From Actinopolymorpha singaporensis (GTDB lineage: Bacteria > Actinomycetota > Actinomycetes > Propionibacteriales > Actinopolymorphaceae): a DNA stretch of 64,000 bases. The notes beneath the pieces were generated by a model. The model saw only the letters and a list, made by a program, of their open reading frames with translations. It did no database searches and was not told the DNA's origin. Below are positions 1 to 64,000 of this stretch, one piece after another. The stretch lies in NCBI RefSeq assembly GCF_900104745.1, contig NZ_LT629732.1:5753981-5817980 (forward strand). Reading direction: 5' to 3'. The translations under genes were made by a program, and so were the position numbers. Within the stretch, counting starts at the first letter, position 1. Each line of letters begins with the position of its first letter.

Positions 1-521
1 GGCAGCTCCTCCCCGCACAACAGAGCCATCGTCTGCCGCAGTGACCGCACACCGAAGACCTCCACTCCGGCCACCAGCCTTGCCTCGTCGACGTTGGGCT
101 CGGGAACGACGAACCGCGTCCGGCCCGCCGTGGCGGCGGCGAGCACGGAGGGGAGGGTGCCCCGGATGGGTTTGAGGCGGCCGTCGAGCCCGAGCTCACC
201 GAGCAGCACCACGTCGTCGAGCCGGTCCTGCGGAACGGCCTGGGCCGCACCCAGCACCGCCATCGCGATGGCCAGGTCGAAATGGGCGCCGGCCTTCGGC
301 AAGGTGGCCGGTGACAGCGCCACCGTGAGCTTGCGCTGCGGCCAGCCCTGGCCGGAGTTGGCGACGGCGGCACGCACCCGCGACCGCGCCTCGGCCAACG
401 CGGCGTCTGGCAGGCCCACCAGGCTGAACCCGGGAAGGCCGTTGCCAATGTGGGCCTCCACGTCGACGACGTGGCCCTCCACTCCGGACAGGGAAACGGA
501 CCGGGCACGAGCGAGCGTCAT
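1..521 (-). CDS. comM: ComM/YifB-family Mg-chelatase-like AAA+ ATPase, N-terminal part (3' end outside window)
   Basis: The reading frame starts at ATG 521 and runs open off the left edge, giving about 173 residues. The N-terminus carries the typical YifB/ComM start (ARARSVSLSGVEG, then GNGLPGFSLVGLP) and a later stretch GELGLDGRLKPIRG, which matches the N-terminal domain preceding the AAA+ module of this family. The Walker motifs would lie beyond the window. Family members act in natural transformation or branch migration in some bacteria; the role here is inferred. Its ATG overlaps the yraN stop by 4 nt, so the two are probably cotranscribed. The pair yraN-comM is a conserved actinobacterial neighbourhood normally next to rnhB. 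Confidence 0.9.
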   Translation of the reverse strand, partial: MTLARARSVSLSGVEGHVVDVEAHIGNGLPGFSLVGLPDAALAEARSRVRAAVANSGQGWPQRKLTVALSPATLPKAGAHFDLAIAMAVLGAAQAVPQDRLDDVVLLGELGLDGRLKPIRGTLPSVLAAATAGRTRFVVPEPNVDEARLVAGVEVFGVRSLRQTMALLCGEEL

Positions 522-877
522 CCGTCGATCCCCCGTACGTGCTCGATCTGGGCGGGAGCCGACCCCCGGCGGAGTATGCCGACGACGTCGATCCGGACCG
601 CACGCGGCCGAAGGTCGTGGTCGGCGAGGAAACGCGCGGCGAGCCGGCGTAGCCGCGCGGCCTTCTCCGCCGTCACCGCCTCCAGCGGGGTCCCGAACAT
701 CACGCCGGACCTGGTCTTGACCTCACACACGACCAGGGTCTGCTCGTCCCGCGCGACGATGTCGATCTCGCCGATGTCACAGCGCCAGTTGCGGGCCAGG
801 ACGGCGAATCCGGCCTCCTGCAGATGCCGGGCCGCCAGCTCCTCGCCGTGGCGTCCGACCAGGTCTTTCACTCGCAT
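518..877 (-). CDS. yraN: YraN/UPF0102 family nuclease-fold protein
   Basis: This is a 119-residue protein of the usual family length. It has the UPF0102 signature: an N-terminal GRHGEELAARHL segment, RNWRCDIGEIDIVARD, then VVCEVKTRSG, which resembles the D...E-x-K core of restriction-endonuclease-like folds (Asp in GEIDIV, Glu and Lys in CEVKTR). Function is not firmly established; a nuclease role in DNA processing is inferred from the fold. The stop codon overlaps the comM start, giving a two-gene unit. In related genomes yraN directly follows rnhB/DUF2469, but here about 5 kb of other genes separates them. Confidence 0.93.
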   Translation of the reverse strand: MRVKDLVGRHGEELAARHLQEAGFAVLARNWRCDIGEIDIVARDEQTLVVCEVKTRSGVMFGTPLEAVTAEKAARLRRLAARFLADHDLRPRAVRIDVVGILRRGSAPAQIEHVRGIDG

Positions 878-940
878 CGGTGCTCACCTCCGCGACCACT
901 GTGGCCGGACGCGCGGGCTGGTTTCGGGGCGGCGAGACGG

Positions 941-978
941 ACTGTGGACAAGGCCGCCGGCGTACCGACTGTGGACAG
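941..978. repeat. Direct repeat ACTGTGGACA x2, each containing a DnaA-box-like 9-mer
   Basis: ACTGTGGACA occurs at 941-950 and 968-977, a 27-bp period. Read on the minus strand the copies contain TTGTCCACA (943-951) and CTGTCCACA (970-978), which match the actinobacterial DnaA box exactly or nearly so. They lie in the 173-bp gap between yraN and the ThDP-enzyme gene. The repeat is visible directly. A role as DnaA binding sites or as operator for the downstream gene is inference. Confidence 0.5.
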
Positions 979-1050
979 AAACCGGTCGCCACGCGGGTGT
1001 TGCGGGAGGCGGCTGATATGACGGGAGTCCGCGCAGAAGGGAGGGAGCAG

Positions 1051-2790
1051 ATGACCCAGACCGTCGCCGGGACGGCTGTCCGGCAGCTTGTCGAGGCCGG
1101 CGTCCGGACCGCGTACACGGTTCCGGGAGAGTCCTTTCTCCCTCTGCTCGACGCCTGGGAGGCCGAGCACGGCGTACGCCTGGTCTCGACTCGGCACGAG
1201 TCCGGGGCGGCGTTCATGGCGGAGGCGGAGGCCAAGCTGACCGGGCGGCCGGCGCTCGCCCTGGCCAGCCGCGGTCCCGGGGCTGCCAACCTCGCCATCG
1301 GCGTACACACCGCGCGCCAGGACCAGACGCCGCTGATCGCGATCCTCGGACAGGTGGAGTCCGGCGCACGTGGCCGGGAGTCGTTCCAGGAGGTCGACCT
1401 CGCCGCCATGTACGCCCCACTCACCGGATGGGCGCGGGAGGCACGCGCCGCCGAGGAGGTGCCGTCGCTGTTGGCCGAGGCCCACCGAGCGGCGACCGGG
1501 CCGCGCCCCGGGCCGGTGGCGCTAGCGGTGCCGGCGGACTTCTGGACCGCTGCGTACGACGAGGGGATGCCGCTCGCGCCCGGCGGCGACCAGCACGCCC
1601 AAACGGCCCGCTCCAGCGGCGAGTCGGCCGACGAGTCAGCGGACGGGCTCGCCGAACACCTCGCCGGCCTGCTGTCGTCGGCGCACCGACCGGTGGCGAT
1701 CTGCGGTCCAGGCGACCGGGTGGGCCGGGAGACCCTGCGGGCCGCCTGCGAGGCCGCCGGCTTCGGGGTCTACTCCGCGTTCCGGCGGCAGGACTGCTTC
1801 GACGAGGACCACCCGCACTTCCTCGGGCACCTCGGTCTCGGCGTACCCGCGCAGGTGCGCCAGGCGCTTGACGAGGCCGACCTGGTGATGGTCCTCGGCA
1901 CCCGGCTGGATGCGATCACCGCGCAGGACCACCGCTACCCCCTGCCCCACCAGCACCTGGTCCTGGTGGGCACCGGCCTGCCAAGGCCAAGGCACCCGGG
2001 CCTCACCACCGTCCTGGACGCGGACCCGCACGCCGTCCTGGCTGCCCTCGTCCGCCGCGCCACCGGCGCTACGGAGGCCGGCTACCAGGGTCCGCGAAGT
2101 CCGGGAGCGCCCCAGAGCGCACGGGCCGCGGCGCGGGAACGGTGGGAACGCCACCACGCCGCCGCCGTCCGGTACGCCCGCCCGACCGGCGAGGCCACCC
2201 GGCCCGGCACCGTGCACCCGGCCGAGGTGGTCACCGCGCTGCGGCGGCTCGTCCCCGACGACGTCATCCTCACCAACGACGCCGGCAACTTCTCCGCGTT
2301 CTTCCACCGGCACTGGGGGTTCCGCGCCACCCATCGCCTGCTGGCTCCCTGCAACGGCGCGATGGGGTACGCCGTCCCGGCTGCTGTCGCGGCCAAGCTG
2401 CACCGGCCGCGGAACACCGTCGTCGCACTGGTCGGGGACGGCGGCGTCCTGATGACGGGGCAGGAGATCGAGACCGCGGTGCGACACGCCGCGCCGATTG
2501 TCGTCCTGGCGTTCCAGAACGGCATGTACGGCACCATCGCCATGCACCAGGCGACCTCGCACGGACGGCTCGCCGGCGTGGACATCGGCCGCCTCGACCT
2601 CGCCACCTGGGCCCGCGGCCTGGGCGCGGAGGGCTTCGTCCTCGACGACCCCGCGCGCGTGGAGGCAGTCCTCGCCGAAGCCCTGCGCTGCGGACGGCCC
2701 TGCGTGGTGGACGTGCGTACCGACCCCGACGTCATCGCGCCGGGCCGGCGGCTCTCCGGCCTGCTCGAACCCGCCGGCCACCCCACGTAG
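1051..2790 (+). CDS. Thiamine-diphosphate-dependent enzyme, acetolactate-synthase-like
   Basis: A 579-residue ThDP enzyme with the three-domain layout of the pyruvate oxidase/acetolactate synthase superfamily. The N-terminal Pyr domain has the catalytic Glu context STRHESGAAFMAEAEA, the middle domain is NAD/FAD-fold-like, and the C-terminal PP domain has GDGGVLMTGQEIE with a downstream Asn (FQNGMYGTI) forming the ThDP/Mg motif. The frame extends upstream, but ATG 1051 has a strong Shine-Dalgarno (GGGAGGGAG at 1040-1048) and starts at the conserved N-terminus. The substrate cannot be read from sequence. Because the next gene, 38 bp downstream, is a sugar-acid dehydratase, a 2-keto-acid decarboxylase or carboligase role in a catabolic path is plausible. 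It is not part of an ilvBN pair: no small subunit is adjacent. Confidence 0.88.
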   Translation: MTQTVAGTAVRQLVEAGVRTAYTVPGESFLPLLDAWEAEHGVRLVSTRHESGAAFMAEAEAKLTGRPALALASRGPGAANLAIGVHTARQDQTPLIAILGQVESGARGRESFQEVDLAAMYAPLTGWAREARAAEEVPSLLAEAHRAATGPRPGPVALAVPADFWTAAYDEGMPLAPGGDQHAQTARSSGESADESADGLAEHLAGLLSSAHRPVAICGPGDRVGRETLRAACEAAGFGVYSAFRRQDCFDEDHPHFLGHLGLGVPAQVRQALDEADLVMVLGTRLDAITAQDHRYPLPHQHLVLVGTGLPRPRHPGLTTVLDADPHAVLAALVRRATGATEAGYQGPRSPGAPQSARAAARERWERHHAAAVRYARPTGEATRPGTVHPAEVVTALRRLVPDDVILTNDAGNFSAFFHRHWGFRATHRLLAPCNGAMGYAVPAAVAAKLHRPRNTVVALVGDGGVLMTGQEIETAVRHAAPIVVLAFQNGMYGTIAMHQATSHGRLAGVDIGRLDLATWARGLGAEGFVLDDPARVEAVLAEALRCGRPCVVDVRTDPDVIAPGRRLSGLLEPAGHPT

Positions 2791-2828
2791 ACCCACGTAG
2801 AAGCGTCCACCCAGAATGGGAGAACACC

Positions 2829-4553
2829 GTGACCCGCCTTCGCCCCGAGGACCTGCGCAGCCACGCGTGGTATGGCGACCCCGGCCTGCGCGCCTTCGGT
2901 CATCGTTCCCGCACCCGCCAGATGGGCATCAGCGCCGAGGAGCACCTGGGCAAGCCGGTCATCGGGGTGATCAACACCTGGAGCGAGATCAATCCCTGCC
3001 ATACCCACCTGCGCCAGCGGGCGGAGGAGGTCAAGCGCGGCGTGTGGCAGGCCGGTGGCTATCCCGTCGAGCTTCCGGCGATGTCGTTGTCGGAGCCGTT
3101 CCAGAAGCCGAGCACGATGCTCTACCGCAACCTGCTCGCCATGGAGACCGAGGAGCTGTTGCGGTCGTACCCCATCGACGGCGCGGTTCTGCTCGGCGGC
3201 TGCGACAAGACCACCCCGGCGTTGCTGATGGGCGCGGTCAGCATGGACGTGCCCTCGGTGTTCGTGCCGGCCGGGCCGATGCTGCGCGGAAACTGGCGCG
3301 GCACCGTCCTGGGCAGCGGCAGCGACGTGTGGAAGTACTGGGCGGACAAGCGCGCGGGCGTCATCGGCGACCAGGAGTGGAGCGAGCTCGAGGACGGCAT
3401 CGCACGCTCACCGGGCCACTGCATGACGATGGGTACGGCGTCCACGATGACCTCGGCGGCGGAGGCGCTCGGCATGACATTGCCGGGTGCGGCGTCGATT
3501 CCGGCGGCGGATTCCGCGCACGCCCGGATGGCCGCGGCCAGTGGCCGGCTCGCGGTGGACATGGTGTGGAACGACCGGCGGCCGTCCCAGATCCTCGACC
3601 GGCGCGCCTACCTGGACGCGGTGACCACGGTGCTCGCGCTCGGCGGCTCCACCAACGCCGTCATCCACCTGATCGCGATGGCCGGTCGAAGCAAGGCGGA
3701 GTTGACGCTGGACGACTTCGACGAGCTCTCCCGCCGGGTTCCCGTGCTGGCCAACATCCGCCCGACCGGTGCCTACCTCATGGAGGACTTCTACTACGCC
3801 GGCGGGCTGCGCGGCCTGCTCGCCCAGCTCCGCGACCTGCTGCACCTGGACCGGATCAACGTGACCGGCCGGACGCAGCGCGAGGTGCTGGCCGGTGCCG
3901 AGGTGTACGACGCGGACGTGATCCGCCCGCTGGACAAGCCGGTGTGGCCCGAGGGTGGCCTCGCGGTCCTTCGCGGCAACCTCGCCCCGGCCGGCGCGGT
4001 GGTCAAGCACGCGGCGGCCGACCCGCGCTTCCACCGGCACACCGGGCCGGCGGTGGTCTTCGACGGCTACCAGGACCTGCAGCGCCGGATCAACGACGAG
4101 TCCCTGCCGATCACGCAGGACACCGTGCTGGTGCTGCGCGGCGCGGGGCCGCACGGCGGACCCGGGATGCCGGAGTACGGCATGCTGCCGATCCCCGACC
4201 GGTTGCTCAGGCAGGGCGTGCGGGACATGCTGCGGATCTCCGACGCCCGGATGAGCGGCACGAGCTACGGCGCCTGCGTGCTGCACGTCTCACCCGAGTC
4301 GCACGTCGGCGGACCGCTCGCGCTGGTACGCGACGGCGACCTGGTGACCCTCGACGTCGCCGAACGCCGGCTGAGCCTGGAGGTGTCCGACACCGAGCTC
4401 GCCGAACGCCGGGCAGCGTGGGCAGCCCCGGAGCCGGCGTACGGGCGAGGCTACGGCGCGCTCTACCTCTCCCACATCACCCAGGCCGAGGAGGGCTGCG
4501 ACTTCGACTTCCTCGCCCGCGAGGGACAGGTGGCCGCGCCGGAGAGCCGCTGA
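2829..4553 (+). CDS. IlvD/Edd-family dehydratase, probable pentonate (arabinonate/xylonate-type) dehydratase
   Basis: The protein has 574 residues, starting at GTG 2829 after GGGAGAA. Three cysteines expected to bind an iron-sulfur cluster are at Cys57 (NPCHTHL), Cys125 (GGCDKTTPA) and Cys198 (GHCMTMG). Their spacing of 68 and 73 residues matches that recalled for [2Fe-2S] L-arabinonate dehydratase (Cys59/127/200). The active-site serine motif RMSGTSYG is present towards the C-terminus. Length and spacing favour a sugar-acid dehydratase producing a 2-keto-3-deoxy acid over the branched-chain IlvD. It follows the ThDP gene by 38 bp on the same strand and converges on an RraA-fold gene that could cleave such a keto acid. 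The exact sugar acid is unknown. Confidence 0.88.
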   Translation: MTRLRPEDLRSHAWYGDPGLRAFGHRSRTRQMGISAEEHLGKPVIGVINTWSEINPCHTHLRQRAEEVKRGVWQAGGYPVELPAMSLSEPFQKPSTMLYRNLLAMETEELLRSYPIDGAVLLGGCDKTTPALLMGAVSMDVPSVFVPAGPMLRGNWRGTVLGSGSDVWKYWADKRAGVIGDQEWSELEDGIARSPGHCMTMGTASTMTSAAEALGMTLPGAASIPAADSAHARMAAASGRLAVDMVWNDRRPSQILDRRAYLDAVTTVLALGGSTNAVIHLIAMAGRSKAELTLDDFDELSRRVPVLANIRPTGAYLMEDFYYAGGLRGLLAQLRDLLHLDRINVTGRTQREVLAGAEVYDADVIRPLDKPVWPEGGLAVLRGNLAPAGAVVKHAAADPRFHRHTGPAVVFDGYQDLQRRINDESLPITQDTVLVLRGAGPHGGPGMPEYGMLPIPDRLLRQGVRDMLRISDARMSGTSYGACVLHVSPESHVGGPLALVRDGDLVTLDVAERRLSLEVSDTELAERRAAWAAPEPAYGRGYGALYLSHITQAEEGCDFDFLAREGQVAAPESR

Positions 4554-4587
4554 GAGCCGACGCGCGCCGCCGGGAGCCGAACGGGGC

Positions 4588-5343
4588 TCAGGCCTGGGGC
4601 GGGTTGTCCTTCGCCCAGGCGCGGTAACGCTCCCGGGTCTGCTCGTTCGGCGGGTAGACCCCGGGCAGTGCCGCCCCCGCCTCGATCTCCGCCTGGACGA
4701 ACTCCTCCAGGTGTTCCTGCGCGACCGCGTCGCGGGCGACCTCCGCGGCCAGCTCACGCGGTACGCACACCACACCTTCACCGTCACCGACGAGCACGTC
4801 GCCCGGATACACCGGCACCTCCGCGCAGCCGATCGGCACCTGCAGGTCGACGGCGTGGTGCTGGACGAGGTTGGTGGTGGCCGAGACTCCCGCGGAGTAC
4901 GCCGGCAGCCCCAGCGTGGCGAACGTCGGCGAGTCGCGGACCGAGCCGTCGGTCACCACGCCGGCCGCCCCGCGGCGCAGCAGCCGGGTGCCGAGGATGC
5001 CGCCCAGGGAGGCCGCCCGGCCCCGGCCCCGGCAGTCCATCACCAGCACCTGGCCGGGACCGACCGACTCCACCGCCTTGCGCTGAGGGTGCTCGGGGTC
5101 GGCGAAGACACCGAGCACATCGAGATCCTCCCGGGCCGGGATGTAGCGCAGTGTGAACGCGGTGCCGACCATCCGTGCCGCATGCGGGTTCAGCGGGCGC
5201 AGACCGGCGAGGAAGGTGTTGCGCAGGCCGCGGGACATCAGCTGGGTGGTCAGCGTCGCGGTCGACACCTGTCGCAGTGCCGCGACCGTCTCCGGTGCCA
5301 GCGGGCCGGACTGGGCGGGCCGGGACTCGCGGACGTCGGTCAT
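4588..5343 (-). CDS. RraA-like / HMG-aldolase-fold protein
   Basis: A 251-residue RraA-family protein. The family signature is visible as GGILGTRLLRRGAAGVVTDG followed by SVRD, the Arg-Asp that binds metal and keto-acid in the 4-hydroxy-4-methyl-2-oxoglutarate aldolase branch. Start ATG 5343 is preceded by GAGGGAG; an upstream extension of the frame lacks conservation. The family spans RNase E inhibitors, oxaloacetate decarboxylases and class II keto-acid aldolases. Convergent placement 34 bp after the pentonate dehydratase suggests the aldolase or decarboxylase branch, cleaving a 2-keto-3-deoxy product. This is inferred from context only. Confidence 0.85.
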   Translation of the reverse strand: MTDVRESRPAQSGPLAPETVAALRQVSTATLTTQLMSRGLRNTFLAGLRPLNPHAARMVGTAFTLRYIPAREDLDVLGVFADPEHPQRKAVESVGPGQVLVMDCRGRGRAASLGGILGTRLLRRGAAGVVTDGSVRDSPTFATLGLPAYSAGVSATTNLVQHHAVDLQVPIGCAEVPVYPGDVLVGDGEGVVCVPRELAAEVARDAVAQEHLEEFVQAEIEAGAALPGVYPPNEQTRERYRAWAKDNPPQA

Positions 5344-5426
5344 CTCGAAGCGCTCCCTCTCGGTCGGCCGGAACGGACCCGGCACGAACGGCCCCCAGGA
5401 CGGACCTGGGTGGTGAATCCCGGGCT

Positions 5427-6002
5427 TCAGCGAGCCTGCAGCGCGTCCAGGGCGACCGCCATCGCGCACGCCAGCCGCCGGTCGAGTGCGGGGTCGCGCA
5501 CGGTCACGTCGTAGCGGTCGCGGAGCCCGAACCGGCGCTCGACCGACATCACCGGCCGGCCGTCGCCGGTGGTGAAGTCGAAGTGGTACGGCAACGGCAG
5601 GGAGTCCTGCACACGGCGCAGGATCGCGAACAGCTGGCTGCGTTCGCGTCCGACACACTCTCCCAGACCCGGCTGGGACAGGTGCCAGGTCGAGCGCAGC
5701 AGCGACTGGCGGAAGTCCTTGCGGAACGACCCGACCGGCGAGCCGTCGGCGGCGGTCACGTCGTAGGTCGCGCCGAGGTCGACCACCGATCGGGCCTTGA
5801 AGCCGAACAGCGGCGTCTCCATCCCGTCGTCGGCGTACAGCGTGACCTGCTCCCGGAACGCCATCCGCTTCTGCTGGGCCACGGCGACCAGGACGTCGCC
5901 GGTCCAGATCTCGTACCGGTTGACGGTGAACCGCAGCTGCTGGCGTACCTCGAAGTGCTCGTTGGAACCGAACCTGGCCTGGAAACCGCTCGGGTCGCTC
6001 AC
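5427..6002 (-). CDS. LURP-one-related (LOR/scramblase-fold) protein
   Basis: A 191-residue protein, GTG start at 6002 overlapping the DUF2469 stop by 4 nt. The sequence has the LOR/Tubby-like beta-barrel pattern: FTVNRYEIWTGD, LYADDGMETPLFGFKAR, VTAADGSPVGSFRKDF, and a C-terminal hydrophobic helix (RRLACAMAVALDALQ). This fold is shared with phospholipid scramblases and plant LURP1; bacterial function is unknown. There is no signal peptide. It lies at the end of the rplS-lepB-rnhB-DUF2469 run, so translation is probably coupled to DUF2469. Confidence 0.78.
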   Translation of the reverse strand: MSDPSGFQARFGSNEHFEVRQQLRFTVNRYEIWTGDVLVAVAQQKRMAFREQVTLYADDGMETPLFGFKARSVVDLGATYDVTAADGSPVGSFRKDFRQSLLRSTWHLSQPGLGECVGRERSQLFAILRRVQDSLPLPYHFDFTTGDGRPVMSVERRFGLRDRYDVTVRDPALDRRLACAMAVALDALQAR

Positions 6003-6331
6003 CGGCCGCCGCCGAAGGGCCCGTCGTCCTTGGGCACGTCGAAGTCGCTCTTGGCCAGCTCCTCGACGTTGACGTCCTTGAACGTCACCACCTTGACGTT
6101 CTTCACGAACCGCGCAGGGCGGTACATGTCCCACACCCAGGCGTCGGACATCGTGACCTCGAAGTAGGTCTCCCCGCCCTCGCTGCGGACCTTCAGGTCG
6201 ACATGGTTGGCGAGGTAGAACCGGCGGTCGGTCTCGACGACGTACTTGAAGATTCCGACGACGTCGCGGTATTCGCGGTAGAGCTGGAGCTCCATCTCGG
6301 TTTCGTACTTCTCGAGGTCTTCGGCGCTCAT
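5999..6331 (-). CDS. DUF2469 family protein
   Basis: A 110-residue conserved actinobacterial protein starting MSAEDLEKYETEME and rich in charged and aromatic residues (QLYREYRDVVGIFKYVVET, then RRFYLANHVDLKV). It matches DUF2469, which is nearly always next to rnhB and yraN in actinobacteria. The function is not known. ATG 6331 overlaps the rnhB stop (ATGA at 6328-6331) and its own stop overlaps the LURP gene, so three genes are translationally linked. Confidence 0.92.
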   Translation of the reverse strand: MSAEDLEKYETEMELQLYREYRDVVGIFKYVVETDRRFYLANHVDLKVRSEGGETYFEVTMSDAWVWDMYRPARFVKNVKVVTFKDVNVEELAKSDFDVPKDDGPFGGGR

Positions 6332-7230
6332 CGCGCGCGCTCCCCTCCCCGAGCTCGGTTCCCCGTGGTCACGCTCACCAGGTCCTCGCTGTCGGTCGGT
6401 TGGTCGTCGGCCGGCCGGTCGCCGTCCGGGACGGGGGCCGTCCCGGAACCATTCTGGCCCATGCCGCTGGACCTGCCCGGCACGGACCCGGCCGGGGACG
6501 ATCCGTCCGGTTCGTCCCGGGGTTCCGGCTCCTCCGGCGGCTCCTCCGGGAGCTCCTCCACCGGAATCGAACCGGTGCGGTCGACCCCCGCGGCGCGCAT
6601 GACGTTGATGTAGCGCAGCCGGTGTTCCGGACACGGTCCGTGCCGATCGAGCGCCGTCTGGTGGTCGGCGGTGCAGTAACCCTTGTGGGTGGCGAAGTCG
6701 TACGCGGGATAGCGCTCGGCCAGCTCGCACATCAGCCGGTCGCGGGTGACCTTCGCGATCACCGAGGCGGCGGCGATGCAGGCGATCACCCGGTCGCCCT
6801 TCCAGACCGCGAGGCCGGGGGCGCCGAGGCCGTCGACCGGAAAACCGTCGGTGAGGACGTACGCCGGCCGGGTGTCCAGCGCGAACAACGCCCGGCGCAA
6901 CGCCTCGATGTTGACCCGGTGCATGCCGAGCCGGTCGCACTCGGCGGGGGGTACGACGACCACGGACCAGGCGACGGCCCGCCGGACGATCTCGGCGTAG
7001 CAGCGTTCGCGGGCCGCGGCGGTCAGCAGCTTGGAGTCGGCGAGGCCGCGTACCTCACCGCGGCTTCCCTCCGGAAGGATCACCGCGGCGGAGACCAGCG
7101 GGCCCGCGCAGGCGCCCCGGCCGGCCTCGTCGACGCCCGCCACCGGGGCGAGCCCCCCACGGACCAGGGCGCGTTCGTACGCGTAGAGGCCCGAGTCTCG
7201 CCGGACCACCACTCGGCGTACGGCTGGCAT
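6328..7230 (-). CDS. rnhB: Ribonuclease HII
   Basis: It cleaves the RNA strand of RNA-DNA hybrids and removes misincorporated ribonucleotides. The catalytic DEAGRG motif is at residues 34-39; the other acidic residues are in LADSK and VLTDGF, and THKGYCT is the family helix motif. The enzyme core ends near residue 222; about 75 further residues form an acidic, Pro/Glu/Gly/Ser-rich tail (EELPEEPPEEPEP and following), making the protein 300 residues against the more usual 200-260. The start at 7230 is 15 nt from the lepB stop, so cotranscription is likely. Confidence 0.96.
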   Translation of the reverse strand: MPAVRRVVVRRDSGLYAYERALVRGGLAPVAGVDEAGRGACAGPLVSAAVILPEGSRGEVRGLADSKLLTAAARERCYAEIVRRAVAWSVVVVPPAECDRLGMHRVNIEALRRALFALDTRPAYVLTDGFPVDGLGAPGLAVWKGDRVIACIAAASVIAKVTRDRLMCELAERYPAYDFATHKGYCTADHQTALDRHGPCPEHRLRYINVMRAAGVDRTGSIPVEELPEEPPEEPEPRDEPDGSSPAGSVPGRSSGMGQNGSGTAPVPDGDRPADDQPTDSEDLVSVTTGNRARGGERAR

Positions 7231-7245
7231 GGCCTGACCTCCCGG

Positions 7246-8190
7246 TCAGCGGCCCGCCCGGGACCGGCGGCGTCGCAGCAGCCCGCGCCGTAGTCCGCCG
7301 AGCGGGAACACGACACCTGCCCCGGCCAGGACGGGCACGGCGTCGGTCAACGGGGAACCGATCGGTGCGGTCGGCGCGGTCGACGCGGTCGACGTGGCCG
7401 GCACCCGCGCCTGCCCACTGGCCAGGCCGGCGTCGCCGTAGGCGCCCGGCCGGGTGAGCAGGTCGACCCGGTTCAGCGGCCACACGATCACGAACGCGCG
7501 GCCGACCACGTGGTCGATCGGGATGGTTCCGCCACCGGGGTCACCCAGGTGGGAACGGGAGTCGGCGGAGGCGGACCGGTGGTCGCCCATCACCCACAGC
7601 CGCCCGTCCGGCACGCGGACGTCGAACGCCATCGCCGACGGCGGGTCGCCCGGGTGCAGGTAGCCGCTCTCGGTGATCGCCTTGCCGTTGACCGTCACGC
7701 GGTTCTGCTTGTCGCAACAGACCACATGGTCGCCGGGCAGGCCGATCACCCGCTTGATGAAGTCCTTCTCGCCGACGGTGGAGAAGCCGAACAGCTCGCC
7801 CACCTTGTGCAGCAACTTCTGCACCGACCCGCTGGGCTGAGCGAGGTCGACCTCGCTCTCCCAGGAGTCGGCGCCGTTGAACACGACCACGTCGCCGCGC
7901 TGGATCTCGCCCAGGCGGTACGACAGTTTGTTGACGAGCACCCGGTCACCGGGGACCAGGGTGTTCTCCATCGACTCCGACGGAATGTAGAACGCCTGCA
8001 CCAGGAAGGTCTTGATCAGCAGCGCAAGACCGAGGGCCAGGACTACGAGGACGGGGAGCTCGCGCCAGAAGGAGCGCTCCTTGCCGCGGTTACGCCGGGC
8101 GTCACTCGTGTCCGACCCGTCGTTGGACCCCACAGTCGACGCCCTCCCGGTCGCCGGCTCACCACCGGCAGCGATCTCCCGCTCATCCAC
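7246..8190 (-). CDS. lepB: Signal peptidase I
   Basis: A membrane-bound type I signal peptidase that cleaves Sec and Tat signal peptides. About 45 residues of basic cytoplasmic N-terminus precede a single transmembrane helix (residues about 46-66). The catalytic Ser73 is in IPSESM and the general-base Lys is in DFIKRVIGLPGD; MGDHRSASADSR is the box E motif. After the catalytic domain there is a second hydrophobic stretch (VPVLAGAGVVFPLGG) ending in an Arg-rich tail, giving a possible C-terminal membrane anchor. It lies 23 nt downstream of rplS. Confidence 0.96.
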   Translation of the reverse strand: MDEREIAAGGEPATGRASTVGSNDGSDTSDARRNRGKERSFWRELPVLVVLALGLALLIKTFLVQAFYIPSESMENTLVPGDRVLVNKLSYRLGEIQRGDVVVFNGADSWESEVDLAQPSGSVQKLLHKVGELFGFSTVGEKDFIKRVIGLPGDHVVCCDKQNRVTVNGKAITESGYLHPGDPPSAMAFDVRVPDGRLWVMGDHRSASADSRSHLGDPGGGTIPIDHVVGRAFVIVWPLNRVDLLTRPGAYGDAGLASGQARVPATSTASTAPTAPIGSPLTDAVPVLAGAGVVFPLGGLRRGLLRRRRSRAGR

Positions 8191-8213
8191 CCGTCGAGCC
8201 TAGTCCGGCAGGC

Positions 8214-8573
8214 TCAGTGCGCGGCGGTGGACTCGCGCTTCTCCTTGATCTTCGCGGCCTTGCCGCGCAGGCCACGCACGTAGTAGAGCTTCGCGCGGCG
8301 GACGTCGCCGCGGGTGGCGACCTCGATCTTCTCGATGATCGGGGTGTGCAGGGGGAACGTGCGCTCCACCCCGACGCCGAAGCTCACCTTGCGGACGGTG
8401 AAGGTCTCCTTCAGACCGGCACCGGCGCGCTTGAGGCAGACGCCCTGGAAGACCTGGACCCGGGTCCGGTTACCTTCGACGACCTTGACGTGCACCTTCA
8501 GCGTGTCGCCGGCCTGGAAGTCGGGAACGTCGGAGCGCAGGGAGGCGGCGTCGACGGCCTGGAGCGAAGTCAT
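8214..8573 (-). CDS. rplS: 50S ribosomal protein L19
   Basis: L19 lies at the 30S-50S interface. The 119-residue frame from ATG 8573 (preceded by GAGGAG) contains the canonical [34 protein letters not shown] and [12 protein letters not shown] segments. A slightly longer in-frame start exists upstream but would include the ribosome binding site. A 220-bp gap separates it from trmD, so it may have its own promoter; no clear promoter or leader structure could be identified in that gap. Confidence 0.97.
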
Positions 8574-8793
8574 GTCTTCTCCTCGTGGTGCCACAGGTCA
8601 CCATCGGTAGATGGTCTGTACGTGGTGACGCGATCGGGCGAGTGCCCGGCGCTCCCCCTGTGGCAGGAACGCTGATCGGCTGGACCCGCAGTGGGCAGCC
8701 AGCGGCCAAGTCTGGCATACCGAGCTGGGAACTCCCACAGCGACCCGGAAAGCCGGAGCCGGTTCGCCCGGTTCGGGTGGATCTCGGCCGGGG

Positions 8794-9603
8794 TCAGCCC
8801 GGCCCGCTCTCCTCGCCGGCCCGCCCGGCGCCGGACGAGTCGGACCCGTGGGCGTCCGGCCGGTCCCGCTCGGCGAGGACCCGCCGGTCCCGGGCGTCGA
8901 GCTCGTCCGCGGGCAGTCGGCTCAGCAGGTCCGGCCGGCGCCGCGCCGTGCGCCGCAGCGCCTCGTCCCGGCGCCAGCGGGCGATCTGGCCGTGGTGCCC
9001 GGACAGCAGGACCGGCGGGACCTCACGTTCGCGCCAGGTCGCCGGCTTGGTGTAGACGGGGTATTCCAGCAGCCCGGCGCTGTGGGACTCCTCGGTCAGC
9101 GACTCCGGGTTGCCGAGCACCCCCGGAAGCAGCCGGGCCACCGCTTCGACGATCACCAGGACAGCCACCTCGCCGCCCGCGAGAACGTAGTCGCCGAGCG
9201 AAACCTCGTCGACGCGCATCCGGCTGCCGGCGTACTCCACGACCCGCTGGTCTATCCCCTCGTACCGCCCGCAGCCGAACACCAGCCACGGCTCGGCGGC
9301 GAGTTCGGCGGCGAGGTCCTGGGTGAACGGCCTGCCGGCCGGCGTGGGTACGACGAACCGCGGCTGGGCACCGCCGGGCGGCGCCAGGGTGTCCAGCGCC
9401 TCACCCCACGGCTCGGGCCGCATCACCATGCCGGCGCCGCCGCCGTACGGAGTGTCGTCGACGGTGCGGTGCCGGTCGTGGGTCCAGTCGCGGAGGTCGT
9501 GGACGCGCAGGTCGAGGATGCCGCTGTCGACCGCCTTGCCCACCAGCGACAGCCGCAGCGGGGCGAGGTAGTCCGGGAAGATCGAGACGACGTCCAGCCT
9601 CAC
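8794..9603 (-). CDS. trmD: tRNA (guanine-N1)-methyltransferase
   Basis: TrmD methylates G37 of tRNAs with S-adenosylmethionine. The SPOUT knot is visible in [13 protein letters not shown] and [13 protein letters not shown], together with the N-terminal [14 protein letters not shown]. Length is 269 residues, slightly longer than usual because of an acidic, disordered C-terminus ([11 protein letters not shown]). Its ATG overlaps the rimM stop by 4 nt, as is common in this operon. Confidence 0.96.
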
Positions 9604-10145
9604 GGGGAACCCTCCGGTCCCCGCTCCGGCACGTCGTCGTCCTCGACGTCCCCGAGGAGGCCCGGCGGCGGGTCGACGATCACCCGCCCGTGCTCGAGGT
9701 CGACCTCCGGCACGATCGCGGCGACGAACGGCACGAGCACCTCGCCCGCGTCCGGCGTGCGTACGGCGAGCAGGTCCTGCATCGGCAGGTGCACGACCTC
9801 GGTCACCTCCCCGACGTTCTCCCCCGCGACGGTCACCGCGGCGAGCCCGACCAGCTGGTGGTCGTAGAACTCGTCGGGGTCCTCGGGGCGTTCGTCGTCG
9901 GGCACCTCGGCCACCAGATCGGTCCCTCGCAGACGTTCGGCGGCGGTCCGGTCGCGTACGCCGTCGAAGCTCACCAGCAGCCGGCCGCTGCTCCAGCGCA
10001 CCGTGTCGATCCGCAGGTCACCGGCGTCGGTGGCGAAGGACGCGCCCGGCACGAACCTCTCCTCCGGCGCGTCGGTGCGCACCGTGACGGCAACCTCGCC
10101 ACGAAGCCCGTGGGCACGGCCGATCCGGCCGACGAGCAACTCCAT
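9600..10145 (-). CDS. rimM: 16S rRNA processing protein RimM
   Basis: RimM assists 30S head maturation through S19 binding. [20 protein letters not shown] is the typical N-terminus and fixes the start at ATG 10145 within a longer frame; the PRC-barrel half follows around [15 protein letters not shown] and [15 protein letters not shown]. The protein has 181 residues with an acidic tail. It overlaps trmD by 4 nt and lies 112 bp after khpA. Confidence 0.95.
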
Positions 10146-10257
10146 CAGAACAGCCTCCGCGAGGGCGGGACGAGCGGTCAGGACGTACGAAGGGCCGGCG
10201 GCGCCGCGTTCGGCCGAACCGAACGGGACGCTGCCGGCCCCACGCGTTGCTGTCTGG

Positions 10258-10512
10258 TCAGCGGCCGCGGCCGCCGCGCGCGCCGACCTCAACGAAGTCG
10301 ATGCGCGGGCTGCGGCCCTTGTCGAGAGCGCCGACCACCGTGCGGATGGCCTGCGCGGTGCGGCCGCGGCGGCCGATCACCCGGCCGAAGTCCTCCGGGT
10401 GAACGCGGACCTCGAACGTGCGACCGCGCCGAAGCTCCCGCGTGCTCACCCGGACGTCATCGGGGTGAGCGACGATGCCGCGGACGACGTGCTCGAGCGC
10501 CTCGACCAGCAT
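10258..10512 (-). CDS. khpA: KH-domain RNA-binding protein KhpA
   Basis: An 84-residue single KH domain with the GXXG loop in FGRVIGRRGRTAQAI. It is the KhpA/YlqC family, which binds RNA and is linked to cell-size and cell-wall regulation in Gram-positives. It follows rpsP with only 2 nt between stop and start, matching the conserved rpsP-khpA-rimM-trmD-rplS order. Confidence 0.95.
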   Translation of the reverse strand: MLVEALEHVVRGIVAHPDDVRVSTRELRRGRTFEVRVHPEDFGRVIGRRGRTAQAIRTVVGALDKGRSPRIDFVEVGARGGRGR

Positions 10513-10514
10513 GG

Positions 10515-10991
10515 TCAGGCCCCGCTCTCGCCCTGCGCGGCCTCGGTGCCGGCGGACTCGCCGGTGGCCTCGGCCTGGTCGGCGGGCTTGTCCTCGGCCT
10601 TGGGCTTGCGGGCCGCGGACTTCTTGCTGACGGCCTCGCCCTGCGGCTCGGAGTGCGCGTCACGCAGCGCGTCGTCGAACAGCGCGCGCTTGTCGGCCTT
10701 GGGCGCCGGCGTCTTCAGCGGCTCCGGAGCGGGCTCGCCCTTGAACTTCTGCCAGTCACCGGTGCGCTTCAGGATCGCGAGGACCGGCTCGGACGGCTGC
10801 GCCCCCACGGACAACCAGTGCTGTGCACGCTCGGAGTCGACCTCGATGAAGCTGGGGTCGCTCTTGGGGTGGTACTTGCCGATCTGCTCGATCGTCTTGC
10901 CGTCGCGCTTGGTGCGAGAGTCGGCCACGACGATGCGGTAGTAGGGCGCACGGATCTTGCCCATGCGCTTCAGCCTGATCTTGACGGCCAC
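10515..10991 (-). CDS. rpsP: 30S ribosomal protein S16
   Basis: S16 is an early-binding 30S assembly protein. The start is GTG 10991 ([19 protein letters not shown]) with CAGGGAGA upstream; a much longer open frame upstream is not coding. The S16 core covers about the first 85 residues. The remaining roughly 70 form an Ala/Glu/Lys-rich tail seen in many actinobacterial S16 proteins. It begins the ribosomal/tRNA-modification operon; the 277-bp gap upstream, before the amidohydrolase, presumably contains its promoter, but no consensus could be picked out. Confidence 0.96.
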
Positions 10992-11268
10992 GAGTGTGGA
11001 GTCTCCCTGTGTGGACGGAGGGTGAGCGGGCAGCGCCGCGTGGGGTGCGGAACCGACCTCTCGAAGGGAGCCGGCCAGCCGCGGAGTTGAGAGGGCTCGC
11101 GACGGACGGACTCGGCCGACCATTGTGCCAGACGGGGCGGAGCGCGTGGCCCGCACGGGTGCACCGGGCGGAACGACGAGCAGATCGCACCCCGCGAACC
11201 AGGCGAACCCGGACGTTTCGGCGGGGTCGGAGGGACCCGGCGAGATGGCTCCTCCCAGGCCCCGGGCC

Positions 11269-12363
11269 CTACGCGACCACCCTGCCGCGCAGGACCACGC
11301 GTACGGGAGCGGCCAGCGTGCGGAGGTCGGCCACCGGGTCGTCGGCGTACACCACGAAGTCGGCCGGTGCGCCCTCCTCCAGCCGCGCCGGCCGACCGAG
11401 CCACTCGCGGGCCCGCCACGAGCCCGCCGCCAGTGCGTCGTACGGCGACATGCCGGCGCACTCGGCGAGCATCCGGATCTCGGTCGCCACCAGCCCGTGC
11501 GGGAGCACGCCACCGGCGTCGGTGCCTGCGTAGATGGGGACACCGGCCTCGTAGGCGGCCCGCAGCGTGCCGTCGACCCGGGAGTGCAGGTCGCGCATGT
11601 GCCGGGCGTACGCCGGGAACTTCGCCTCACCCTGGGCGGCGTACTCCGGGAAGTTGTCGATCTGGCGCCGGGTCGGCACCAGCGCCACCTGGCGGCGGGC
11701 CATCTCGGCGATAAGGTCGCCGGTCAGCCCGGTGCCGTGTTCGAGGCAGTCGATCCCGGCGGCGAGCAGGTCGGGCAGCGCGTCCTCGCCGAAGACATGC
11801 GCGGTCACCCGGGCACCGAGCTCGTGGGCCTTCGCGATCCCGGCGGCCAGGGCGTCGCCGGGCCAGCACGGCGCGAGGTCGCCCACGCCCCGGTCGATCC
11901 AGTCGCCGACGAGCTTGACCCAGCCGTCGCCGCGGTTGGCCTGCTCGGCCACGGTGTCGACGAGTTCGAGCGGCTCGACCTCGGCGCCGTAGTTGCGGAT
12001 GTAGCGCTTCGTGCGGGCGATGTGGCGCCCGGCCCGGATGATGCGGGGCAGGTCGTCGCGGTCGTCGATCCAGCGCGTGTCGGCGGCGCTGCCGGCGTCC
12101 CGGATCAGCAGGGTGCCGGCGTCGCGGTCGGCGACCGCCTGCTGCTCCTGCACCGGCGGCGGCACGGCGCCGTCGGCGTCCAGGCCGACGTGGCAGTGGG
12201 CGTCGACCAGGCCGGGTACGACGTAGCCCTCGCCGACCAGGTCGGCGTCCGGCACCGGTCTGTGGCTGATCCGCCCGCCGACGACGTACAGGTCGCGGTG
12301 CTCGCCCTCGGGCAGGACGACACCGCGTACCCGAAGCGCACCCTCACGACCCCTGGTGGTCAC
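11269..12363 (-). CDS. Metal-dependent amidohydrolase (imidazolonepropionase/prolidase-like)
   Basis: A 364-residue amidohydrolase-superfamily protein. The metal ligands and active site are visible in order: DAHCHVG (His pair), GWVKLVG (likely carboxylated Lys), [18 protein letters not shown] and YAGTDAGG (Asp). There is a composite beta-sandwich of N- and C-terminal segments ([22 protein letters not shown]). The substrate is unknown; relatives hydrolyse cyclic amides or Xaa-Pro dipeptides. Its ATG overlaps the ffh stop, so it is translated from the ffh transcript, an arrangement seen in several actinobacteria. Confidence 0.9.
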
Positions 12364-13973
12364 TTGCCGTCTTTCGGCAACAGGTCGCGCAGCTCCTTCG
12401 GCAGCTCGAAGCCCTCCGGGACCTCGGTCGGGGAGTTCAGGTCGGGCAGGCCGTTGCCGCCGAACGCGGCCGGGATGCCGCCCTGCTCCTCGCCCTGGTC
12501 GCGGGCGGCCACGGCCGCCTCGGCGGCCTGGCGGGCCCGCTTGGCCGGGTTGCCGGAGCGCCCACCGGCGCGCTGGCTGCCCTTGCCCTTCTTGCCCTTC
12601 TTGCCCTTGCGGCTGCCGGCACCGAGGGCGCCGCCCATGCCCGGGATGTTGGGCATCCCCGGGACGCCCTTGCCCTGGCTGAGCTGGCTCATCATCTTGC
12701 GGGCCTCGAGGAATCGCTCCACCAGCAGGTTGACGTCGGAGACCGTGGTGCCCGAACCGTTGGAGATCCGCAGCCGCCGCGAGCCGTTGATCAGCTTGGG
12801 GTCCTCCCGCTCGGCCGGCGTCATCGAACGGATGATCGCCTCGATCCGGTCCAGCTCCCGGTCGTCGATCTGGTCGACCTGGTTGCGGATGTCGCCGAGG
12901 CCGGGGAGCATGCCGAGGATCTTCGACAGCGAGCCCATCTTGCGGACGGCCTGCATCTGGGCGAGGAAGTCCTCGAGGGTGAAGCCGCGCTCGGTCTTCA
13001 GCTTGTCCGCGACCCGGGCGGCCTGCTCCTCGTCGAAGGCCTTCTCGGCGGTCTCGATGAGGGTGAGTACGTCGCCCATCCCGAGGATGCGGGAGGCCAT
13101 CCGGTCGGGGTGGAAGACGTCGAACTCGTCGAGCTTCTCGCCGTTGGAGGCGAACATCACCGGCCGACCGGTCACGTGCCGCACCGAGAGCGCGGCACCA
13201 CCGCGGGCGTCGCCGTCGAGCTTGGACAGCACCACGCCGTCGAAGCCCACGCCGTCGCGGAACGCCTCGGCCGTGGTGACGGCGTCCTGGCCGATCATCG
13301 CGTCGACGACGAAGAGGATCTCGTCGGGCGAGACCGCGTCGCGGATGTCGGCGGCCTGCTGCATCATCTCGGCGTCGATGCCGAGGCGGCCCGCGGTGTC
13401 GACGATCACCACGTCGTAGAGCTTGCTCCGGGCATGCTCGATGCTGCGCCGCGCGACGTCGACAGGGTCGCCCACGCCGCTGCCGGGTTCGGGCGCGAAG
13501 ACCGCGACTCCGGCCCGCTGGCCGACGACCTGCAACTGCTCGACGGCGTTGGGACGCTGCAGGTCGGCGGCGACCAGCAGTGGCTGGTGGCCCTGACCCT
13601 TCAGCCAGAGACCGAGCTTGCCCGCCAGCGTGGTCTTACCAGCGCCCTGCAGTCCGGCCAGCATGATGACGGTCGGAGGGTTCTTGGCGAACCGCAGCCG
13701 GCGGGTGTCGCCGCCGAGGATCTCGATGAGCTCCTCGTTGACGATCTTGATGACCTGCTCGGCCGGGTTGAGGGCCTGGTGGACCGCGGCTCCCCGCGCC
13801 CGCTCCTTGAGCTGTGCGATGAAGGAACGCACGACCGGCAGCGCGACGTCGGCCTCCAGCAGCGCGATCCGAATCTCCCGCGCGCTGGTGTCGATGTCTT
13901 CGTCGGTGAGCCGGCCCTTGCCGCGGAGCCGCTTGAACGTCGCCTCGAGGCGATCCTGAAGGGTGGCGAACAC
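12360..13973 (-). CDS. ffh: Signal recognition particle protein Ffh
   Basis: The GTPase that binds signal sequences and 4.5S RNA for cotranslational targeting. It has the N domain, G domain (GLQGAGKTTLAGKLG, DTAGRLGID, SKLDGDARGGAAL) and the M domain with KMGSLSKILGMLPG and the RNA-binding SRRLRISNGSGT helix. The C-terminus is extended by a Gly/Lys-rich segment with KKGKKGKG repeats, for 537 residues in total. Its receptor FtsY is encoded 14 kb away in this window. The 4.5S RNA gene was not seen. Confidence 0.97.
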   Translation of the reverse strand: MFATLQDRLEATFKRLRGKGRLTDEDIDTSAREIRIALLEADVALPVVRSFIAQLKERARGAAVHQALNPAEQVIKIVNEELIEILGGDTRRLRFAKNPPTVIMLAGLQGAGKTTLAGKLGLWLKGQGHQPLLVAADLQRPNAVEQLQVVGQRAGVAVFAPEPGSGVGDPVDVARRSIEHARSKLYDVVIVDTAGRLGIDAEMMQQAADIRDAVSPDEILFVVDAMIGQDAVTTAEAFRDGVGFDGVVLSKLDGDARGGAALSVRHVTGRPVMFASNGEKLDEFDVFHPDRMASRILGMGDVLTLIETAEKAFDEEQAARVADKLKTERGFTLEDFLAQMQAVRKMGSLSKILGMLPGLGDIRNQVDQIDDRELDRIEAIIRSMTPAEREDPKLINGSRRLRISNGSGTTVSDVNLLVERFLEARKMMSQLSQGKGVPGMPNIPGMGGALGAGSRKGKKGKKGKGSQRAGGRSGNPAKRARQAAEAAVAARDQGEEQGGIPAAFGGNGLPDLNSPTEVPEGFELPKELRDLLPKDGK

Positions 13974-14110
13974 GGTGGCAGTCTGGTCCTCGTTAGACGT
14001 GGTGGGGTCCTGGCCAGGGTAACCGTCCGGTGGGCCGCGGTCGGCGGCGCCGGAGGTTTGGCGTCGATCCGACCCTGCTCACCCGGTTTCGGCGGGTCCT
14101 CCCCACTGTG

Positions 14111-16516
14111 TCACCGGTTCGTGCCCCTGTCATCCAGCGCGGTGCGTATCGACTCCGCCACCTGCGCCGCCACGCCGTCGTCCAGCGGGCCGCCCTGAGG
14201 CCGGGTCAGGTAGAAGACGTCGACCGCGTTGTCCGCCCAGGTGCTCACGTGCGCCGATCGGACCGAGCAGCCGGTCGCGGCCACGGCCGCACAGATCTGG
14301 TGGAACAACCCGGGGCGGTCGTGCGCGCGTACCTCGAGCACCGTGGCGGCGGCCGACGCGCCGGACGCCACCCGCACGTCGGCCGGGGCGGTGAGGCCCG
14401 GCCTGCCGTGCGCGGCGTGCGTGGCGTCCATCCTGGCCACCCGTGGGGCCACCTGGTCCCGGCCGGACAGCGCGGCGTCCAGGCGTTCGCGCAGCACCGC
14501 CGGATCGGGCGGCTCCCCCGCCACCGTCCAGATCGACACCCCCACGTCACCGTCGGTGTGCACGGACGCCGACCGCACCGACAGCCGGGCGAGTGCCAGG
14601 ACACCCGCGACGGTGGCCAGCGACCCCACCCGGCCGGGCGCGACGGCGGTGATCCGGAACGGCTCCCCGTCGATCTCGGGCGGCTCGACCACGACGCCGG
14701 GCACGTGTTCGCGGGCGAGCGCCCGCTGCCACTGCGCGAGCGGACCCGGCGCCGGGACCTGGCCGCGTTCGAGGTGGCGGCGTACGTGCCCGACGAGCCG
14801 GCCGACCAGCGCCGCCCGCCACGGCGTCCACGCCGCCGGCCCGGTGGCCCGGGCGTCCGCCTCGGTCAGGGCGGCGAGCAGGTCGAGGGTGTCCGCGTCA
14901 CCGACCACGGCGGCGACCTGACGGATCGTGGTCGGGTCGTCGAGGTCGCGGCGGGTGGCCGTGTCGGCGAGCAGCAGGTGGTGGCGGACGAGCAGGACCA
15001 GGGTCGCGGTGTCCGCCTGGTCGAACCCCCACCTCGGTGCCAGCCGAGCGGCGATCTCCGCACCGGTCACGCTGTGGTCGCGCGCCGGGCGGCCGGGCTC
15101 ACCGCCCTCGCCGTCGCGGTCGCCGCGTTCACCGCGTTCGCCCTTGCCGAGGTCGTGCAGCAGCGCGCCGACCAACAGCAGGTCCGGCCGGTAGACGCGG
15201 CGGACCAGCCGGGACGCCTCCACGCAGGTGTCCAGCAGGTGGCGGTCGACGGTGTGCCGGTGCACCGGGGAGTACTGCGGCGCGCACCGCACCCGGTCCC
15301 ACTCCGGCACCAGGTCGTTCACCAGCCCGGCCTGGTCGCAGGTCTCCCACACAGCCAGCAGGTCCGGTCCGCTGCCGAGCAAGGCGGTGAACAACCGGCG
15401 CGCCTCCGCGGGCCACGGCGTCGGCAACGTGGCGGGGGTGCTTCCCAGCCGGTCGGCGGTGTGCGGCGCCAGCAGCAGCCCGTGGTCGGCCGCCGCGTAC
15501 GCCGCCCGCAGGGGCAGCAGCGGGTCGGTGCCGAGGCGTGCCTCCGGTGCCAGCACGACCTCGCCGTCGACGGCGGCGACCCCGGGCCCCAGCGGGGTGA
15601 GGGCGGGGCCGGGGCGCGGCCGGGTGCGGCTGCCGCGCCGGACCGAGCGCCCGGCGAGGGCGCGTCCGGCCCGTCGCCAGGCGATGTCGGCGGTGTGGCT
15701 CATCGTGCGGCCCAGGTGGTAGACGTACCGCAGCAGTGCGTCCCGGTCGGGCAGGCCGCAGCCGGCCGCCACGTCCGCCTGCAGGTCGGCGCGCAGCCGG
15801 TCGGTGGGCCGCCGGCCGCCGACCTCGTGGAGCACGTCGCGTACGTCGAGCAGGCCGGACCGCAGCCGGGCGATGTTCACCTGTGGCACGTCCACCAGCC
15901 AGGTGGCGGCCAGCGCCCGCATGACGACGCCGTCGCGCAGGCCGCCTCGTGCTTCCTTCAGGTCCGGTTCGAGCAGGGCGGCGATCTCCCCGACCCGGAC
16001 GGCGCGTTCACGGCAGCTTCGCTCCAGCTCCGGGAGCCGGCGGGGCGCCGTCCGCCGCCACCCGGCGAGCAGCGTGGTCCGCAGCTGGATCGTCAGCGCC
16101 GCGTCGCCGGCCACGTGCCGGGCGTCCAGCAGGGACAGGGCGGTGCGCAGGTCACCGGCAGCCGCCTCGGAGGTCTCGGCGACGGTGCGCACGCTGTGGT
16201 CCAGGGCGACCCGGTCGTCCCACAGCGGGTACCACAGGCGTTCGGCCACCGCGGCGACGTCGGGACAGCGGTCGTCGTACAGCAGGAGGACGTCGAGGTC
16301 GCTGGCGGCGGAGAGTTCCTCCCGGCCGTACCCGCCGAGCGCGACGACCGACACCCCGCCGGCGGTGGGCGGGATGCCGGTGGCGGCGAAGGCGTCGGAG
16401 AGCAGCGACCGCAGCCGCCCGTCGGCCGCCCGGGTGCGCTCGGCCCGCGAACGGCCGACCTGGGTCAGCCGTTCGCGGGCCGATGGCGCCAGCGAGGAGG
16501 TGGGGGTGAGTGGCAT
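14111..16516 (-). CDS. glnD: PII uridylyl/adenylyltransferase and removing enzyme
   Basis: A bifunctional enzyme that modifies and demodifies the PII protein in response to glutamine. Domains in order: nucleotidyltransferase with GGYGREELSAASDLDVLLLY (about residues 57-76), a helical linker, an HD phosphohydrolase domain with GALLHDLGKG, and two C-terminal ACT domains (RITAVAPGRVGSLATVAG; LEVRAHDRPGLFHQI). It has 801 residues from ATG 16516; upstream in-frame codons would run into glnB. In actinobacteria the modification is usually adenylylation. It lies 31 bp after glnB in amtB-glnB-glnD order. Confidence 0.95.
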   Translation of the reverse strand: MPLTPTSSLAPSARERLTQVGRSRAERTRAADGRLRSLLSDAFAATGIPPTAGGVSVVALGGYGREELSAASDLDVLLLYDDRCPDVAAVAERLWYPLWDDRVALDHSVRTVAETSEAAAGDLRTALSLLDARHVAGDAALTIQLRTTLLAGWRRTAPRRLPELERSCRERAVRVGEIAALLEPDLKEARGGLRDGVVMRALAATWLVDVPQVNIARLRSGLLDVRDVLHEVGGRRPTDRLRADLQADVAAGCGLPDRDALLRYVYHLGRTMSHTADIAWRRAGRALAGRSVRRGSRTRPRPGPALTPLGPGVAAVDGEVVLAPEARLGTDPLLPLRAAYAAADHGLLLAPHTADRLGSTPATLPTPWPAEARRLFTALLGSGPDLLAVWETCDQAGLVNDLVPEWDRVRCAPQYSPVHRHTVDRHLLDTCVEASRLVRRVYRPDLLLVGALLHDLGKGERGERGDRDGEGGEPGRPARDHSVTGAEIAARLAPRWGFDQADTATLVLLVRHHLLLADTATRRDLDDPTTIRQVAAVVGDADTLDLLAALTEADARATGPAAWTPWRAALVGRLVGHVRRHLERGQVPAPGPLAQWQRALAREHVPGVVVEPPEIDGEPFRITAVAPGRVGSLATVAGVLALARLSVRSASVHTDGDVGVSIWTVAGEPPDPAVLRERLDAALSGRDQVAPRVARMDATHAAHGRPGLTAPADVRVASGASAAATVLEVRAHDRPGLFHQICAAVAATGCSVRSAHVSTWADNAVDVFYLTRPQGGPLDDGVAAQVAESIRTALDDRGTNR

Positions 16517-16547
16517 GGCCAGAAGTCCGCGGCAGGCCGTCAGGCCG

Positions 16548-18373
<1,826 letters not shown>

Positions 18374-18555
18374 CGCGTCTCCTCCTGTGGAGATCCGAAG
18401 CTGTTCTGGGGGGCTTCGGGAGCTCAGCCGACCGGGGCCGGCGGGCGGCGACGGCGGCGCCCTGGGTGAGCTCACGAGGATGCGGCAAGACTTGTCGCGG
18501 TGTGTTTCGCCGGCGGGAGTTCGATGTTGCGGGCAGATGACGGAGCCGACGGCGA

Positions 18556-18573
18556 GTGTGAAATCCGTGTGAA
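18556..18573. promoter_or_regulatory. 11-bp-spaced direct repeat GTGTGAA upstream of amtB
   Basis: GTGTGAA occurs at 18556-18562 and 18567-18573, so the copies are one helical turn apart on the same DNA face. They lie in the 217-bp gap between amtB and the pabB stop, about 185-200 bp upstream of the amtB ATG. The 11-bp period matches the 5-n6-5 architecture of GlnR boxes, but the half-sites match that consensus only partly, so GlnR binding is a weak inference. Confidence 0.3.
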
Positions 18574-18590
18574 CACGGGGACGGATCCCC

Positions 18591-20066
18591 TCACTCGTCA
18601 CAAGGGGGAACGACCAGTGCGCGCAGTGGAACGGCGGCCTTCATCAGCATCTCGTCCCATTCGTCCGCCGGGTCGGAGTCCAGCACGATCGCCCCGCCCG
18701 CGCCGACGGTGAGCCGTCCCCGGTGGATCACGGCGGTCCGGATCACCACGCTGAGGTCGGCCGTGCCCGCCAGCCCGAAGTGGCCGAGCGCGCCGGAGTA
18801 GATGCCGCGCGGCCGGGTCTCCAGCCGGTCCAGAATGCGCATCGTGGACAGCTTCGGCGCACCGGTCATCGAGCCCGGCGGGAAACAGGCCCGGGCCGCG
18901 CGCACGGCGGTCACGTCGGACCGCAGCCGGCCCCGCACCGTGGAGACGAGCTGGTGGACCGTGGCGTAGGACTCCACCGAACAGAACGCCGGCACGCTGA
19001 TGCTTCCCGGCTCGCACACCCGGCCCAGGTCGTTGCGGACGAGGTCCACGATCATCAGGTTCTCCGCCTGCGCCTTGGTGCTCGCCGACAACTCCTTGCG
19101 GGCAAGGTCGTCGGCCACCGGCTCGTCGCCGCGGGGTGCGGTGCCCTTGATCGGCCGGGACTCGGCGTACCCCTGCGCGTCGACCCGCAGGAAGCGCTCC
19201 GGCGACGCGGACAGGACGTGGAGGTCGTCCAGCCGGAGATAGGCGGCGTACGGGGCGGGGTTGCGGCGGCGCAGGCGGCAGTAGGCCTCGAACGCCTCGA
19301 ACGCCTCGAACGGGGTACCCGCGAAGGGCATCTCCACGGTGTTGGTGAGGCAGACCTCGTAGCTGTCACCCGCTCGCAACCGGTCCAGGCAGTGGCGTAC
19401 GTCGCGCAGGTAGGTCTCGCGTGGGCGGGCCAGCCAGGGCTCGGGATCGGGCTCCGGCGTCGAGGGGTTCGGGAGGCCTGGGTTCGGCCTGTCGGTACGA
19501 CTGGTCGCAGGCAGGCCCGCAAGCGTGGTGGCCGCGTCGTCCAGCCAGGACGCGGGCGTGTCCGCAGTGCCGAGTTCGACCAGCCAGGCGCGTCCGGCCA
19601 GATGGTCGAGGGCGAGGTATCGCGTCGCCGCCATCCAGTACGCGTCCGGCAGCTCGGACCGGTGTGGCGAGGGCGCGCCGTCGTGCGCCCTCAACTCGTA
19701 GCCGAAGTAGCCGACGTAGCCGCAGGCGAGCTCGGCGGGCAGCTCCGCGGGGACGTCGACACGTCGCTCGGCGAGCCGACGTTCGAGCCGGTCGTAGACC
19801 GAGTCAACCGGGTCACCCGAGTCACCCGGATCCGCCGCGTCACCCGGATCCGGGTCCGGCGGGGTCGGTCGCGGCCCGACCTGGTCGATGAGGACGTCGG
19901 CGTGCGGACCGGCGCACTCGCCGAGTACGGAGTACCTCGCGGGCCCGCCCACCATGGAGCTGTCCAGCCAGTAGGCCCGGCGGCCGGCGCCGAAGAGGGC
20001 CCGGAACGCCTGCTCGGCGTCCACCGTGGCCGCGAGCTCCCGGCACCGCAGCACCCACTTCGTCAC
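18591..20066 (-). CDS. pabB: Aminodeoxychorismate synthase component I (chorismate-utilising enzyme)
   Basis: It converts chorismate to 4-amino-4-deoxychorismate for folate synthesis. The signature PIKGTAPRG is the PabB form with the Lys nucleophile, rather than the PIAGT of anthranilate synthase TrpE; GSMTGAPK and the C-terminal GAGGAIVLDSDP segment complete the active site. GTG 20066 (VTKWVLRCRELA) is favoured; the frame is open to 20114. Two low-complexity linkers are present: DPGDAADPGDSGDP and an EAFEAFEA stretch from a 9-bp tandem repeat. No pabA amidotransferase is adjacent. Confidence 0.9.
   Translation of the reverse strand: MTKWVLRCRELAATVDAEQAFRALFGAGRRAYWLDSSMVGGPARYSVLGECAGPHADVLIDQVGPRPTPPDPDPGDAADPGDSGDPVDSVYDRLERRLAERRVDVPAELPAELACGYVGYFGYELRAHDGAPSPHRSELPDAYWMAATRYLALDHLAGRAWLVELGTADTPASWLDDAATTLAGLPATSRTDRPNPGLPNPSTPEPDPEPWLARPRETYLRDVRHCLDRLRAGDSYEVCLTNTVEMPFAGTPFEAFEAFEAYCRLRRRNPAPYAAYLRLDDLHVLSASPERFLRVDAQGYAESRPIKGTAPRGDEPVADDLARKELSASTKAQAENLMIVDLVRNDLGRVCEPGSISVPAFCSVESYATVHQLVSTVRGRLRSDVTAVRAARACFPPGSMTGAPKLSTMRILDRLETRPRGIYSGALGHFGLAGTADLSVVIRTAVIHRGRLTVGAGGAIVLDSDPADEWDEMLMKAAVPLRALVVPPCDE
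19285..19311. repeat. 9-bp tandem repeat (three copies of gcctcgaac) inside pabB
   Basis: Three perfect in-frame copies of a 9-bp unit encode Phe-Glu-Ala repeats between two conserved PabB blocks. Units of this length change the protein by three residues per copy without breaking the frame, so copy number may vary between strains. Confidence 0.8.
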
Positions 20067-20306
20067 CCGGCTCAGCGTAGAGCGCCGACGCCGGGCAGTT
20101 GTCACTGCTGTCAACCCGGGCTGGACAGGTGCCGATCACCGTCCTGCCCGCTGTCAATGCCGGGTTTCACCCGTTCGGCGTACCGAGAGGCGACGATCCC
20201 GTTCGGTGAGGTCCTGCTCCTCTGTCGACCTGAACGAAGGGCGGCATACCGTTTGTAACCTCACTCGTCCGGGAGCCATGCCGGAAGACCTCTCCGGGGA
20301 GTCAGG

Positions 20307-21074
20307 ATGGCCGAGTACGACGGTCTGGCCCGCGATCTCGTCAGGGTCGTGGCACAGAACGGCCTGCAGGCTCCGCTGCGAATCTGCGAGGCGGTGGTGG
20401 CCTCGCACCTGGCCGACGGTGCCGCGGTGACGTTGATCAGCGACCCGGATCGGCAGGAGCCGATCTGTGCCACCGACGAGATCGCCACCCGCCTGGACGA
20501 GCTCCAGTTCAGCCTCGCCGAGGGGCCCTGCCTGGATGCCCACACCTCCGGTCGTCCGGTGCTGGTGGCCGACATCACCGATCCCGCCGACACCCGCTGG
20601 CCCGGCTTCGCCGAAGGTGCTCGCGGCACGCGCGCGCGTGCGCTGTACGCGCTTCCGATGCGGATCGGCGGCGCCAGACTCGGCGTACTGGATCTGTACC
20701 GGCTGGAGCACGGGCCGTTGTCCCGCGGGGGGTTGACCATGGCGTTGCGGGCCGCGGATGCGGCGACGTGGGCCGTGCTCAACCCGGGCGCCGGAGGGCG
20801 GCAGGCTCCGCCGGGGGTGCTGGAGGACCTGATCGGCGCCGGGCTGGCACGAGCGGAGGTGCACCAGGCCACCGGAATGGTCGCCGTCCAGCTGGGCGTC
20901 CCGGTGGGGGCGGCACTGGCGCGGCTGCGGGCCCACGCCTTCGCCCATGGCCGGCCCCTGGCCGACGTGGCCCACGACGTGGTGACCCGGCGGCTGAGAC
21001 TCGACTCCACCGACGACCCACCCGGCGACGACCGCAATCTCCCCGGCGGGCCCGACGCCCCCTCAGGCCGGTGA
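20307..21074 (+). CDS. GAF-ANTAR domain regulator
   Basis: A 255-residue cytoplasmic protein. Residues about 10-155 form a GAF sensor domain (ICEAVVASHLADGAAVTL, ALPMRIGGARLGVLDLYR). Residues about 175-225 form an ANTAR RNA-binding domain (ARAEVHQATGMVAVQLGV, LRAHAFAHGRPLADVAHDVV). ANTAR proteins act as antiterminators by binding dual-hairpin RNAs; the ligand and target here are unknown. It is divergent from pabB across 240 bp, and its 3' end overlaps the convergent trxA gene by 12 nt. The tail after the ANTAR domain is disordered. Confidence 0.9.
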   Translation: MAEYDGLARDLVRVVAQNGLQAPLRICEAVVASHLADGAAVTLISDPDRQEPICATDEIATRLDELQFSLAEGPCLDAHTSGRPVLVADITDPADTRWPGFAEGARGTRARALYALPMRIGGARLGVLDLYRLEHGPLSRGGLTMALRAADAATWAVLNPGAGGRQAPPGVLEDLIGAGLARAEVHQATGMVAVQLGVPVGAALARLRAHAFAHGRPLADVAHDVVTRRLRLDSTDDPPGDDRNLPGGPDAPSGR

Positions 21075-21440
21075 CAGCACGTCCTCCAACTCGGCGAGCA
21101 GTCGCGCCTTCGAACGGGCGCCGACGAGCGACTTCACCACTTCCCCGCCGCGGTAGACCTGCATCGTCGGTACGGCCATCACGTGGGTGGACATGCCGGT
21201 CTGCGGGTTCTCGTCGTAGTTGATCTTGACCACCCGGAGGCGGTCGGCGTACTCCCCCGCGATCTGTTCGAGCACCGGCCCGAGCATCCGGCACGGCCCG
21301 CACCAGGTCGCCCAGAACTCCACCAGCACCGGCAGGTCGCTGCCGAGCACCCGGTCGGCGAAGGTCGCGTCGGTGACCGCCTCGAGTTCCTGGCCTGCCT
21401 GCCCGCGGGACGTACGGGAGGGGTTGTCGTTCAGCAGCAT
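21063..21440 (-). CDS. trxA: Thioredoxin
   Basis: A 125-residue thioredoxin with the active site WCGPC at residues 46-50, VVKINYDENP and the cis-Pro loop AVPTMQVYRGGE. About 20 extra N-terminal residues precede the fold. ATG 21440 lies inside the end of merR (10-nt overlap), so its translation is coupled to the redox- or thiol-type MerR regulator. It converges on the GAF-ANTAR gene with a 12-nt overlap. Confidence 0.93.
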   Translation of the reverse strand: MLLNDNPSRTSRGQAGQELEAVTDATFADRVLGSDLPVLVEFWATWCGPCRMLGPVLEQIAGEYADRLRVVKINYDENPQTGMSTHVMAVPTMQVYRGGEVVKSLVGARSKARLLAELEDVLSPA

Positions 21441-21832
21441 GTCGTGTCTCCAACGGTGGGGTCGGTCAGGTCGGAGGCCGTACGCCGCAGCGCGGTCGCC
21501 AACTGCGCTTCGATCTGGTCCCGCACCGCACCCAGCCGGGTGAGACAGTCGTCGATCTCGGCGAGCTTGGCGCGGTAGACCTGCACGGAGCTGGGGCACA
21601 CGTCACCGGCCTCGTGCCCGGACCGCAGGCACTCCACGAATGGCCGGGTCTCCTCCAGCGAGAACCCGATCGCCAGCAGGGAACGGATCTCCTCGACGAT
21701 CCGCCGGTCGGTGTCGCCGTAGTCGCGGTAGCCGTTCGACGTACGCCGCGCAGCCAGCAGCCCCTGCGACTCGTAGTAACGCAGTGCCCGCGTGGTCGTG
21801 CCGGTTCGTTCGGCAAGCTCTCCGATGCGCAT
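21431..21832 (-). CDS. MerR-family transcriptional regulator, cysteine-containing
   Basis: A 133-residue MerR regulator. The winged helix-turn-helix starts MRIGELAERTGTTTRALRYYES, fixing ATG 21832; a dimerisation coiled coil follows. Cysteines are at residues 68 and 79 (ECLRSGHEAGDVC), one in DDCL, and a Cys-Cys pair at the very C-terminus. This could bind a metal or sense oxidation; the inducer is unknown. It overlaps the thioredoxin gene, suggesting that the operon handles thiol stress. A perfect palindrome 29 bp upstream is the likely autoregulatory operator. Confidence 0.9.
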   Translation of the reverse strand: MRIGELAERTGTTTRALRYYESQGLLAARRTSNGYRDYGDTDRRIVEEIRSLLAIGFSLEETRPFVECLRSGHEAGDVCPSSVQVYRAKLAEIDDCLTRLGAVRDQIEAQLATALRRTASDLTDPTVGDTTCC

Positions 21833-21861
21833 CTGGCCTCCTCGACCACCGACGCTAGACC

Positions 21862-21877
21862 TTGACGTCGGCGTCAA
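21862..21877. promoter_or_regulatory. Palindromic operator TTGACG-N4-CGTCAA for the MerR regulator
   Basis: A perfect 6-bp inverted repeat with a 4-bp centre lies 29 bp upstream of the merR ATG. One arm reads TTGACG on the minus strand and can double as a -35 element. MerR regulators bind palindromes lying between or over the -35 and -10 elements, so this fits an autoregulated promoter of merR-trxA. Confidence 0.6.
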
Positions 21878-21950
21878 CGCCAGCACACGCGCACCGATTT
21901 CCGCGGCCTGTTCTCCCGGTGGATTCCGCCGGTGAGTTCGGGCGGTGAGC

Positions 21951-23606
21951 TCACAGGCCCAGTGCGGATCCTTCGGTACGCGGGTCGCTGCCGCCGGTGA
22001 GCACTCCCGTCACCGGGTCGCGGGCGATCACCTGGGCGCCGCTCTCCGCACTCCAGTCAGCGTCGACCGACACGTCGTGCCCGCGTTCGGCCAGCGCCGC
22101 GGCGTACTCCGCACCGACCCGGCCCTCCAGCGTCAGCGTGAACCTGCCGTCCTCCCCCGCCGACGGCGAGCTGATCCACAGCGGTTGCTCCACCGACTGC
22201 TGCGGGTCGAGACCGTGGTCGAGCAGCCCGGTGATCACCTGGAGGTTCCACTGCGGCTGCCGGTCGCCGCCCGGCGTGCCGCCGACGATGGCCATCCGGC
22301 CCTCCCGGTCGGCGATCAGGTAGCAGTTGAGCGTGTGCATGGGCAGCTTCCCGGGCGCGAAGACGTTGGGCGAGGCCTCGTCGAGGGAGAACGCCTGGCA
22401 GCGGTTGTTCAGCAGGACACCCGTGTCACCGGCGACCAGGCCGCTGCCGAAGTTCGCGGCCACGGACTGGATCAGCGACACCATCATGCCGTCGCGGTCG
22501 GTGACGCACAGGTAGGTGGTGTGGCCGGGGTCGAACGTGCCGGCGGGCACGTCGTGCCGGGCCTCGCGCCCGATCAGGCTCGCCCGCTCGCCCGCCCAGT
22601 CCTTCGACAGCAGCCGCTCCACCGGCGAGGGTCCGAACGCCGCGTCGCCACAGCAGTGGGCGTACCGGTCGGCGAACGCCAGCTTGGTCGCCTCCACCAG
22701 GAGGTGGGTGCGTTCCGGAGAGGCGGCGCCGAGGTCGGCGAGGTCGAAGCGTTCGGCGATGTTCAGCGCCTCCAGCATCACCAGACCCTGGCTGGGCAGG
22801 CAGGTCTGGAACACCCGGTGGCCTCGGTACGTCGTGGACAGCGGAGCCGACACGTCGGTGTGGTGGTCCTTGAAGTCCGCGGCGGACAACGCGCCGCCGG
22901 CCTGGGCCATGAACGCACCGATCCGCTCGGCGATCTCGCCCTGGTAGAAGACCTCGGGGCCACCGGCGGCCACCAGCTCCAGGGTGCGCGCGAGGTCGGG
23001 TTGCGCGAGCACGCTGCCGGGTGCGGGCGGCGTTCCGCCGGGGAGGAACACCCGGGCCGAGGACGGCGCCGCGGCCAGCAGGTCGGCGAACTTCGTGATG
23101 AAGCCCACCAGCACCGGCGACACCGGATGGCCGTGGGCGTAGCCGATCGCGGGCTGGGCGAGGTCGGCGAACGTTCTGGTGCCGTGGCGTTCGAGCAACG
23201 CGAACCAGCCGTGCACCGCACCGGGCACCGTCACCGACAGCGGACCGCGGCCCGGCAGGTGCACGCCGTCGCCGGCCTTCCGCATCGACTCCAGGCTCGC
23301 CGCACGCGGCGCGATTCCGCTGCCCTGGAAGGACGTCACGGTGCCTTCGGGGCCGGTTGCCTCCGGGTCGTGCACCAGCGCGAACAGGTCGCCGCCCAGC
23401 CCGCACATCTCCGGCATCACCACCGCCGCGACCAGCGCAGAGGCCACCGCGGCGTCCACGGCGTTGCCGCCTCCGGCGAGCACCCGCAGTCCGGCGCCGG
23501 TCACCAGCGGGTGGGCCGAGGCCACCATCCCGCCCTCGGCGAACACCGGGGCGATCCGGCGACGGGGCCAGGCGAACCCCGCGCTCGCAGTGCTCATCGT
23601 GCTCAC
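21951..23606 (-). CDS. ggt: Gamma-glutamyltransferase family protein
   Basis: A 551-residue N-terminal-nucleophile hydrolase of the gamma-glutamyltranspeptidase family. Autocleavage and catalysis should use Thr363 in GHTTYLCVTDRDG, aligned by its spacing to the Asp of the TTHYSVVD motif in the Escherichia coli enzyme. FGSGLVAGDTGVLLNNR and VGGTPGGDRQPQW match the family substrate-binding loops. No signal peptide is visible, so it is probably cytoplasmic and may be a GGT-like acylase rather than true glutathione hydrolase. Its ATG overlaps the stop of the binding-lipoprotein gene by 4 nt. Confidence 0.9.
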   Translation of the reverse strand: MSTMSTASAGFAWPRRRIAPVFAEGGMVASAHPLVTGAGLRVLAGGGNAVDAAVASALVAAVVMPEMCGLGGDLFALVHDPEATGPEGTVTSFQGSGIAPRAASLESMRKAGDGVHLPGRGPLSVTVPGAVHGWFALLERHGTRTFADLAQPAIGYAHGHPVSPVLVGFITKFADLLAAAPSSARVFLPGGTPPAPGSVLAQPDLARTLELVAAGGPEVFYQGEIAERIGAFMAQAGGALSAADFKDHHTDVSAPLSTTYRGHRVFQTCLPSQGLVMLEALNIAERFDLADLGAASPERTHLLVEATKLAFADRYAHCCGDAAFGPSPVERLLSKDWAGERASLIGREARHDVPAGTFDPGHTTYLCVTDRDGMMVSLIQSVAANFGSGLVAGDTGVLLNNRCQAFSLDEASPNVFAPGKLPMHTLNCYLIADREGRMAIVGGTPGGDRQPQWNLQVITGLLDHGLDPQQSVEQPLWISSPSAGEDGRFTLTLEGRVGAEYAAALAERGHDVSVDADWSAESGAQVIARDPVTGVLTGGSDPRTEGSALGL

Positions 23607-25417
23607 CGTGCTCCCTTCGCGGGCCGGAGGCGTCCGGCGTACAGCAACATGATCGTGAAGTTGTCGGCGTACGGCGAGTTCTGCAGCAGCGGATCGCCGT
23701 CGGGTGGCCAGGCGGTCACCCGAACCCCTTCCAGCGCAGGGTTGTTGCCGTACCGCTCGAACAACGGGATCATCGGCAACAGCTCGTTGAACGCCAGGCC
23801 GAGGGTGGTGACGGTGGCGCGTTGTGCCGCCTCGTCGAGGCCCTCACCCGCCTGGATCACCAGCCGCTGCAGGTCCACCGGGCCACGCACCTTCGTGCGC
23901 TGCCGCAACTCGAATCCCATCCCCCGGCCGCCCTGGTTCGCGGCCACCGGAATGTTGTGGATGAACAGGTCCTGGACGAAGGCGAAGTGCGGGTGTGGGT
24001 GCGCCGACGTGCCCCACGACTGGATGGCCAAGGAGAAGTTGCCCTTGTCCACGTCGATCGGCTGTTGTGACTCGGTGACCCCGCGCGGGGTGACCCTGAC
24101 ACCGAAGTCGGACAGCTGGCGCGCGACGTTCTCACCCGACGCCGACCAGTCGGCGTACTCCGCCGGGAAGGTGATCTCGTACTCCGCCGGCCTGCCTTGT
24201 GGCGTCAACCACCGCTTGCCCTGGCGCCGCCACCCCGCACCGGTCAGCAACCCGGCCGCCTTGTCCTGGTCGAACTCGTAGGCGTTCAGCCGGCCGCGGT
24301 CGGCTTCGGACATCCACTGCGGTACGAGGTTGTCGGAGAACCCTGCCAGGTAACGCACACCCCGGCCCGACCGCGCCAGCGAGACCTTGCCGTTGAGGTC
24401 CCGGTCGATCGCGTGCGCCAGTGCCTGCCGCGCGGCCGGGTCGGCGAACTCCGGCAGCCGGACGAGGTTGAACAGCAGCGCGGGCCCGGAGTAGACCGGT
24501 GGCCGGATGATCCGGAAGCCCTTCTTGACAAGCTGTTTCTCGGTCGCCACCGGGAAGCCGTGGGTGGCGTAGTCGAGACGTCTCGCGAGGACGACCGGCG
24601 TGATCGTGGTCGTCTCGCCGTTGTGAACGATCACCTTGTCGAAGGCGATCTTGTTCGCCGCGTACCCCTTGGGGTTCTTCACCAACGTCAACTGGGCGTT
24701 GGTGATGGTGTCGTAGTCGTAGTCGAACGGGCCGGACACGACAGCGCGTTCGGGCCGGAACGCCTGGAACTCCTCGTTCAGCTGCTTGCCCTCTGGAGTG
24801 TCCAGGTCCTTTCCGGACCCGAAGAGCCGCTGCGCGCGGCGCGCCCACGGGCCATAGGTCGCGTCCGCATGCAGGTGCTGGCGCAGGACGTAGCGCTCCA
24901 CGACGGTCGACGGCTTCCTCATGGTGAGTACGACGGTCCGGTCATCCTGCGCGCGTACGTCGTCCAGGTAGTCCCACAGCGAGTTCCGCATGATCCGCAG
25001 GCACCAGAAGGTGGTCAGGGCGTCCTTGCTGGTGATCGGCCTGCCGTCACTCCACTTCAGCCCGGACCGCAGCGTGCAGGTGAAGGTGCGAGCCGCCTCG
25101 TCGACCTGCCACTTCTCCAGCAGCATCGGTTCCCACTTCTGCTCCTTCCACCGATACATCGCGCCCGGGGCGAGGATCAGGTCGAGGTAGAAGTGGTCAC
25201 CGAGAATGGCGTCGGTCACGCCGTCCATCAGGTTGAAGTGGCCCTTGGGCGGTACCTGGTACGCCGTTCCACCGTGGAACTCCGTGGGCGCACCGGCCGC
25301 GCCGGGCTCGCCGTCCTGCCGGCACCCGGCCAGCGCCCAGGCACCCGCGCCGGCACCCATGGCGGCCAGGAGGTCCCGCCGGGTCAGGCGAGGAGTGTGA
25401 GCGGGAAATGAGGGCAT
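23603..25417 (-). CDS. ABC transporter substrate-binding lipoprotein, family 5 (peptide/opine type), Tat-exported
   Basis: A 604-residue SBP_bac_5 protein. The N-terminus has a twin-arginine motif (TRRDLLAAM, Arg13-Arg14) and a lipobox LAGC with Cys32, so it is a Tat lipoprotein. The body shows the typical TFTCTLRSGLKWSDGRPIT and ALAHAIDRDL segments. No permease or ATPase gene is adjacent, so it is an orphan binding protein. The 4-nt overlap with ggt suggests a peptide or gamma-glutamyl compound as ligand, but this is inference. Confidence 0.92.
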   Translation of the reverse strand: MPSFPAHTPRLTRRDLLAAMGAGAGAWALAGCRQDGEPGAAGAPTEFHGGTAYQVPPKGHFNLMDGVTDAILGDHFYLDLILAPGAMYRWKEQKWEPMLLEKWQVDEAARTFTCTLRSGLKWSDGRPITSKDALTTFWCLRIMRNSLWDYLDDVRAQDDRTVVLTMRKPSTVVERYVLRQHLHADATYGPWARRAQRLFGSGKDLDTPEGKQLNEEFQAFRPERAVVSGPFDYDYDTITNAQLTLVKNPKGYAANKIAFDKVIVHNGETTTITPVVLARRLDYATHGFPVATEKQLVKKGFRIIRPPVYSGPALLFNLVRLPEFADPAARQALAHAIDRDLNGKVSLARSGRGVRYLAGFSDNLVPQWMSEADRGRLNAYEFDQDKAAGLLTGAGWRRQGKRWLTPQGRPAEYEITFPAEYADWSASGENVARQLSDFGVRVTPRGVTESQQPIDVDKGNFSLAIQSWGTSAHPHPHFAFVQDLFIHNIPVAANQGGRGMGFELRQRTKVRGPVDLQRLVIQAGEGLDEAAQRATVTTLGLAFNELLPMIPLFERYGNNPALEGVRVTAWPPDGDPLLQNSPYADNFTIMLLYAGRLRPAKGAR

Positions 25418-25529
25418 CTGATGATTGTCGCGGCGGTACGCCGGCCGGCGAAAGCGTCGCGTGGCCCGCAGTCCTCGATAGGACAGGAGTTTCCGGATCC
25501 GGATGACCTCGGATGACCGGCGTGTTACC

Positions 25530-26855
25530 TCAGACCAGCGCCTCGTACACCCGCCCGATCGCGTCGGAGGCGATCGCGAGCCCCTCCTCGGCCTCGTCCT
25601 CGGTGAGGGTGAGCGGCGGCCCGATCCGGATCACGTTTCCGTGCAGACCGCCCTTGCCGACCAGTAGCCCGCCGCGCCGGCACTCCGCCAGCACCATCGC
25701 CGCAGCCCGCGGGCTGGGCGTGTCGGTGCCCGGCTCGACCAGCTCCAGGCCGATCATCAGCCCCTTGCCGCGTACGTCACCGACGATGTTCGTACCGTCG
25801 GCGAGCGCCCGCAGCCCGGACATCAGCTTCGCGCCGAGCTTGGCGGCGTTGGCCTGCAGGTCGTGGGCGAGCAGGTAGTCCAGGGTGGCGTTCGCGGCGG
25901 CCATCGCCAGCGGGTTGCCGCCGAACGTCGACAGGGAGCTCGCGTTCAGGCCGTCCATCAGGTCCGCGCGGGCGACCACGCCACCGATCGCCAGCCCGCC
26001 CGCGGCACCCTTGGCGAACGTCAGCACGTCGGGCACCACGTCGTGTGCCTGGTAGCCCCAGAAGTGCTCCCCTGTCCGGCCCCAGCCGGTCTGCACCTCG
26101 TCGGTCACGAAGTGGATGCCGTACTCGTCCAGCACCTGCTTCATCGCGCCGTACAGCCCGTCCGGCGGGGTGGCGAACCCACCCACGCCCTGGATCGGCT
26201 CGGCGATCATGCATGCCACGTCGCCGGCGGTGGTGGTCTGGATGACGTCGCGCAGGTCGTCCACGCACGCCTCGATGTAGTCGGCGTCGGACAGGTGGCG
26301 GAACGGGCTGCGGTAGCGGTACCCACCGTGCACGTAGCTCACGTGGACCGGGGACAGCGAGCTCGTACCCCAGCTCCGGTTGCCGGTGATCGCGACCGTG
26401 GCGAACGCGCGGCCGTGGTAGGAGTTGCGCAGCGCCAGCACCTGGTTGCTGCGCCGGGCGTGGGTGGTGAGCAGCAGCGCGGCCTCGTTGGCCTCCGTAC
26501 CGGAGTTGACGAAGAACACCTTCGCGCCGGGGATGCCGGACAGCTCCGCGACCCGTTCGGCGTACTCCACCTGGGCCCGCCCGAGGTAGGCGGTGGACGT
26601 GTGCACCACTCCGGTGTCGAGCTGGCGGCGGACTGCGTCGTTGATCTCGGGTACGCCATAGCCGAGGGAGTTGCTCAGGATCCCGGCGAAGAAGTCGAGG
26701 TAGGTCCGGCCGTCGCCGCCGGTGAGCCGGCGCCCCTGCCCGCCGACGATCTCCAGCGGGTCGTCGTAGTAGAGCGCCTGCCAGTTCGGGAGCACTGCGC
26801 GGTGCCGGGCGAGCAGGTCGCCGCCTCGCTCGGTGGCCCGGTCGGTGCTGGTCAT
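25530..26855 (-). CDS. Class III (PLP-dependent) aminotransferase
   Basis: A 441-residue fold-type I aminotransferase of the 4-aminobutyrate/alanine-glyoxylate (AGT2) class. [13 protein letters not shown] binds the PLP phosphate, [13 protein letters not shown] contains the Asp that pairs with the pyridine nitrogen, and Lys in [12 protein letters not shown] forms the Schiff base. ATG 26855 has a strong AGGAGGAG ribosome binding site; the longer frame upstream is unlikely. It lies 112 bp upstream of the peptide-binding lipoprotein and ggt on the same strand. Together they could process imported amines or gamma-glutamyl compounds, which is inferred from context. Confidence 0.92.
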
Positions 26856-27037
26856 CGCCACTCCTCCTGCGTCGGTGGGCTCGCCCACCAGTGCGGGCAG
26901 GCGAGTCGCCTCCGACCCAGGCTAGGCCTTTCCCAGCACCGCGTGGGCAGCTGCGTCCTGCCGCCGCGCCAGCGTCTCCCTGTCCGGGAGTACCTCGTCG
27001 GACTCCGTCCCGGTGTAAAGGAGGCGGCGCCGCGCTG

Positions 27038-27829
27038 TCAGCCGTCGAGGGCGACGTAGATGTCCAGGCCGGCGACCTCGGTGAAGCCCAACCGCGTGTA
27101 GAGGCGGGCGGCCTCCTCGGTCTCGGGGTTGAGGTGGGCGAGTGTCGCGCCACCGCCGAAGCCCCAGGTCAGGATGTCCGCGGTGAGCGCGGCGCCGATG
27201 CCGCGCCTCCGGACCCCCGGAAGAACGCCCACGCCGAAGACGCCGACGCTCTCACCGCCGGGGCCGCCGGTGCGTATGCCGGTGGCCACGCCGACCGGCT
27301 CGCCGTCCAGCCGGGCCAGCACGGACCGGAAGCCGTCGGCCCCCAGTTGCGGGCGTACCCAGGCGAGGTTCTGCTCCACCGGGTCGCCGAACGCGTCCGC
27401 GTCCACGGTGGCGAAAAGTTCCGCCTCGTCGGGTCCGGCCGGGGTGATGGTGACCCCCGGTGGCGGCGCGGCGGGAGGGTCGTACGCCGGGGCCGCCAAT
27501 GTCATGCACCGCTTCCGGAACAACCACCGGCCGTACCGCCACGGGGTGCCTGCCGGCACCCGCACTCCCCACGGCACGCCTCGGGGTGCGTACCACGCGC
27601 GCACCTGCTCCAGGTCGAACAGCGCCGGGTCGGTCACGTCGCCGTTGTTCCACTGCGGGTGCGGCAGGCCGGAGGCCATCACCGAACAGCCCGGCAACCG
27701 CGCGGCACCGCCTCCGGCGGCCACCCGGATCCGGCCCATCGCCTGCCAGGCGTCCGCGTGCGCCGCCCACACCCGCGTGTCCACGGGCAGGTCCGGCAGG
27801 TCCGGCCTGGTCATCCCATCGGCGGTCAT
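27038..27829 (-). CDS. GNAT-family N-acetyltransferase
   Basis: A 263-residue protein with a C-terminal GNAT domain. Motif A is visible in VFGVGVLPGVRRRGIGAALT (acetyl-CoA-binding R-R-G-I-G), and the final strand is LYTRLGFTEVAGLDIYV. About 110 N-terminal residues are of unassigned type (MGRIRVAAGGGAARLPGCSV). The substrate is unknown. It lies 50 bp upstream of ftsY in the opposite sense of flow, i.e. downstream of ftsY on the same strand. Confidence 0.85.
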   Translation of the reverse strand: MTADGMTRPDLPDLPVDTRVWAAHADAWQAMGRIRVAAGGGAARLPGCSVMASGLPHPQWNNGDVTDPALFDLEQVRAWYAPRGVPWGVRVPAGTPWRYGRWLFRKRCMTLAAPAYDPPAAPPPGVTITPAGPDEAELFATVDADAFGDPVEQNLAWVRPQLGADGFRSVLARLDGEPVGVATGIRTGGPGGESVGVFGVGVLPGVRRRGIGAALTADILTWGFGGGATLAHLNPETEEAARLYTRLGFTEVAGLDIYVALDG

Positions 27830-27879
27830 CGGATCACCACCACGGTCACCACGTCGTCGCCGGGCCGGTCGCCGACTGG

Positions 27880-29067
27880 TCAGTCCGCGAGCAGCGCGTC
27901 GACGAACTCCTCCGGAGCGAACGGCGCGAGGTCGTCCGCGCCCTCGCCGAGGCCGACGAGCTTGACCGGCACGCCGAGTTCGCGCTGCACGGCGATGATG
28001 ATGCCGCCCTTGGCGGTGCTGTCCAGTTTGGTGAGCACGATGCCGGTGACGTCGACCACCTCGGCGAACACCCGGGCCTGGGTGAGGCCGTTCTGCCCGG
28101 TGGTGGCGTCGATGACCAGCAGCACCTCGCTCACCGGCGCCTGCTTCTCGATCACCCGCTTGACCTTGCCGAGCTCGTCCATCAGCCCGGTCTTGGTGTG
28201 CAGCCGGCCGGCGGTGTCGACGATCACCACGTCGGACTCCTGCTCCACCCCGGCCTTCACCGCGTCGAACGCCACACTGGCCGGGTCGCCACCCTCCGGG
28301 CCACGCACGGTGGGTACGCCCACCCGCTCACCCCAGGTCGCCAGCTGGGCGACCGCGGCGGCGCGGAAGGTGTCCGCGGCGCCCAGAATGACGTCCTTGT
28401 CCTCGGCGACGAGGACCCGGGCGAGCTTGCCGCAGGTGGTCGTCTTGCCGGTGCCGTTGACGCCGACGACGAGCACCACGGCGGGGTTCGTGGCCGTACG
28501 GTCGGCGTGCACCGAGCGGTCCAGATCGGTGCCGACGAGGTGCAGCAACTCTGACCGGAGGATCTCCCGCGCCTGCTCCGGGCTGGCGACACCCTCGACC
28601 CGCACCCGGGTGCGCAGCCGCTCGACCAGCTCCTGGGTCGGGCCCACGCCGACGTCGGCGGACAGCAGGGAGTCCTCGATCTCCTCCCAGGTGTCCTCGT
28701 CGATCCGGTCCCGGGACAGCATCGCCAGCAGGCCCTTGCCGAGCGCGCTCTGCGAACGCGCCAGCCGGGAACGAAGCCGGACCAGGCGGCCCTCGGCGGG
28801 TGCGGGCCGCTCCAAGGTGGGCGTGGGCGGCTCGACGAGATCGAGTTCCTCGGTGGGCGGAGCGGGGGCGCCGGTGCCGGTCGGGCGTTCGGCGGTCGTG
28901 ACCGGGCCCTCCGCCTCGGACTCCTTCTCGGCGGGCGGCGAGATGGTGCCGGCGCCTCGGTCCGCCTGCGGCGGCAGCTCACGGCGGCGGACCCTGGTGA
29001 TCAGGAACGTTCCGGCGGCGCCGAGGGCGATGACTGCGATGACGATGGCTGCGACGACGTACTCCAC
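27880..29067 (-). CDS. ftsY: Signal recognition particle receptor FtsY
   Basis: The SRP receptor GTPase. An N-terminal membrane helix (residues about 3-24, YVVAAIVIAVIALGAAGTF) is followed by an acidic A domain, the N domain and a G domain with GVNGTGKTTTCGKL, DTAGRLHTKT and TKLDSTAKGG. The 395-residue length is normal for actinobacteria. In relatives ftsY lies directly between smc and amtB; here it is flanked on both sides by accessory blocks. Confidence 0.97.
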   Translation of the reverse strand: MEYVVAAIVIAVIALGAAGTFLITRVRRRELPPQADRGAGTISPPAEKESEAEGPVTTAERPTGTGAPAPPTEELDLVEPPTPTLERPAPAEGRLVRLRSRLARSQSALGKGLLAMLSRDRIDEDTWEEIEDSLLSADVGVGPTQELVERLRTRVRVEGVASPEQAREILRSELLHLVGTDLDRSVHADRTATNPAVVLVVGVNGTGKTTTCGKLARVLVAEDKDVILGAADTFRAAAVAQLATWGERVGVPTVRGPEGGDPASVAFDAVKAGVEQESDVVIVDTAGRLHTKTGLMDELGKVKRVIEKQAPVSEVLLVIDATTGQNGLTQARVFAEVVDVTGIVLTKLDSTAKGGIIIAVQRELGVPVKLVGLGEGADDLAPFAPEEFVDALLAD

Positions 29068-29147
29068 GATCGTTCATCCTCCCAGACCCGGCCGGGAACC
29101 GCCGACGCCCGGGGTGGTCACAGCCGGTCACCACCCAAGGGCGCTGG

Positions 29148-30533
29148 TCAGACCCGGTCCGCAGCGGGCAGCCGTACCTCGGCCCGTACGCCGGGACCCG
29201 CGTCGGCCAGCGTCACCGTGCCGCCGTGGAGGCGGGCCAGCTCCCGCACGATCGCCAGGCCCAGCCCGCTGCCGCCGTCGTCGCGGGCCCGGGCGTCGTC
29301 CAGCCGGGTGAACCGGCCGAACACCCGCTCCCGGTCCGCGGGCGCGATCCCGGGCCCGTCGTCGGTGACGGTGATCAGCACGCCCTCCCCCGGGTCCTCC
29401 ACCGCGACCCGTACCTGGGTGGTGGCGTGCCGGACGGCGTTGTCGGCCAGGTTGGCGATCAGCTGCCGCAGCGCGCCCGGCGTGCCGCGTACCCATCGGG
29501 CCTCGGGCGCCTCCACCTGGACCGGCACCCGCGCGCCCGCGTACCTGCCGGCCAGCTCCTTGGCCAGCGCGGCCACGTCCACCCGCTCGGCCGGCGGGGG
29601 CAGGGCACCCTCGTCGGCGCGGGCCAGTAGCAGCAGGTCGTTGGTCAGGTCGGCCAGCCGGTTCAGGTCCGTCAGCAGGTCGGTGAGCAACTCCGGCTGC
29701 GAGCCGGCCCCCGGTGCAGGCGTGTCCAGCCGGACCGCGACCTCCAGCTGGGTACGCATGCTGGCCAGCGGGCTGCGGAGCTCGTGCGCGGCGTCGGCCA
29801 CGAACGCCCGTTGCCGCCGCCGGGTCGACTCCAGCCGCTCGAGCATGTCGTTCAGCGTCACCGCGAGCCGGTGCACCTCGTCGTTGCCGGCCGGCACCGG
29901 CAGCCGCCGCGCCGAACTCGTCCCGGTGATCTCAGCCGCGCCCCGGCGCAGCGTCTCCACCGGAGCGAGCGTCCAGCCGACCACCCGCCAGGCGACCGCT
30001 GCCAGCAGCCCGACCAGGATCGGGAACGCCACCAGCAAGGTCCCCTTGACGACGCCGATCGATTCGGCCGTCCCGCGTTCGGACACCGCCACCAGAACCG
30101 TCCGCCCGCCCGGCAACGGCTCGCCGACCACCCGGACCGCGCCGGTGATCCCCAGCTGTTCTCCGTCCACGGTCAGCCGGGCACCGCTGCGCACCGACGT
30201 CAGGTTGCCGGGCCCGAGCATCGGCACCAGCCGGTCCGCGCCCGCCGACGCCGCGGTCACCCGCCCCCGCCCGTCCACCACCTGCACGAACGACACTCCG
30301 CCGCCGACCGGAATCGGGTCGGACAACCGCCCGGCGTGTACGAGCCCGGCGACGTCGCGAGCAGTGCCGACCGCACCCTCGTCCAGGTTGCGCTGCAACG
30401 TGAACTCCAGCGTCCGGACCAGGATCAGCCCGCCCAGGGCGAGCCCGGCCGCCACCCCGACCGAGCCGATCAGGATCAGCCGGCCCCGCAGGGTCAGCCG
30501 GTGCCACCGGCGGGTCAGCCCGCGCGCGTTCAC
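29148..30533 (-). CDS. Sensor histidine kinase
   Basis: A 461-residue membrane kinase, GTG start. Two transmembrane helices (about 19-40 and 163-184) flank an extracytoplasmic sensor of about 120 residues; HAMP follows, then the DHp domain with His250 in VADAAHELRSPLASM, and a CA domain with the N box (NLADNAVRHA), GPGIAP and GSGLGLAIV. It starts 4 nt after the response regulator stop, so the pair is cotranscribed. The divergent LolA-like/ABC genes are plausible targets; the signal is unknown. Confidence 0.95.
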   Translation of the reverse strand: MNARGLTRRWHRLTLRGRLILIGSVGVAAGLALGGLILVRTLEFTLQRNLDEGAVGTARDVAGLVHAGRLSDPIPVGGGVSFVQVVDGRGRVTAASAGADRLVPMLGPGNLTSVRSGARLTVDGEQLGITGAVRVVGEPLPGGRTVLVAVSERGTAESIGVVKGTLLVAFPILVGLLAAVAWRVVGWTLAPVETLRRGAAEITGTSSARRLPVPAGNDEVHRLAVTLNDMLERLESTRRRQRAFVADAAHELRSPLASMRTQLEVAVRLDTPAPGAGSQPELLTDLLTDLNRLADLTNDLLLLARADEGALPPPAERVDVAALAKELAGRYAGARVPVQVEAPEARWVRGTPGALRQLIANLADNAVRHATTQVRVAVEDPGEGVLITVTDDGPGIAPADRERVFGRFTRLDDARARDDGGSGLGLAIVRELARLHGGTVTLADAGPGVRAEVRLPAADRV

Positions 30534-30537
30534 CGGT

Positions 30538-31215
30538 TCACCCCACGGTCACGTCGGTGACCAGGCGGTAGCCGGCTCCGCGCACGGTCTCCAGCGCCGA
30601 CCGGCCGATCTTGCGGCGGAGGTAGCCGACATACACCTCGACGACGTTCGGGTCGGTGTCGTCGGCGGCGTCCCAGACGTGGTCGAGCAGCTCGATCTTG
30701 GTCACCACGTCACCGGGTCGCCGGATGAGGTACTCCAGCAACGCGAACTCCCTGGCGGTCAGCGCGATCTCCGCACCCGCCCGGGTCACCCGCCGGCTGG
30801 CCGGGTCCAGGGTGAGGTCGCCCGCGGTCAGCACGGTCGGGCGTTCGGGGGCACCGCGGCGCAGCAGGGCCCGCAGCCTGGCCACCAGCACGACGTACGA
30901 GAACGGCTTGGTGAGGTAGTCGTCGGCGCCGGCGTCCAGCCCGTCGGCCTGGTCGTACTCGCCGTCCTTCGCCGACAGCATCAGCACCGGCACCCAGTGC
31001 TGCTCCGCGCGCAGCGCGCGTACGACGTCGTAGCCGGACATGGCGGGCAGCATCACGTCCAGCACCACCGCGTCGTACCCGCCGTGCAGTGCGCGATCCA
31101 GCCCGTCGCGGCCGTCGGTGGCCAGGTCCACGACGAAGCCCTCGGCGGACAGGCCGCGCACCAGGGCACGGCCGAGCCGGGGTTCGTCCTCGACGAGCAG
31201 CAGTCGCACGCGCAC
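30538..31215 (-). CDS. OmpR-family response regulator
   Basis: A 225-residue two-domain regulator. The receiver domain has acidic residues Glu9/Asp10, phosphoacceptor Asp53 (VVLDVMLP) and Lys in LTKPF. The winged-helix output domain contains ALTAREFALLEYLIRRPG and VYVGYLRRKIG. Its start is divergent from the LolA-like gene across 146 bp, which probably contains both promoters. It forms a two-component system with the adjacent kinase. Confidence 0.95.
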   Translation of the reverse strand: MRVRLLLVEDEPRLGRALVRGLSAEGFVVDLATDGRDGLDRALHGGYDAVVLDVMLPAMSGYDVVRALRAEQHWVPVLMLSAKDGEYDQADGLDAGADDYLTKPFSYVVLVARLRALLRRGAPERPTVLTAGDLTLDPASRRVTRAGAEIALTAREFALLEYLIRRPGDVVTKIELLDHVWDAADDTDPNVVEVYVGYLRRKIGRSALETVRGAGYRLVTDVTVG

Positions 31216-31361
31216 CAGCGTGACACGCGCGGCGCCGCCCGGGCGAGCAGCCAGGACAGCCGCCGCACAGAATCGCTCGCGGGAGGGAGCTTCTCAGCGT
31301 GCTCACAGGCGGCACCACGCAGGATGGGGTCGACGTCCCCGCACTCCCCCGAGGAGATCTG

Positions 31362-32525
31362 TTGAGGAGGCCCGGCTTGTTCACGTCCCGTCCTGCCCTG
31401 CGCTGGCTGGCTCCGGCGGCCGTCCTTGCGCTGGTGCTGACCGCCGGCACGGCCGGCACCATGCTGCGAGCCGACGCGGCCGGCGCCCTGCCGTCGCGGA
31501 CCGCCGCCCAGCTGCTGGTCGACCTGCAGAAGGCCGATCCCGTCCCGTTCTCCGGCACCGTGTCCCAGCAGTCCGACCTCGGGCTTCCCGAGCTTCCCGC
31601 CCTGGACGGCGGAGGCGGCAGCTCCGACCTCAGCTCGCTCGTCAGCGGCAGCCACACCCTGCGAGTGTGGTACGACGGTCCGCAGCGGTTACGCCTGGCG
31701 TTGCTCGGCACCCTGGGCGAGTCCGACGTCGTACGCAACGGCTCGGACCTGTGGCTGTGGTCCAGCCAGGACCGCGCGGCCACCCACCGCACGCTGCCGG
31801 CGAAGTCGAAGCACGCTGCTCCGGACCCGTCGAAGCTGCCCGCCGACCTGCCGAAGACGCCGCAGGAGGCCGCCGACCAGGCGCTGAAGGCGCTCGACCC
31901 GACCACGAAGGTCACCACCGACGGCACCGCCAAGGTCGCCGGCCGGTCGGCGTACCTGCTGATCCTCACCCCGCGCGACGCCTCCTCCCTGGTCGGCCAG
32001 GTCCGGCTGGCGGTCGACGGCACGCGGCACATTCCGCTGCAGGTGCAGGTGTTCGCCAAGGGATCGAGCGAGCCGGCGTTCCAGGTGGGGTTCACCTCGA
32101 TCAGCTTCACCCGGCCCAGTGCCGACCAGTTCCGCTTCACCCCGCCACCGGGCACGAAGGTGACCGAAGGCGAGAAGGGCTCCGGCAGGAGGCACGCTCC
32201 GAAGAGCGTCCCAGCCAAGCCTGCGGAGCAGCCGCGGGTGGTCGGCAAGGGCTGGACCAGTGTCGTGGTGGCCACGATGCCGGCCGAGCAGGCGGCCGCG
32301 CCCGGCAAGGGCAAGCAAGGCGACCAGCCCGGTGACCGATCCGGTGGCCAGTTCGGTCAGCTCGGCCAGGTGCTGAACGCCCTGCCGAAGGTCAGCGGCA
32401 GCTGGGGCAGCGGCCGCGTCCTGAAGGGTTCGCTGTTCTCCGTGCTGGTCACCGACGACGGCCGGGTGCTGGCGGGCGCGGTGTCGCCGGACCGGCTGTA
32501 CGCCGTCGCCGGGTCGACGAAGTGA
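31362..32525 (+). CDS. Secreted/membrane-anchored LolA-like (outer-membrane-lipoprotein-carrier fold) protein
   Basis: A 387-residue protein if it starts at TTG 31362, which has GAGGAG 5 nt upstream; an ATG at 31299 lacks a ribosome binding site. A hydrophobic segment (LAPAAVLALVLTAGTAG) is a signal peptide or anchor. The body resembles the LolA/LppX beta-sheet fold found in many actinobacteria (TLRVWYDGPQRLRLALLG, SDLWLWSSQDRAATH, YLLILTPRDASSLVGQVRLAVD). There is a Gln/Gly/Pro-rich linker near residue 320. Function is unknown. It is upstream of an ABC ATPase and permease and divergent from a two-component system, suggesting a cell-envelope stress or lipid export module. Confidence 0.75.
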   Translation: MRRPGLFTSRPALRWLAPAAVLALVLTAGTAGTMLRADAAGALPSRTAAQLLVDLQKADPVPFSGTVSQQSDLGLPELPALDGGGGSSDLSSLVSGSHTLRVWYDGPQRLRLALLGTLGESDVVRNGSDLWLWSSQDRAATHRTLPAKSKHAAPDPSKLPADLPKTPQEAADQALKALDPTTKVTTDGTAKVAGRSAYLLILTPRDASSLVGQVRLAVDGTRHIPLQVQVFAKGSSEPAFQVGFTSISFTRPSADQFRFTPPPGTKVTEGEKGSGRRHAPKSVPAKPAEQPRVVGKGWTSVVVATMPAEQAAAPGKGKQGDQPGDRSGGQFGQLGQVLNALPKVSGSWGSGRVLKGSLFSVLVTDDGRVLAGAVSPDRLYAVAGSTK

Positions 32526-32556
32526 GCGAGTACGAAGTGAGCGAGGGCGGGGCGTC

Positions 32557-33546
32557 GTGAGTGAGTCCGCGTCCGCGGTGGTGCCCGCCGACCTGGCGGG
32601 CGGGCACCACGAGGACACGCCGGCGATCCGTACGTACGGTCTGCGCAAGCGGTTCCGGTCCGGTCAGGTCGCGGTCGACGACCTCGACCTGACCGTGCCG
32701 ACCGGCGCCGTCTACGGCTTCCTCGGGCCGAACGGCTCGGGCAAGACGACCACGATCCGGATGCTGCTCGGCCTCGTTCGCCCGTCCGCCGGTCGGCACG
32801 AACTCCTCGGCTGCCCGATTCCCCGGGAGTCCGCTCGTGCCCTGCCCCGGATCGGTGCGCTCGTGGAGGGTCCGGCGTTCCATCCCTACCTGTCCGGGCG
32901 TGCCAACCTGCACCGGCTGGACGCGGCCGACCGTACGGCGGACCCGGCGACCGCGCGGCGACGAGTGGACGCCGCCCTGGACCGGGTGGGACTCCTCGCG
33001 GCCGCCCGCAAGCGCTACCGCGCCTACTCCCTCGGCATGCGGCAGCGGCTCGGGCTGGCCGCCGTACTCCTGCAGCCACGCGACCTGCTGATCCTCGACG
33101 AACCCACCAACGGCCTGGACCCGCAGGGCACCCGCGAGGTGCGCAACCTCGTCGCCGACCTCGCCCGCGACGGCGCGACCGTCATGCTGTCCACGCACCT
33201 GCTCTCGGAGGTCGAGCAGATCTGTTCGCACGTGGGCGTCATGCACGTCGGGAAGCTGCTGACGCAGGCGCCGCTGGCACAGGTGCGGTCGAGCGCGCAG
33301 GCCCGGGTGGAGGTGGAGACCGAACGACCCGACCTCGCCGAGGGAACACTGCGCAGGTTCGGGTTGACAGAGCTCGCGGTGGCCGGGACGAAGGTCAGTG
33401 CTCTGATCGGTGACGTGCCGCCGGAGAAGATCGTGCCGGTGCTGGTCGAGGACGGCGTGCCTGTACGCGCGTTCGGTGTGCAGACACCAGGGCTGGAGGA
33501 CGTGTTCGTGTCATTGACCGGGGAGGGCTTCGATGTCAGCGGCTGA
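32557..33546 (+). CDS. ABC transporter ATP-binding protein
   Basis: A 329-residue ATPase of the DrrA/CcmA-like exporter type. Walker A GPNGSGKTTTIR, signature YSLGMRQRLGLA, Walker B LLILDEPTNGLDP and the switch His (LSTHLLSEVEQ) are all present, followed by a C-terminal regulatory domain of about 90 residues. It starts at GTG 32557, 31 bp after the LolA-like gene, and overlaps the permease by 14 nt. The substrate is unknown. Confidence 0.94.
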   Translation: MSESASAVVPADLAGGHHEDTPAIRTYGLRKRFRSGQVAVDDLDLTVPTGAVYGFLGPNGSGKTTTIRMLLGLVRPSAGRHELLGCPIPRESARALPRIGALVEGPAFHPYLSGRANLHRLDAADRTADPATARRRVDAALDRVGLLAAARKRYRAYSLGMRQRLGLAAVLLQPRDLLILDEPTNGLDPQGTREVRNLVADLARDGATVMLSTHLLSEVEQICSHVGVMHVGKLLTQAPLAQVRSSAQARVEVETERPDLAEGTLRRFGLTELAVAGTKVSALIGDVPPEKIVPVLVEDGVPVRAFGVQTPGLEDVFVSLTGEGFDVSG

Positions 33547-34411
33547 GCCGATCGCCGGGCGGGCGAGCGCGCGGCCGCACCGTCGGGTGAGCCCGCGGTT
33601 CTTCTGGTCGGAGCTGGCCCTGCTGTTCGGCCGCCGGCGCAACTGGGCGGGGATGGCAGTGCTCTCCGCCGTACCCCTCGTCATCGCCATCTCGGTGAAG
33701 CTGTCCTCGCCGTCCTCCGGTGGCGGTGGTGGTGAGGACGGCCCGAACTTCTTCGCCGGCATCACCTCCAACGGCCTGTTCGTGGCGCTCGCCGCGCTCA
33801 CCGTCGAGCTCCCGTTGTTCCTCCCGCTCGCGGTGTCGGCGATCGCAGGCGACGCGGTGGCCGGTGAGGCCAACCAGGGCACGCTGCGTGGCCTGCTCGC
33901 CGTACCGGTCGAACGCACCCGGCTGCTGGCGGTGAAGTACGCCGGGATCGTGGTGTTCGCGTTCGCCTGCACACTGCTGGTCGCGGTGGTGGGCTCGGTC
34001 GCCGGGCTGATCCTCTTCGGTGGTGGGCCGATGGTGTTGCTGTCCGGCGTCCAGGTCGGCTTCGTGGAGGGGCTGGGCCGGTTGCTGCTGGTGTGCGCCT
34101 ATCTCGCGGTCTGCCTGTCCACGCTGGGCGCGATCGGGTTGTTCGTGTCCACGCTCACCGAACAACCCATCGGGGCCACCATCGCCACCGTGATCCTCAG
34201 CCTCACCAGCCAGATCCTGAACGTGATCCCCCAACTGGGCCGGCTGCATCCGTACCTCCCGACCCACTACTGGACCGGGTTCGGCGACCTGCTGCGCTCG
34301 CCGATCGCCACCGAGTCGGTGGCACCGGGGCTGTGGCTTTCCCTTGCCTACATCGCGGTGTTCCTCGCCGCGGCGTGGGCGAGATTCGCCGGCCGCGACG
34401 TGACCAGCTGA
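33533..34411 (+). CDS. ABC transporter permease (ABC-2 type)
   Basis: A 292-residue integral membrane protein with about six hydrophobic segments, among them MAVLSAVPLVIAISV, ALTVELPLFLPLAVSAIAGD, IVVFAFACTLLVAVVGSV and LWLSLAYIAVFLAAAW. The motif GDAVAGEANQGTLRGLLAVPVER is typical of ABC-2 permeases partnered with CcmA/DrrA ATPases. Overlapping start with the ATPase gene indicates translational coupling. It ends 6 bp from the stop of the decayed DUF222 gene on the other strand. Confidence 0.92.
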   Translation: MSAAEPIAGRASARPHRRVSPRFFWSELALLFGRRRNWAGMAVLSAVPLVIAISVKLSSPSSGGGGGEDGPNFFAGITSNGLFVALAALTVELPLFLPLAVSAIAGDAVAGEANQGTLRGLLAVPVERTRLLAVKYAGIVVFAFACTLLVAVVGSVAGLILFGGGPMVLLSGVQVGFVEGLGRLLLVCAYLAVCLSTLGAIGLFVSTLTEQPIGATIATVILSLTSQILNVIPQLGRLHPYLPTHYWTGFGDLLRSPIATESVAPGLWLSLAYIAVFLAAAWARFAGRDVTS

Positions 34412-34416
34412 CGCGG

Positions 34417-35726
34417 TCAGCGTGGACCGCCGCAACGGACTTGATCCGCTGCACCTTCGCCCGCGTGCGTATGGCGCCCCAGCTCGGCTGCGAGGAAGAC
34501 CAGGGCGGCATTGGTGGTGACGTCGAGTTGTCTGCCGGCGGATCAGGCGGACGCGGCGGATCGACCGCCTCGTCCCCGGCTGCCTTGTCCCCGGCTGCCT
34601 TGTTCCCGGCTTCGTGGGCGGCAGTGTCGTGGACCGGGACGCCGTTCTTCGCGGCCGCCCCGCACACAGTGCACCTGGCGACCGGCGCCGGGGAGCAGTC
34701 GCCACACTCACACCAGCTGTCGTGCAGGTCGTGGTCGGGGAACCGGTGCACGGCACAGGGACCCAGCTCGCCAAGGTCGGTCTCGGGCTCGCCCTGTGCC
34801 CGAGAGTCGTCCTGCGCAGATTGGCCTTGTTCCGCATGGTCGTTTGCGGCTTCGTCCTGCGCCGCCTCGTTCCGCCTGTCACGCTGGTCAGCGGTGGCCG
34901 ATGGAGCCGAGCAGTCGGTGATGTCGGCGGTGCCGGTGGCAGGGAGGCGGCGACGTCGGCGCGGAGTTGGCTGAGGGTGCGTGGGTCGCCGGTGGACTTC
35001 ACGGCGCGGGCGATGGCGTCGATGTTGCCGTACGCTTCGGCGGCCTGGTCGGCGGAGAGTCCGCGGACGGCGAGGTCTGTCACCCCGTCGACTGCGGGCC
35101 AGGTCGCGACGTTCCGCCCGGTCCGCGCGGCCCGGTGCCGCTTGGCGGCCGCTTCGGGGTCGGCCTTGAGCACCTCCGCCTCGACCTTCGCCCGTAGTAG
35201 TCCTCCACGCAGTTCCAGGACCTTGGGGAAGATGGCGTCCTCGATGGCGCCCCACAGGTCGGGTTTGGCGTCGGTGATCCGGTCCACGATGGTGCGGACT
35301 TCGTTGATCTCCAGCTGCCCGGACGCCAGGGCCTCCCGCACCCGCGGGAGGCGGGGAAGGGTGGTGGCCAAAGACACGTACTGGTGCGCGCGGTAGCCGG
35401 TCCAGCCCAGCAGCGGTTCGAGGATCTCGTGTCATCTCATCCGGGATGACACTGCGCTCGGCCGGTCTATCGCTCATGCCGGGTTCGGCGTAGGCCAGCT
35501 CGTTCACATCGGACAGGCACTCAGCCTCCAGCCAGCAGATCAGCCGCCGCCGTGCCTTGATCGACTCCTCCAGCTCGAACCCGTTACACATGCTCCGATC
35601 CACCGAGGCGACCAGCACTGCCAACCGCGGACCAGCCGGCATCTCCGCCAGCCCCGCAGGCAGCACCCGACGAGGCCCGAGTTCCTCACCCGGACCGTCG
35701 TCGAAGCACTCACCGCCGTCGCTCAT
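34417..35726 (-). pseudogene. Frameshifted DUF222-domain gene (13E12/HNH-endonuclease family remnant)
   Basis: The start is ATG 35726 (MSDGGECFDDGPG). The N-terminal DUF222 part (ARRRLICWLEAECLSDVNELAY) runs to about 35429, where one extra base shifts the frame. The next part continues as EILEPLLGWTGYRAHQYVSL, VREALASGQLEINEVRTIVD and GLSADQAAEAYGNIDAIARA. Near 34955 the sequence returns to the first frame (charged stretch and a Cys cluster CECGDC, CTVCGAA), and near 34540 a third frame (QLDVTTNAALVFLAAELGR) reaches a stop at 34417. No complete HNH motif remains. These genes form large repetitive families in actinobacteria. Sequencing error at one site is possible, at three less likely. Confidence 0.8.
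34572..34612. repeat. 15-bp tandem repeat, about 2.7 copies
   Basis: The unit gtccccggctgcctt is repeated perfectly at 34572-34586 and 34587-34601, with a diverged partial copy after it. It lies in the low-complexity part of the decayed DUF222 gene and encodes Lys-Ala-Ala-Gly-Asp repeats in the original frame. Confidence 0.75.
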
Positions 35727-35782
35727 GTGTTCGATTCTACCGTACCTTTTCAGCTGCCGCCCGCCGGAAACCGCTTGTCCAC

Positions 35783-35962
35783 AAGGGAAAATCCAGGAGG
35801 TCCTTAGGGCCAGCAGGCGCCGGCCTGCAGAACGACCGGTCATGGCATGCGGCCTATGACGCCCGTGCGGATCGGGAGGTCCCGCAAGGCACCTATACCT
35901 GGAACCCGGAGTTCAACGCCGTCTCCAACGCCGACTACAAAGCGGTACGTGCGCCGCCGTGA
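35783..35962 (+). pseudogene. Unidentified C-terminal coding remnant
   Basis: The 336-bp gap between the DUF222 remnant and the PurA-like gene holds no complete gene. On the plus strand a frame without a start codon reads convincingly protein-like up to a TGA at 35960: SWHAAYDARADREVP, then GTYTWNPEFNAVSNADYK and AVRAPP. Its family was not recognised. It may be the last exon-like piece of a gene whose 5' part was lost; chance cannot be excluded. A DnaA-box-like TTGTCCACA lies at 35775-35783. Confidence 0.25.
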
Positions 35963-36062
35963 GCTGTGGCGCGATGTTGCGAACCTCCGGGTCCTGTTCC
36001 GCGCGGTGCACCTTGTCAAGCTCGGGTTGACCTGACGAGGGCCGCAGCCGTTCCTCGCAGCC

Positions 36063-37070
36063 TCAGCGGAGATCGATCATGTCGCTCAGACCCGGACCTG
36101 TGTCCAGCAACACCACCGGCGCACCGGTGTCGTGTTCGACCTGCTCGATCAGCGCCCGGACCGGCGCGGTGATCGCCCCGGCGTCGCGGGCACCGCGCAT
36201 CGCGGGGTCCACGTGGTCGCAGAACGTCAACGCGATCTGGGTGGGCCCGTTGAGCATCGCGGCGTAGCCGAGGAGTTCCCGGTCCAGCCGGCCGGCCTTG
36301 CGCCGCGGGCGCCCGGTGACCACGCCGTACTCGGCGATGCCGCGCCGGAGCACCTCCTCCTCGGGCAGCTCGTACGGCAAGGGGCCCTCACCGACCCGGG
36401 TCGGCAGAGCCTTGACCACCATCAGCACGTCCTGCACCAACCGCCAGTTCAGGCCGACGTCGTCCATCGCCGCGGCGGCAGTGCAGTTGCCGGAGGTCGT
36501 GTAGGGGTACTCGTCACTGAACGCCAACGACAGCAGGGTTCCCTGCGATCCCTCCACGAGCACCAGACCGTCGCGGGCCACGTCGTTCACGTGCCGGGCG
36601 ACGTCGGTGAGGTACGGCGCGAGGGCCGGTTCGTCACGCGCCTGCCTGGCCCGGCGGAGCACGAAGTCCGCCCGGGCGGCGCCGTTGCCGGTGCAGGTCG
36701 AACCCACGGTCGCGGCCAGGTGCGCGTCGGCGCGCTCGGCCTCGACGTGCCCGGGCTCGATCAGGGCGCAGCGCCCGTCCACGAGCACGCGGCCGTCGAG
36801 GTCGAACCTCGCCACCTCCCCGGCCAGCACGGTTGGGTCGACGAGGACGCCGGACCCCACCGCGACGGTCGTACCCGGGTTGATCCACCCGGTCGGTAGC
36901 TGCCGCGCGCGAACGAGCGTGCCGTCGTCCAGCGTCACGCTCGCGCCGGCGTTGGTGCCGACGCCGGCGCGTACTGCCAGCGGCGCCTTGTCACGTACGG
37001 CAAGGTGCGCGCACACCTTGCCCTTTCCGGAGTCTCCCCACAATGCGTCCACGATGACGACCGCACCCAT
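36063..37070 (-). CDS. Short archaeal-type adenylosuccinate synthetase paralogue with altered active site
   Basis: A 335-residue member of the PurA superfamily, about 95 residues shorter than standard bacterial PurA and built like the archaeal short form: P-loop WGDSGKGK (11-18), GVGTNAGAS (36-44), RQLPTGWINPG, GVLVDP, EGSQGTLLSL, YPYTTSGNCTA, ALPTRVGEGPLP and VVTGRPRRKAGRLD. PurA joins IMP and Asp using GTP. Asp13 is kept, but the P-loop Glu is Ser14 and the NAGH histidine is Ala43, two positions considered catalytically important in Escherichia coli PurA. Activity on the normal substrates is therefore doubtful. It lies 94 bp downstream of a TrmB-like regulator. It is more likely a specialised paralogue than the housekeeping purA. 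Confidence 0.82.
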   Translation of the reverse strand: MGAVVIVDALWGDSGKGKVCAHLAVRDKAPLAVRAGVGTNAGASVTLDDGTLVRARQLPTGWINPGTTVAVGSGVLVDPTVLAGEVARFDLDGRVLVDGRCALIEPGHVEAERADAHLAATVGSTCTGNGAARADFVLRRARQARDEPALAPYLTDVARHVNDVARDGLVLVEGSQGTLLSLAFSDEYPYTTSGNCTAAAAMDDVGLNWRLVQDVLMVVKALPTRVGEGPLPYELPEEEVLRRGIAEYGVVTGRPRRKAGRLDRELLGYAAMLNGPTQIALTFCDHVDPAMRGARDAGAITAPVRALIEQVEHDTGAPVVLLDTGPGLSDMIDLR

Positions 37071-37164
37071 GTCAACCCATCCTTTACGAGGCGTCGGAGC
37101 ACACGGATTTCCGAACAGGAACCAAGAGTCCGAACAGGTACTGAGATTCCGACCAGGGATCGCA

Positions 37165-38013
37165 CTACTCCGGCGGGAGGAGTTCCTCCACGACCGGCGC
37201 GCCCGCGCCGAACCCGACCACCGACAGCAGGGCACTGGCCTGCTCGGCGGGGAGCAACCTGGACCGCAGGTCGACCAGGTGCGGACCGAACGTCTCCTCC
37301 AGTTGCGGCCGGAGCTGGTCGTAGATGGCGGCGAGGTAGGCCTCGTCCCGGATGAGTTTCTCCACCACCCGCAACAGCGCGGGGTGCTCGGTGTGCACGG
37401 CCGCGGCGGGCTCGTCCAGGGACGCGATGAGGGCCGTCGTGGAGTCCACGGCGAGGGTGAGCAGATGCCCGCCGACAGTCTTCGCGGGCGGCTCGTGGCG
37501 GTAGACCTCGCCGAAGTCGACCGGCACGTCACCGAAGACGTTGACGACGACGTGGCAGCCCGACCGCGCGGCCGCGCGCAGCGGCGCACCCAGCCAGTCC
37601 AGGTCGTCGGCCCACAGGCAGACCGCCACCCGATCGTGGGCGTCCGCGACCAGGGCACCGGCGCGCTCGATCACCGACTCCCGGCCCTTCAGGCTCCAGA
37701 ACGCGGTGGGCTGCGCCGGGCCGGACAGCGCGGCGAGGTCGGCGACCAGCGCGTCGCACCGCCGGGCGGTCTCGTGCTTGATCCGGCCCAGCACCTGAGC
37801 CGGTGGCTGGGCGAGGAACCGCGCGGGTGCGTCGCCGACCTGCTCCACGACGCCGCGTTCGGTCAGCGAGGCCAGCACCTGGTAGACGTTCGCCCGCTGC
37901 AGGCCGGCGAGCTTGGCCAACTCGTAGCCGGTCGCCGACGGCTGCCGCAGCGCCGCGACGTAGACCCGGGCCTCCTGGGAGGAGAAGCCCACCCGCACCA
38001 GTTCGTCGATCAC
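37165..38013 (-). CDS. TrmB-like transcriptional regulator
   Basis: A 282-residue regulator, GTG start at 38013. Residues 1-70 form a TrmB-type winged helix (LVRVGFSSQEARVYVAAL, TGYELAKLAGLQRANVYQVL, LTERGVVEQVG). A helical linker follows, then a phospholipase-D-like effector domain (FWSLKGRESVIERAGALVADA, RVAVCLWADDLDWL). TrmB proteins mostly sense sugars or other small metabolites. A perfect 11-bp inverted repeat lies 20-48 bp upstream of the start. The only downstream gene is the PurA-like paralogue, so a nucleotide-like or antimetabolite effector is possible. This is inference. Confidence 0.88.
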   Translation of the reverse strand: MIDELVRVGFSSQEARVYVAALRQPSATGYELAKLAGLQRANVYQVLASLTERGVVEQVGDAPARFLAQPPAQVLGRIKHETARRCDALVADLAALSGPAQPTAFWSLKGRESVIERAGALVADAHDRVAVCLWADDLDWLGAPLRAAARSGCHVVVNVFGDVPVDFGEVYRHEPPAKTVGGHLLTLAVDSTTALIASLDEPAAAVHTEHPALLRVVEKLIRDEAYLAAIYDQLRPQLEETFGPHLVDLRSRLLPAEQASALLSVVGFGAGAPVVEELLPPE

Positions 38014-38032
38014 GTGCGATGAGCCTAGACGA

Positions 38033-38061
38033 GACGTAGTAGTGATCGCAACTACTACGTC
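38033..38061. promoter_or_regulatory. Perfect 11-bp inverted repeat, probable TrmB operator
   Basis: GACGTAGTAGT (38033-38043) and ACTACTACGTC (38051-38061) are perfect reverse complements separated by 7 bp (GATCGCA). The centre-to-centre spacing is 18 bp. The site lies 19 bp upstream of the TrmB-like regulator start, in the 82-bp gap before the ogt stop. The position and symmetry fit autoregulation of the TrmB/PurA-like transcript. Confidence 0.7.
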
Positions 38062-38095
38062 CCGCCCAGTGCACCGGCTCGGCTTCGCGACAGGC

Positions 38096-38665
38096 TCAGG
38101 CGGCGCGGACCCGGCGTTCGAGGTCCAGCAGGAACTGCTTGCGTTCCAGCCCGCCGCCGTACCCCGTGAGACTTCCGGACGCGCCCACCACCCGGTGGCA
38201 GGGCACGATGATGCCGATCGGGTTTCGGCCGTTGGCCAGTCCGACGGCCCTGGACGCGGCCGGCCTGCCGATCTCGCGGGCGAGTTCGCCGTAGCCCCGG
38301 GTCTCGCCGTACGGGATGGACCGCAGTCCGGCCCACACCTGCTGCTGGAACGCGGTGCCCACCGGCGCGAGCGGTACGTCGAACTCGCGAAGGCGACCCG
38401 CGAAGTACGCCTCCAGTTGCGCGGTGACCTCCTCGAACCCGTCCGGGTCCGGGACGCCGAACGTCTCCTGGCCGGGCCGGTGGCGCTGGTCGGACATGTA
38501 GAGGCCGGCGAGCACACCGTCGGTGGCGACCAGCGTGAGCGGCCCGACCGGACTGTCGACCCTCGTGTGGGTGCGCCGCCCGGCTCCCGGTGTCGCGGGA
38601 CGGGACGCGGCCGCAGCGGTCGTCGCCCTCACGTCGGCGGGCGTGGCGGTGGTGGAAGTACGCAT
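38096..38665 (-). CDS. ogt: Methylated-DNA-protein-cysteine methyltransferase
   Basis: A suicide repair enzyme that takes alkyl groups from O6-alkylguanine. The catalytic Cys is in IIVPCHRVVG; IPYGETRGYGELA and ANGRNPIG are the DNA-binding and Asn-hinge motifs. The start is ATG 38665, giving 189 residues with about 35 disordered N-terminal residues; an upstream extension of the frame is not conserved. It is upstream of the TrmB-like gene on the same strand, with the palindrome between them, so it is probably a separate transcript. Confidence 0.94.
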   Translation of the reverse strand: MRTSTTATPADVRATTAAAASRPATPGAGRRTHTRVDSPVGPLTLVATDGVLAGLYMSDQRHRPGQETFGVPDPDGFEEVTAQLEAYFAGRLREFDVPLAPVGTAFQQQVWAGLRSIPYGETRGYGELAREIGRPAASRAVGLANGRNPIGIIVPCHRVVGASGSLTGYGGGLERKQFLLDLERRVRAA

Positions 38666-38844
38666 GGATCCCTCGCCTCGGTTCCTCGTTCGGTACAGGT
38701 GGTGCCGGTGGCCGGCCCGATCACCGCACCCCGTCAACCTAACCTTTCCCCCGGTCCGATCCTGGCGGGAATCCGACATCGTGGTGGGCCCGGGCGGGCA
38801 GCAGGCCGGTCGCGAGACCGGTCGCGTTTTCCGAACCGACAAGG

Positions 38845-38889
38845 CGAACGGGCCCGCCTCCTCCGCCGTGGAAGGAAGCGGCCCGTTCG
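38845..38889 (-). terminator. Stem-loop after the F420-type oxidoreductase gene
   Basis: CGAACGGGCC at 38845-38854 pairs perfectly with GGCCCGTTCG at 38880-38889 around a 25-nt loop, 50 bp downstream of the oxidoreductase stop. There is no strong U-run, which is common for actinobacterial terminators. Confidence 0.55.
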
Positions 38890-38938
38890 AGCAACCGTGA
38901 CGAACCGCTGCGGACAGCGGCGGACAGCGGCGGATCCG

Positions 38939-39904
38939 TCAGCTGAAGCGCGGGATGACCTCGTCCGCGAACCGCTGCAGCGGCTCGTGGTCGTAGGCGA
39001 CACCGGGGATGTAGGTGATGAGGTAGTCCGAGCCGGCCTCGACCAGCGCCTCGACCTTCGCCGCGATCTCGTCGGCGGTGCCCACGACGTTGGCGTCGGC
39101 GAACTGCTCGTAGCTCTGCCGGCCGCGGGCCTTCGCGGTGGCCTTCTCCGGGTCGGCGCCGGCCTCGATCGGGAACACGTTGAGGCTGGTCGACTTGATG
39201 ATCGAGTCGTAGTCGCGGCCCAGCTTGTCGCAGTGCTCCTTCAGCACCGAGGCCTTGTGCTTGAACGCCTCGGGGTCACCGCCACCGATGTTGGCCGCGT
39301 CGCCGTACTTCGCGACCAGCTTCAGCGTGACCTTCTCGCCACCGCCACCGATCCAGAACGACGGGTGCGGCTTGCGCGCGCCCTTCGGCTCGTTGTACGG
39401 CTTGTCGATCGAGTAGTACTTGCCGTTGAAGACCGGCGCGTCCTCGGTCCACATCTTGTAGATGAGCTCGGTGGCCTCACGGAACGCACCCATCCGGTCC
39501 CGCAGCTCCGGCCACTCGTAGCCGTAGGCTTTCCATTCGTGTTCGTACCAGCCCGCGCCGATGCCGGCGTACAGGCGGCCGTGGCTCGCGACGTCGACCG
39601 TGGAGGCGATCTTGGCGTACAGCGCCGGGTGACGGTAGCCGTTGCAGCCGACCATCTGGCCCACGTTGACCCGCTGGGTGTCGCGCACCAGCGTCGAGGT
39701 GATGGTCCAGCACTCGAACGTGGTGTTCTGCGTGGGCTCGGGCACCGTGTGGAAGTGGTCGTAAACCCAGATCGAGTCCCATGGTCCCGCGTCGGCGGCC
39801 TTGGCGACGGCGGTCATCGCTTCGTACTGTTCGACCGGATCGGAGATCTCGGTCAGGTCCATCCGCCAGCCTTGGGGTACGAACACACCGAAACGCATGG
39901 TCAT
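38939..39904 (-). CDS. LLM-class F420-dependent oxidoreductase
   Basis: A 321-residue luciferase-like TIM-barrel protein. The N-terminus MRFGVFVPQGW, the SIWVYDHFH segment, TSTLVRDTQRVNVG and GWYEHEWKAYGYEW are typical of F420-dependent actinobacterial members, whose alternative cofactor is FMN. The substrate is unknown. It starts at ATG 39904 and is divergent from the DapA-family gene across 198 bp. Confidence 0.9.
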   Translation of the reverse strand: MTMRFGVFVPQGWRMDLTEISDPVEQYEAMTAVAKAADAGPWDSIWVYDHFHTVPEPTQNTTFECWTITSTLVRDTQRVNVGQMVGCNGYRHPALYAKIASTVDVASHGRLYAGIGAGWYEHEWKAYGYEWPELRDRMGAFREATELIYKMWTEDAPVFNGKYYSIDKPYNEPKGARKPHPSFWIGGGGEKVTLKLVAKYGDAANIGGGDPEAFKHKASVLKEHCDKLGRDYDSIIKSTSLNVFPIEAGADPEKATAKARGRQSYEQFADANVVGTADEIAAKVEALVEAGSDYLITYIPGVAYDHEPLQRFADEVIPRFS

Positions 39905-40102
39905 GCGAACTGTCCCTTCGTCGTGTCCGCTTACCGGACACCTCGCTTCGGACCTTACCGAGAGCCGACGAACGATCGGCGACGCCCGTGTGGCCCCGCA
40001 GCGGAGCACGACCGGTATCGGACGCGAGGCCACCGGTCCGCGTGCACAACCAGGGTGCACCGACCACGCACGATGACCCGACGACGACGGAACGGACACC
40101 TC

Positions 40103-40996
40103 ATGCCCGACGCAACGCCCGACCCGGTGCCCGGCCTTCAGGTGATCACCGCGGCGCCGACACCGTTCGGTCACGACCAGTCGCTCGACGTCGCCGGGGT
40201 TCGCACCCTGCTCGCCCACGTCGCGACGTACGGCGTGAACGGGGTGCTGGTCGCCGGTACGAACGGCGAGTTCGTCGCGTTGTCCGACGCCGAACGCCTC
40301 GCCGTCGTGGACGCGGCGCTGGAGGTCTGGCCGGACACGGACGGCGTCTACGCCCACGTCGGGGCGGCGACGACGTACCAGGCCGTGGCACTCACCCGGG
40401 CGGCGGTCGGGCTCGGGGCACGCAAGCTCGCCGCGCTCACGCCCTACTACCACCCGGCGAGCCGCCAGGTGGTGCTCGACCACTTCCGAACCGTGGCAGA
40501 CGCGGCCGGCGGAGCGGCGGTGTACGCGTATCTCTTCGAAAGTCTCACCAACACCCGGGTGGACGTGGAACTCCTGGCCGAGCTGGCAACGATCCCAGGC
40601 CTGGCCGGGGTGAAGGTCAGCGGGCAGCCGGTGGACGCGGTGGCGGCCTACCGCGCGGCCCTGCCGCGAGAGTTCGCGGTCTATTCAGGGGCGGACATCG
40701 ACCTGGCCCGGATCCACCGCATCGGTGGCACCGGCGTCGTCTCCGGTGTCTCCGCGGCCTTCCCGGGACCGTTCCTGGACTTGGCCGCGGCGGTGCGGGC
40801 CGGTGACGCGGTGACCGAGCAGCGCGCGCAAGCCGAGGTTGACACGGTGGTCGACGCGCTGTCCGGTGGTACGGCGAGCCTGAAGGCCGCACTGGACCTC
40901 CTGGGGTTGCCGGCCGGTCCGGTGCGGGTCGGCGTCGACCCGCCGTCCGCGCAGGAGTACGACCACATCCGGCAGCTCACCGAGCGGCGACGGTAG
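40103..40996 (+). CDS. Dihydrodipicolinate-synthase-family (DapA-like) aldolase/lyase
   Basis: A 297-residue class I lyase. The Schiff-base Lys171 is in LAGVKVSG; AGTNGEFVAL replaces the usual GTTGE loop; and the tyrosine region reads AVYAYLFES instead of the YNxP seen in DapA, so the pyruvate-carboxylate contact differs. It is therefore probably not the lysine-pathway enzyme but a 2-keto-3-deoxy-sugar-acid or related aldolase. Start ATG 40103 opens the conserved domain within a far longer open frame. It converges on cydC with a 20-bp overlap. Confidence 0.88.
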   Translation: MPDATPDPVPGLQVITAAPTPFGHDQSLDVAGVRTLLAHVATYGVNGVLVAGTNGEFVALSDAERLAVVDAALEVWPDTDGVYAHVGAATTYQAVALTRAAVGLGARKLAALTPYYHPASRQVVLDHFRTVADAAGGAAVYAYLFESLTNTRVDVELLAELATIPGLAGVKVSGQPVDAVAAYRAALPREFAVYSGADIDLARIHRIGGTGVVSGVSAAFPGPFLDLAAAVRAGDAVTEQRAQAEVDTVVDALSGGTASLKAALDLLGLPAGPVRVGVDPPSAQEYDHIRQLTERRR

Positions 40997-42650
40997 GCCC
41001 CAGGTCCAGCACCTCGTCCACCAGATCGGCGGGCACCGCGCGGTGGGTGACCAGGATGACGGTGCGGTCGGCGGTCGCGGCGAGCAGGTCGCGGGTGAGC
41101 GCGGTGGCGTCGGGCTCCGCCAGGTGCTCGGTGGGTTCGTCGAACGCCACCACCGGGGTTCCGGCCAGCAGGCACCGGGCCAGCGCCAGCCGTTGGCGTT
41201 CGCCACCGGACAACCGCTCGCCGTGTTCGCCGACCCTGGTGTGGATGCCGGCTGGGAACGATTCCAGCCGGTCCAGCAGCCGGGCCCGCTCCAGGGCCTG
41301 ACGTACGTCGGCGTCGTCGGCGCCGGGCCGGGCCAGCCGGACGTTCTCGGCGAGGGTGGTGTCGAAGATGTGGGCGTCCTGGGCGCACAGGCTGACCACC
41401 GTACGCACGTCGTCGGTGGCGAACCGGCGTACGTCCACACCGTCCAGGCTGATCCGGCCCCGGCCCGGCTCCACGAACCGCACCAGCGCCTGGGCGAGTG
41501 TGCTCTTGCCGCATCCGCTCGGCCCGACCACGGCGATCCGCCGGCCGGGTGGCAGGTCCAGGTTGACACCGGTGAACACCCACGGCGCGTCCGCCGACCA
41601 GCGCACCGCGAGATCGTCCACCCTCAGGTGGTGCGGGCCGGGCGGCAGAGGCAGTGGGTGCTCGGGTTCGGCGACCGGCTCTGGCGCCGACCGCAGCTGC
41701 GTCAGCCGGGCCAGCGCCGGACGTGCACGCGTGGCGCCCAGCGCCGCTGCCGGGATCGGGGCGAACACGTCGGCCAGGGCCAGCGGGACCAACGCCACCA
41801 CGGCCAGCAGCACCGGGTCCAGCCGGCCACCGGCGACCGCGGGAACCCCCACCGCGAGGCCCACCCAGCAGGCCGCACCGACCGCCAGCACCAGGCCGGC
41901 CGAGCCGAGGCCCGCGCTCCAGGCCGACCTGCGCTCGGCCCGCCGAAGCCGTTCCGTGCCGGCACGCACGTGCTCCAGCACCGGGCCGGTCGCACCGTAG
42001 GCCAGCAGGTCCGGTGCTCCGTCGAGGAGTTCGGTGGTGGCGGTGGCCAGCCGACCGCGCTCGGGAGCGACCGCACGCTCGGCCGCGCGGGCGGACCGGG
42101 CCACCAGCCACGGCACCACGACCAGAGCCAGTCCGACGCCCACCGCGGTCGCCACCCCGGCGGCCGGCAGGACCAGCCCGAGGAACACCGCCGTGGCGGC
42201 GCCGGTGATCCCTGCGGCGGCCACCGGCAGCGCGACCCGCAGGATTACGTCCAGCACCGCGTCCACGTCGGCGACCAGCCGAGCGAGCAGGTCTCCGGAC
42301 CGGAACGCCGACAGCCCGCCGGGAGCCAGCCGTTCCAGCCGGCGGTACGCGTCCGCCCGGACGTCACCCAGCAGCCGGTACGCCGAGTCGTGCGCGAGCA
42401 GCCGTTCGACGTAGCGCAGCACACCCCGGCCGAGCCCGAACGCGCGCACCGCCACGATCGCGACCATCAGCACCAGCACCGGCGGATGCTGGGCGGCCCG
42501 CGAGATCAGCCACGCCGACGTGGCCAGCAGGGCGACGGCACTGGCCGCCGCCGCGACGCCCGCGGCCGCGGCGAGGAGCAGCCGGGCCCCGGCCCTGCGG
42601 GTGTTCCTGGCGATGCGGAGACCCTGCACCACGCGGGTCGTTCTGGTCAT
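40977..42650 (-). CDS. cydC: Cytochrome bd assembly ABC exporter subunit CydC
   Basis: A 557-residue fused membrane-ATPase half transporter. Six membrane segments are followed by an ABC domain with VVGPSGCGKSTLAQ, LSGGERQRLALA and VVAFDEPTEHL. The Q-loop, ordering after cydD and family length support CydC, which with CydD exports cysteine/glutathione and supports haem assembly of the bd oxidase. Its ATG overlaps the cydD stop (ATGA). Confidence 0.94.
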   Translation of the reverse strand: MTRTTRVVQGLRIARNTRRAGARLLLAAAAGVAAAASAVALLATSAWLISRAAQHPPVLVLMVAIVAVRAFGLGRGVLRYVERLLAHDSAYRLLGDVRADAYRRLERLAPGGLSAFRSGDLLARLVADVDAVLDVILRVALPVAAAGITGAATAVFLGLVLPAAGVATAVGVGLALVVVPWLVARSARAAERAVAPERGRLATATTELLDGAPDLLAYGATGPVLEHVRAGTERLRRAERRSAWSAGLGSAGLVLAVGAACWVGLAVGVPAVAGGRLDPVLLAVVALVPLALADVFAPIPAAALGATRARPALARLTQLRSAPEPVAEPEHPLPLPPGPHHLRVDDLAVRWSADAPWVFTGVNLDLPPGRRIAVVGPSGCGKSTLAQALVRFVEPGRGRISLDGVDVRRFATDDVRTVVSLCAQDAHIFDTTLAENVRLARPGADDADVRQALERARLLDRLESFPAGIHTRVGEHGERLSGGERQRLALARCLLAGTPVVAFDEPTEHLAEPDATALTRDLLAATADRTVILVTHRAVPADLVDEVLDLGPTVAAR

Positions 42651-44380
42651 GCGAGCGCTCCGGCGAGGGGGCGACCGGGCCGGGAGGTGGGGGGCGGTCG
42701 CAGAGGTACCTCCACGACCCGGTCGGCAAGTGGGAGAAGCGCCTGACGGTGCGTGACCACGACCGTGGTGACGCCCCTCGTCCGCAGCCGGGCGAGTTCG
42801 GCCCTGACCTGCTCCTCGGTTGCGATGTCCAGTCCGGCGGTGGGTTCGTCCAGCAGCAGCAGGCAGCCGCGGCCGGACGCCAGCCGCCGCTCCACTCGGG
42901 CCAGCGCGCGGGCGAGCGCGACCCGGCGAACCTGCCCGGCGCTCAGACCGGCGCCGCGCTCCCCCACCGGCCGGTCGGCGTCCAGATCAGCGGCACCGGC
43001 GCGGGCCAGGAGGGCCGCGACCTGGCTCCGGCCGGCTTCCGGGTCGCCGATCCGGACGTTGCCGGCCACCGTTCCGGCCAGCAGGTAGGGACGTTGGGGC
43101 ACCCAGGCGACGCCGGCCCGCCAGGCCGCCGGGTCGACGCCGGCCAGGTCGCGCCCATCCGCGAGCACCTGCCCGGACACCGGGGCCACGAAGCCGAGCA
43201 GGCCGGCCAGCAAGGTGGACTTGCCCGCGCCACTCGGCCCGGCGACCGCCACCGTCTCCCCCGGCCGTACGGTCATCGTCAATCCGGCAAGGGCAGGCGC
43301 GTCACGGTCGGGATAGCGGACCTCGAGGTCGCGCACCGTCAAGGTGACCTTGCCCGGGTCGACCGAGAGATCACCGCGATCGGGCAGCGGAGTCTCCAGG
43401 ACGCGGAACGCCTCCTCCGCCGCGGCGAGCCCGTCGGCACTGGCGTGGAAGTGCGTACCCACCATCCGCAACGGCAGGTACGCTTCCGGTGCCAGCACCA
43501 GCACCAGCACCGCGGTTCGCAGGTCCAGCTCACCCTCGACCAGCCGCAGCCCGATCCCGACCGCGACCAGTGCCACCGACAGGGTGGCCAGCAGTTCGAG
43601 GACGAGCGCGGACAGGAACGCGATCCGCAGGGTGGCCAGCGACTCCCGCCGGTGCTCGTCCGACACCTCGCGCAGCGCCCGCGCCTGGGCCTTCGCCCGG
43701 CCGAACAGCTTCAGGGTGGGCAGACCTGCGACGACGTCCGCGAAGTGGTGCGCCAGCACGGCCAGCGCCCGCCACCGCCGCCTGGTACGTGCCCTGGTGG
43801 CCAGCCCCACCAGGACCATGAAGACCGGGATCAGTGGCAGGGTGAGCGCCACGATCACCGCGGAAACCGGATCGGCGGTGAACAGGCACACCACGACGGC
43901 GGCCGGGACGATGGTGGCGAGCACGAGTTGAGGCAGGTAACGCGCGAAGTAGCCGTCCAGCGCGTCCAGGCCGGACGTCACCAACGTGGTCAGCGCGGCC
44001 CGGCGTTCGGTGCCCAGCCAGGACGGCCCGAGCTCGGCCACGTGCTCGGTGATGCGCTGACGCAAGGTCGCCTTGACGGCGGCGGACGAGCGCTGGGCGG
44101 CGACCTCCTGCCCCCAGGCGAGCCCGGCCCTGGCCGCGACGACAAGTCCCAGCAGGGCAAGCGCCCATCCGTACCCCGCTGTCTGCGTCGTCCCCCCACG
44201 CCCACCGGAAGCACCGTCGAACACGCCGCTGATCACGTCGGCCAGCAAGGTGGCCTGGGCGATCACCAGACCGGCCGTCACCGCACCGATCCCGGCGGTC
44301 AGCCCGACGTACACCGCACTCGCCCGGGCGTACCGCAGCAGCCGCGGATCGAGCGGACGCACCGTCGACGACGCGCTCAT
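42647..44380 (-). CDS. cydD: Cytochrome bd assembly ABC exporter subunit CydD
   Basis: A 577-residue half transporter with the CydD-type membrane domain (LRQRITEHVAELGPSWLGTERRA is the first coupling region) and an ABC domain with VAGPSGAGKSTLLAG, LSAGQVRRVALA and LLLLDEPTAGLD. ATG 44380 overlaps the cydB stop by 4 nt and the gene overlaps cydC by 4 nt, so A, B, D and C form one operon. Confidence 0.94.
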   Translation of the reverse strand: MSASSTVRPLDPRLLRYARASAVYVGLTAGIGAVTAGLVIAQATLLADVISGVFDGASGGRGGTTQTAGYGWALALLGLVVAARAGLAWGQEVAAQRSSAAVKATLRQRITEHVAELGPSWLGTERRAALTTLVTSGLDALDGYFARYLPQLVLATIVPAAVVVCLFTADPVSAVIVALTLPLIPVFMVLVGLATRARTRRRWRALAVLAHHFADVVAGLPTLKLFGRAKAQARALREVSDEHRRESLATLRIAFLSALVLELLATLSVALVAVGIGLRLVEGELDLRTAVLVLVLAPEAYLPLRMVGTHFHASADGLAAAEEAFRVLETPLPDRGDLSVDPGKVTLTVRDLEVRYPDRDAPALAGLTMTVRPGETVAVAGPSGAGKSTLLAGLLGFVAPVSGQVLADGRDLAGVDPAAWRAGVAWVPQRPYLLAGTVAGNVRIGDPEAGRSQVAALLARAGAADLDADRPVGERGAGLSAGQVRRVALARALARVERRLASGRGCLLLLDEPTAGLDIATEEQVRAELARLRTRGVTTVVVTHRQALLPLADRVVEVPLRPPPTSRPGRPLAGALA

Positions 44381-45366
44381 CCGGCCACCCGCCTGCGGAA
44401 GACCCAGTACGACCAGCCCTGGTAGGCGAGCACGGCCGGCAGGGTCACCAGCCCGGCCACGGTGAGGACACGCAGCCCGTACGCCGGGGAGGCCTCGGTC
44501 AGCACCGTGAGGTCGTGTGCCCGGCCGACGGTGGACGGCATCAGGGTCGGGAACGCCGAGCAGAAGATCGCCACCACCGTGGCGCCGACCGCTGCCGTGG
44601 TGCCGGCGAACGCCCAGCCGTCGTGGCGCAGGACCACCCCGGCGACCACGCCGAGGGCCGCCACCGCACCGACCAGGTCCACCCACCCGGACAGCCCGCC
44701 GGCAGGGCCCGCTCGCAGCGCGGTCCACAGCCAGAACCCGCCGCCGAGCAGGACCGCCGGAACGCTCGCGACGGCGAGTGCCCGGCTCGCGCGGGCGCGC
44801 AGTTCACCGGTCGTGCGCAGCCGCAGGAACGCTGCACCGTGCAGGAGGCACAGGGCGAGCAACGCGCACCCACCCAGCAGGGCGTACGGATGCAGCAGCG
44901 CGCCGAGGCCGCCGACGAGCACGCCGCGTCCGTCCAGCGGAAGGCCCCGGGCCGCGCCGGCCAGCGCGACGCCCCACGCCAACGGCGGGAGGGCCGAGCC
45001 GACCGCCACCCCCAGATCGCACCTGCGGCGCCAGCGGTCGTCGTCGTGCTTGCCGCGGAACTCCAGTGCGACTCCACGCAGGATGAGCGCGACCAGGATC
45101 GCCACCAGCGGGAGGTAGTAGACGCTCGTCAGGGTGGCGTACCACCCCGGGAACGCCGCGAACATCGCGCCGCCGGCCACCACGAGCCACACCTCGTTGC
45201 CGTCCCAGACGGGCGCGATGGTGGACAGCAACTTCCCTCGCTCGGCTTCGTCGCGGCCGAGCACGCGGGCGAGCACTCCGACTCCGAAGTCGAAGCCCTC
45301 CAGGACGAAGTAGAGCGTCCAGAAGAAGACGATCAACCCGAACCACAGCGTCGGCAGGTCCATCAT
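44377..45366 (-). CDS. cydB: Cytochrome bd ubiquinol oxidase subunit II
   Basis: A 329-residue membrane protein starting MMDLPTLWFGLIVFFWTLYFVLEGFDFGVG, the hallmark CydB N-terminus, with GNEVWLVVAGGAMFAAFP and LALEFRGKH-type motifs following. Eight to nine hydrophobic segments are seen. It pairs with CydA as the structural subunit. Two adjacent ATG codons are available at 45366 and 45363. Confidence 0.96.
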   Translation of the reverse strand: MMDLPTLWFGLIVFFWTLYFVLEGFDFGVGVLARVLGRDEAERGKLLSTIAPVWDGNEVWLVVAGGAMFAAFPGWYATLTSVYYLPLVAILVALILRGVALEFRGKHDDDRWRRRCDLGVAVGSALPPLAWGVALAGAARGLPLDGRGVLVGGLGALLHPYALLGGCALLALCLLHGAAFLRLRTTGELRARASRALAVASVPAVLLGGGFWLWTALRAGPAGGLSGWVDLVGAVAALGVVAGVVLRHDGWAFAGTTAAVGATVVAIFCSAFPTLMPSTVGRAHDLTVLTEASPAYGLRVLTVAGLVTLPAVLAYQGWSYWVFRRRVAG

Positions 45367-45379
45367 TGCGGCCCTTTCG

Positions 45380-46831
45380 TCAGTAGGCGAAGGTGATCGG
45401 GCGGTCGGCCTCGTCGGCCTCCCGGTCGCCGGAGTCACGCCCGGGCGGTACGAGATCCGCACCGTCACCGTCGCCGGGCGGCAGGTCGGGTACCTGCCGG
45501 GCGACCCGCCGCAGCAGGCCGAGTTCCACCACCGCCATCACCCCGTACACGAGCGTGAACACGCCCAGCGACACGACCACCTGCCAGGCGGCGGTGCCCG
45601 GCGAAACACCGTCCGCGGTCTGGAACAGCCCGTACGCGAGCCACGGTTGACGGCCGCCCTCGGTGAACAACCAGCCGAAGCTGTTGGCCAGCAGCGGGAG
45701 GAACGGCACCGTCAGCGCGACCCGGGGCACCCAGCGGTTGGCGAGCAACCCCGGCTTGCGCAGCACCACCAGCCCCACCAGGGCGAGGAACGCCGCGAGC
45801 AGACCGAAGCCCATCATCAGCCGGAAGCTCCAGTAGGTCACCGGCACGTTCGGCACGTAGTCGCCGGGCCCGAACGCCGCGACCGCCTTGTGCTGCAGCT
45901 GGTTGACGCCCTCCACCTTGCCGGTGAAGCTGCCGGTGGCCAGGAACGACAGCAGGTCCGGGAAGCGGAAGCTCCACAGTTCTCGCCGGCCGTCCGCCGT
46001 CCCCAGGGTCAGCAGCGAGAACCCCGCCGGCTGCTCGGTGTCGAACAGCCCCTCGGCCGCGGCCACCTTCATCGGCTGCAGCTGGGTCATCAGCTTCATC
46101 ATCGAGTCACCGGTGACCACCACGCCCAGGGCCGCGACGACCACGACACTCGAACCCACCTTGGCCGCGGTACGAAACGCCGCCCGAGCGGCCTCGGTCG
46201 CCTTCGGGCGGGCCAGGTGCCAGAACGCCACACCCGCCACCAGGGCACCGCCGGTGAGCAGGCACGCGGCCGCGGTGTGCAGGCCGGCCTCGATCGCGAC
46301 CGGGTTCGTCAGCAGGGCGGTGAAGTCGGTGAGTTCGGCCCTTCCGGTCGCCGGGTCGATCCGGTAGCCGACGGGATGCTGCATCCACGCGTTGACGCTC
46401 AGGATGACGTACGCCGAGATCTGGGTTCCGATGGCGACCACCCAGATGCAGCCGAGGTGCACCGCCCGCGGCAGCCGGTCCCAGCCGAACACCCACAGGC
46501 CGAGGAACGTCGACTCCAGGAAGAAGGCGAGCAGTCCCTCGATCGCAAGCGGTACGCCGAAGATGTCGCCGACGAACCGCGAGTAGGCACTCCAGTTCAT
46601 CCCGAACTGGAACTCCTGGATCAGCCCGGTGACGATGCCGACCGCGAAGTTGACGATGAAGATCTTGCCGAAGAACTTCGTCAACGTGAGGTAGCGCTGC
46701 GCCTTCGTGACGAACCACGCGGTCTGCAGCCCGGCCACGATCGCCGACAGGCCGATCGACAGCGGAACGAAGAGGAAGTGGTAGACGGTGGTGATGCCGA
46801 ACTGCCACCGCGCGAGGTCGACTGCACCCAT
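45380..46831 (-). CDS. cydA: Cytochrome bd ubiquinol oxidase subunit I
   Basis: The catalytic quinol oxidase subunit, reducing O2 to water with high affinity. His18 (TTVYHFLFVPLSIG) is the equivalent of the haem ligand His19. FAVGIVTGLIQEFQFGMNW and GRQPW (393-397) are conserved, and nine-plus membrane segments are present. At 483 residues it is the short-Q-loop type. The C-terminal tail is acidic. It is the first gene of cydABDC. Two overlapping BlaI-type palindromes lie 8-39 bp upstream of the ATG, predicting repression by the BlaI encoded 1.4 kb away. Confidence 0.97.
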   Translation of the reverse strand: MGAVDLARWQFGITTVYHFLFVPLSIGLSAIVAGLQTAWFVTKAQRYLTLTKFFGKIFIVNFAVGIVTGLIQEFQFGMNWSAYSRFVGDIFGVPLAIEGLLAFFLESTFLGLWVFGWDRLPRAVHLGCIWVVAIGTQISAYVILSVNAWMQHPVGYRIDPATGRAELTDFTALLTNPVAIEAGLHTAAACLLTGGALVAGVAFWHLARPKATEAARAAFRTAAKVGSSVVVVAALGVVVTGDSMMKLMTQLQPMKVAAAEGLFDTEQPAGFSLLTLGTADGRRELWSFRFPDLLSFLATGSFTGKVEGVNQLQHKAVAAFGPGDYVPNVPVTYWSFRLMMGFGLLAAFLALVGLVVLRKPGLLANRWVPRVALTVPFLPLLANSFGWLFTEGGRQPWLAYGLFQTADGVSPGTAAWQVVVSLGVFTLVYGVMAVVELGLLRRVARQVPDLPPGDGDGADLVPPGRDSGDREADEADRPITFAY

Positions 46832-46838
46832 GCCTGAA

Positions 46839-46855
46839 TACTACTTCTTGTAGTA
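46839..46855. promoter_or_regulatory. BlaI-type operator 1 upstream of cydA
   Basis: TACTACTTCTTGTAGTA: perfect 6-bp arms TACTAC/GTAGTA with a 5-bp spacer, 7 bp from the cydA start codon. The arms match the general TACnAC/GTnGTA form of BlaI/MecI/CopY-family operators. It shares TA with the next palindrome. Confidence 0.7.
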
Positions 46856-46870
46856 CGACAGAGCGTCGTA
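46854..46870. promoter_or_regulatory. BlaI-type operator 2 upstream of cydA
   Basis: TACGACAGAGCGTCGTA: perfect arms TACGAC/GTCGTA with a 5-bp spacer. It differs from the site in front of blaI (48177-48193) only within the spacer. It overlaps operator 1 by 2 bp, so two dimers could bind side by side over the cydA promoter. Confidence 0.75.
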
Positions 46871-46922
46871 ACCTTGCTCACACCGGTCAGGCGCGGTGAT
46901 GCGGGGGAAGTGCTCGCTCCGC

Positions 46923-48146
46923 CTACGTGAGCTTGCGGGGACGAGGGCGGAACGCCCAGGCCAGGCGCGGCTCGACCGCCCACCTGGTCGCCGCCCGGAC
47001 CGGCGGCGTCGACAACAGCCCGGCCAGCGCGATGCCACCCACCGCGGCGGCCAGGACGCCGAGAGTGGTGTGCAGCGCGGGGTGGTCGTACCACCCGAGG
47101 TAGTCGGCCACCTTCACCGGCACGCCGTGCAGGAGGTAGACGTACAACGTGATCGCACCAAGGCCGGTGAACCACGTCTTCCTCGAGGGCACGAGCGCGA
47201 GGAACGCCGCGGACAGGATCGTCGCGCAGACCAGCATCCCCGTCCGCATGGCCGTACCGGTGAGGTTGTCCACCCCGAGATAGTCGTTGCTGCGGCGCCA
47301 GAAGACCCACTCCACGCTCATCCGGGTCTGCGCCCAGTAGGCGACAACCAGGCCTGCGGCCAGCACCGGAACGGCGAGGATCCGCACCCAGCGCCGCCGC
47401 AGGTAGGCGAAGTGCTCCGGCTTCAGCATCATCCCCAGCACGAAGAACGGCAGCAGGCTGAGGATCCGGCCGGTTTCCAGCACGCCCGGAAGCTCCTGCA
47501 GCCCGGCCGCCAAGGAGATCAGCACCGCCACCGCCAGCGGCCGGCGGATCCGCAGCCAGACCGGCGTCGACAGCCGCCAGGCGAACAACGCCAGCAGGAA
47601 CCACACCAGGAAGTACGGGTCGAGCAAGGTCGGGTTGACATCGTGGCCGCCGACGAACTTTCCGAGCAGCATGTACACGATCTGGAAGAGGACGTACGGC
47701 GCGAGCAACTGCGTGATGAGCTTGCGGGCCTTGTTCCTGGAGAACGGGAAGCGCCGGGAGAAGTAGCCGGACACGATGATGAACACCGGCATGTGGAACA
47801 TGTACAGGAAGAGGTAGAGCGCGCGGCCCGCCGGCACGTCACGCAACGCCTCCATCGCGTGACCGGCCACCACCAGCACGATGGCGATGTACTTCGCGTT
47901 GTCGAAGAACGGGTCGCGCGTCTTCTCCGCCCACCCGGCGGCCTCGGACCCGGTTCCGGTGGCGGCACCCTCGGTTGCGGCACCCTCCCTCGCACCACTG
48001 TGCTGGACGTCACCTTCCAGGGACGGTCCCACCGGGTCGGACGAGGGGGCTCCGGGATCAGCGGCAGATGTCACCACCGGCGGGACGATACCTACCGGCC
48101 CGGCGGCGGCCAAACCGCGTGACGCCTGCCGCGTGAGCGAAACCAC
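46923..48146 (-). CDS. Acyltransferase-3 family membrane protein
   Basis: A membrane O-acyltransferase-like protein of about 407 residues. The core begins DPFFDNAKYIAIVLVVAGHAMEAL (the catalytic His of acyltransferase 3 is in AGHAME), with FHMPVFIIVSGYFSRR and about ten hydrophobic helices. The start is uncertain: about 85 N-terminal residues are disordered, and GTG 48146 is chosen as the most upstream start that leaves the blaI operator intergenic; later GTG codons are possible. It probably modifies a surface glycan or lipid. It is divergent from blaI, so the shared operator may affect both. Confidence 0.82.
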   Translation of the reverse strand: MVSLTRQASRGLAAAGPVGIVPPVVTSAADPGAPSSDPVGPSLEGDVQHSGAREGAATEGAATGTGSEAAGWAEKTRDPFFDNAKYIAIVLVVAGHAMEALRDVPAGRALYLFLYMFHMPVFIIVSGYFSRRFPFSRNKARKLITQLLAPYVLFQIVYMLLGKFVGGHDVNPTLLDPYFLVWFLLALFAWRLSTPVWLRIRRPLAVAVLISLAAGLQELPGVLETGRILSLLPFFVLGMMLKPEHFAYLRRRWVRILAVPVLAAGLVVAYWAQTRMSVEWVFWRRSNDYLGVDNLTGTAMRTGMLVCATILSAAFLALVPSRKTWFTGLGAITLYVYLLHGVPVKVADYLGWYDHPALHTTLGVLAAAVGGIALAGLLSTPPVRAATRWAVEPRLAWAFRPRPRKLT

Positions 48147-48176
48147 AGCGCCCGGTACCGACCGAGAACGCCCGAG

Positions 48177-48193
48177 TACGACACAGCGTCGTA
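48177..48193. promoter_or_regulatory. BlaI-type operator upstream of blaI
   Basis: TACGACACAGCGTCGTA: perfect arms TACGAC/GTCGTA with a 5-bp spacer, 11 bp upstream of the blaI ATG and about 30 bp from the favoured start of the divergent acyltransferase gene. It fits autorepression of blaI and the M56 peptidase gene. Confidence 0.75.
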
Positions 48194-48204
48194 GAATCGC
48201 GGAC

Positions 48205-48606
48205 ATGGCGCGGTTGGGAAACCTCGAACGCGAGGTCATGGAACACGTCTGGTCCGCCAAGGATCCGGTCACGGTCCGCGAGGTCCACGAGGCGCTCGCG
48301 GTCGAACGTGACCTGGCCTACACCACGGTGATGACGGTCCTGGACCGGCTGGCGAAGAAGGGTGTCGTACGCCGCGTGCGCGACGGCCGCGCCTACCGCT
48401 ACGAGGCGGCCGCGGGCCAGGACCAACTGGTCGCCGACCTGATGCGTGAGGCGCTCGACGGAGCCGGCAGCGGCGCCAACCGGGCCGCCGCCCTCGTCCG
48501 GTTCGTCGACCAGGCGTCCCCGGAGGAGGCAGCCGCCCTGCGTGAGGCCCTCGCCGAGGTGGACGCACTCGCCCCCCGGCCCCGCCGACGGACCCCCCGG
48601 AGCTGA
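48205..48606 (+). CDS. blaI: BlaI/MecI/CopY-family transcriptional repressor
   Basis: A 133-residue penicillinase-repressor-type winged helix protein. The N-terminal DNA-binding domain is LGNLEREVMEHVWSAKD, VREVHEALAVERDLAYTTVMTVLDRLAKKGVVRR; the C-terminal dimerisation helices follow, with a basic tail. ATG 48205 fits the conserved start. It is followed after 1 bp by an M56 metalloprotease gene, the partner expected to relieve repression. Matching operators in front of itself and of cydA suggest a respiratory rather than a beta-lactamase regulon; no beta-lactamase gene is present in the window. Confidence 0.93.
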   Translation: MARLGNLEREVMEHVWSAKDPVTVREVHEALAVERDLAYTTVMTVLDRLAKKGVVRRVRDGRAYRYEAAAGQDQLVADLMREALDGAGSGANRAAALVRFVDQASPEEAAALREALAEVDALAPRPRRRTPRS

Positions 48607-48607
48607 C

Positions 48608-49540
48608 ATGACGCCGGTCGTCCTGGGTGCGCTGGCGCTCCTCCTCACCTGGCCGGTGCCCGAACTCCTCGGCCGCGCCCGCTGGCCCTCGCTGGTGCCC
48701 CGCGCCGCACTGGTCCTGTGGCAGGCGCTGGCGCTGGCCGCCGTCCTCGCCGCCCTCGGTGCCGGCCTGAGCCTGGGCACCGACGTCGTACTGCGGCCCG
48801 GCCAGGGAGCGGAGCGGACCGCCCTGCAGGTGGCGGTGACCCTGCTCACCGTCGTGGTCGCGGTCCGGTTGGCGTGGGCGAGCCTGCTGGTCGCGGTCCG
48901 CACCCGGGCCCGGCGCCGCCACCACCGGATGGTCGTCGACCTGGTGGGCACTCCCGGCGAGCGGCTGCAGTCCACCCGTCCGGACACCGCCCGGCTGCAG
49001 GGTGAGGAGCTCGGCATCCGGGTGCTCGCCGAGAAGACGCCGTTCGCGTACTGCCTGCCGGGGGTGCGGTGCTCCCGCGTCGTGGTGTCCTCCGGCGCCC
49101 TGGACCAGCTTGCCCCCGAAGAACTCGACGCGGTCCTCGCGCACGAGCGCGCCCACCTGCGGGCTCGCCACGATTTGGTGCTGGAGGCGTTCACCGCGCT
49201 GCGACAGGCGTTTCCGCGCTGGGTGCGCAGCCGCACGGCGTTCGAGCGCGCACACCTGCTGGTGGAGATGCTCGCCGACGACGCGGCCCGGCGACGGGTC
49301 GGCGCTCCCCCGGTGGCCCGCGCCCTGGTGACGCTGGCGTCCACCCCGGCCGCACCGGCCGGCGGGCTGGCCGCCGGTGGCACGGGAACCCTCGCCCGCG
49401 TACGCCGGCTGGCCCGGCCCGGCGAACCCCACCGGGTGCTCGCGGCCACCACCTACCTCGCGGCGGCCGCGTTGGTGGTGGTGCCCACGCTCACCCTGGC
49501 CGTGCCGTGGCTCGCCCGGCTGGTCGAGCACCTGGCCTGA
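48608..49540 (+). CDS. M56-family membrane metalloprotease (BlaR1-like, no sensor domain)
   Basis: A 310-residue protein with hydrophobic segments at about 1-20, 33-56, 72-96 and 285-305 and a cytoplasmic zinc-protease motif HERAH (179-183). FAYCLPGVRCSRVVVSSGAL is the conserved strand before the HExxH. It ends shortly after the last membrane helix and lacks the extracellular penicillin-binding sensor domain of staphylococcal BlaR1, as do mycobacterial homologues. It presumably cleaves or inactivates BlaI on a membrane-derived signal. It is cotranscribed with blaI. Confidence 0.92.
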   Translation: MTPVVLGALALLLTWPVPELLGRARWPSLVPRAALVLWQALALAAVLAALGAGLSLGTDVVLRPGQGAERTALQVAVTLLTVVVAVRLAWASLLVAVRTRARRRHHRMVVDLVGTPGERLQSTRPDTARLQGEELGIRVLAEKTPFAYCLPGVRCSRVVVSSGALDQLAPEELDAVLAHERAHLRARHDLVLEAFTALRQAFPRWVRSRTAFERAHLLVEMLADDAARRRVGAPPVARALVTLASTPAAPAGGLAAGGTGTLARVRRLARPGEPHRVLAATTYLAAAALVVVPTLTLAVPWLARLVEHLA

Positions 49541-49553
49541 GGCACGCGGTTCG

Positions 49554-49742
49554 TCAGGCGGCGTCCTCGTACTGCCCGTTCAGTCCGGGCCGGTCCGGAT
49601 GGAGCAGATGTCCGTCCTGGTAGTGGTTGGCGTCCTCTTCGGGCGTGGGTGTGCTCGTGGTGCGGGAGAAGACCGCGACGAGCGCCATGACCACCAGCGC
49701 GAGCGTCGTGATCGCCAGCAGCGAGCCGATGAGAGCAATCAC
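49554..49742 (-). CDS. Small single-pass membrane protein
   Basis: A 62-residue protein, GTG start at 49742, with one N-terminal transmembrane helix (IGSLLAITTLALVVMALVAVF) and a polar C-terminus ending NGQYEDAA. A GGAGGGG sequence lies about 9-15 nt upstream. An ATG two bases upstream is immediately followed by TGA in its own frame. The family is not recognised. It converges on the M56 gene with a 13-bp gap. The frame is open further upstream, but that region looks non-coding. Confidence 0.55.
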   Translation of the reverse strand: MIALIGSLLAITTLALVVMALVAVFSRTTSTPTPEEDANHYQDGHLLHPDRPGLNGQYEDAA

Positions 49743-49958
49743 ATTGTGAGAGTCCCCTCCGCCGGTCCGACGAAAACGCTTCCGCCCGACGGAATTCTGC
49801 TTCGGGCCCGACGGAAATCCCTCGGATGATCGCGAGGCCCCTTGTCTGCTTGGCGAATCGGCCGCTCTGTCCGGCATGTACCACTCGGGGAGCGCGGAAT
49901 CCCTGTCAGGAAAGAGAAAACCGGCGTCGTGCATCCTGATCCGGAGGAAAGGCAACGA

Positions 49959-51107
49959 CTAGGAAGACCGGCCCAGTGCACGCACGAGTGCGTCTGCGCA
50001 GGCGCGGGTTGACAGCGGCCCACCGAAGAACCACGTTCTCGCGCCGAGCCGGTGAACCCGTCGTTCGGCCACGAACGCGAGCCCCCGCCAGTCCTGCCGG
50101 CCGGTCATGGCGCCGGTGAAGATGTCGCTTCGTGGGTCGGCCAGGTAGAGGAAGTCCGCCGTGGACACCTGCCCGAGATCTGCCGGCCCGACCGTGGAGA
50201 GGCCGTACCGGTCCGGCTCCCCGCGCCAGTCGTTCTGCAGGCCGAGCCGGCCCAGCAGGTCCCCGGCCAGCGAGGTCCGGCCGAACATCCGGATCGTCGG
50301 CACGCCCTCCACGGAGTAGCCCTGGGCGAGCGCCACCGGCAGGTTCGCCGCCCCCGCGGCGGCCAGCTTCGACCGGTCCCGCGCGATCGCGTCGTCCAGC
50401 CCGCGCAGCACCCAGGCGGCCTGGTCGGTGCGGCCGACCGCCCGGGCCACAGCGGCGAACGTCGTCCGCATCTCGGTCCAGGCGGACATGTCGGGCCGGT
50501 ACGGGTCGAACACCAGCACCGGCGCGATCTTGCGCATCTGCGCCACCACAGCGTTGGTCTCGTCCGCACCGACCAGGATGAGGTCGGGCCGCAGGGCGCG
50601 CACGGCCGTCGGGTCGGGCTGCTGGCGCGGCCCGACCTCGGCCGTGGTGTGGTCCAGCCGGGGACCGCCGCCGACCCACGCCGCGTAGCCGGCCTTGTCC
50701 GCCACGCCGACCGGCCGGACACCGACCGCGAGCAGATCCTCGGCGTACGTCCAGTCCAGTGCCACCACCCGGCGGGCCGGCGCCGGCAGCCGCACCACGC
50801 CGTTCACGTCGGTGACGGTCACCGGTTTCGGCAGGGCGGCCCGGGCACGCGCGGCTGCGGAACCCGGACTCGCGGAGGCCCCGGCGGTCACAGAGGTACG
50901 CGGGGACGCCGAGGCGCTCGGGGACGCGGAGGACGCCGGGGACGTCGAGACGTTCGGAGACGTCGAGGCGCTCTGTGACGTCGGGGACGCGGGGGACGTC
51001 GAGAGGCTCGGCGCCGGCGAATCCTCGCCGGAGCAGGCGACCAGCCCGGTGGCGAGCAGTACGCCGACCAGGGCGGCGCAGACACGTCGTACGGAAGCGG
51101 GACTCAC
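49959..51107 (-). CDS. Iron/siderophore-type ABC substrate-binding lipoprotein
   Basis: A 382-residue periplasmic-binding-protein-like II family member (FepB/BtuF type). A signal peptide ends at the lipobox LVAC with Cys25, followed by about 60 residues of Ser/Thr/Ala/Pro linker. Two lobes follow, with VVALDWTYAEDLLAVGVRPVGV and LRPDLILVGADETNAV, and a DLGQVSTADFLYL segment. GTG start at 51107. No permease or ATPase gene is adjacent, so it must work with a transporter encoded elsewhere. No obvious DtxR/IdeR box was seen in the 117-bp gap before smc. Confidence 0.9.
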   Translation of the reverse strand: MSPASVRRVCAALVGVLLATGLVACSGEDSPAPSLSTSPASPTSQSASTSPNVSTSPASSASPSASASPRTSVTAGASASPGSAAARARAALPKPVTVTDVNGVVRLPAPARRVVALDWTYAEDLLAVGVRPVGVADKAGYAAWVGGGPRLDHTTAEVGPRQQPDPTAVRALRPDLILVGADETNAVVAQMRKIAPVLVFDPYRPDMSAWTEMRTTFAAVARAVGRTDQAAWVLRGLDDAIARDRSKLAAAGAANLPVALAQGYSVEGVPTIRMFGRTSLAGDLLGRLGLQNDWRGEPDRYGLSTVGPADLGQVSTADFLYLADPRSDIFTGAMTGRQDWRGLAFVAERRVHRLGARTWFFGGPLSTRACADALVRALGRSS

Positions 51108-51224
51108 CGGGCTCGCCTCTTTCGGTGGTGGGACTCACCGAATCGCTTACCCGCCGACGAAGATCACCGACCGGCCCGTGCCGGAACAGGGCCGTACCGG
51201 AACAGGGGCAGTACCGCGACCCGC

Positions 51225-54200
51225 CTAGGCGGACTCCGCCTCGCGCATCCGCTGACTGATCACCGCCGACACGCCGTCGCCGCGCATCGACACGCCGTAC
51301 AGCGCGTCCGCGACCTCCATCGTGCGCTTCTGGTGGGTGACGACCAGCAGCTGGCTGTTCTCCCGCAGCTCCTCGTAGATCTCCAGCAGCCGACCGAGGT
51401 TGGTGTCGTCCAGCGCCGCCTCCACCTCGTCGAGGAGGTAGAACGGGCTGGGCCGTGCCTTGAACAACGCGACCAGAAACGCCACCGCGACCAGCGAGCG
51501 TTCGCCCCCGGACAGCAGCGAGAGGCGCTTGACCTTCTTGCCCGGCGGGCGGGCCTCCACCTCGATGCCGGTGGTGAGCATGTCGTCGGGATTGGTCAGT
51601 ACGAGCCGGCCGTCACCACCCGGGAAGAGCCGGTCGAACACCTGCGCGAACTGCTTCTCCACGTCGCGGTAGGCGGCGGTGAACACCTGCTCGACCCGCT
51701 CGTCGACCTCCCGGACGATCTCCATCAGGTCCTTGCGGGTGGCGCGGAGGTCCTCCAGCTGGCGGGACAGGAACGTGTGGCGTTCCTCCATCGCCGCGAA
51801 CTCCTCCAGCGCGAGCGGGTTGACCTTCCCCAGCAGGTTCAGCTGACGCTCGGCGGCCCTGAGCCGCTTGGTCTGCTCGGCCCGGTCGTAGGGACGCGGC
51901 TCGCCCTCCGCCTCCTCACCCGGAGCGGTCTGGGACGGCGGCACGGGCACCTCCGGGCCGTACTCGCGGGAAAGTGTCTCCGGGTCGACTCCCAGCTCCT
52001 CGACGGCGCGGGTCTCCAGCTGCTCGATCCGCATCCGCTGCTCGGCCCGGGCCATCTCGTCGCGGTGCACCGAGTCGGTCAGCTCGTCCAGCTCGCCGGC
52101 CAGGGCGCGGACCTTCTGCCGGACGGCGTTGATCTGCGCCTCTCGGGCGGTGCGGGCCTGTTCGGCCTCCTGCCGCTCCCGCCCGGCCGCGGCCAGCGAG
52201 CCGTCCAGGCGGGCGAGGACCTGGCGTACGGCGGAGAGGACGGCGGTGGCGACCTCCGCCTCGCGGGCGCGGCGTTCCCGGCGTACCCGGGCGCGTTCGC
52301 GGGCCGCGCGCTCCTCGCGGGCCGCGCGCTCCAGGGAGTCGGCGCGGCCGGACATCGCCCGGCCGCGTTCCTCGGCGGTACGTAGCCCGAGCCGGGCCTC
52401 CATCTCCCGCTGGCGAGCGTCGCGGCACACCTCGGCGAGCCGGTCGCGCTCGTCGGTCGACGGCTCCTCGTCCGGGCTGTCCTGGGCGGTGGACAGCCGC
52501 TCCTGCAGCTCACCCAGCCCGCTCTGGTCGCGGACGACGGCCTGCCGGGCCTCCTCGATGGCGGTGCCGAGCCGCTCTGCCTCCGCCTGCGCCGACCGGG
52601 CCGCCGAGCCCAGCTGACCCAGGCGTTCGGCGACGGCCGCGAGCTCGGCATCGGACTCGTGCAGCCGGTTGAGCGCCTGCTCGGCAGCGGCAGCGGCGGC
52701 CTTGCGGCGTTCCTCCGCCTCGGCGCGTTCGGCGCGCAGGCGTTCGGCTCGTGCACTCGCCTCACGCAGCCGCTCGGCGGCGTCGTCGACGGCAGCCTGG
52801 ACCTCCAGCAGGCTCGGCTGGGCGGCCGAACCGCCGTACGCGGTGTGTGCGCCCAGCAGGTCGCCCTCCCGGGTCACCGCCATCACGTCCGGCTGGTCGG
52901 CGACCAGCGCCCGGGCCGCGGCGAGGTCGTCGACCACGGCGACCCTGGCCAGCAACCGGACCAGCGCGGGCAGCACCTGCGCCGGGGCGCCGGCCACGTC
53001 GACGGCGTAGCGGGCGCCCGGAGGCAGTGCCGGCCAGTCCGAGGGAGCGCCCTCGACGCCCGGGCCGGCACCGCCGACCAGTAGCCCGGCCCGGCCGAGG
53101 TCCTCGGTACGCAGGTGGTGCAGCGCGGCCACGGCCGAGTCGACCGACTCCACCGCCACCGCGTCGGCAGCCCGGCCCAGCGCACCGGCGACGGCCGCCT
53201 CGTAGCCCGGCTCCACCGACAGCAACGCGGCGACCGAGCCGAGCAGGCCGGACACGCGTTCGGTGGCGGCGAGCAGCTCGGCGGCGCCGTCCTTACGGGC
53301 CAGGCCCAGCTCCAGCGCCTCCTTGCGGGCGGCCAGGGCGGCCCGCTCGCGTTCGGCCTCCTGCTGGTGCTGACGCAGGGTGAGCAGTTGTTCCTCGAGC
53401 GCCTCCAGGGCGGCCTGGGCGGACTCGTACGCCGCGTCCAGCCCGCGTTCGCCGGCGTCCAGGCTCGCCACCTGGCTCTCCACCGCGACGAACTCCTCCT
53501 GCGCCTGCTCCGCACGCTCCCTCGCCTCGGCGCGGGCGGCGGTGAGCCGCTCCACCTCGGCCTCGCGGGCCTCCAGCCGGCTGCGCACGGAGTTGACCTG
53601 CCCGGTGAGCCGGGCCAGGCCCTCGCGCCGGTCGGCGGCGGCGCGCGACAGCGCGGCGATCCGGCGTTCCTCCTCGGCCAGCGCTCGCTCGGACGCCTGC
53701 CGGTGTCCGACCGCCTGGTCCAGCGCCTCGCGGTGGGACTCGGTCTCGGCGGCGATCGCCTCCTCCTCGGCCCGTACCCGGCGCGCCTCCTCCTCCAGCT
53801 GGTCGGGGTCGCGGCCCGGGCGTTCCTCCTCCCGGGCCTCGGCCAGATGGCGGGTGCGCTCGACGGCCAGCCCGGCGGTGCCGCCCAGCCGCTCCTTGAG
53901 GCTCGACAGGCGGTACCACGTCTCCTGCGCCCGGGCCACCCGCGGCGCGTCGGCCCGCAGGCTCTCCTCTAGCTCGGCCTCCTGCGCCTGGACGACGCTC
54001 AGCTCGCGCTCGACGGCCGCCCGGCGCTCCCGTACGGCGGACTCGTCGGCCACCTCCTGGGCCAGCGTCGTGGTGAGCTGGACGAGATCGTCGGCGAGCA
54101 GCCGCAGCCGGGCATCGCGGGCGTCGGCCTGGATCACCGCGGCCTTTCGGGCGGCCTCGGCCTGCTTGCCCAACGGCCGGAGCGCCCGCCGGATCTCCGC

Positions 54201-54785
54201 CAGGAGGTCCTGCAGCCGGGTGAGGTTTCCCTCGGTGGCGTCCAGCTTGCGCAGCGCCTTCTCCTTGCGCTTGCGGTGCTTGAGGACGCCGGCGGCCTCC
54301 TCGACGAAGCCGCGCCGGTCCTCCGGGGTCGCGTGCAGGATGGAGTCGAGCCGGCCCTGTCCGACGATGACGTGCATCTCCCGGCCGATACCCGAGTCGG
54401 AGAGGAGCTCCTGGACGTCGAGAAGCCGGGACGTGCGGCCGTTGATGCTGTACTCCGAGCCGCCGTTGCGGAACATCATCCGGCTGATGGTGACCTCGGC
54501 GTAGTCGATCGGCAGAGCGCCGTCGCTGTTGTCGATGGTGAGGATCACCTCGGCCCGGCCCAGCGGGGCCCGTCCGGACGTGCCGGCGAAGATGACGTCC
54601 TCCATCTTGCCGCCGCGCAGGCTCTTGACCCCCTGCTCACCCATCACCCAGGCGATCGCGTCGACGACGTTGCTCTTGCCCGAGCCGTTCGGGCCGACCA
54701 CACAGGTGATGCCCGGCTCGAAGTGCAGGGTCGTCGAGGACGCGAACGACTTGAACCCACGGAGCGTCAGGCTCTTGAGGTACAA
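51225..54785 (-). CDS. smc: Chromosome segregation/condensation protein SMC
   Basis: A 1186-residue SMC ATPase. The N-terminal head has GPNGSGKSNVVDAI (Walker A); long coiled coils flank a hinge around residues 510-650; the C-terminal head has LLSGGERSLVAVAF (signature) and FYLLDEVEAALDD (Walker B). It forms the ScpAB-SMC condensin that organises the origin region. The start MYLKSLTLRGFKSFA is canonical. In related genomes ftsY follows directly; here 22 kb of other genes intervene. Confidence 0.97.
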   Translation of the reverse strand: MYLKSLTLRGFKSFASSTTLHFEPGITCVVGPNGSGKSNVVDAIAWVMGEQGVKSLRGGKMEDVIFAGTSGRAPLGRAEVILTIDNSDGALPIDYAEVTISRMMFRNGGSEYSINGRTSRLLDVQELLSDSGIGREMHVIVGQGRLDSILHATPEDRRGFVEEAAGVLKHRKRKEKALRKLDATEGNLTRLQDLLAEIRRALRPLGKQAEAARKAAVIQADARDARLRLLADDLVQLTTTLAQEVADESAVRERRAAVERELSVVQAQEAELEESLRADAPRVARAQETWYRLSSLKERLGGTAGLAVERTRHLAEAREEERPGRDPDQLEEEARRVRAEEEAIAAETESHREALDQAVGHRQASERALAEEERRIAALSRAAADRREGLARLTGQVNSVRSRLEAREAEVERLTAARAEARERAEQAQEEFVAVESQVASLDAGERGLDAAYESAQAALEALEEQLLTLRQHQQEAERERAALAARKEALELGLARKDGAAELLAATERVSGLLGSVAALLSVEPGYEAAVAGALGRAADAVAVESVDSAVAALHHLRTEDLGRAGLLVGGAGPGVEGAPSDWPALPPGARYAVDVAGAPAQVLPALVRLLARVAVVDDLAAARALVADQPDVMAVTREGDLLGAHTAYGGSAAQPSLLEVQAAVDDAAERLREASARAERLRAERAEAEERRKAAAAAAEQALNRLHESDAELAAVAERLGQLGSAARSAQAEAERLGTAIEEARQAVVRDQSGLGELQERLSTAQDSPDEEPSTDERDRLAEVCRDARQREMEARLGLRTAEERGRAMSGRADSLERAAREERAARERARVRRERRAREAEVATAVLSAVRQVLARLDGSLAAAGRERQEAEQARTAREAQINAVRQKVRALAGELDELTDSVHRDEMARAEQRMRIEQLETRAVEELGVDPETLSREYGPEVPVPPSQTAPGEEAEGEPRPYDRAEQTKRLRAAERQLNLLGKVNPLALEEFAAMEERHTFLSRQLEDLRATRKDLMEIVREVDERVEQVFTAAYRDVEKQFAQVFDRLFPGGDGRLVLTNPDDMLTTGIEVEARPPGKKVKRLSLLSGGERSLVAVAFLVALFKARPSPFYLLDEVEAALDDTNLGRLLEIYEELRENSQLLVVTHQKRTMEVADALYGVSMRGDGVSAVISQRMREAESA

Positions 54786-54993
54786 CGCGCGCTCTCCTCG
54801 ATGCTTCCGGGGCCGGGGGGACTCGGTGGTCCGGGGCGCCGGCCTGGGCGGGGTCTGGGCACTGGTCCGGGTGCGGGGCCCACGACCCTGGGCGGGCCGG
54901 TGGGGACCTGTGCCCGACGATACCGGGGGTGAGCGCCGGAGCCGTTCGCGACGCGGCCGGGTATTGCGCGCCCGAACGTTCCAGGCACAACAA

Positions 54994-55023
54994 AACGGGA
55001 CGCCTCAGATGAGGCGTCCCGTT
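54994..55023 (-). terminator. Strong intrinsic terminator of the coiled-coil gene
   Basis: Perfect 14-bp arms (54994-55007 and 55010-55023) with a 2-nt loop form a GC-rich hairpin. On the minus strand it is followed by TTTTGTTG, a classical U-tract. It lies 48 bp after the stop of the 65-residue coiled-coil gene and 208 bp upstream of smc, so it separates the two transcripts. Confidence 0.9.
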
Positions 55024-55071
55024 CCATCTCGGTCTTTCGAGGCTGGTCCACTCAGTGAGACCGGACCTCCC

Positions 55072-55269
55072 TCAGGTCAACGCGGGCTCGTGCCGGGCGT
55101 CGATGGTGAGCAGTTGGTCTTCGTGCACCACTGCGGAGAGGGAGTCGTTTTCTGCCTGAAGACGCATGACATGCGCCTCCAGCTCCGATACTCGCTTTTG
55201 CAGACGTCGCACCTCGGAGACCAGACGGGGGTCAGGGCCACCAACGTGGCCGAGGAGCGCTTTCGCCAT
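55072..55269 (-). CDS. Small coiled-coil protein of unknown function
   Basis: A 65-residue protein, ATG 55269 preceded by GGAGG. Residues about 16-50 form a heptad-like coiled coil (VSEVRRLQKRVSELEAHVMRLQ, then NDSLSAVV). The family is not recognised. It lies between mutM and smc, with its own terminator downstream and a 320-bp leader region upstream, so it is a single-gene transcript. Base composition is slightly less GC-rich than that of its neighbours. Confidence 0.75.
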   Translation of the reverse strand: MAKALLGHVGGPDPRLVSEVRRLQKRVSELEAHVMRLQAENDSLSAVVHEDQLLTIDARHEPALT

Positions 55270-55590
55270 AGGGGGTCCTCCACGCTGAGTGACCTAAGGT
55301 TTGGGTCGCTACATCGCAGCACTCAAGTGGGGCAGGGAGCGCGGCGGTGTTTCTAGAGTCTCACCAGAGCGCCATGCCGTCAAGGTGACCGCACCACGAC
55401 CCACCGTAGTCAAGTGATCGCACTCCCCACTTGTCCGGCAATATCGCCACCGGATCACAGGGCGGGCGAATGGACGTCACAACGTCCAGGACGGCTCAGA
55501 TCCCCTTGTACACAAGGGAAAACGCCTGTCGCCACCGCAGGCGGCAGTTGCCCGGCGTATGGCGGAAAACAGGTGTCAACGTGGTAGAAG
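55270..55590. other. 321-bp intergenic region rich in inverted repeats
   Basis: No convincing gene is present. CAAGTGGGG (55324-55332) and CCCCACTTG (55425-55433) form a 9-bp inverted repeat about 92 bp apart, and a further CAAGTG lies at 55411-55416. At 55503-55518 CCCTTGT-AC-ACAAGGG is a perfect 7-bp palindrome followed by AAAA; its core matches a motif at 35775-35791. The region should contain the promoter of the coiled-coil gene, but no clear -10/-35 pair was found. A 68-codon plus-strand frame here was judged non-coding. Confidence 0.5.
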
Positions 55591-56448
55591 TCACCAACGA
55601 CCGCGACGTGGACGGGGCTGACACCTCGGGCATGTGAAGGACGACCGATTCATGAAGGGATCCCGCCGCACGGCGTTTCCGCAACGTTCACACGGCTCGC
55701 CTTCCCTGCCGTACACCGAAAGCGAACGCGCGAAGTAGCCGCTTTCGCCGTTGACGTTGATGTACAGACTGTCGAACGACGTTCCGCCGGCGGCCAGAGC
55801 GGCGCTCATCACGTTGCGAACCTCCGCCAACAGCGTCTGTGCCTCGGTCCGCCGCATCGTGTCGGTTGCCCGGGCGTAGTGCAGCCGGGCTCGCCACAAC
55901 GCCTCGTCGGCGTAGATGTTGCCGACCCCGGAGATCAGCCGCTGGTCGAGCAAGGCGCGCTTGACACCGGTACGGCGGCGGCGCAGCGCGGTCACGAACT
56001 CGTCGTCGGCGAACGCGGGATCGATCGGGTCCCTGGCGATGTGCGCGATCTCGGCCGGCAGTTCGGCGCCGCCGGGGCTGATCGACAGGCCACCGAACAT
56101 CCGCTGGTCGACGAACCGCAGCTCCCAGGACGGCTGGTCGGTGAACGTGAACCGGACCCGCAGATGGGGTTCGTCCGGACGTTCGGTGGGTACGACGACG
56201 AACTGGCCGCTCATCCCCAGATGGGCCAGGAGGGCGTCACCGCTGTCCAGCGGCAACCACAGGTACTTTCCGCGCCGCCGGGCACCCACGACGCGGTGCC
56301 CCACCAACCGGTCGGCGAAGTCCTGCGGGCCGGCAAGATGCCGTCGGACCGGGCGGGGATGACCGACCGTGACAGTGGCAATCGCGTGCCCGACGACCAG
56401 CTTCTCGATGCCCGCGCGGACGACCTCGACCTCGGGCAACTCAGGCAT
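55591..56448 (-). CDS. mutM: Formamidopyrimidine-DNA glycosylase
   Basis: A base-excision-repair glycosylase for 8-oxoguanine and formamidopyrimidines. The N-terminal catalytic Pro is in [17 protein letters not shown]; the helix-two-turn-helix is [15 protein letters not shown], and the C-terminal zinc finger has CERCGN and CPRC. The 285-residue length is standard. It follows rnc by 15 bp in the coaD-DUF177-rpmF-rnc-mutM operon. Confidence 0.97.
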
Positions 56449-56463
56449 GCCCGGCCCCCTCGC

Positions 56464-57234
56464 TCAGGCCGGAGCCGTATCCGCGGCGCCGCCGGCGGCG
56501 GTCCGGTCGGCGGAACCGCCGACCTGCTGGTCGGCCGAGCCGTCGGTGCTCTCACCCAGCATGGCGCGGATCGCCGCCCAGGCCGCCTCGGCGGCCTGCT
56601 GCTCGGCTTCCTTCTTGCTGCGGCCGGTGCCGACGCCGTAGTCGGTGCCACCGACCACCACGTGGGCGGTGAACACCTTCTCGTGGTCGGGGCCTCGCTC
56701 CTCCACGACGTACTCCGGCACGCCCAGCGAGGCACGCGCCGTGAGCTCCTGCAGGCTGGTCTTCCAGTCCAGACCGGCACCCAGCCGGGCCGACGCCTCC
56801 AGCAGCGGGTCGAACAGCCGGTGCACGAACTCCTGGGCCAGCGGGAACCCGCCGGCGAGGTAGACCGCGCCGATGACCGCCTCTACCGCGTCGCCGAGGA
56901 TCGACGACTTGTCCCGGCCGCCGGTGGTCTCCTCACCGCGGCCGAGACGGAGGTACTTGCCCAGGTCCAGCCGCCGGGCCACGTCAGCGAGCGCCCGCAT
57001 GTTGACCACCGCCGCCCGCAGCTTCGCGAGCTGTCCCTCGGACAGGTCGGGATGCGTACGGAACAACGCGTCGGTGATCACCAGGCCGAGCACAGCGTCG
57101 CCCAGGAACTCCAGGCGCTCGTTGGTCGGCAGGCCGCCGTTCTCGTAGGCGTACGACCGATGTGTCAGCGCGCGTTCGAGCAACGCGTCGTCAAGCACCA
57201 GACCAAGCTTGGTGTTCAGCTCGGCGTACGCCAC
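56464..57234 (-). CDS. rnc: Ribonuclease III
   Basis: A double-strand-specific RNase for rRNA and mRNA processing. The signature [15 protein letters not shown] and the second acidic site [12 protein letters not shown] make up the catalytic domain; a C-terminal dsRNA-binding domain has [16 protein letters not shown] and [19 protein letters not shown] 57234 with GGGGGG upstream is favoured; the open frame runs on into rpmF. A Gly/Ala/Ser tail of about 30 residues follows the dsRBD. Confidence 0.95.
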
Positions 57235-57271
57235 TGTCCCCCCGAGGCGATCCACTGACTCAGACCGAAAC

Positions 57272-57463
57272 TCAGACGTCGAGAACCTGACGGCGCCCGG
57301 CGCGAGGACCGTACTGCCCACACTGCGGGCACGCGCGGTGCGGCAGGTGCGAGGCCCGGCACGCGGGGTTGGCGCAGACGACCAGCTGCGGGGCCGACGC
57401 CTTCCACTGCGCCCGCCGGCTGCGGGTGTTGCTCCGCGAAACCCTCCGCTTGGGAACGGCCAC
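57272..57463 (-). CDS. rpmF: 50S ribosomal protein L32
   Basis: A 63-residue zinc-type L32, [20 protein letters not shown], with zinc-binding pairs CANPAC and CPQC. It starts 4 bp after the DUF177 stop, the conserved yceD-rpmF linkage, and is followed by rnc. Confidence 0.97.
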
Positions 57464-57467
57464 GCCA

Positions 57468-58052
57468 CTACTCCTTTACCTCGGGCCGTCGGGGCGAACC
57501 CGCGACCTCGTCCGTGTCGTTCTCGTCCGGCACGATCGTGGCCAGCGCCGCCCATCGAGGGTCGATCGCCGCCTCGTGCTGGTGGTCAGGGTCGTCTGCC
57601 AGGCGCGCGCCGCACTGCGGACACAGCCCCGGGCAGTCGTCACTGCACACCGGTTGGTACGGCAACGCGAGCACAACCGCGTCACGCACCACCGGCTCGA
57701 GGTCGAGCAGGTCGCCCTCGAGCCGACTGGCCTCGTCGTCCTCGATCTCGCTCTCCGGGAAGGCGTACAGCTCCTGGAAGTCGACGTCGAGCGGTTGCTC
57801 GAGCGGCTCCAGGCAGCGCACGCACTCACCGGTCAGCATCACCCGCGCCGTGCCGGACGCGAGCACTCCCTCCATCACCGACTCCAGTCGCAGAGCGAGC
57901 TCGATGTCGGTGCCTTCGGGGACGCCGAGGACGTCGATGCCGAGTCCAGCCGGTGCGGGCACCGAACGCCGGAGCTTACGTTGTGCCCCCGGGCGGCGGC
58001 CGAGCTCGCGAGTGTCGAACACGAGCGGCGCCTGAGGGTCGACGGTGCTCAA
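57468..58052 (-). CDS. DUF177/YceD family protein (23S rRNA accumulation factor)
   Basis: A 194-residue protein. The start is placed at TTG 58052 ([18 protein letters not shown]) with AAGGA upstream; the frame is open further but not conserved. Cysteines in [10 protein letters not shown] and [13 protein letters not shown] probably bind zinc. YceD is linked to 50S/23S rRNA maturation and almost always precedes rpmF, as here. A 250-bp gap upstream separates it from the DivIVA-like gene and may contain a promoter. Confidence 0.9.
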
Positions 58053-58302
58053 GGCGTCCTTGCTTTCTGGGTCGCAGGGCTGGATTCGGCCTCGATCGAG
58101 ACCGGCTATCGAGCGTACCCGAGGGGCGTTGGTGCACTCAACGCGGCCCGGTCGCTCGCTCCCCGTGTCCGGTCGGGGAGCGTACCGGACGCCGGACGCC
58201 GACCCTGGCGAACCCGGACGCATCGGGATCCACTCTCCGAAACCGGCGAGGTCACTCCCGTCGCTCCCCTCGCTCCCGGGGTCGCCGCCGGGTCGCAGCC
58301 AG

Positions 58303-58962
58303 TCAGCCGCCGGGTCGCTCTCCGGGCAGCGGAGGTCCGTCCGGGTCGCCGCCGGCGAAGGTGTCGTCCAGACCGCTGCGGTCGCGCAGGCGTTCCCGGC
58401 CACGGGTCACCGAGTCCAGGGTTCTGCGCAGGGACTCCTCGAACTTCCCGAGCTTGGTCTCGACGTACTCGTCGACCTCCGCCGGCGACTTCGGGCCGTC
58501 GCCCCGGCCGGCGTTCCGGCTGCGGCTGCGCAGCTCCTCCCGGCCGCGGGCCACCGAGGTCAGCGTCTTCTGCAGGGCGATCTCGAAGCCGGCAAGCTTG
58601 CCGTCCACGTAGTCGTCGACCTCGCGGCGCAGCCCGTCGGCCTCCGCCTGAGCCTTGGCGGTCAGCTCGTCGGCGGCGGCGCGGGCCTCGCGATGGATGT
58701 CGGTACGCTCGACGAGCTCGGCGCGCTCGCGGCGGGCCTCCTCGACCAGCCGGTCGGCCTCGGCCCGCCCCTCGGCGACAACCGCGTCCCGCTCGGCGGC
58801 CACCTTGCGAGCCGTCTCGAACTCCTCCGGGAACATCCGCTGCGCCTCGTCGAATCCGGCGAGCAACTCGGTCCGGTTGACGAGACACGACGCGGACAGC
58901 GGCACCGACCGGGCGCTCTGCACCATCCGGCGGAGCTCGTCGAGCTTGTGCTGCACGTCCAC
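58303..58962 (-). CDS. DivIVA-like coiled-coil cell-division protein
   Basis: A 219-residue highly charged protein, GTG 58962 with AAAGGA upstream. Residues about 45-145 form an Ala/Glu/Arg coiled coil (ARKVAAERDAVVAEGRAEAD, LVEEARRERAELVER), with an imperfect internal repeat VDDYVDGKLAGFEIALQKTL and VDEYVETKLGKFEESLRRTL. Homologues at this locus are annotated as DivIVA-domain or ATP-synthase-b-like proteins. A polar-growth or division role is inferred. It lies between coaD and DUF177 on the same strand. Confidence 0.82.
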   Translation of the reverse strand: MDVQHKLDELRRMVQSARSVPLSASCLVNRTELLAGFDEAQRMFPEEFETARKVAAERDAVVAEGRAEADRLVEEARRERAELVERTDIHREARAAADELTAKAQAEADGLRREVDDYVDGKLAGFEIALQKTLTSVARGREELRSRSRNAGRGDGPKSPAEVDEYVETKLGKFEESLRRTLDSVTRGRERLRDRSGLDDTFAGGDPDGPPLPGERPGG

Positions 58963-59042
58963 GATCTGTCCTTTCCGAATGCGGCCCCTTGCCGAGTCGG
59001 CCTGAGATCTGGGCGACGTCTCCCCCGGGCCGGCCGGGCCGG

Positions 59043-59597
<555 letters not shown>

Positions 59598-60188
59598 CTA
59601 CCCCTCGATGGTGGCGTCCCCGTCCGCGGCGTGACCGTACCAAAGAGCCGTGTCGCCGTACTTCCGCATGCGGTCGGCGGTGAAGCCGGGTGGCCAGGTA
59701 AACGCGGCTGATCGCGCGGACCGCTCGACCACGACCACCGCGTCCGGGGCCAGCCAGCCGTTGCCGGCGAGGTCACGCAGGACGGCGGCCACGGAGGCGT
59801 CGGGCAGGGAGTACGGCGGGTCGACGTAGACCACGTCGAAGCCGTCCGGCTCCGGCGGCGGGCCGCCGACGACACGCTCGACCCGGCCGGCCAGCAGGCT
59901 GGCGCCGGGCAGGCCCACCGTGCGGAGGTTGTCCCGGATCACCCCGACCGCCCGCCGTGCCACCTCGACCAGCACGACCGCGGACGCACCGCGCGAGAGC
60001 GCCTCGATCCCGACCGCGCCGCTGCCGGCGTACAGGTCGAGGAACCGCAGGCCCTCCAGCGAGCCCAGCTCGGAGCTGAGCGAACCGAACAGCGACTCGC
60101 GTACGCGGTCAGAGGTCGGCCGCGTGTCCTTCCCGTCGGGCACGCTCAGCCGGCGCCCGCGGGCCTCTCCTGCGACGATGCGGCTCAT
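59598..60188 (-). CDS. rsmD: 16S rRNA (guanine-966-N2)-methyltransferase
   Basis: A 196-residue Rossmann-fold methyltransferase starting MSRIVAGEARGRRL. The SAM motif is LDLYAGSGAVGIEALSRGA and the catalytic motif is VYVDPPYSL. A second ATG 9 nt upstream is also possible. It follows recG by 38 bp and precedes coaD. Confidence 0.94.
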   Translation of the reverse strand: MSRIVAGEARGRRLSVPDGKDTRPTSDRVRESLFGSLSSELGSLEGLRFLDLYAGSGAVGIEALSRGASAVVLVEVARRAVGVIRDNLRTVGLPGASLLAGRVERVVGGPPPEPDGFDVVYVDPPYSLPDASVAAVLRDLAGNGWLAPDAVVVVERSARSAAFTWPPGFTADRMRKYGDTALWYGHAADGDATIEG

Positions 60189-60226
60189 CGCCGCCATCCT
60201 CTCGCACGCGGGCGCCGTCACGCGGG

Positions 60227-62485
60227 TCAGGTCTTCTCGAGGTAGTCGGCCCGGTCGTCGTCGTACAGCGCCGCCACCGCCACCGCCAGAGCGGGCTCAC
60301 CACGCAGGCCGGGGTCGGCGGCGACCACCTCAGCAGCGTCGGTGCGGGCCTGGGCGATCACCTTCTCGTCCCGGATCACCGCCAGCATCCGCAGACTCGA
60401 CCGGCGCCCGGACTGGTCCGCGCCGAGGACGTCACCCTCCCGGCGGTGTTCGAGGTCGATCCGGCTGAGTTCGAACCCGTCGGTGGTTGAGGCCACAGCG
60501 TCCATCCGGACCCGTGCCGGTGTCCCCTCCGCCGCACCGGTCACCAGCAGGCACAGCCCGGGATGTCCGCCGCGGCCGACCCTGCCCCGCAGCTGGTGCA
60601 GCTGGGAGACCCCGAACCAGTCGGCGTCCATCACCACCATCGTGGACGCGTTGGGTACGTCGACACCAACCTCGATGACCGTCGTCGCGACGAGGACGTC
60701 GATCTCCCCGGCGGCGAACCTGCGCATCACGGCGTCCTTGGCGTCCGAGGCCTGCCGGCCGTGCAGCTGGTCGACCCGCAGCCCGGCGAGCGGTCCGCCG
60801 GCGAGCTCGGCGGCGAGTGCGACCACCGCGGTCATCTCCCGCGAGCCGTCCGCCTCGACGTCGGCCGGTAGGTCGGAGGTGTCGGTGTCCTCGCCCGCGC
60901 CGCCGCTGCCGCGTGCCCTGCCGTCACCGTCCTCGCCGTCGTCACCGATCCGCGGGCAGACGACGTAGACCTGCCGACCGGCGTCGACCTCCTGGCGGAC
61001 CCGGCGCCACACGTGGTCGATCCAGTCCGGCTTCTCCGCCAGCGGAACGACGTTGGTCTGGATCGGCGCGCGTCCGCTCGGCAGCTCGCTGAGCGTGGAG
61101 ACCTCCAGGTCACCGAAGACGGTCATGGCGACGGTGCGCGGGATCGGGGTCGCGGTCATCACCAGCACATGCGGGGGCACGCCGCCGGCCTTGCCGGTGA
61201 GCGCGGCCCGCTGCTCGACGCCGAACCGGTGCTGCTCGTCGACCACCACCAGCCCGAGGTCGGCGAACTGCACCTTGTCCTCCAGCAGAGCGTGGGTGCC
61301 CACGACCAGGCCCGCCTCGCCGGAGGCCACCTCGAGAAGCGCCTTGCGGCGGGCGGCAGTGCCCTGACCACCGGTCAGCAGCGCCACCCGGGTGCCGTCC
61401 TCGGCGCCGCCGATGAAGCCGCGCTCGGCGAGCGGGCCGAGCAGGGCCGTGATCGAACGGAAGTGCTGCTGGGCGAGCACCTCGGTGGGCGCGAGCAGCG
61501 CCGCCTGGCCGCCGGCGTCGACCACGGTGAGCATCGCCCGCAGCGCGCAGACCGTCTTGCCGCTGCCCACCTCCCCCTGCAGGAGCCGCTGCATCGGGTG
61601 GTCGCGAGCCAGGTCGGCCGCGATCTCCTCCCCCACCGCGCGCTGGCCGTCGGTGAGCGCGAACGGCAGCCTCGCCTCGAACGCGGCGAGCAGGCCGCCC
61701 TCGCCGGCGACGCGGGGACGCGCGGCCAGCTCCCGGGCAGCCGACCGGCGGCGGGCCAGCTCGGTCTGCAGGACGAACGCCTCCTCGTACCGGAACCGCT
61801 TCCGGGCGGCCTCGACGTCGGCGAACGACTCCGGCCGGTGCACGGCCTCGAACGCCTCCCGCAACCCGAGCAGGCCCCGGCGCTCGCGTACCGGCGCGGG
61901 AATCGGGTCGGGCACCTCGCCGAGAGCGTCCAGCACGTGGCGCACGACCCGGGCGATGCTCCAGGTCGCGGCCTTCGCTGTGGAGGGGTAGATGGGCATC
62001 AGCGCACCGGCGAACTCCTCGATGATGGAGTCGGCGTCTGTGCCGGCGTAGTCGCCGAACAGCACGAAGTGCGGGTGGCTGAGCTGCATGGTGCCGCGAT
62101 AGGAGTCGATCTTGCCGGCGAAGAGGCCACGCATTCCCTGCTGCAGCTGGTTGGCCCGCCACTGCTGGTTGAAGAACGTCAGCTTCAGCTCGCCCGAGCC
62201 GTCGGTCACCACGACCTCGAGAATGTTGCCCCGGCGGTTGCGCATCGGCCGGGTCTTGACCGACTTGATCTCCGCCTGGACGGTGACCTCCTCACCCGCC
62301 CTCAGCCCGCGAAGGTTGGTGAGCTCACCGCGCTGGACGTAGCGCCGGGGGTAATGTCGCAGCAGGTCGCCGAGGGTCGCGAGCTCCAGTCGCTCGCGCA
62401 TCGCCTTCAACAGCTCGGCCTTCGCGAAACCCGACAACGGCATGCCCAGGTCGACCTCCGCGGGAAGCCGCAGGAGCTTTGCCAT
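60227..62485 (-). CDS. recG: ATP-dependent DNA helicase RecG
   Basis: A branch-migration helicase for stalled forks. The N-terminal wedge (OB) domain has VTVQAEIKSVKTRPMRNRRG; the helicase core has GEVGSGKTV (Walker A), VVVDEQHRFG (DEQH box), VMTATPIPRT and QLRGRVGRGG. An acidic insert of about 40 residues (GDDGEDGDGRARGSGGAGED and onward) lies between helicase motifs. The start is ATG 62485, giving 752 residues. It is divergent from rpmB. Confidence 0.96.
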   Translation of the reverse strand: MAKLLRLPAEVDLGMPLSGFAKAELLKAMRERLELATLGDLLRHYPRRYVQRGELTNLRGLRAGEEVTVQAEIKSVKTRPMRNRRGNILEVVVTDGSGELKLTFFNQQWRANQLQQGMRGLFAGKIDSYRGTMQLSHPHFVLFGDYAGTDADSIIEEFAGALMPIYPSTAKAATWSIARVVRHVLDALGEVPDPIPAPVRERRGLLGLREAFEAVHRPESFADVEAARKRFRYEEAFVLQTELARRRSAARELAARPRVAGEGGLLAAFEARLPFALTDGQRAVGEEIAADLARDHPMQRLLQGEVGSGKTVCALRAMLTVVDAGGQAALLAPTEVLAQQHFRSITALLGPLAERGFIGGAEDGTRVALLTGGQGTAARRKALLEVASGEAGLVVGTHALLEDKVQFADLGLVVVDEQHRFGVEQRAALTGKAGGVPPHVLVMTATPIPRTVAMTVFGDLEVSTLSELPSGRAPIQTNVVPLAEKPDWIDHVWRRVRQEVDAGRQVYVVCPRIGDDGEDGDGRARGSGGAGEDTDTSDLPADVEADGSREMTAVVALAAELAGGPLAGLRVDQLHGRQASDAKDAVMRRFAAGEIDVLVATTVIEVGVDVPNASTMVVMDADWFGVSQLHQLRGRVGRGGHPGLCLLVTGAAEGTPARVRMDAVASTTDGFELSRIDLEHRREGDVLGADQSGRRSSLRMLAVIRDEKVIAQARTDAAEVVAADPGLRGEPALAVAVAALYDDDRADYLEKT

Positions 62486-62646
62486 CACACCTCCACGGTC
62501 GTTGCCGTCGAGGCTAGCGGGCGGCACCCCCACTGGGCCGGTTGGCGCTTTCGTGTGGGCGTCGGATACTCTCGACCGGTTGCCCCGCGCGGTTGGCGTG
62601 CGCTGGGCAGCGGTCCATGTCCTCATCTTGCTCGGGAGAGTCTCCG

Positions 62647-62832
62647 GTGGCTGCCGTCTGCGACGTTTGTGGCAAGGGGCCCGGCTTCGGCAACAACGTG
62701 TCGCACTCGAAGCGGCGCACCCGTCGACGCTTCGACCCCAACATCCAGCGGGTTCGTGCGACCGTCCACGGCACCCCGAAGCGGGTCAATGTCTGCACTT
62801 CCTGCCTGAAGGCGGGCAAGGTCACTCGCTGA
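62647..62832 (+). CDS. rpmB: 50S ribosomal protein L28
   Basis: A 61-residue L28, GTG 62647 with GGGAGAG upstream. [29 protein letters not shown] is the classical N-terminus with a zinc CxxC pair; the second pair is in NVCTSC. It is the zinc-binding (C+) form. It is divergent from recG; the DAK/YloV phosphatase gene often found between these two is absent. Confidence 0.96.
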
Positions 62833-62962
62833 CCCGGTCCCCACTCGCGTGGGGCCGCACCGAACGCCGTACCACAAACCTGGATCGAACGAAGATCGAC
62901 TGACCGTCGTGGCCGGTCACCCCGTCGGGGGTGGCCGGCCACGTCGCCTGTTCCGACCTGGC

Positions 62963-64000
62963 TCAGCGGAAGTGGTCGTGCCCGGCCGGGCCCTCGTACT
63001 CCTCGCCGTTCACCGTCACCGGCGGCTCACCGCTCTCCCGTGGCCGGCCCTCGGGGTGGCCCTCGCGTTCGCCCTGCTCCTCCGCCGCGAGCACCCGGCC
63101 CACGACTTGCCACCGCTCGGGGAGTTCGACGTCCGGACCGAACGTCGCGGCCAGCGCGTGGTCCTCGCCGCCGGTGAGCACGAACGCCAACGGGTCGGCG
63201 TTGATCGCGGCCGCCACAGCACGCAGCGGCTCGGCGACGTCCAGGGTGCCGGTGTCCACGTCGATGCGTACCCCGCTCGCCCGGGCCACGTGCCCGAGGT
63301 CGGCGAGCAGTCCGTCGCTCACGTCGATCAGGGCGCTCGCCCCCAGTGCGGCCGCCTCCGGGCCCGCGTCGTAGGGGGGTTCGGGGCGACGGTGTGCCTC
63401 CACAACGACCCGCGGGGACCGGAAGCCCCGGCCCAGGACGGTGAGCCCCGCCGCGGACCAGCCGAGCCGCCCGCACACGGCGACCACGTCGCCTGGCCGG
63501 GCGCCTGAGCGGGTCAGCGCCTCCCGGCCCTGCAGAGTGCCGAGCGCGGTGATCGAGACGACGATCGGCCCGGAAGCCACCACGTCGCCGCCTGCCACGG
63601 ACGCTCCCGCCGCCGCCGTCTCGTCCCGGAGCCCTTCGGTGAACTCCAGCGCCCACTGCGCCGGCAGGTCCGGTGGCGCTCCGAAGCTCACCAGCAACGC
63701 GGTCGGGACCGCGCCCATGGCCGCGACGTCGGCGAGATTCTGTGCCGCCGCCTTGCGGCCCACGTCGTACGCCGGTGACCAGTCGCGGCGGAAGTGGCGT
63801 CCCTCGACCAGCATGTCGGTGGTGGCGACCACGCGGCTGTCCGGCGCCGAGATCACCGCCGCGTCGTCGCCGGGACCGAGCAGGACGTCCGGGCCGGTCG
63901 GGAGGCGTGCGCTCATCGCCGCGATGAGCCCGAACTCCCCCAGTTCGGCGACGGTGCCGCCGACACCCTCGGTGCCGCCGGCCGGTCGCCGCGAGCCCGC
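62963..64000 (-). CDS. thiL: Thiamine-monophosphate kinase (5' end outside window)
   Basis: It phosphorylates thiamine monophosphate to thiamine diphosphate. GPGDDAAVI, TTDMLVEGRHF, NLADVAAMGA and ALIDVSDGLLADLGHVA are typical AIR-synthase-fold motifs. An internal ATG exists at 63916, but the frame continues upstream through VAELGEFGLIAAM, the conserved ThiL N-terminus, with no start codon before the window edge, so the true start lies beyond 64000. A C-terminal extension (EGHPEGRPRESGEPP and onward) is disordered. Confidence 0.93.
   Translation of the reverse strand, partial: AGSRRPAGGTEGVGGTVAELGEFGLIAAMSARLPTGPDVLLGPGDDAAVISAPDSRVVATTDMLVEGRHFRRDWSPAYDVGRKAAAQNLADVAAMGAVPTALLVSFGAPPDLPAQWALEFTEGLRDETAAAGASVAGGDVVASGPIVVSITALGTLQGREALTRSGARPGDVVAVCGRLGWSAAGLTVLGRGFRSPRVVVEAHRRPEPPYDAGPEAAALGASALIDVSDGLLADLGHVARASGVRIDVDTGTLDVAEPLRAVAAAINADPLAFVLTGGEDHALAATFGPDVELPERWQVVGRVLAAEEQGEREGHPEGRPRESGEPPVTVNGEEYEGPAGHDHFR

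Follow-up and report, generated by a model that had tools for sequence, protein, structure and literature searches.

Introduction

The operators of the staphylococcal repressors BlaI and MecI are TAC...GTA dyads, as at the locus described here, and similar TACA-type dyads serve the CopY-type repressors, which belong to the DNA-binding family of BlaI. Cytochrome bd operons are also known to be regulated by other means; in Streptomyces, cydABCD is under the Rex repressor, whose signal is NADH/NAD. In mycobacteria the alternative oxidase contributes to drug tolerance towards respiratory inhibitors. In Mycobacterium tuberculosis, BlaI binds the promoters of cytochrome bd and of ATP synthase, according to a 2017 eLife paper (PMC5473688, citing Sala et al. 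2009). The original prediction for the present locus had named mycobacterial BlaI as a regulator of bioenergetic genes as well as a beta-lactamase, and set beside that same source the statement proves correct, even understated. Since the tuberculosis link between BlaI and cytochrome bd has already been published (PMC5473688), the predicted BlaI control of cyd genes at this locus is not new in kind.

Results

The window, by which we mean the whole 64-kb stretch of Actinopolymorpha singaporensis DNA analysed here, carries a complete cydA-cydB-cydD-cydC operon on the minus strand, running from 46831 to 40977, together with a BlaI-family repressor gene and, directly 3' of it, an M56 metalloprotease gene (Table 1). 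In the genus of the window an acyltransferase-3 gene separates cydA from blaI. Its GTG start was inferred by comparison with relatives, its orientation is divergent from that of blaI, and the blaI operator may serve its promoter as well.

Table 1. Features of the cyd-blaI locus in window coordinates
Feature	Position	Strand	Basis
cydC-type ABC transporter, cyd operon	40977-42650	-	Pfam ABC_membrane + ABC_tran
cydD-type ABC transporter, cyd operon	42647-44380	-	Pfam ABC_membrane + ABC_tran
cydB, cytochrome bd oxidase subunit II	44377-45363	-	Pfam PF02322, E 9e-95
cydA, cytochrome bd oxidase subunit I	45380-46831	-	Pfam PF01654, E 4.5e-156
Inferred -10 element of cydA, TAGTAT	46838-46843	-	read from sequence; kept in 6/6 genus members
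Operator O1 of cydA, BlaI-type, TACTAC-N5-GTAGTA, TACTACTTCTTGTAGTA	46839-46855		exact palindrome
Operator O2 of cydA, BlaI-type, TACGAC-N5-GTCGTA, TACGACAGAGCGTCGTA	46854-46870		exact palindrome
Acyltransferase-3 family gene, cydA/blaI interval	46923-48074	-	PF01757, E 4.1e-28
Operator of blaI, BlaI-type, TACGAC-N5-GTCGTA, TACGACACAGCGTCGTA	48177-48193		exact palindrome
Inferred -10 element of blaI, TAGAAT	48192-48197	+	read from sequence; overlaps operator right arm
blaI, winged-helix repressor, Penicillinase_R family	48205-48606	+	PF03965, E 5e-30, residues 4-117
blaR-like M56 membrane metalloprotease, 310 aa	48608-49540	+	weak PF05569 below cut-off; PF01435 match

The three palindromes on which the original prediction was built were all found exactly where it had placed them. 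O1 and O2 overlap by 2 bp, O1 being the nearer to cydA with a gap of 7 bp to the ATG at 46831, and the blaI operator lies 11 bp before the blaI ATG at 48205. Such sites are rare. With up to one mismatch allowed, TACNAC-N5-GTNGTA has five matches in the window against 0.23 expected, a number reached in none of 100 shuffles; for exact TACKAC-N5-GTMGTA sites, the base use of the window gives an expectation of 0.002 per 64 kb, close to the figure of roughly 0.004 in the original prediction. Across the 6.4-Mb genome (one contig), exact TACKAC-N5-GTMGTA sites number four, three of them inside a 1.36-kb stretch of the window, and the reversed pattern that served as a control occurs once. Two of the four lie at cydA, one at blaI and one at a membrane protein gene. 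Sites with one mismatch are in no excess genome-wide (48 against 72 for the reversed control), and the informative sites are therefore the exact ones only.

At both promoters the palindromes meet a putative -10 element. TAGTAT of cydA is partly made by the right arm of O1, and a TAGAAT or TAGGAT stands at the corresponding place before blaI, 7-8 bp from the start codon, in 8/8 genomes of the family. A scan with the sigma-70 consensus found no promoter and did not detect the cydA element, so that conservation is the basis of the -10 assignment. Read in this way, the elements predict a leaderless cydA transcript that would start at the ATG, and likewise a leaderless blaI transcript. Just upstream of the cydA operators, at 46870-46890 of the window, the genus conserves TGTGA and, 6 bp further on, TTACGA; this resembles a CRP/FNR-type half-site, and cydA may have a second regulator.

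The family of the window lies in the Propionibacteriales, separate from the families of Kribbella, Nocardioides and Propionibacterium. Each of the six genus genomes has the tandem operators, at -39 and -24 relative to the cydA ATG: O1 is identical in four, with its core kept in 6/6, and O2 is kept in 6/6, while the region farther upstream of cydA diverges. In the other two genera of the family the cydA operators are present at shifted positions, and the blaI operator is kept in 8/8 family genomes. Thus, when relatives with both blaI and cydA were checked for loss of the palindromes, the sites at cydA proved to be retained in all members of genus and family. In the genus, blaI lies 1.3 kb from cydA, beyond the acyltransferase gene, and has its own operator.

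A scan of 395 genomes of the class for two exact operators in tandem, made without any gene criterion, leads back to the same gene. At the 19-bp spacing, 23 of 23 tandem places lie directly upstream of cydA; at the 15-bp spacing found in the window, 4 of 5 do so; and both spacings together give 27 of 28, with no match to the reversed-pattern control in the same 395 genomes. The sole tandem operator without cydA nearby is L306:1501-1532 (genome G197), beside which no convincing gene was recognised. Six of the 27 tandem cydA loci (L283, L284, L292-L294 and the window, L307) lack an immediately neighbouring blaI. Single exact operators precede the cydA genes of the genus Mycobacterium in 18 of the 18 found, and in Micromonospora the cydA operators are kept and no blaI was found in the fetched locus. 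Because in several lineages cydA keeps its operators without an adjacent blaI, the sites serve cydA and not blaI autoregulation alone. Where a single intergenic region lies between blaI and cydA, as in most genomes, the sites by themselves cannot assign the target gene.

Across the order we sampled 60 cydA genes from about 58 genomes and sought an exact site within 300 bp upstream. Such a site is present at 33, of which 32 have blaI divergently adjacent within about 240 bp; at the lone operator-bearing exception (G104) blaI lies about 6 kb from cydA. Among the 27 cydA genes without an exact site, 25 have no adjacent blaI, and for the majority of these 25 genomes no BlaI match reaches E<=1e-12; the other two have blaI adjacent and a site with one mismatch. 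The association of site with adjacent blaI gives a Fisher p of 1.7e-13, a value that ignores shared ancestry. This co-occurrence implies that operators and regulator are gained or lost together. The link between BlaI and cydA is not universal, since the site is missing from about half of the Nocardioides-type cydA genes in the sample and the Streptomyces cydA genes examined have no exact BlaI operator. Taken together, the conservation of the sites in genus and family, in the order and in Mycobacterium lends strong support to the original prediction that BlaI would control cytochrome bd.

The blaI product has M. tuberculosis BlaI (2g9w) as its best PDB match, aligned along its length with an E of 1.1e-37. 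The genome holds four Penicillinase_R genes, that is, three besides the one at 48205, whose upstream regions contain TACTAC-N7-GTAGTA, CCTACA-N5-TGTAGG and, in the third case, no obvious motif. Since these dyads differ, the gene at 48205 is the best candidate for the regulator of the N5 operators. In a tree whose columns are too few to resolve deep branches, and whose deep support is accordingly weak, the 48205 protein groups with cydA-linked BlaI proteins and M. tuberculosis BlaI rather than with its own paralogues. At two paralogue loci (L151 and L154, genome 3711333 and 5922432) the upstream dyads are conserved and differ in spacing or half-sites, which suggests that operator spacing insulates BlaI-family paralogues from one another.

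The M56 protein carries the zinc protease motif HExxH (H179, E180, H183) and, downstream, the glutamate ligand E220, all invariant in 72/72 homologues. The 310-aa protein has no Pfam match to a penicillin-binding sensor domain, and its homologues are uniformly short at 279-357 aa; lacking that domain, it probably responds to a signal other than a beta-lactam, and signals arising when the respiratory chain or the membrane is disturbed are the likelier class. The mycobacterial BlaR likewise lacks a sensor domain (PMC5473688). A transposon screen in M. tuberculosis scored blaR as essential for obtaining iron from haem or haemoglobin (PMC7058343), and cydAB rises together with blaI-blaR under amoxicillin-clavulanate (PMC5473688). 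As leads, these reports point towards respiration, iron or redox.

The fourth exact site of the genome (3042476-3042492; L173:6477-6493) lies 65 bp before the gene of a 115-aa multi-pass membrane protein of no Pfam family, and is kept before it in 7/7 family genomes that have the gene. Conservation of this site beyond the family was rejected (0/23 examined outside). So was an ATP synthase target: the atpB loci of 13 genomes, the present one among them, have no site even when one mismatch is allowed and 1.5 kb is included on either side. General control of copC copper genes was likewise rejected, with a site at 2 of 30 Nocardioidaceae-like copC loci, both in one genus. In that genus (L184:4255-4271 and L186:5340-5356 in G003; L282 in G025), exact cyd-type operators lie about 40 bp before copC and, in G003, also just after a CopA-type P-ATPase gene and before a CopC/Dyp peroxidase/PepSY cluster, which hints at a copper link of the BlaI circuit there.

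Discussion

Overall, we consider it very likely that a BlaI/M56 switch controls cydABDC at this locus. What the analysis shows is that the sites exist and are conserved, that they are linked almost exclusively to cydA, and that they go with the presence of blaI; binding, repression, proteolytic relief and the signal are predictions. In the model we propose, a dimer of BlaI would bind TACKAC-N5-GTMGTA before blaI and, as a tandem pair, before cydABDC. The right arm of the operator overlaps the inferred -10 box at both promoters, and bound BlaI would consequently block RNA polymerase at each. On a signal, the co-transcribed M56 protease would inactivate BlaI, as in the BlaR1-BlaI paradigm, and this would release cydABDC and blaI-blaR together. 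The predicted outcome is a negatively autoregulated switch that turns the alternative oxidase on.

An alternative model is that the palindromes serve blaI autoregulation only, and that they stand near cydA simply because blaI and cydA are commonly divergent neighbours. The arrangement in most operator-bearing genomes of the order, where blaI is divergent and within about 240 bp of cydA, would fit such a model. The genus of the window does not, for its cydA keeps the tandem pair in all six genomes although blaI is 1.3 kb off with an operator of its own, and the model is further contradicted by Micromonospora, Mycobacterium and other lineages that have cydA operators and no adjacent blaI; we regard it as very improbable. 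Just as little weight falls, in our judgement, on the view that the sites are regulatory but are recognised by a different BlaI-family paralogue, or by some factor unrelated to that family. The genome does encode four Penicillinase_R proteins, and paralogue B has similar TACTAC half-sites upstream, but the paralogue motifs differ by their N7 spacing or CCTACA half-site, the gene at 48205 is the only one among them with an N5 operator matching that of cydA, and the cydA-adjacent BlaI proteins elsewhere are orthologues of its product.

A different question is what the circuit is for. BlaI and the M56 protein might respond to beta-lactams, with cydA a side target that aids survival under stress, a reading encouraged by the family name, by the repression of blaC by M. 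tuberculosis BlaI and by the joint induction of cydAB and blaI-blaR with amoxicillin-clavulanate (PMC5473688). Against it stand the M56 protein without a penicillin-binding sensor domain, the one further exact operator in the genome, which precedes the gene of the 115-aa membrane protein and not a beta-lactamase, and the class-wide marking of cydA by tandem operators. We therefore find a beta-lactam resistance circuit unlikely and return to the respiratory switch. Going further, and with something short of even confidence, we suggest that the actinobacterial BlaI-M56 pair may be a respiratory switch at root, with cydABDC its class-wide target and the M56 protein sensing trouble in electron transport or the membrane (possibly the status of oxidase, haem or copper), and that mycobacterial beta-lactamase control may be a later addition.

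The regulator named in tuberculosis for a beta-lactamase appears, across the class, to be tied most consistently to an alternative respiratory oxidase. The comparative map gives a conserved operator and lineages in which blaI and cydA are separated, and it offers harmless soil relatives in which the signal of the sensor-less BlaR proteins could be sought.

Set against the known systems, the locus shares with staphylococcal BlaI/MecI-BlaR1/MecR1 a winged-helix repressor family and an M56 protease partner, whereas the extracellular penicillin-binding sensor of BlaR1 and its target, a beta-lactamase or PBP2a gene, have no counterpart here. CopY itself binds the metal and works without an M56 partner, while here an M56 gene follows blaI. 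In Streptomyces, Rex represses the same type of operon, but the regulator and the signal are others, and the cydA genes examined there are without exact BlaI operators. Closest is the BlaI-BlaR pair of M. tuberculosis (Rv1846c-Rv1845c; PMC5473688, PMC12565901), which provides the closest solved homologue (2g9w), has an adjacent M56 protein without a sensor domain, and belongs to a genus with the same operator type before cydA in 18/18 genomes, the cytochrome bd promoter being a reported target. It differs in that the M. tuberculosis regulator acts on blaC, sigC and the atp operon as well, whereas no operator was found near atpB in the family of the window, and the fourth site of the window's genome belongs to the 115-aa membrane protein gene. 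A literature search that reached a minority of subscription journals found no paper on a BlaI-cyd link outside mycobacteria or on its class-wide breadth. What is added here is that breadth: cydA looks like a shared target in much of the class, also in lineages where blaI has moved away from it.
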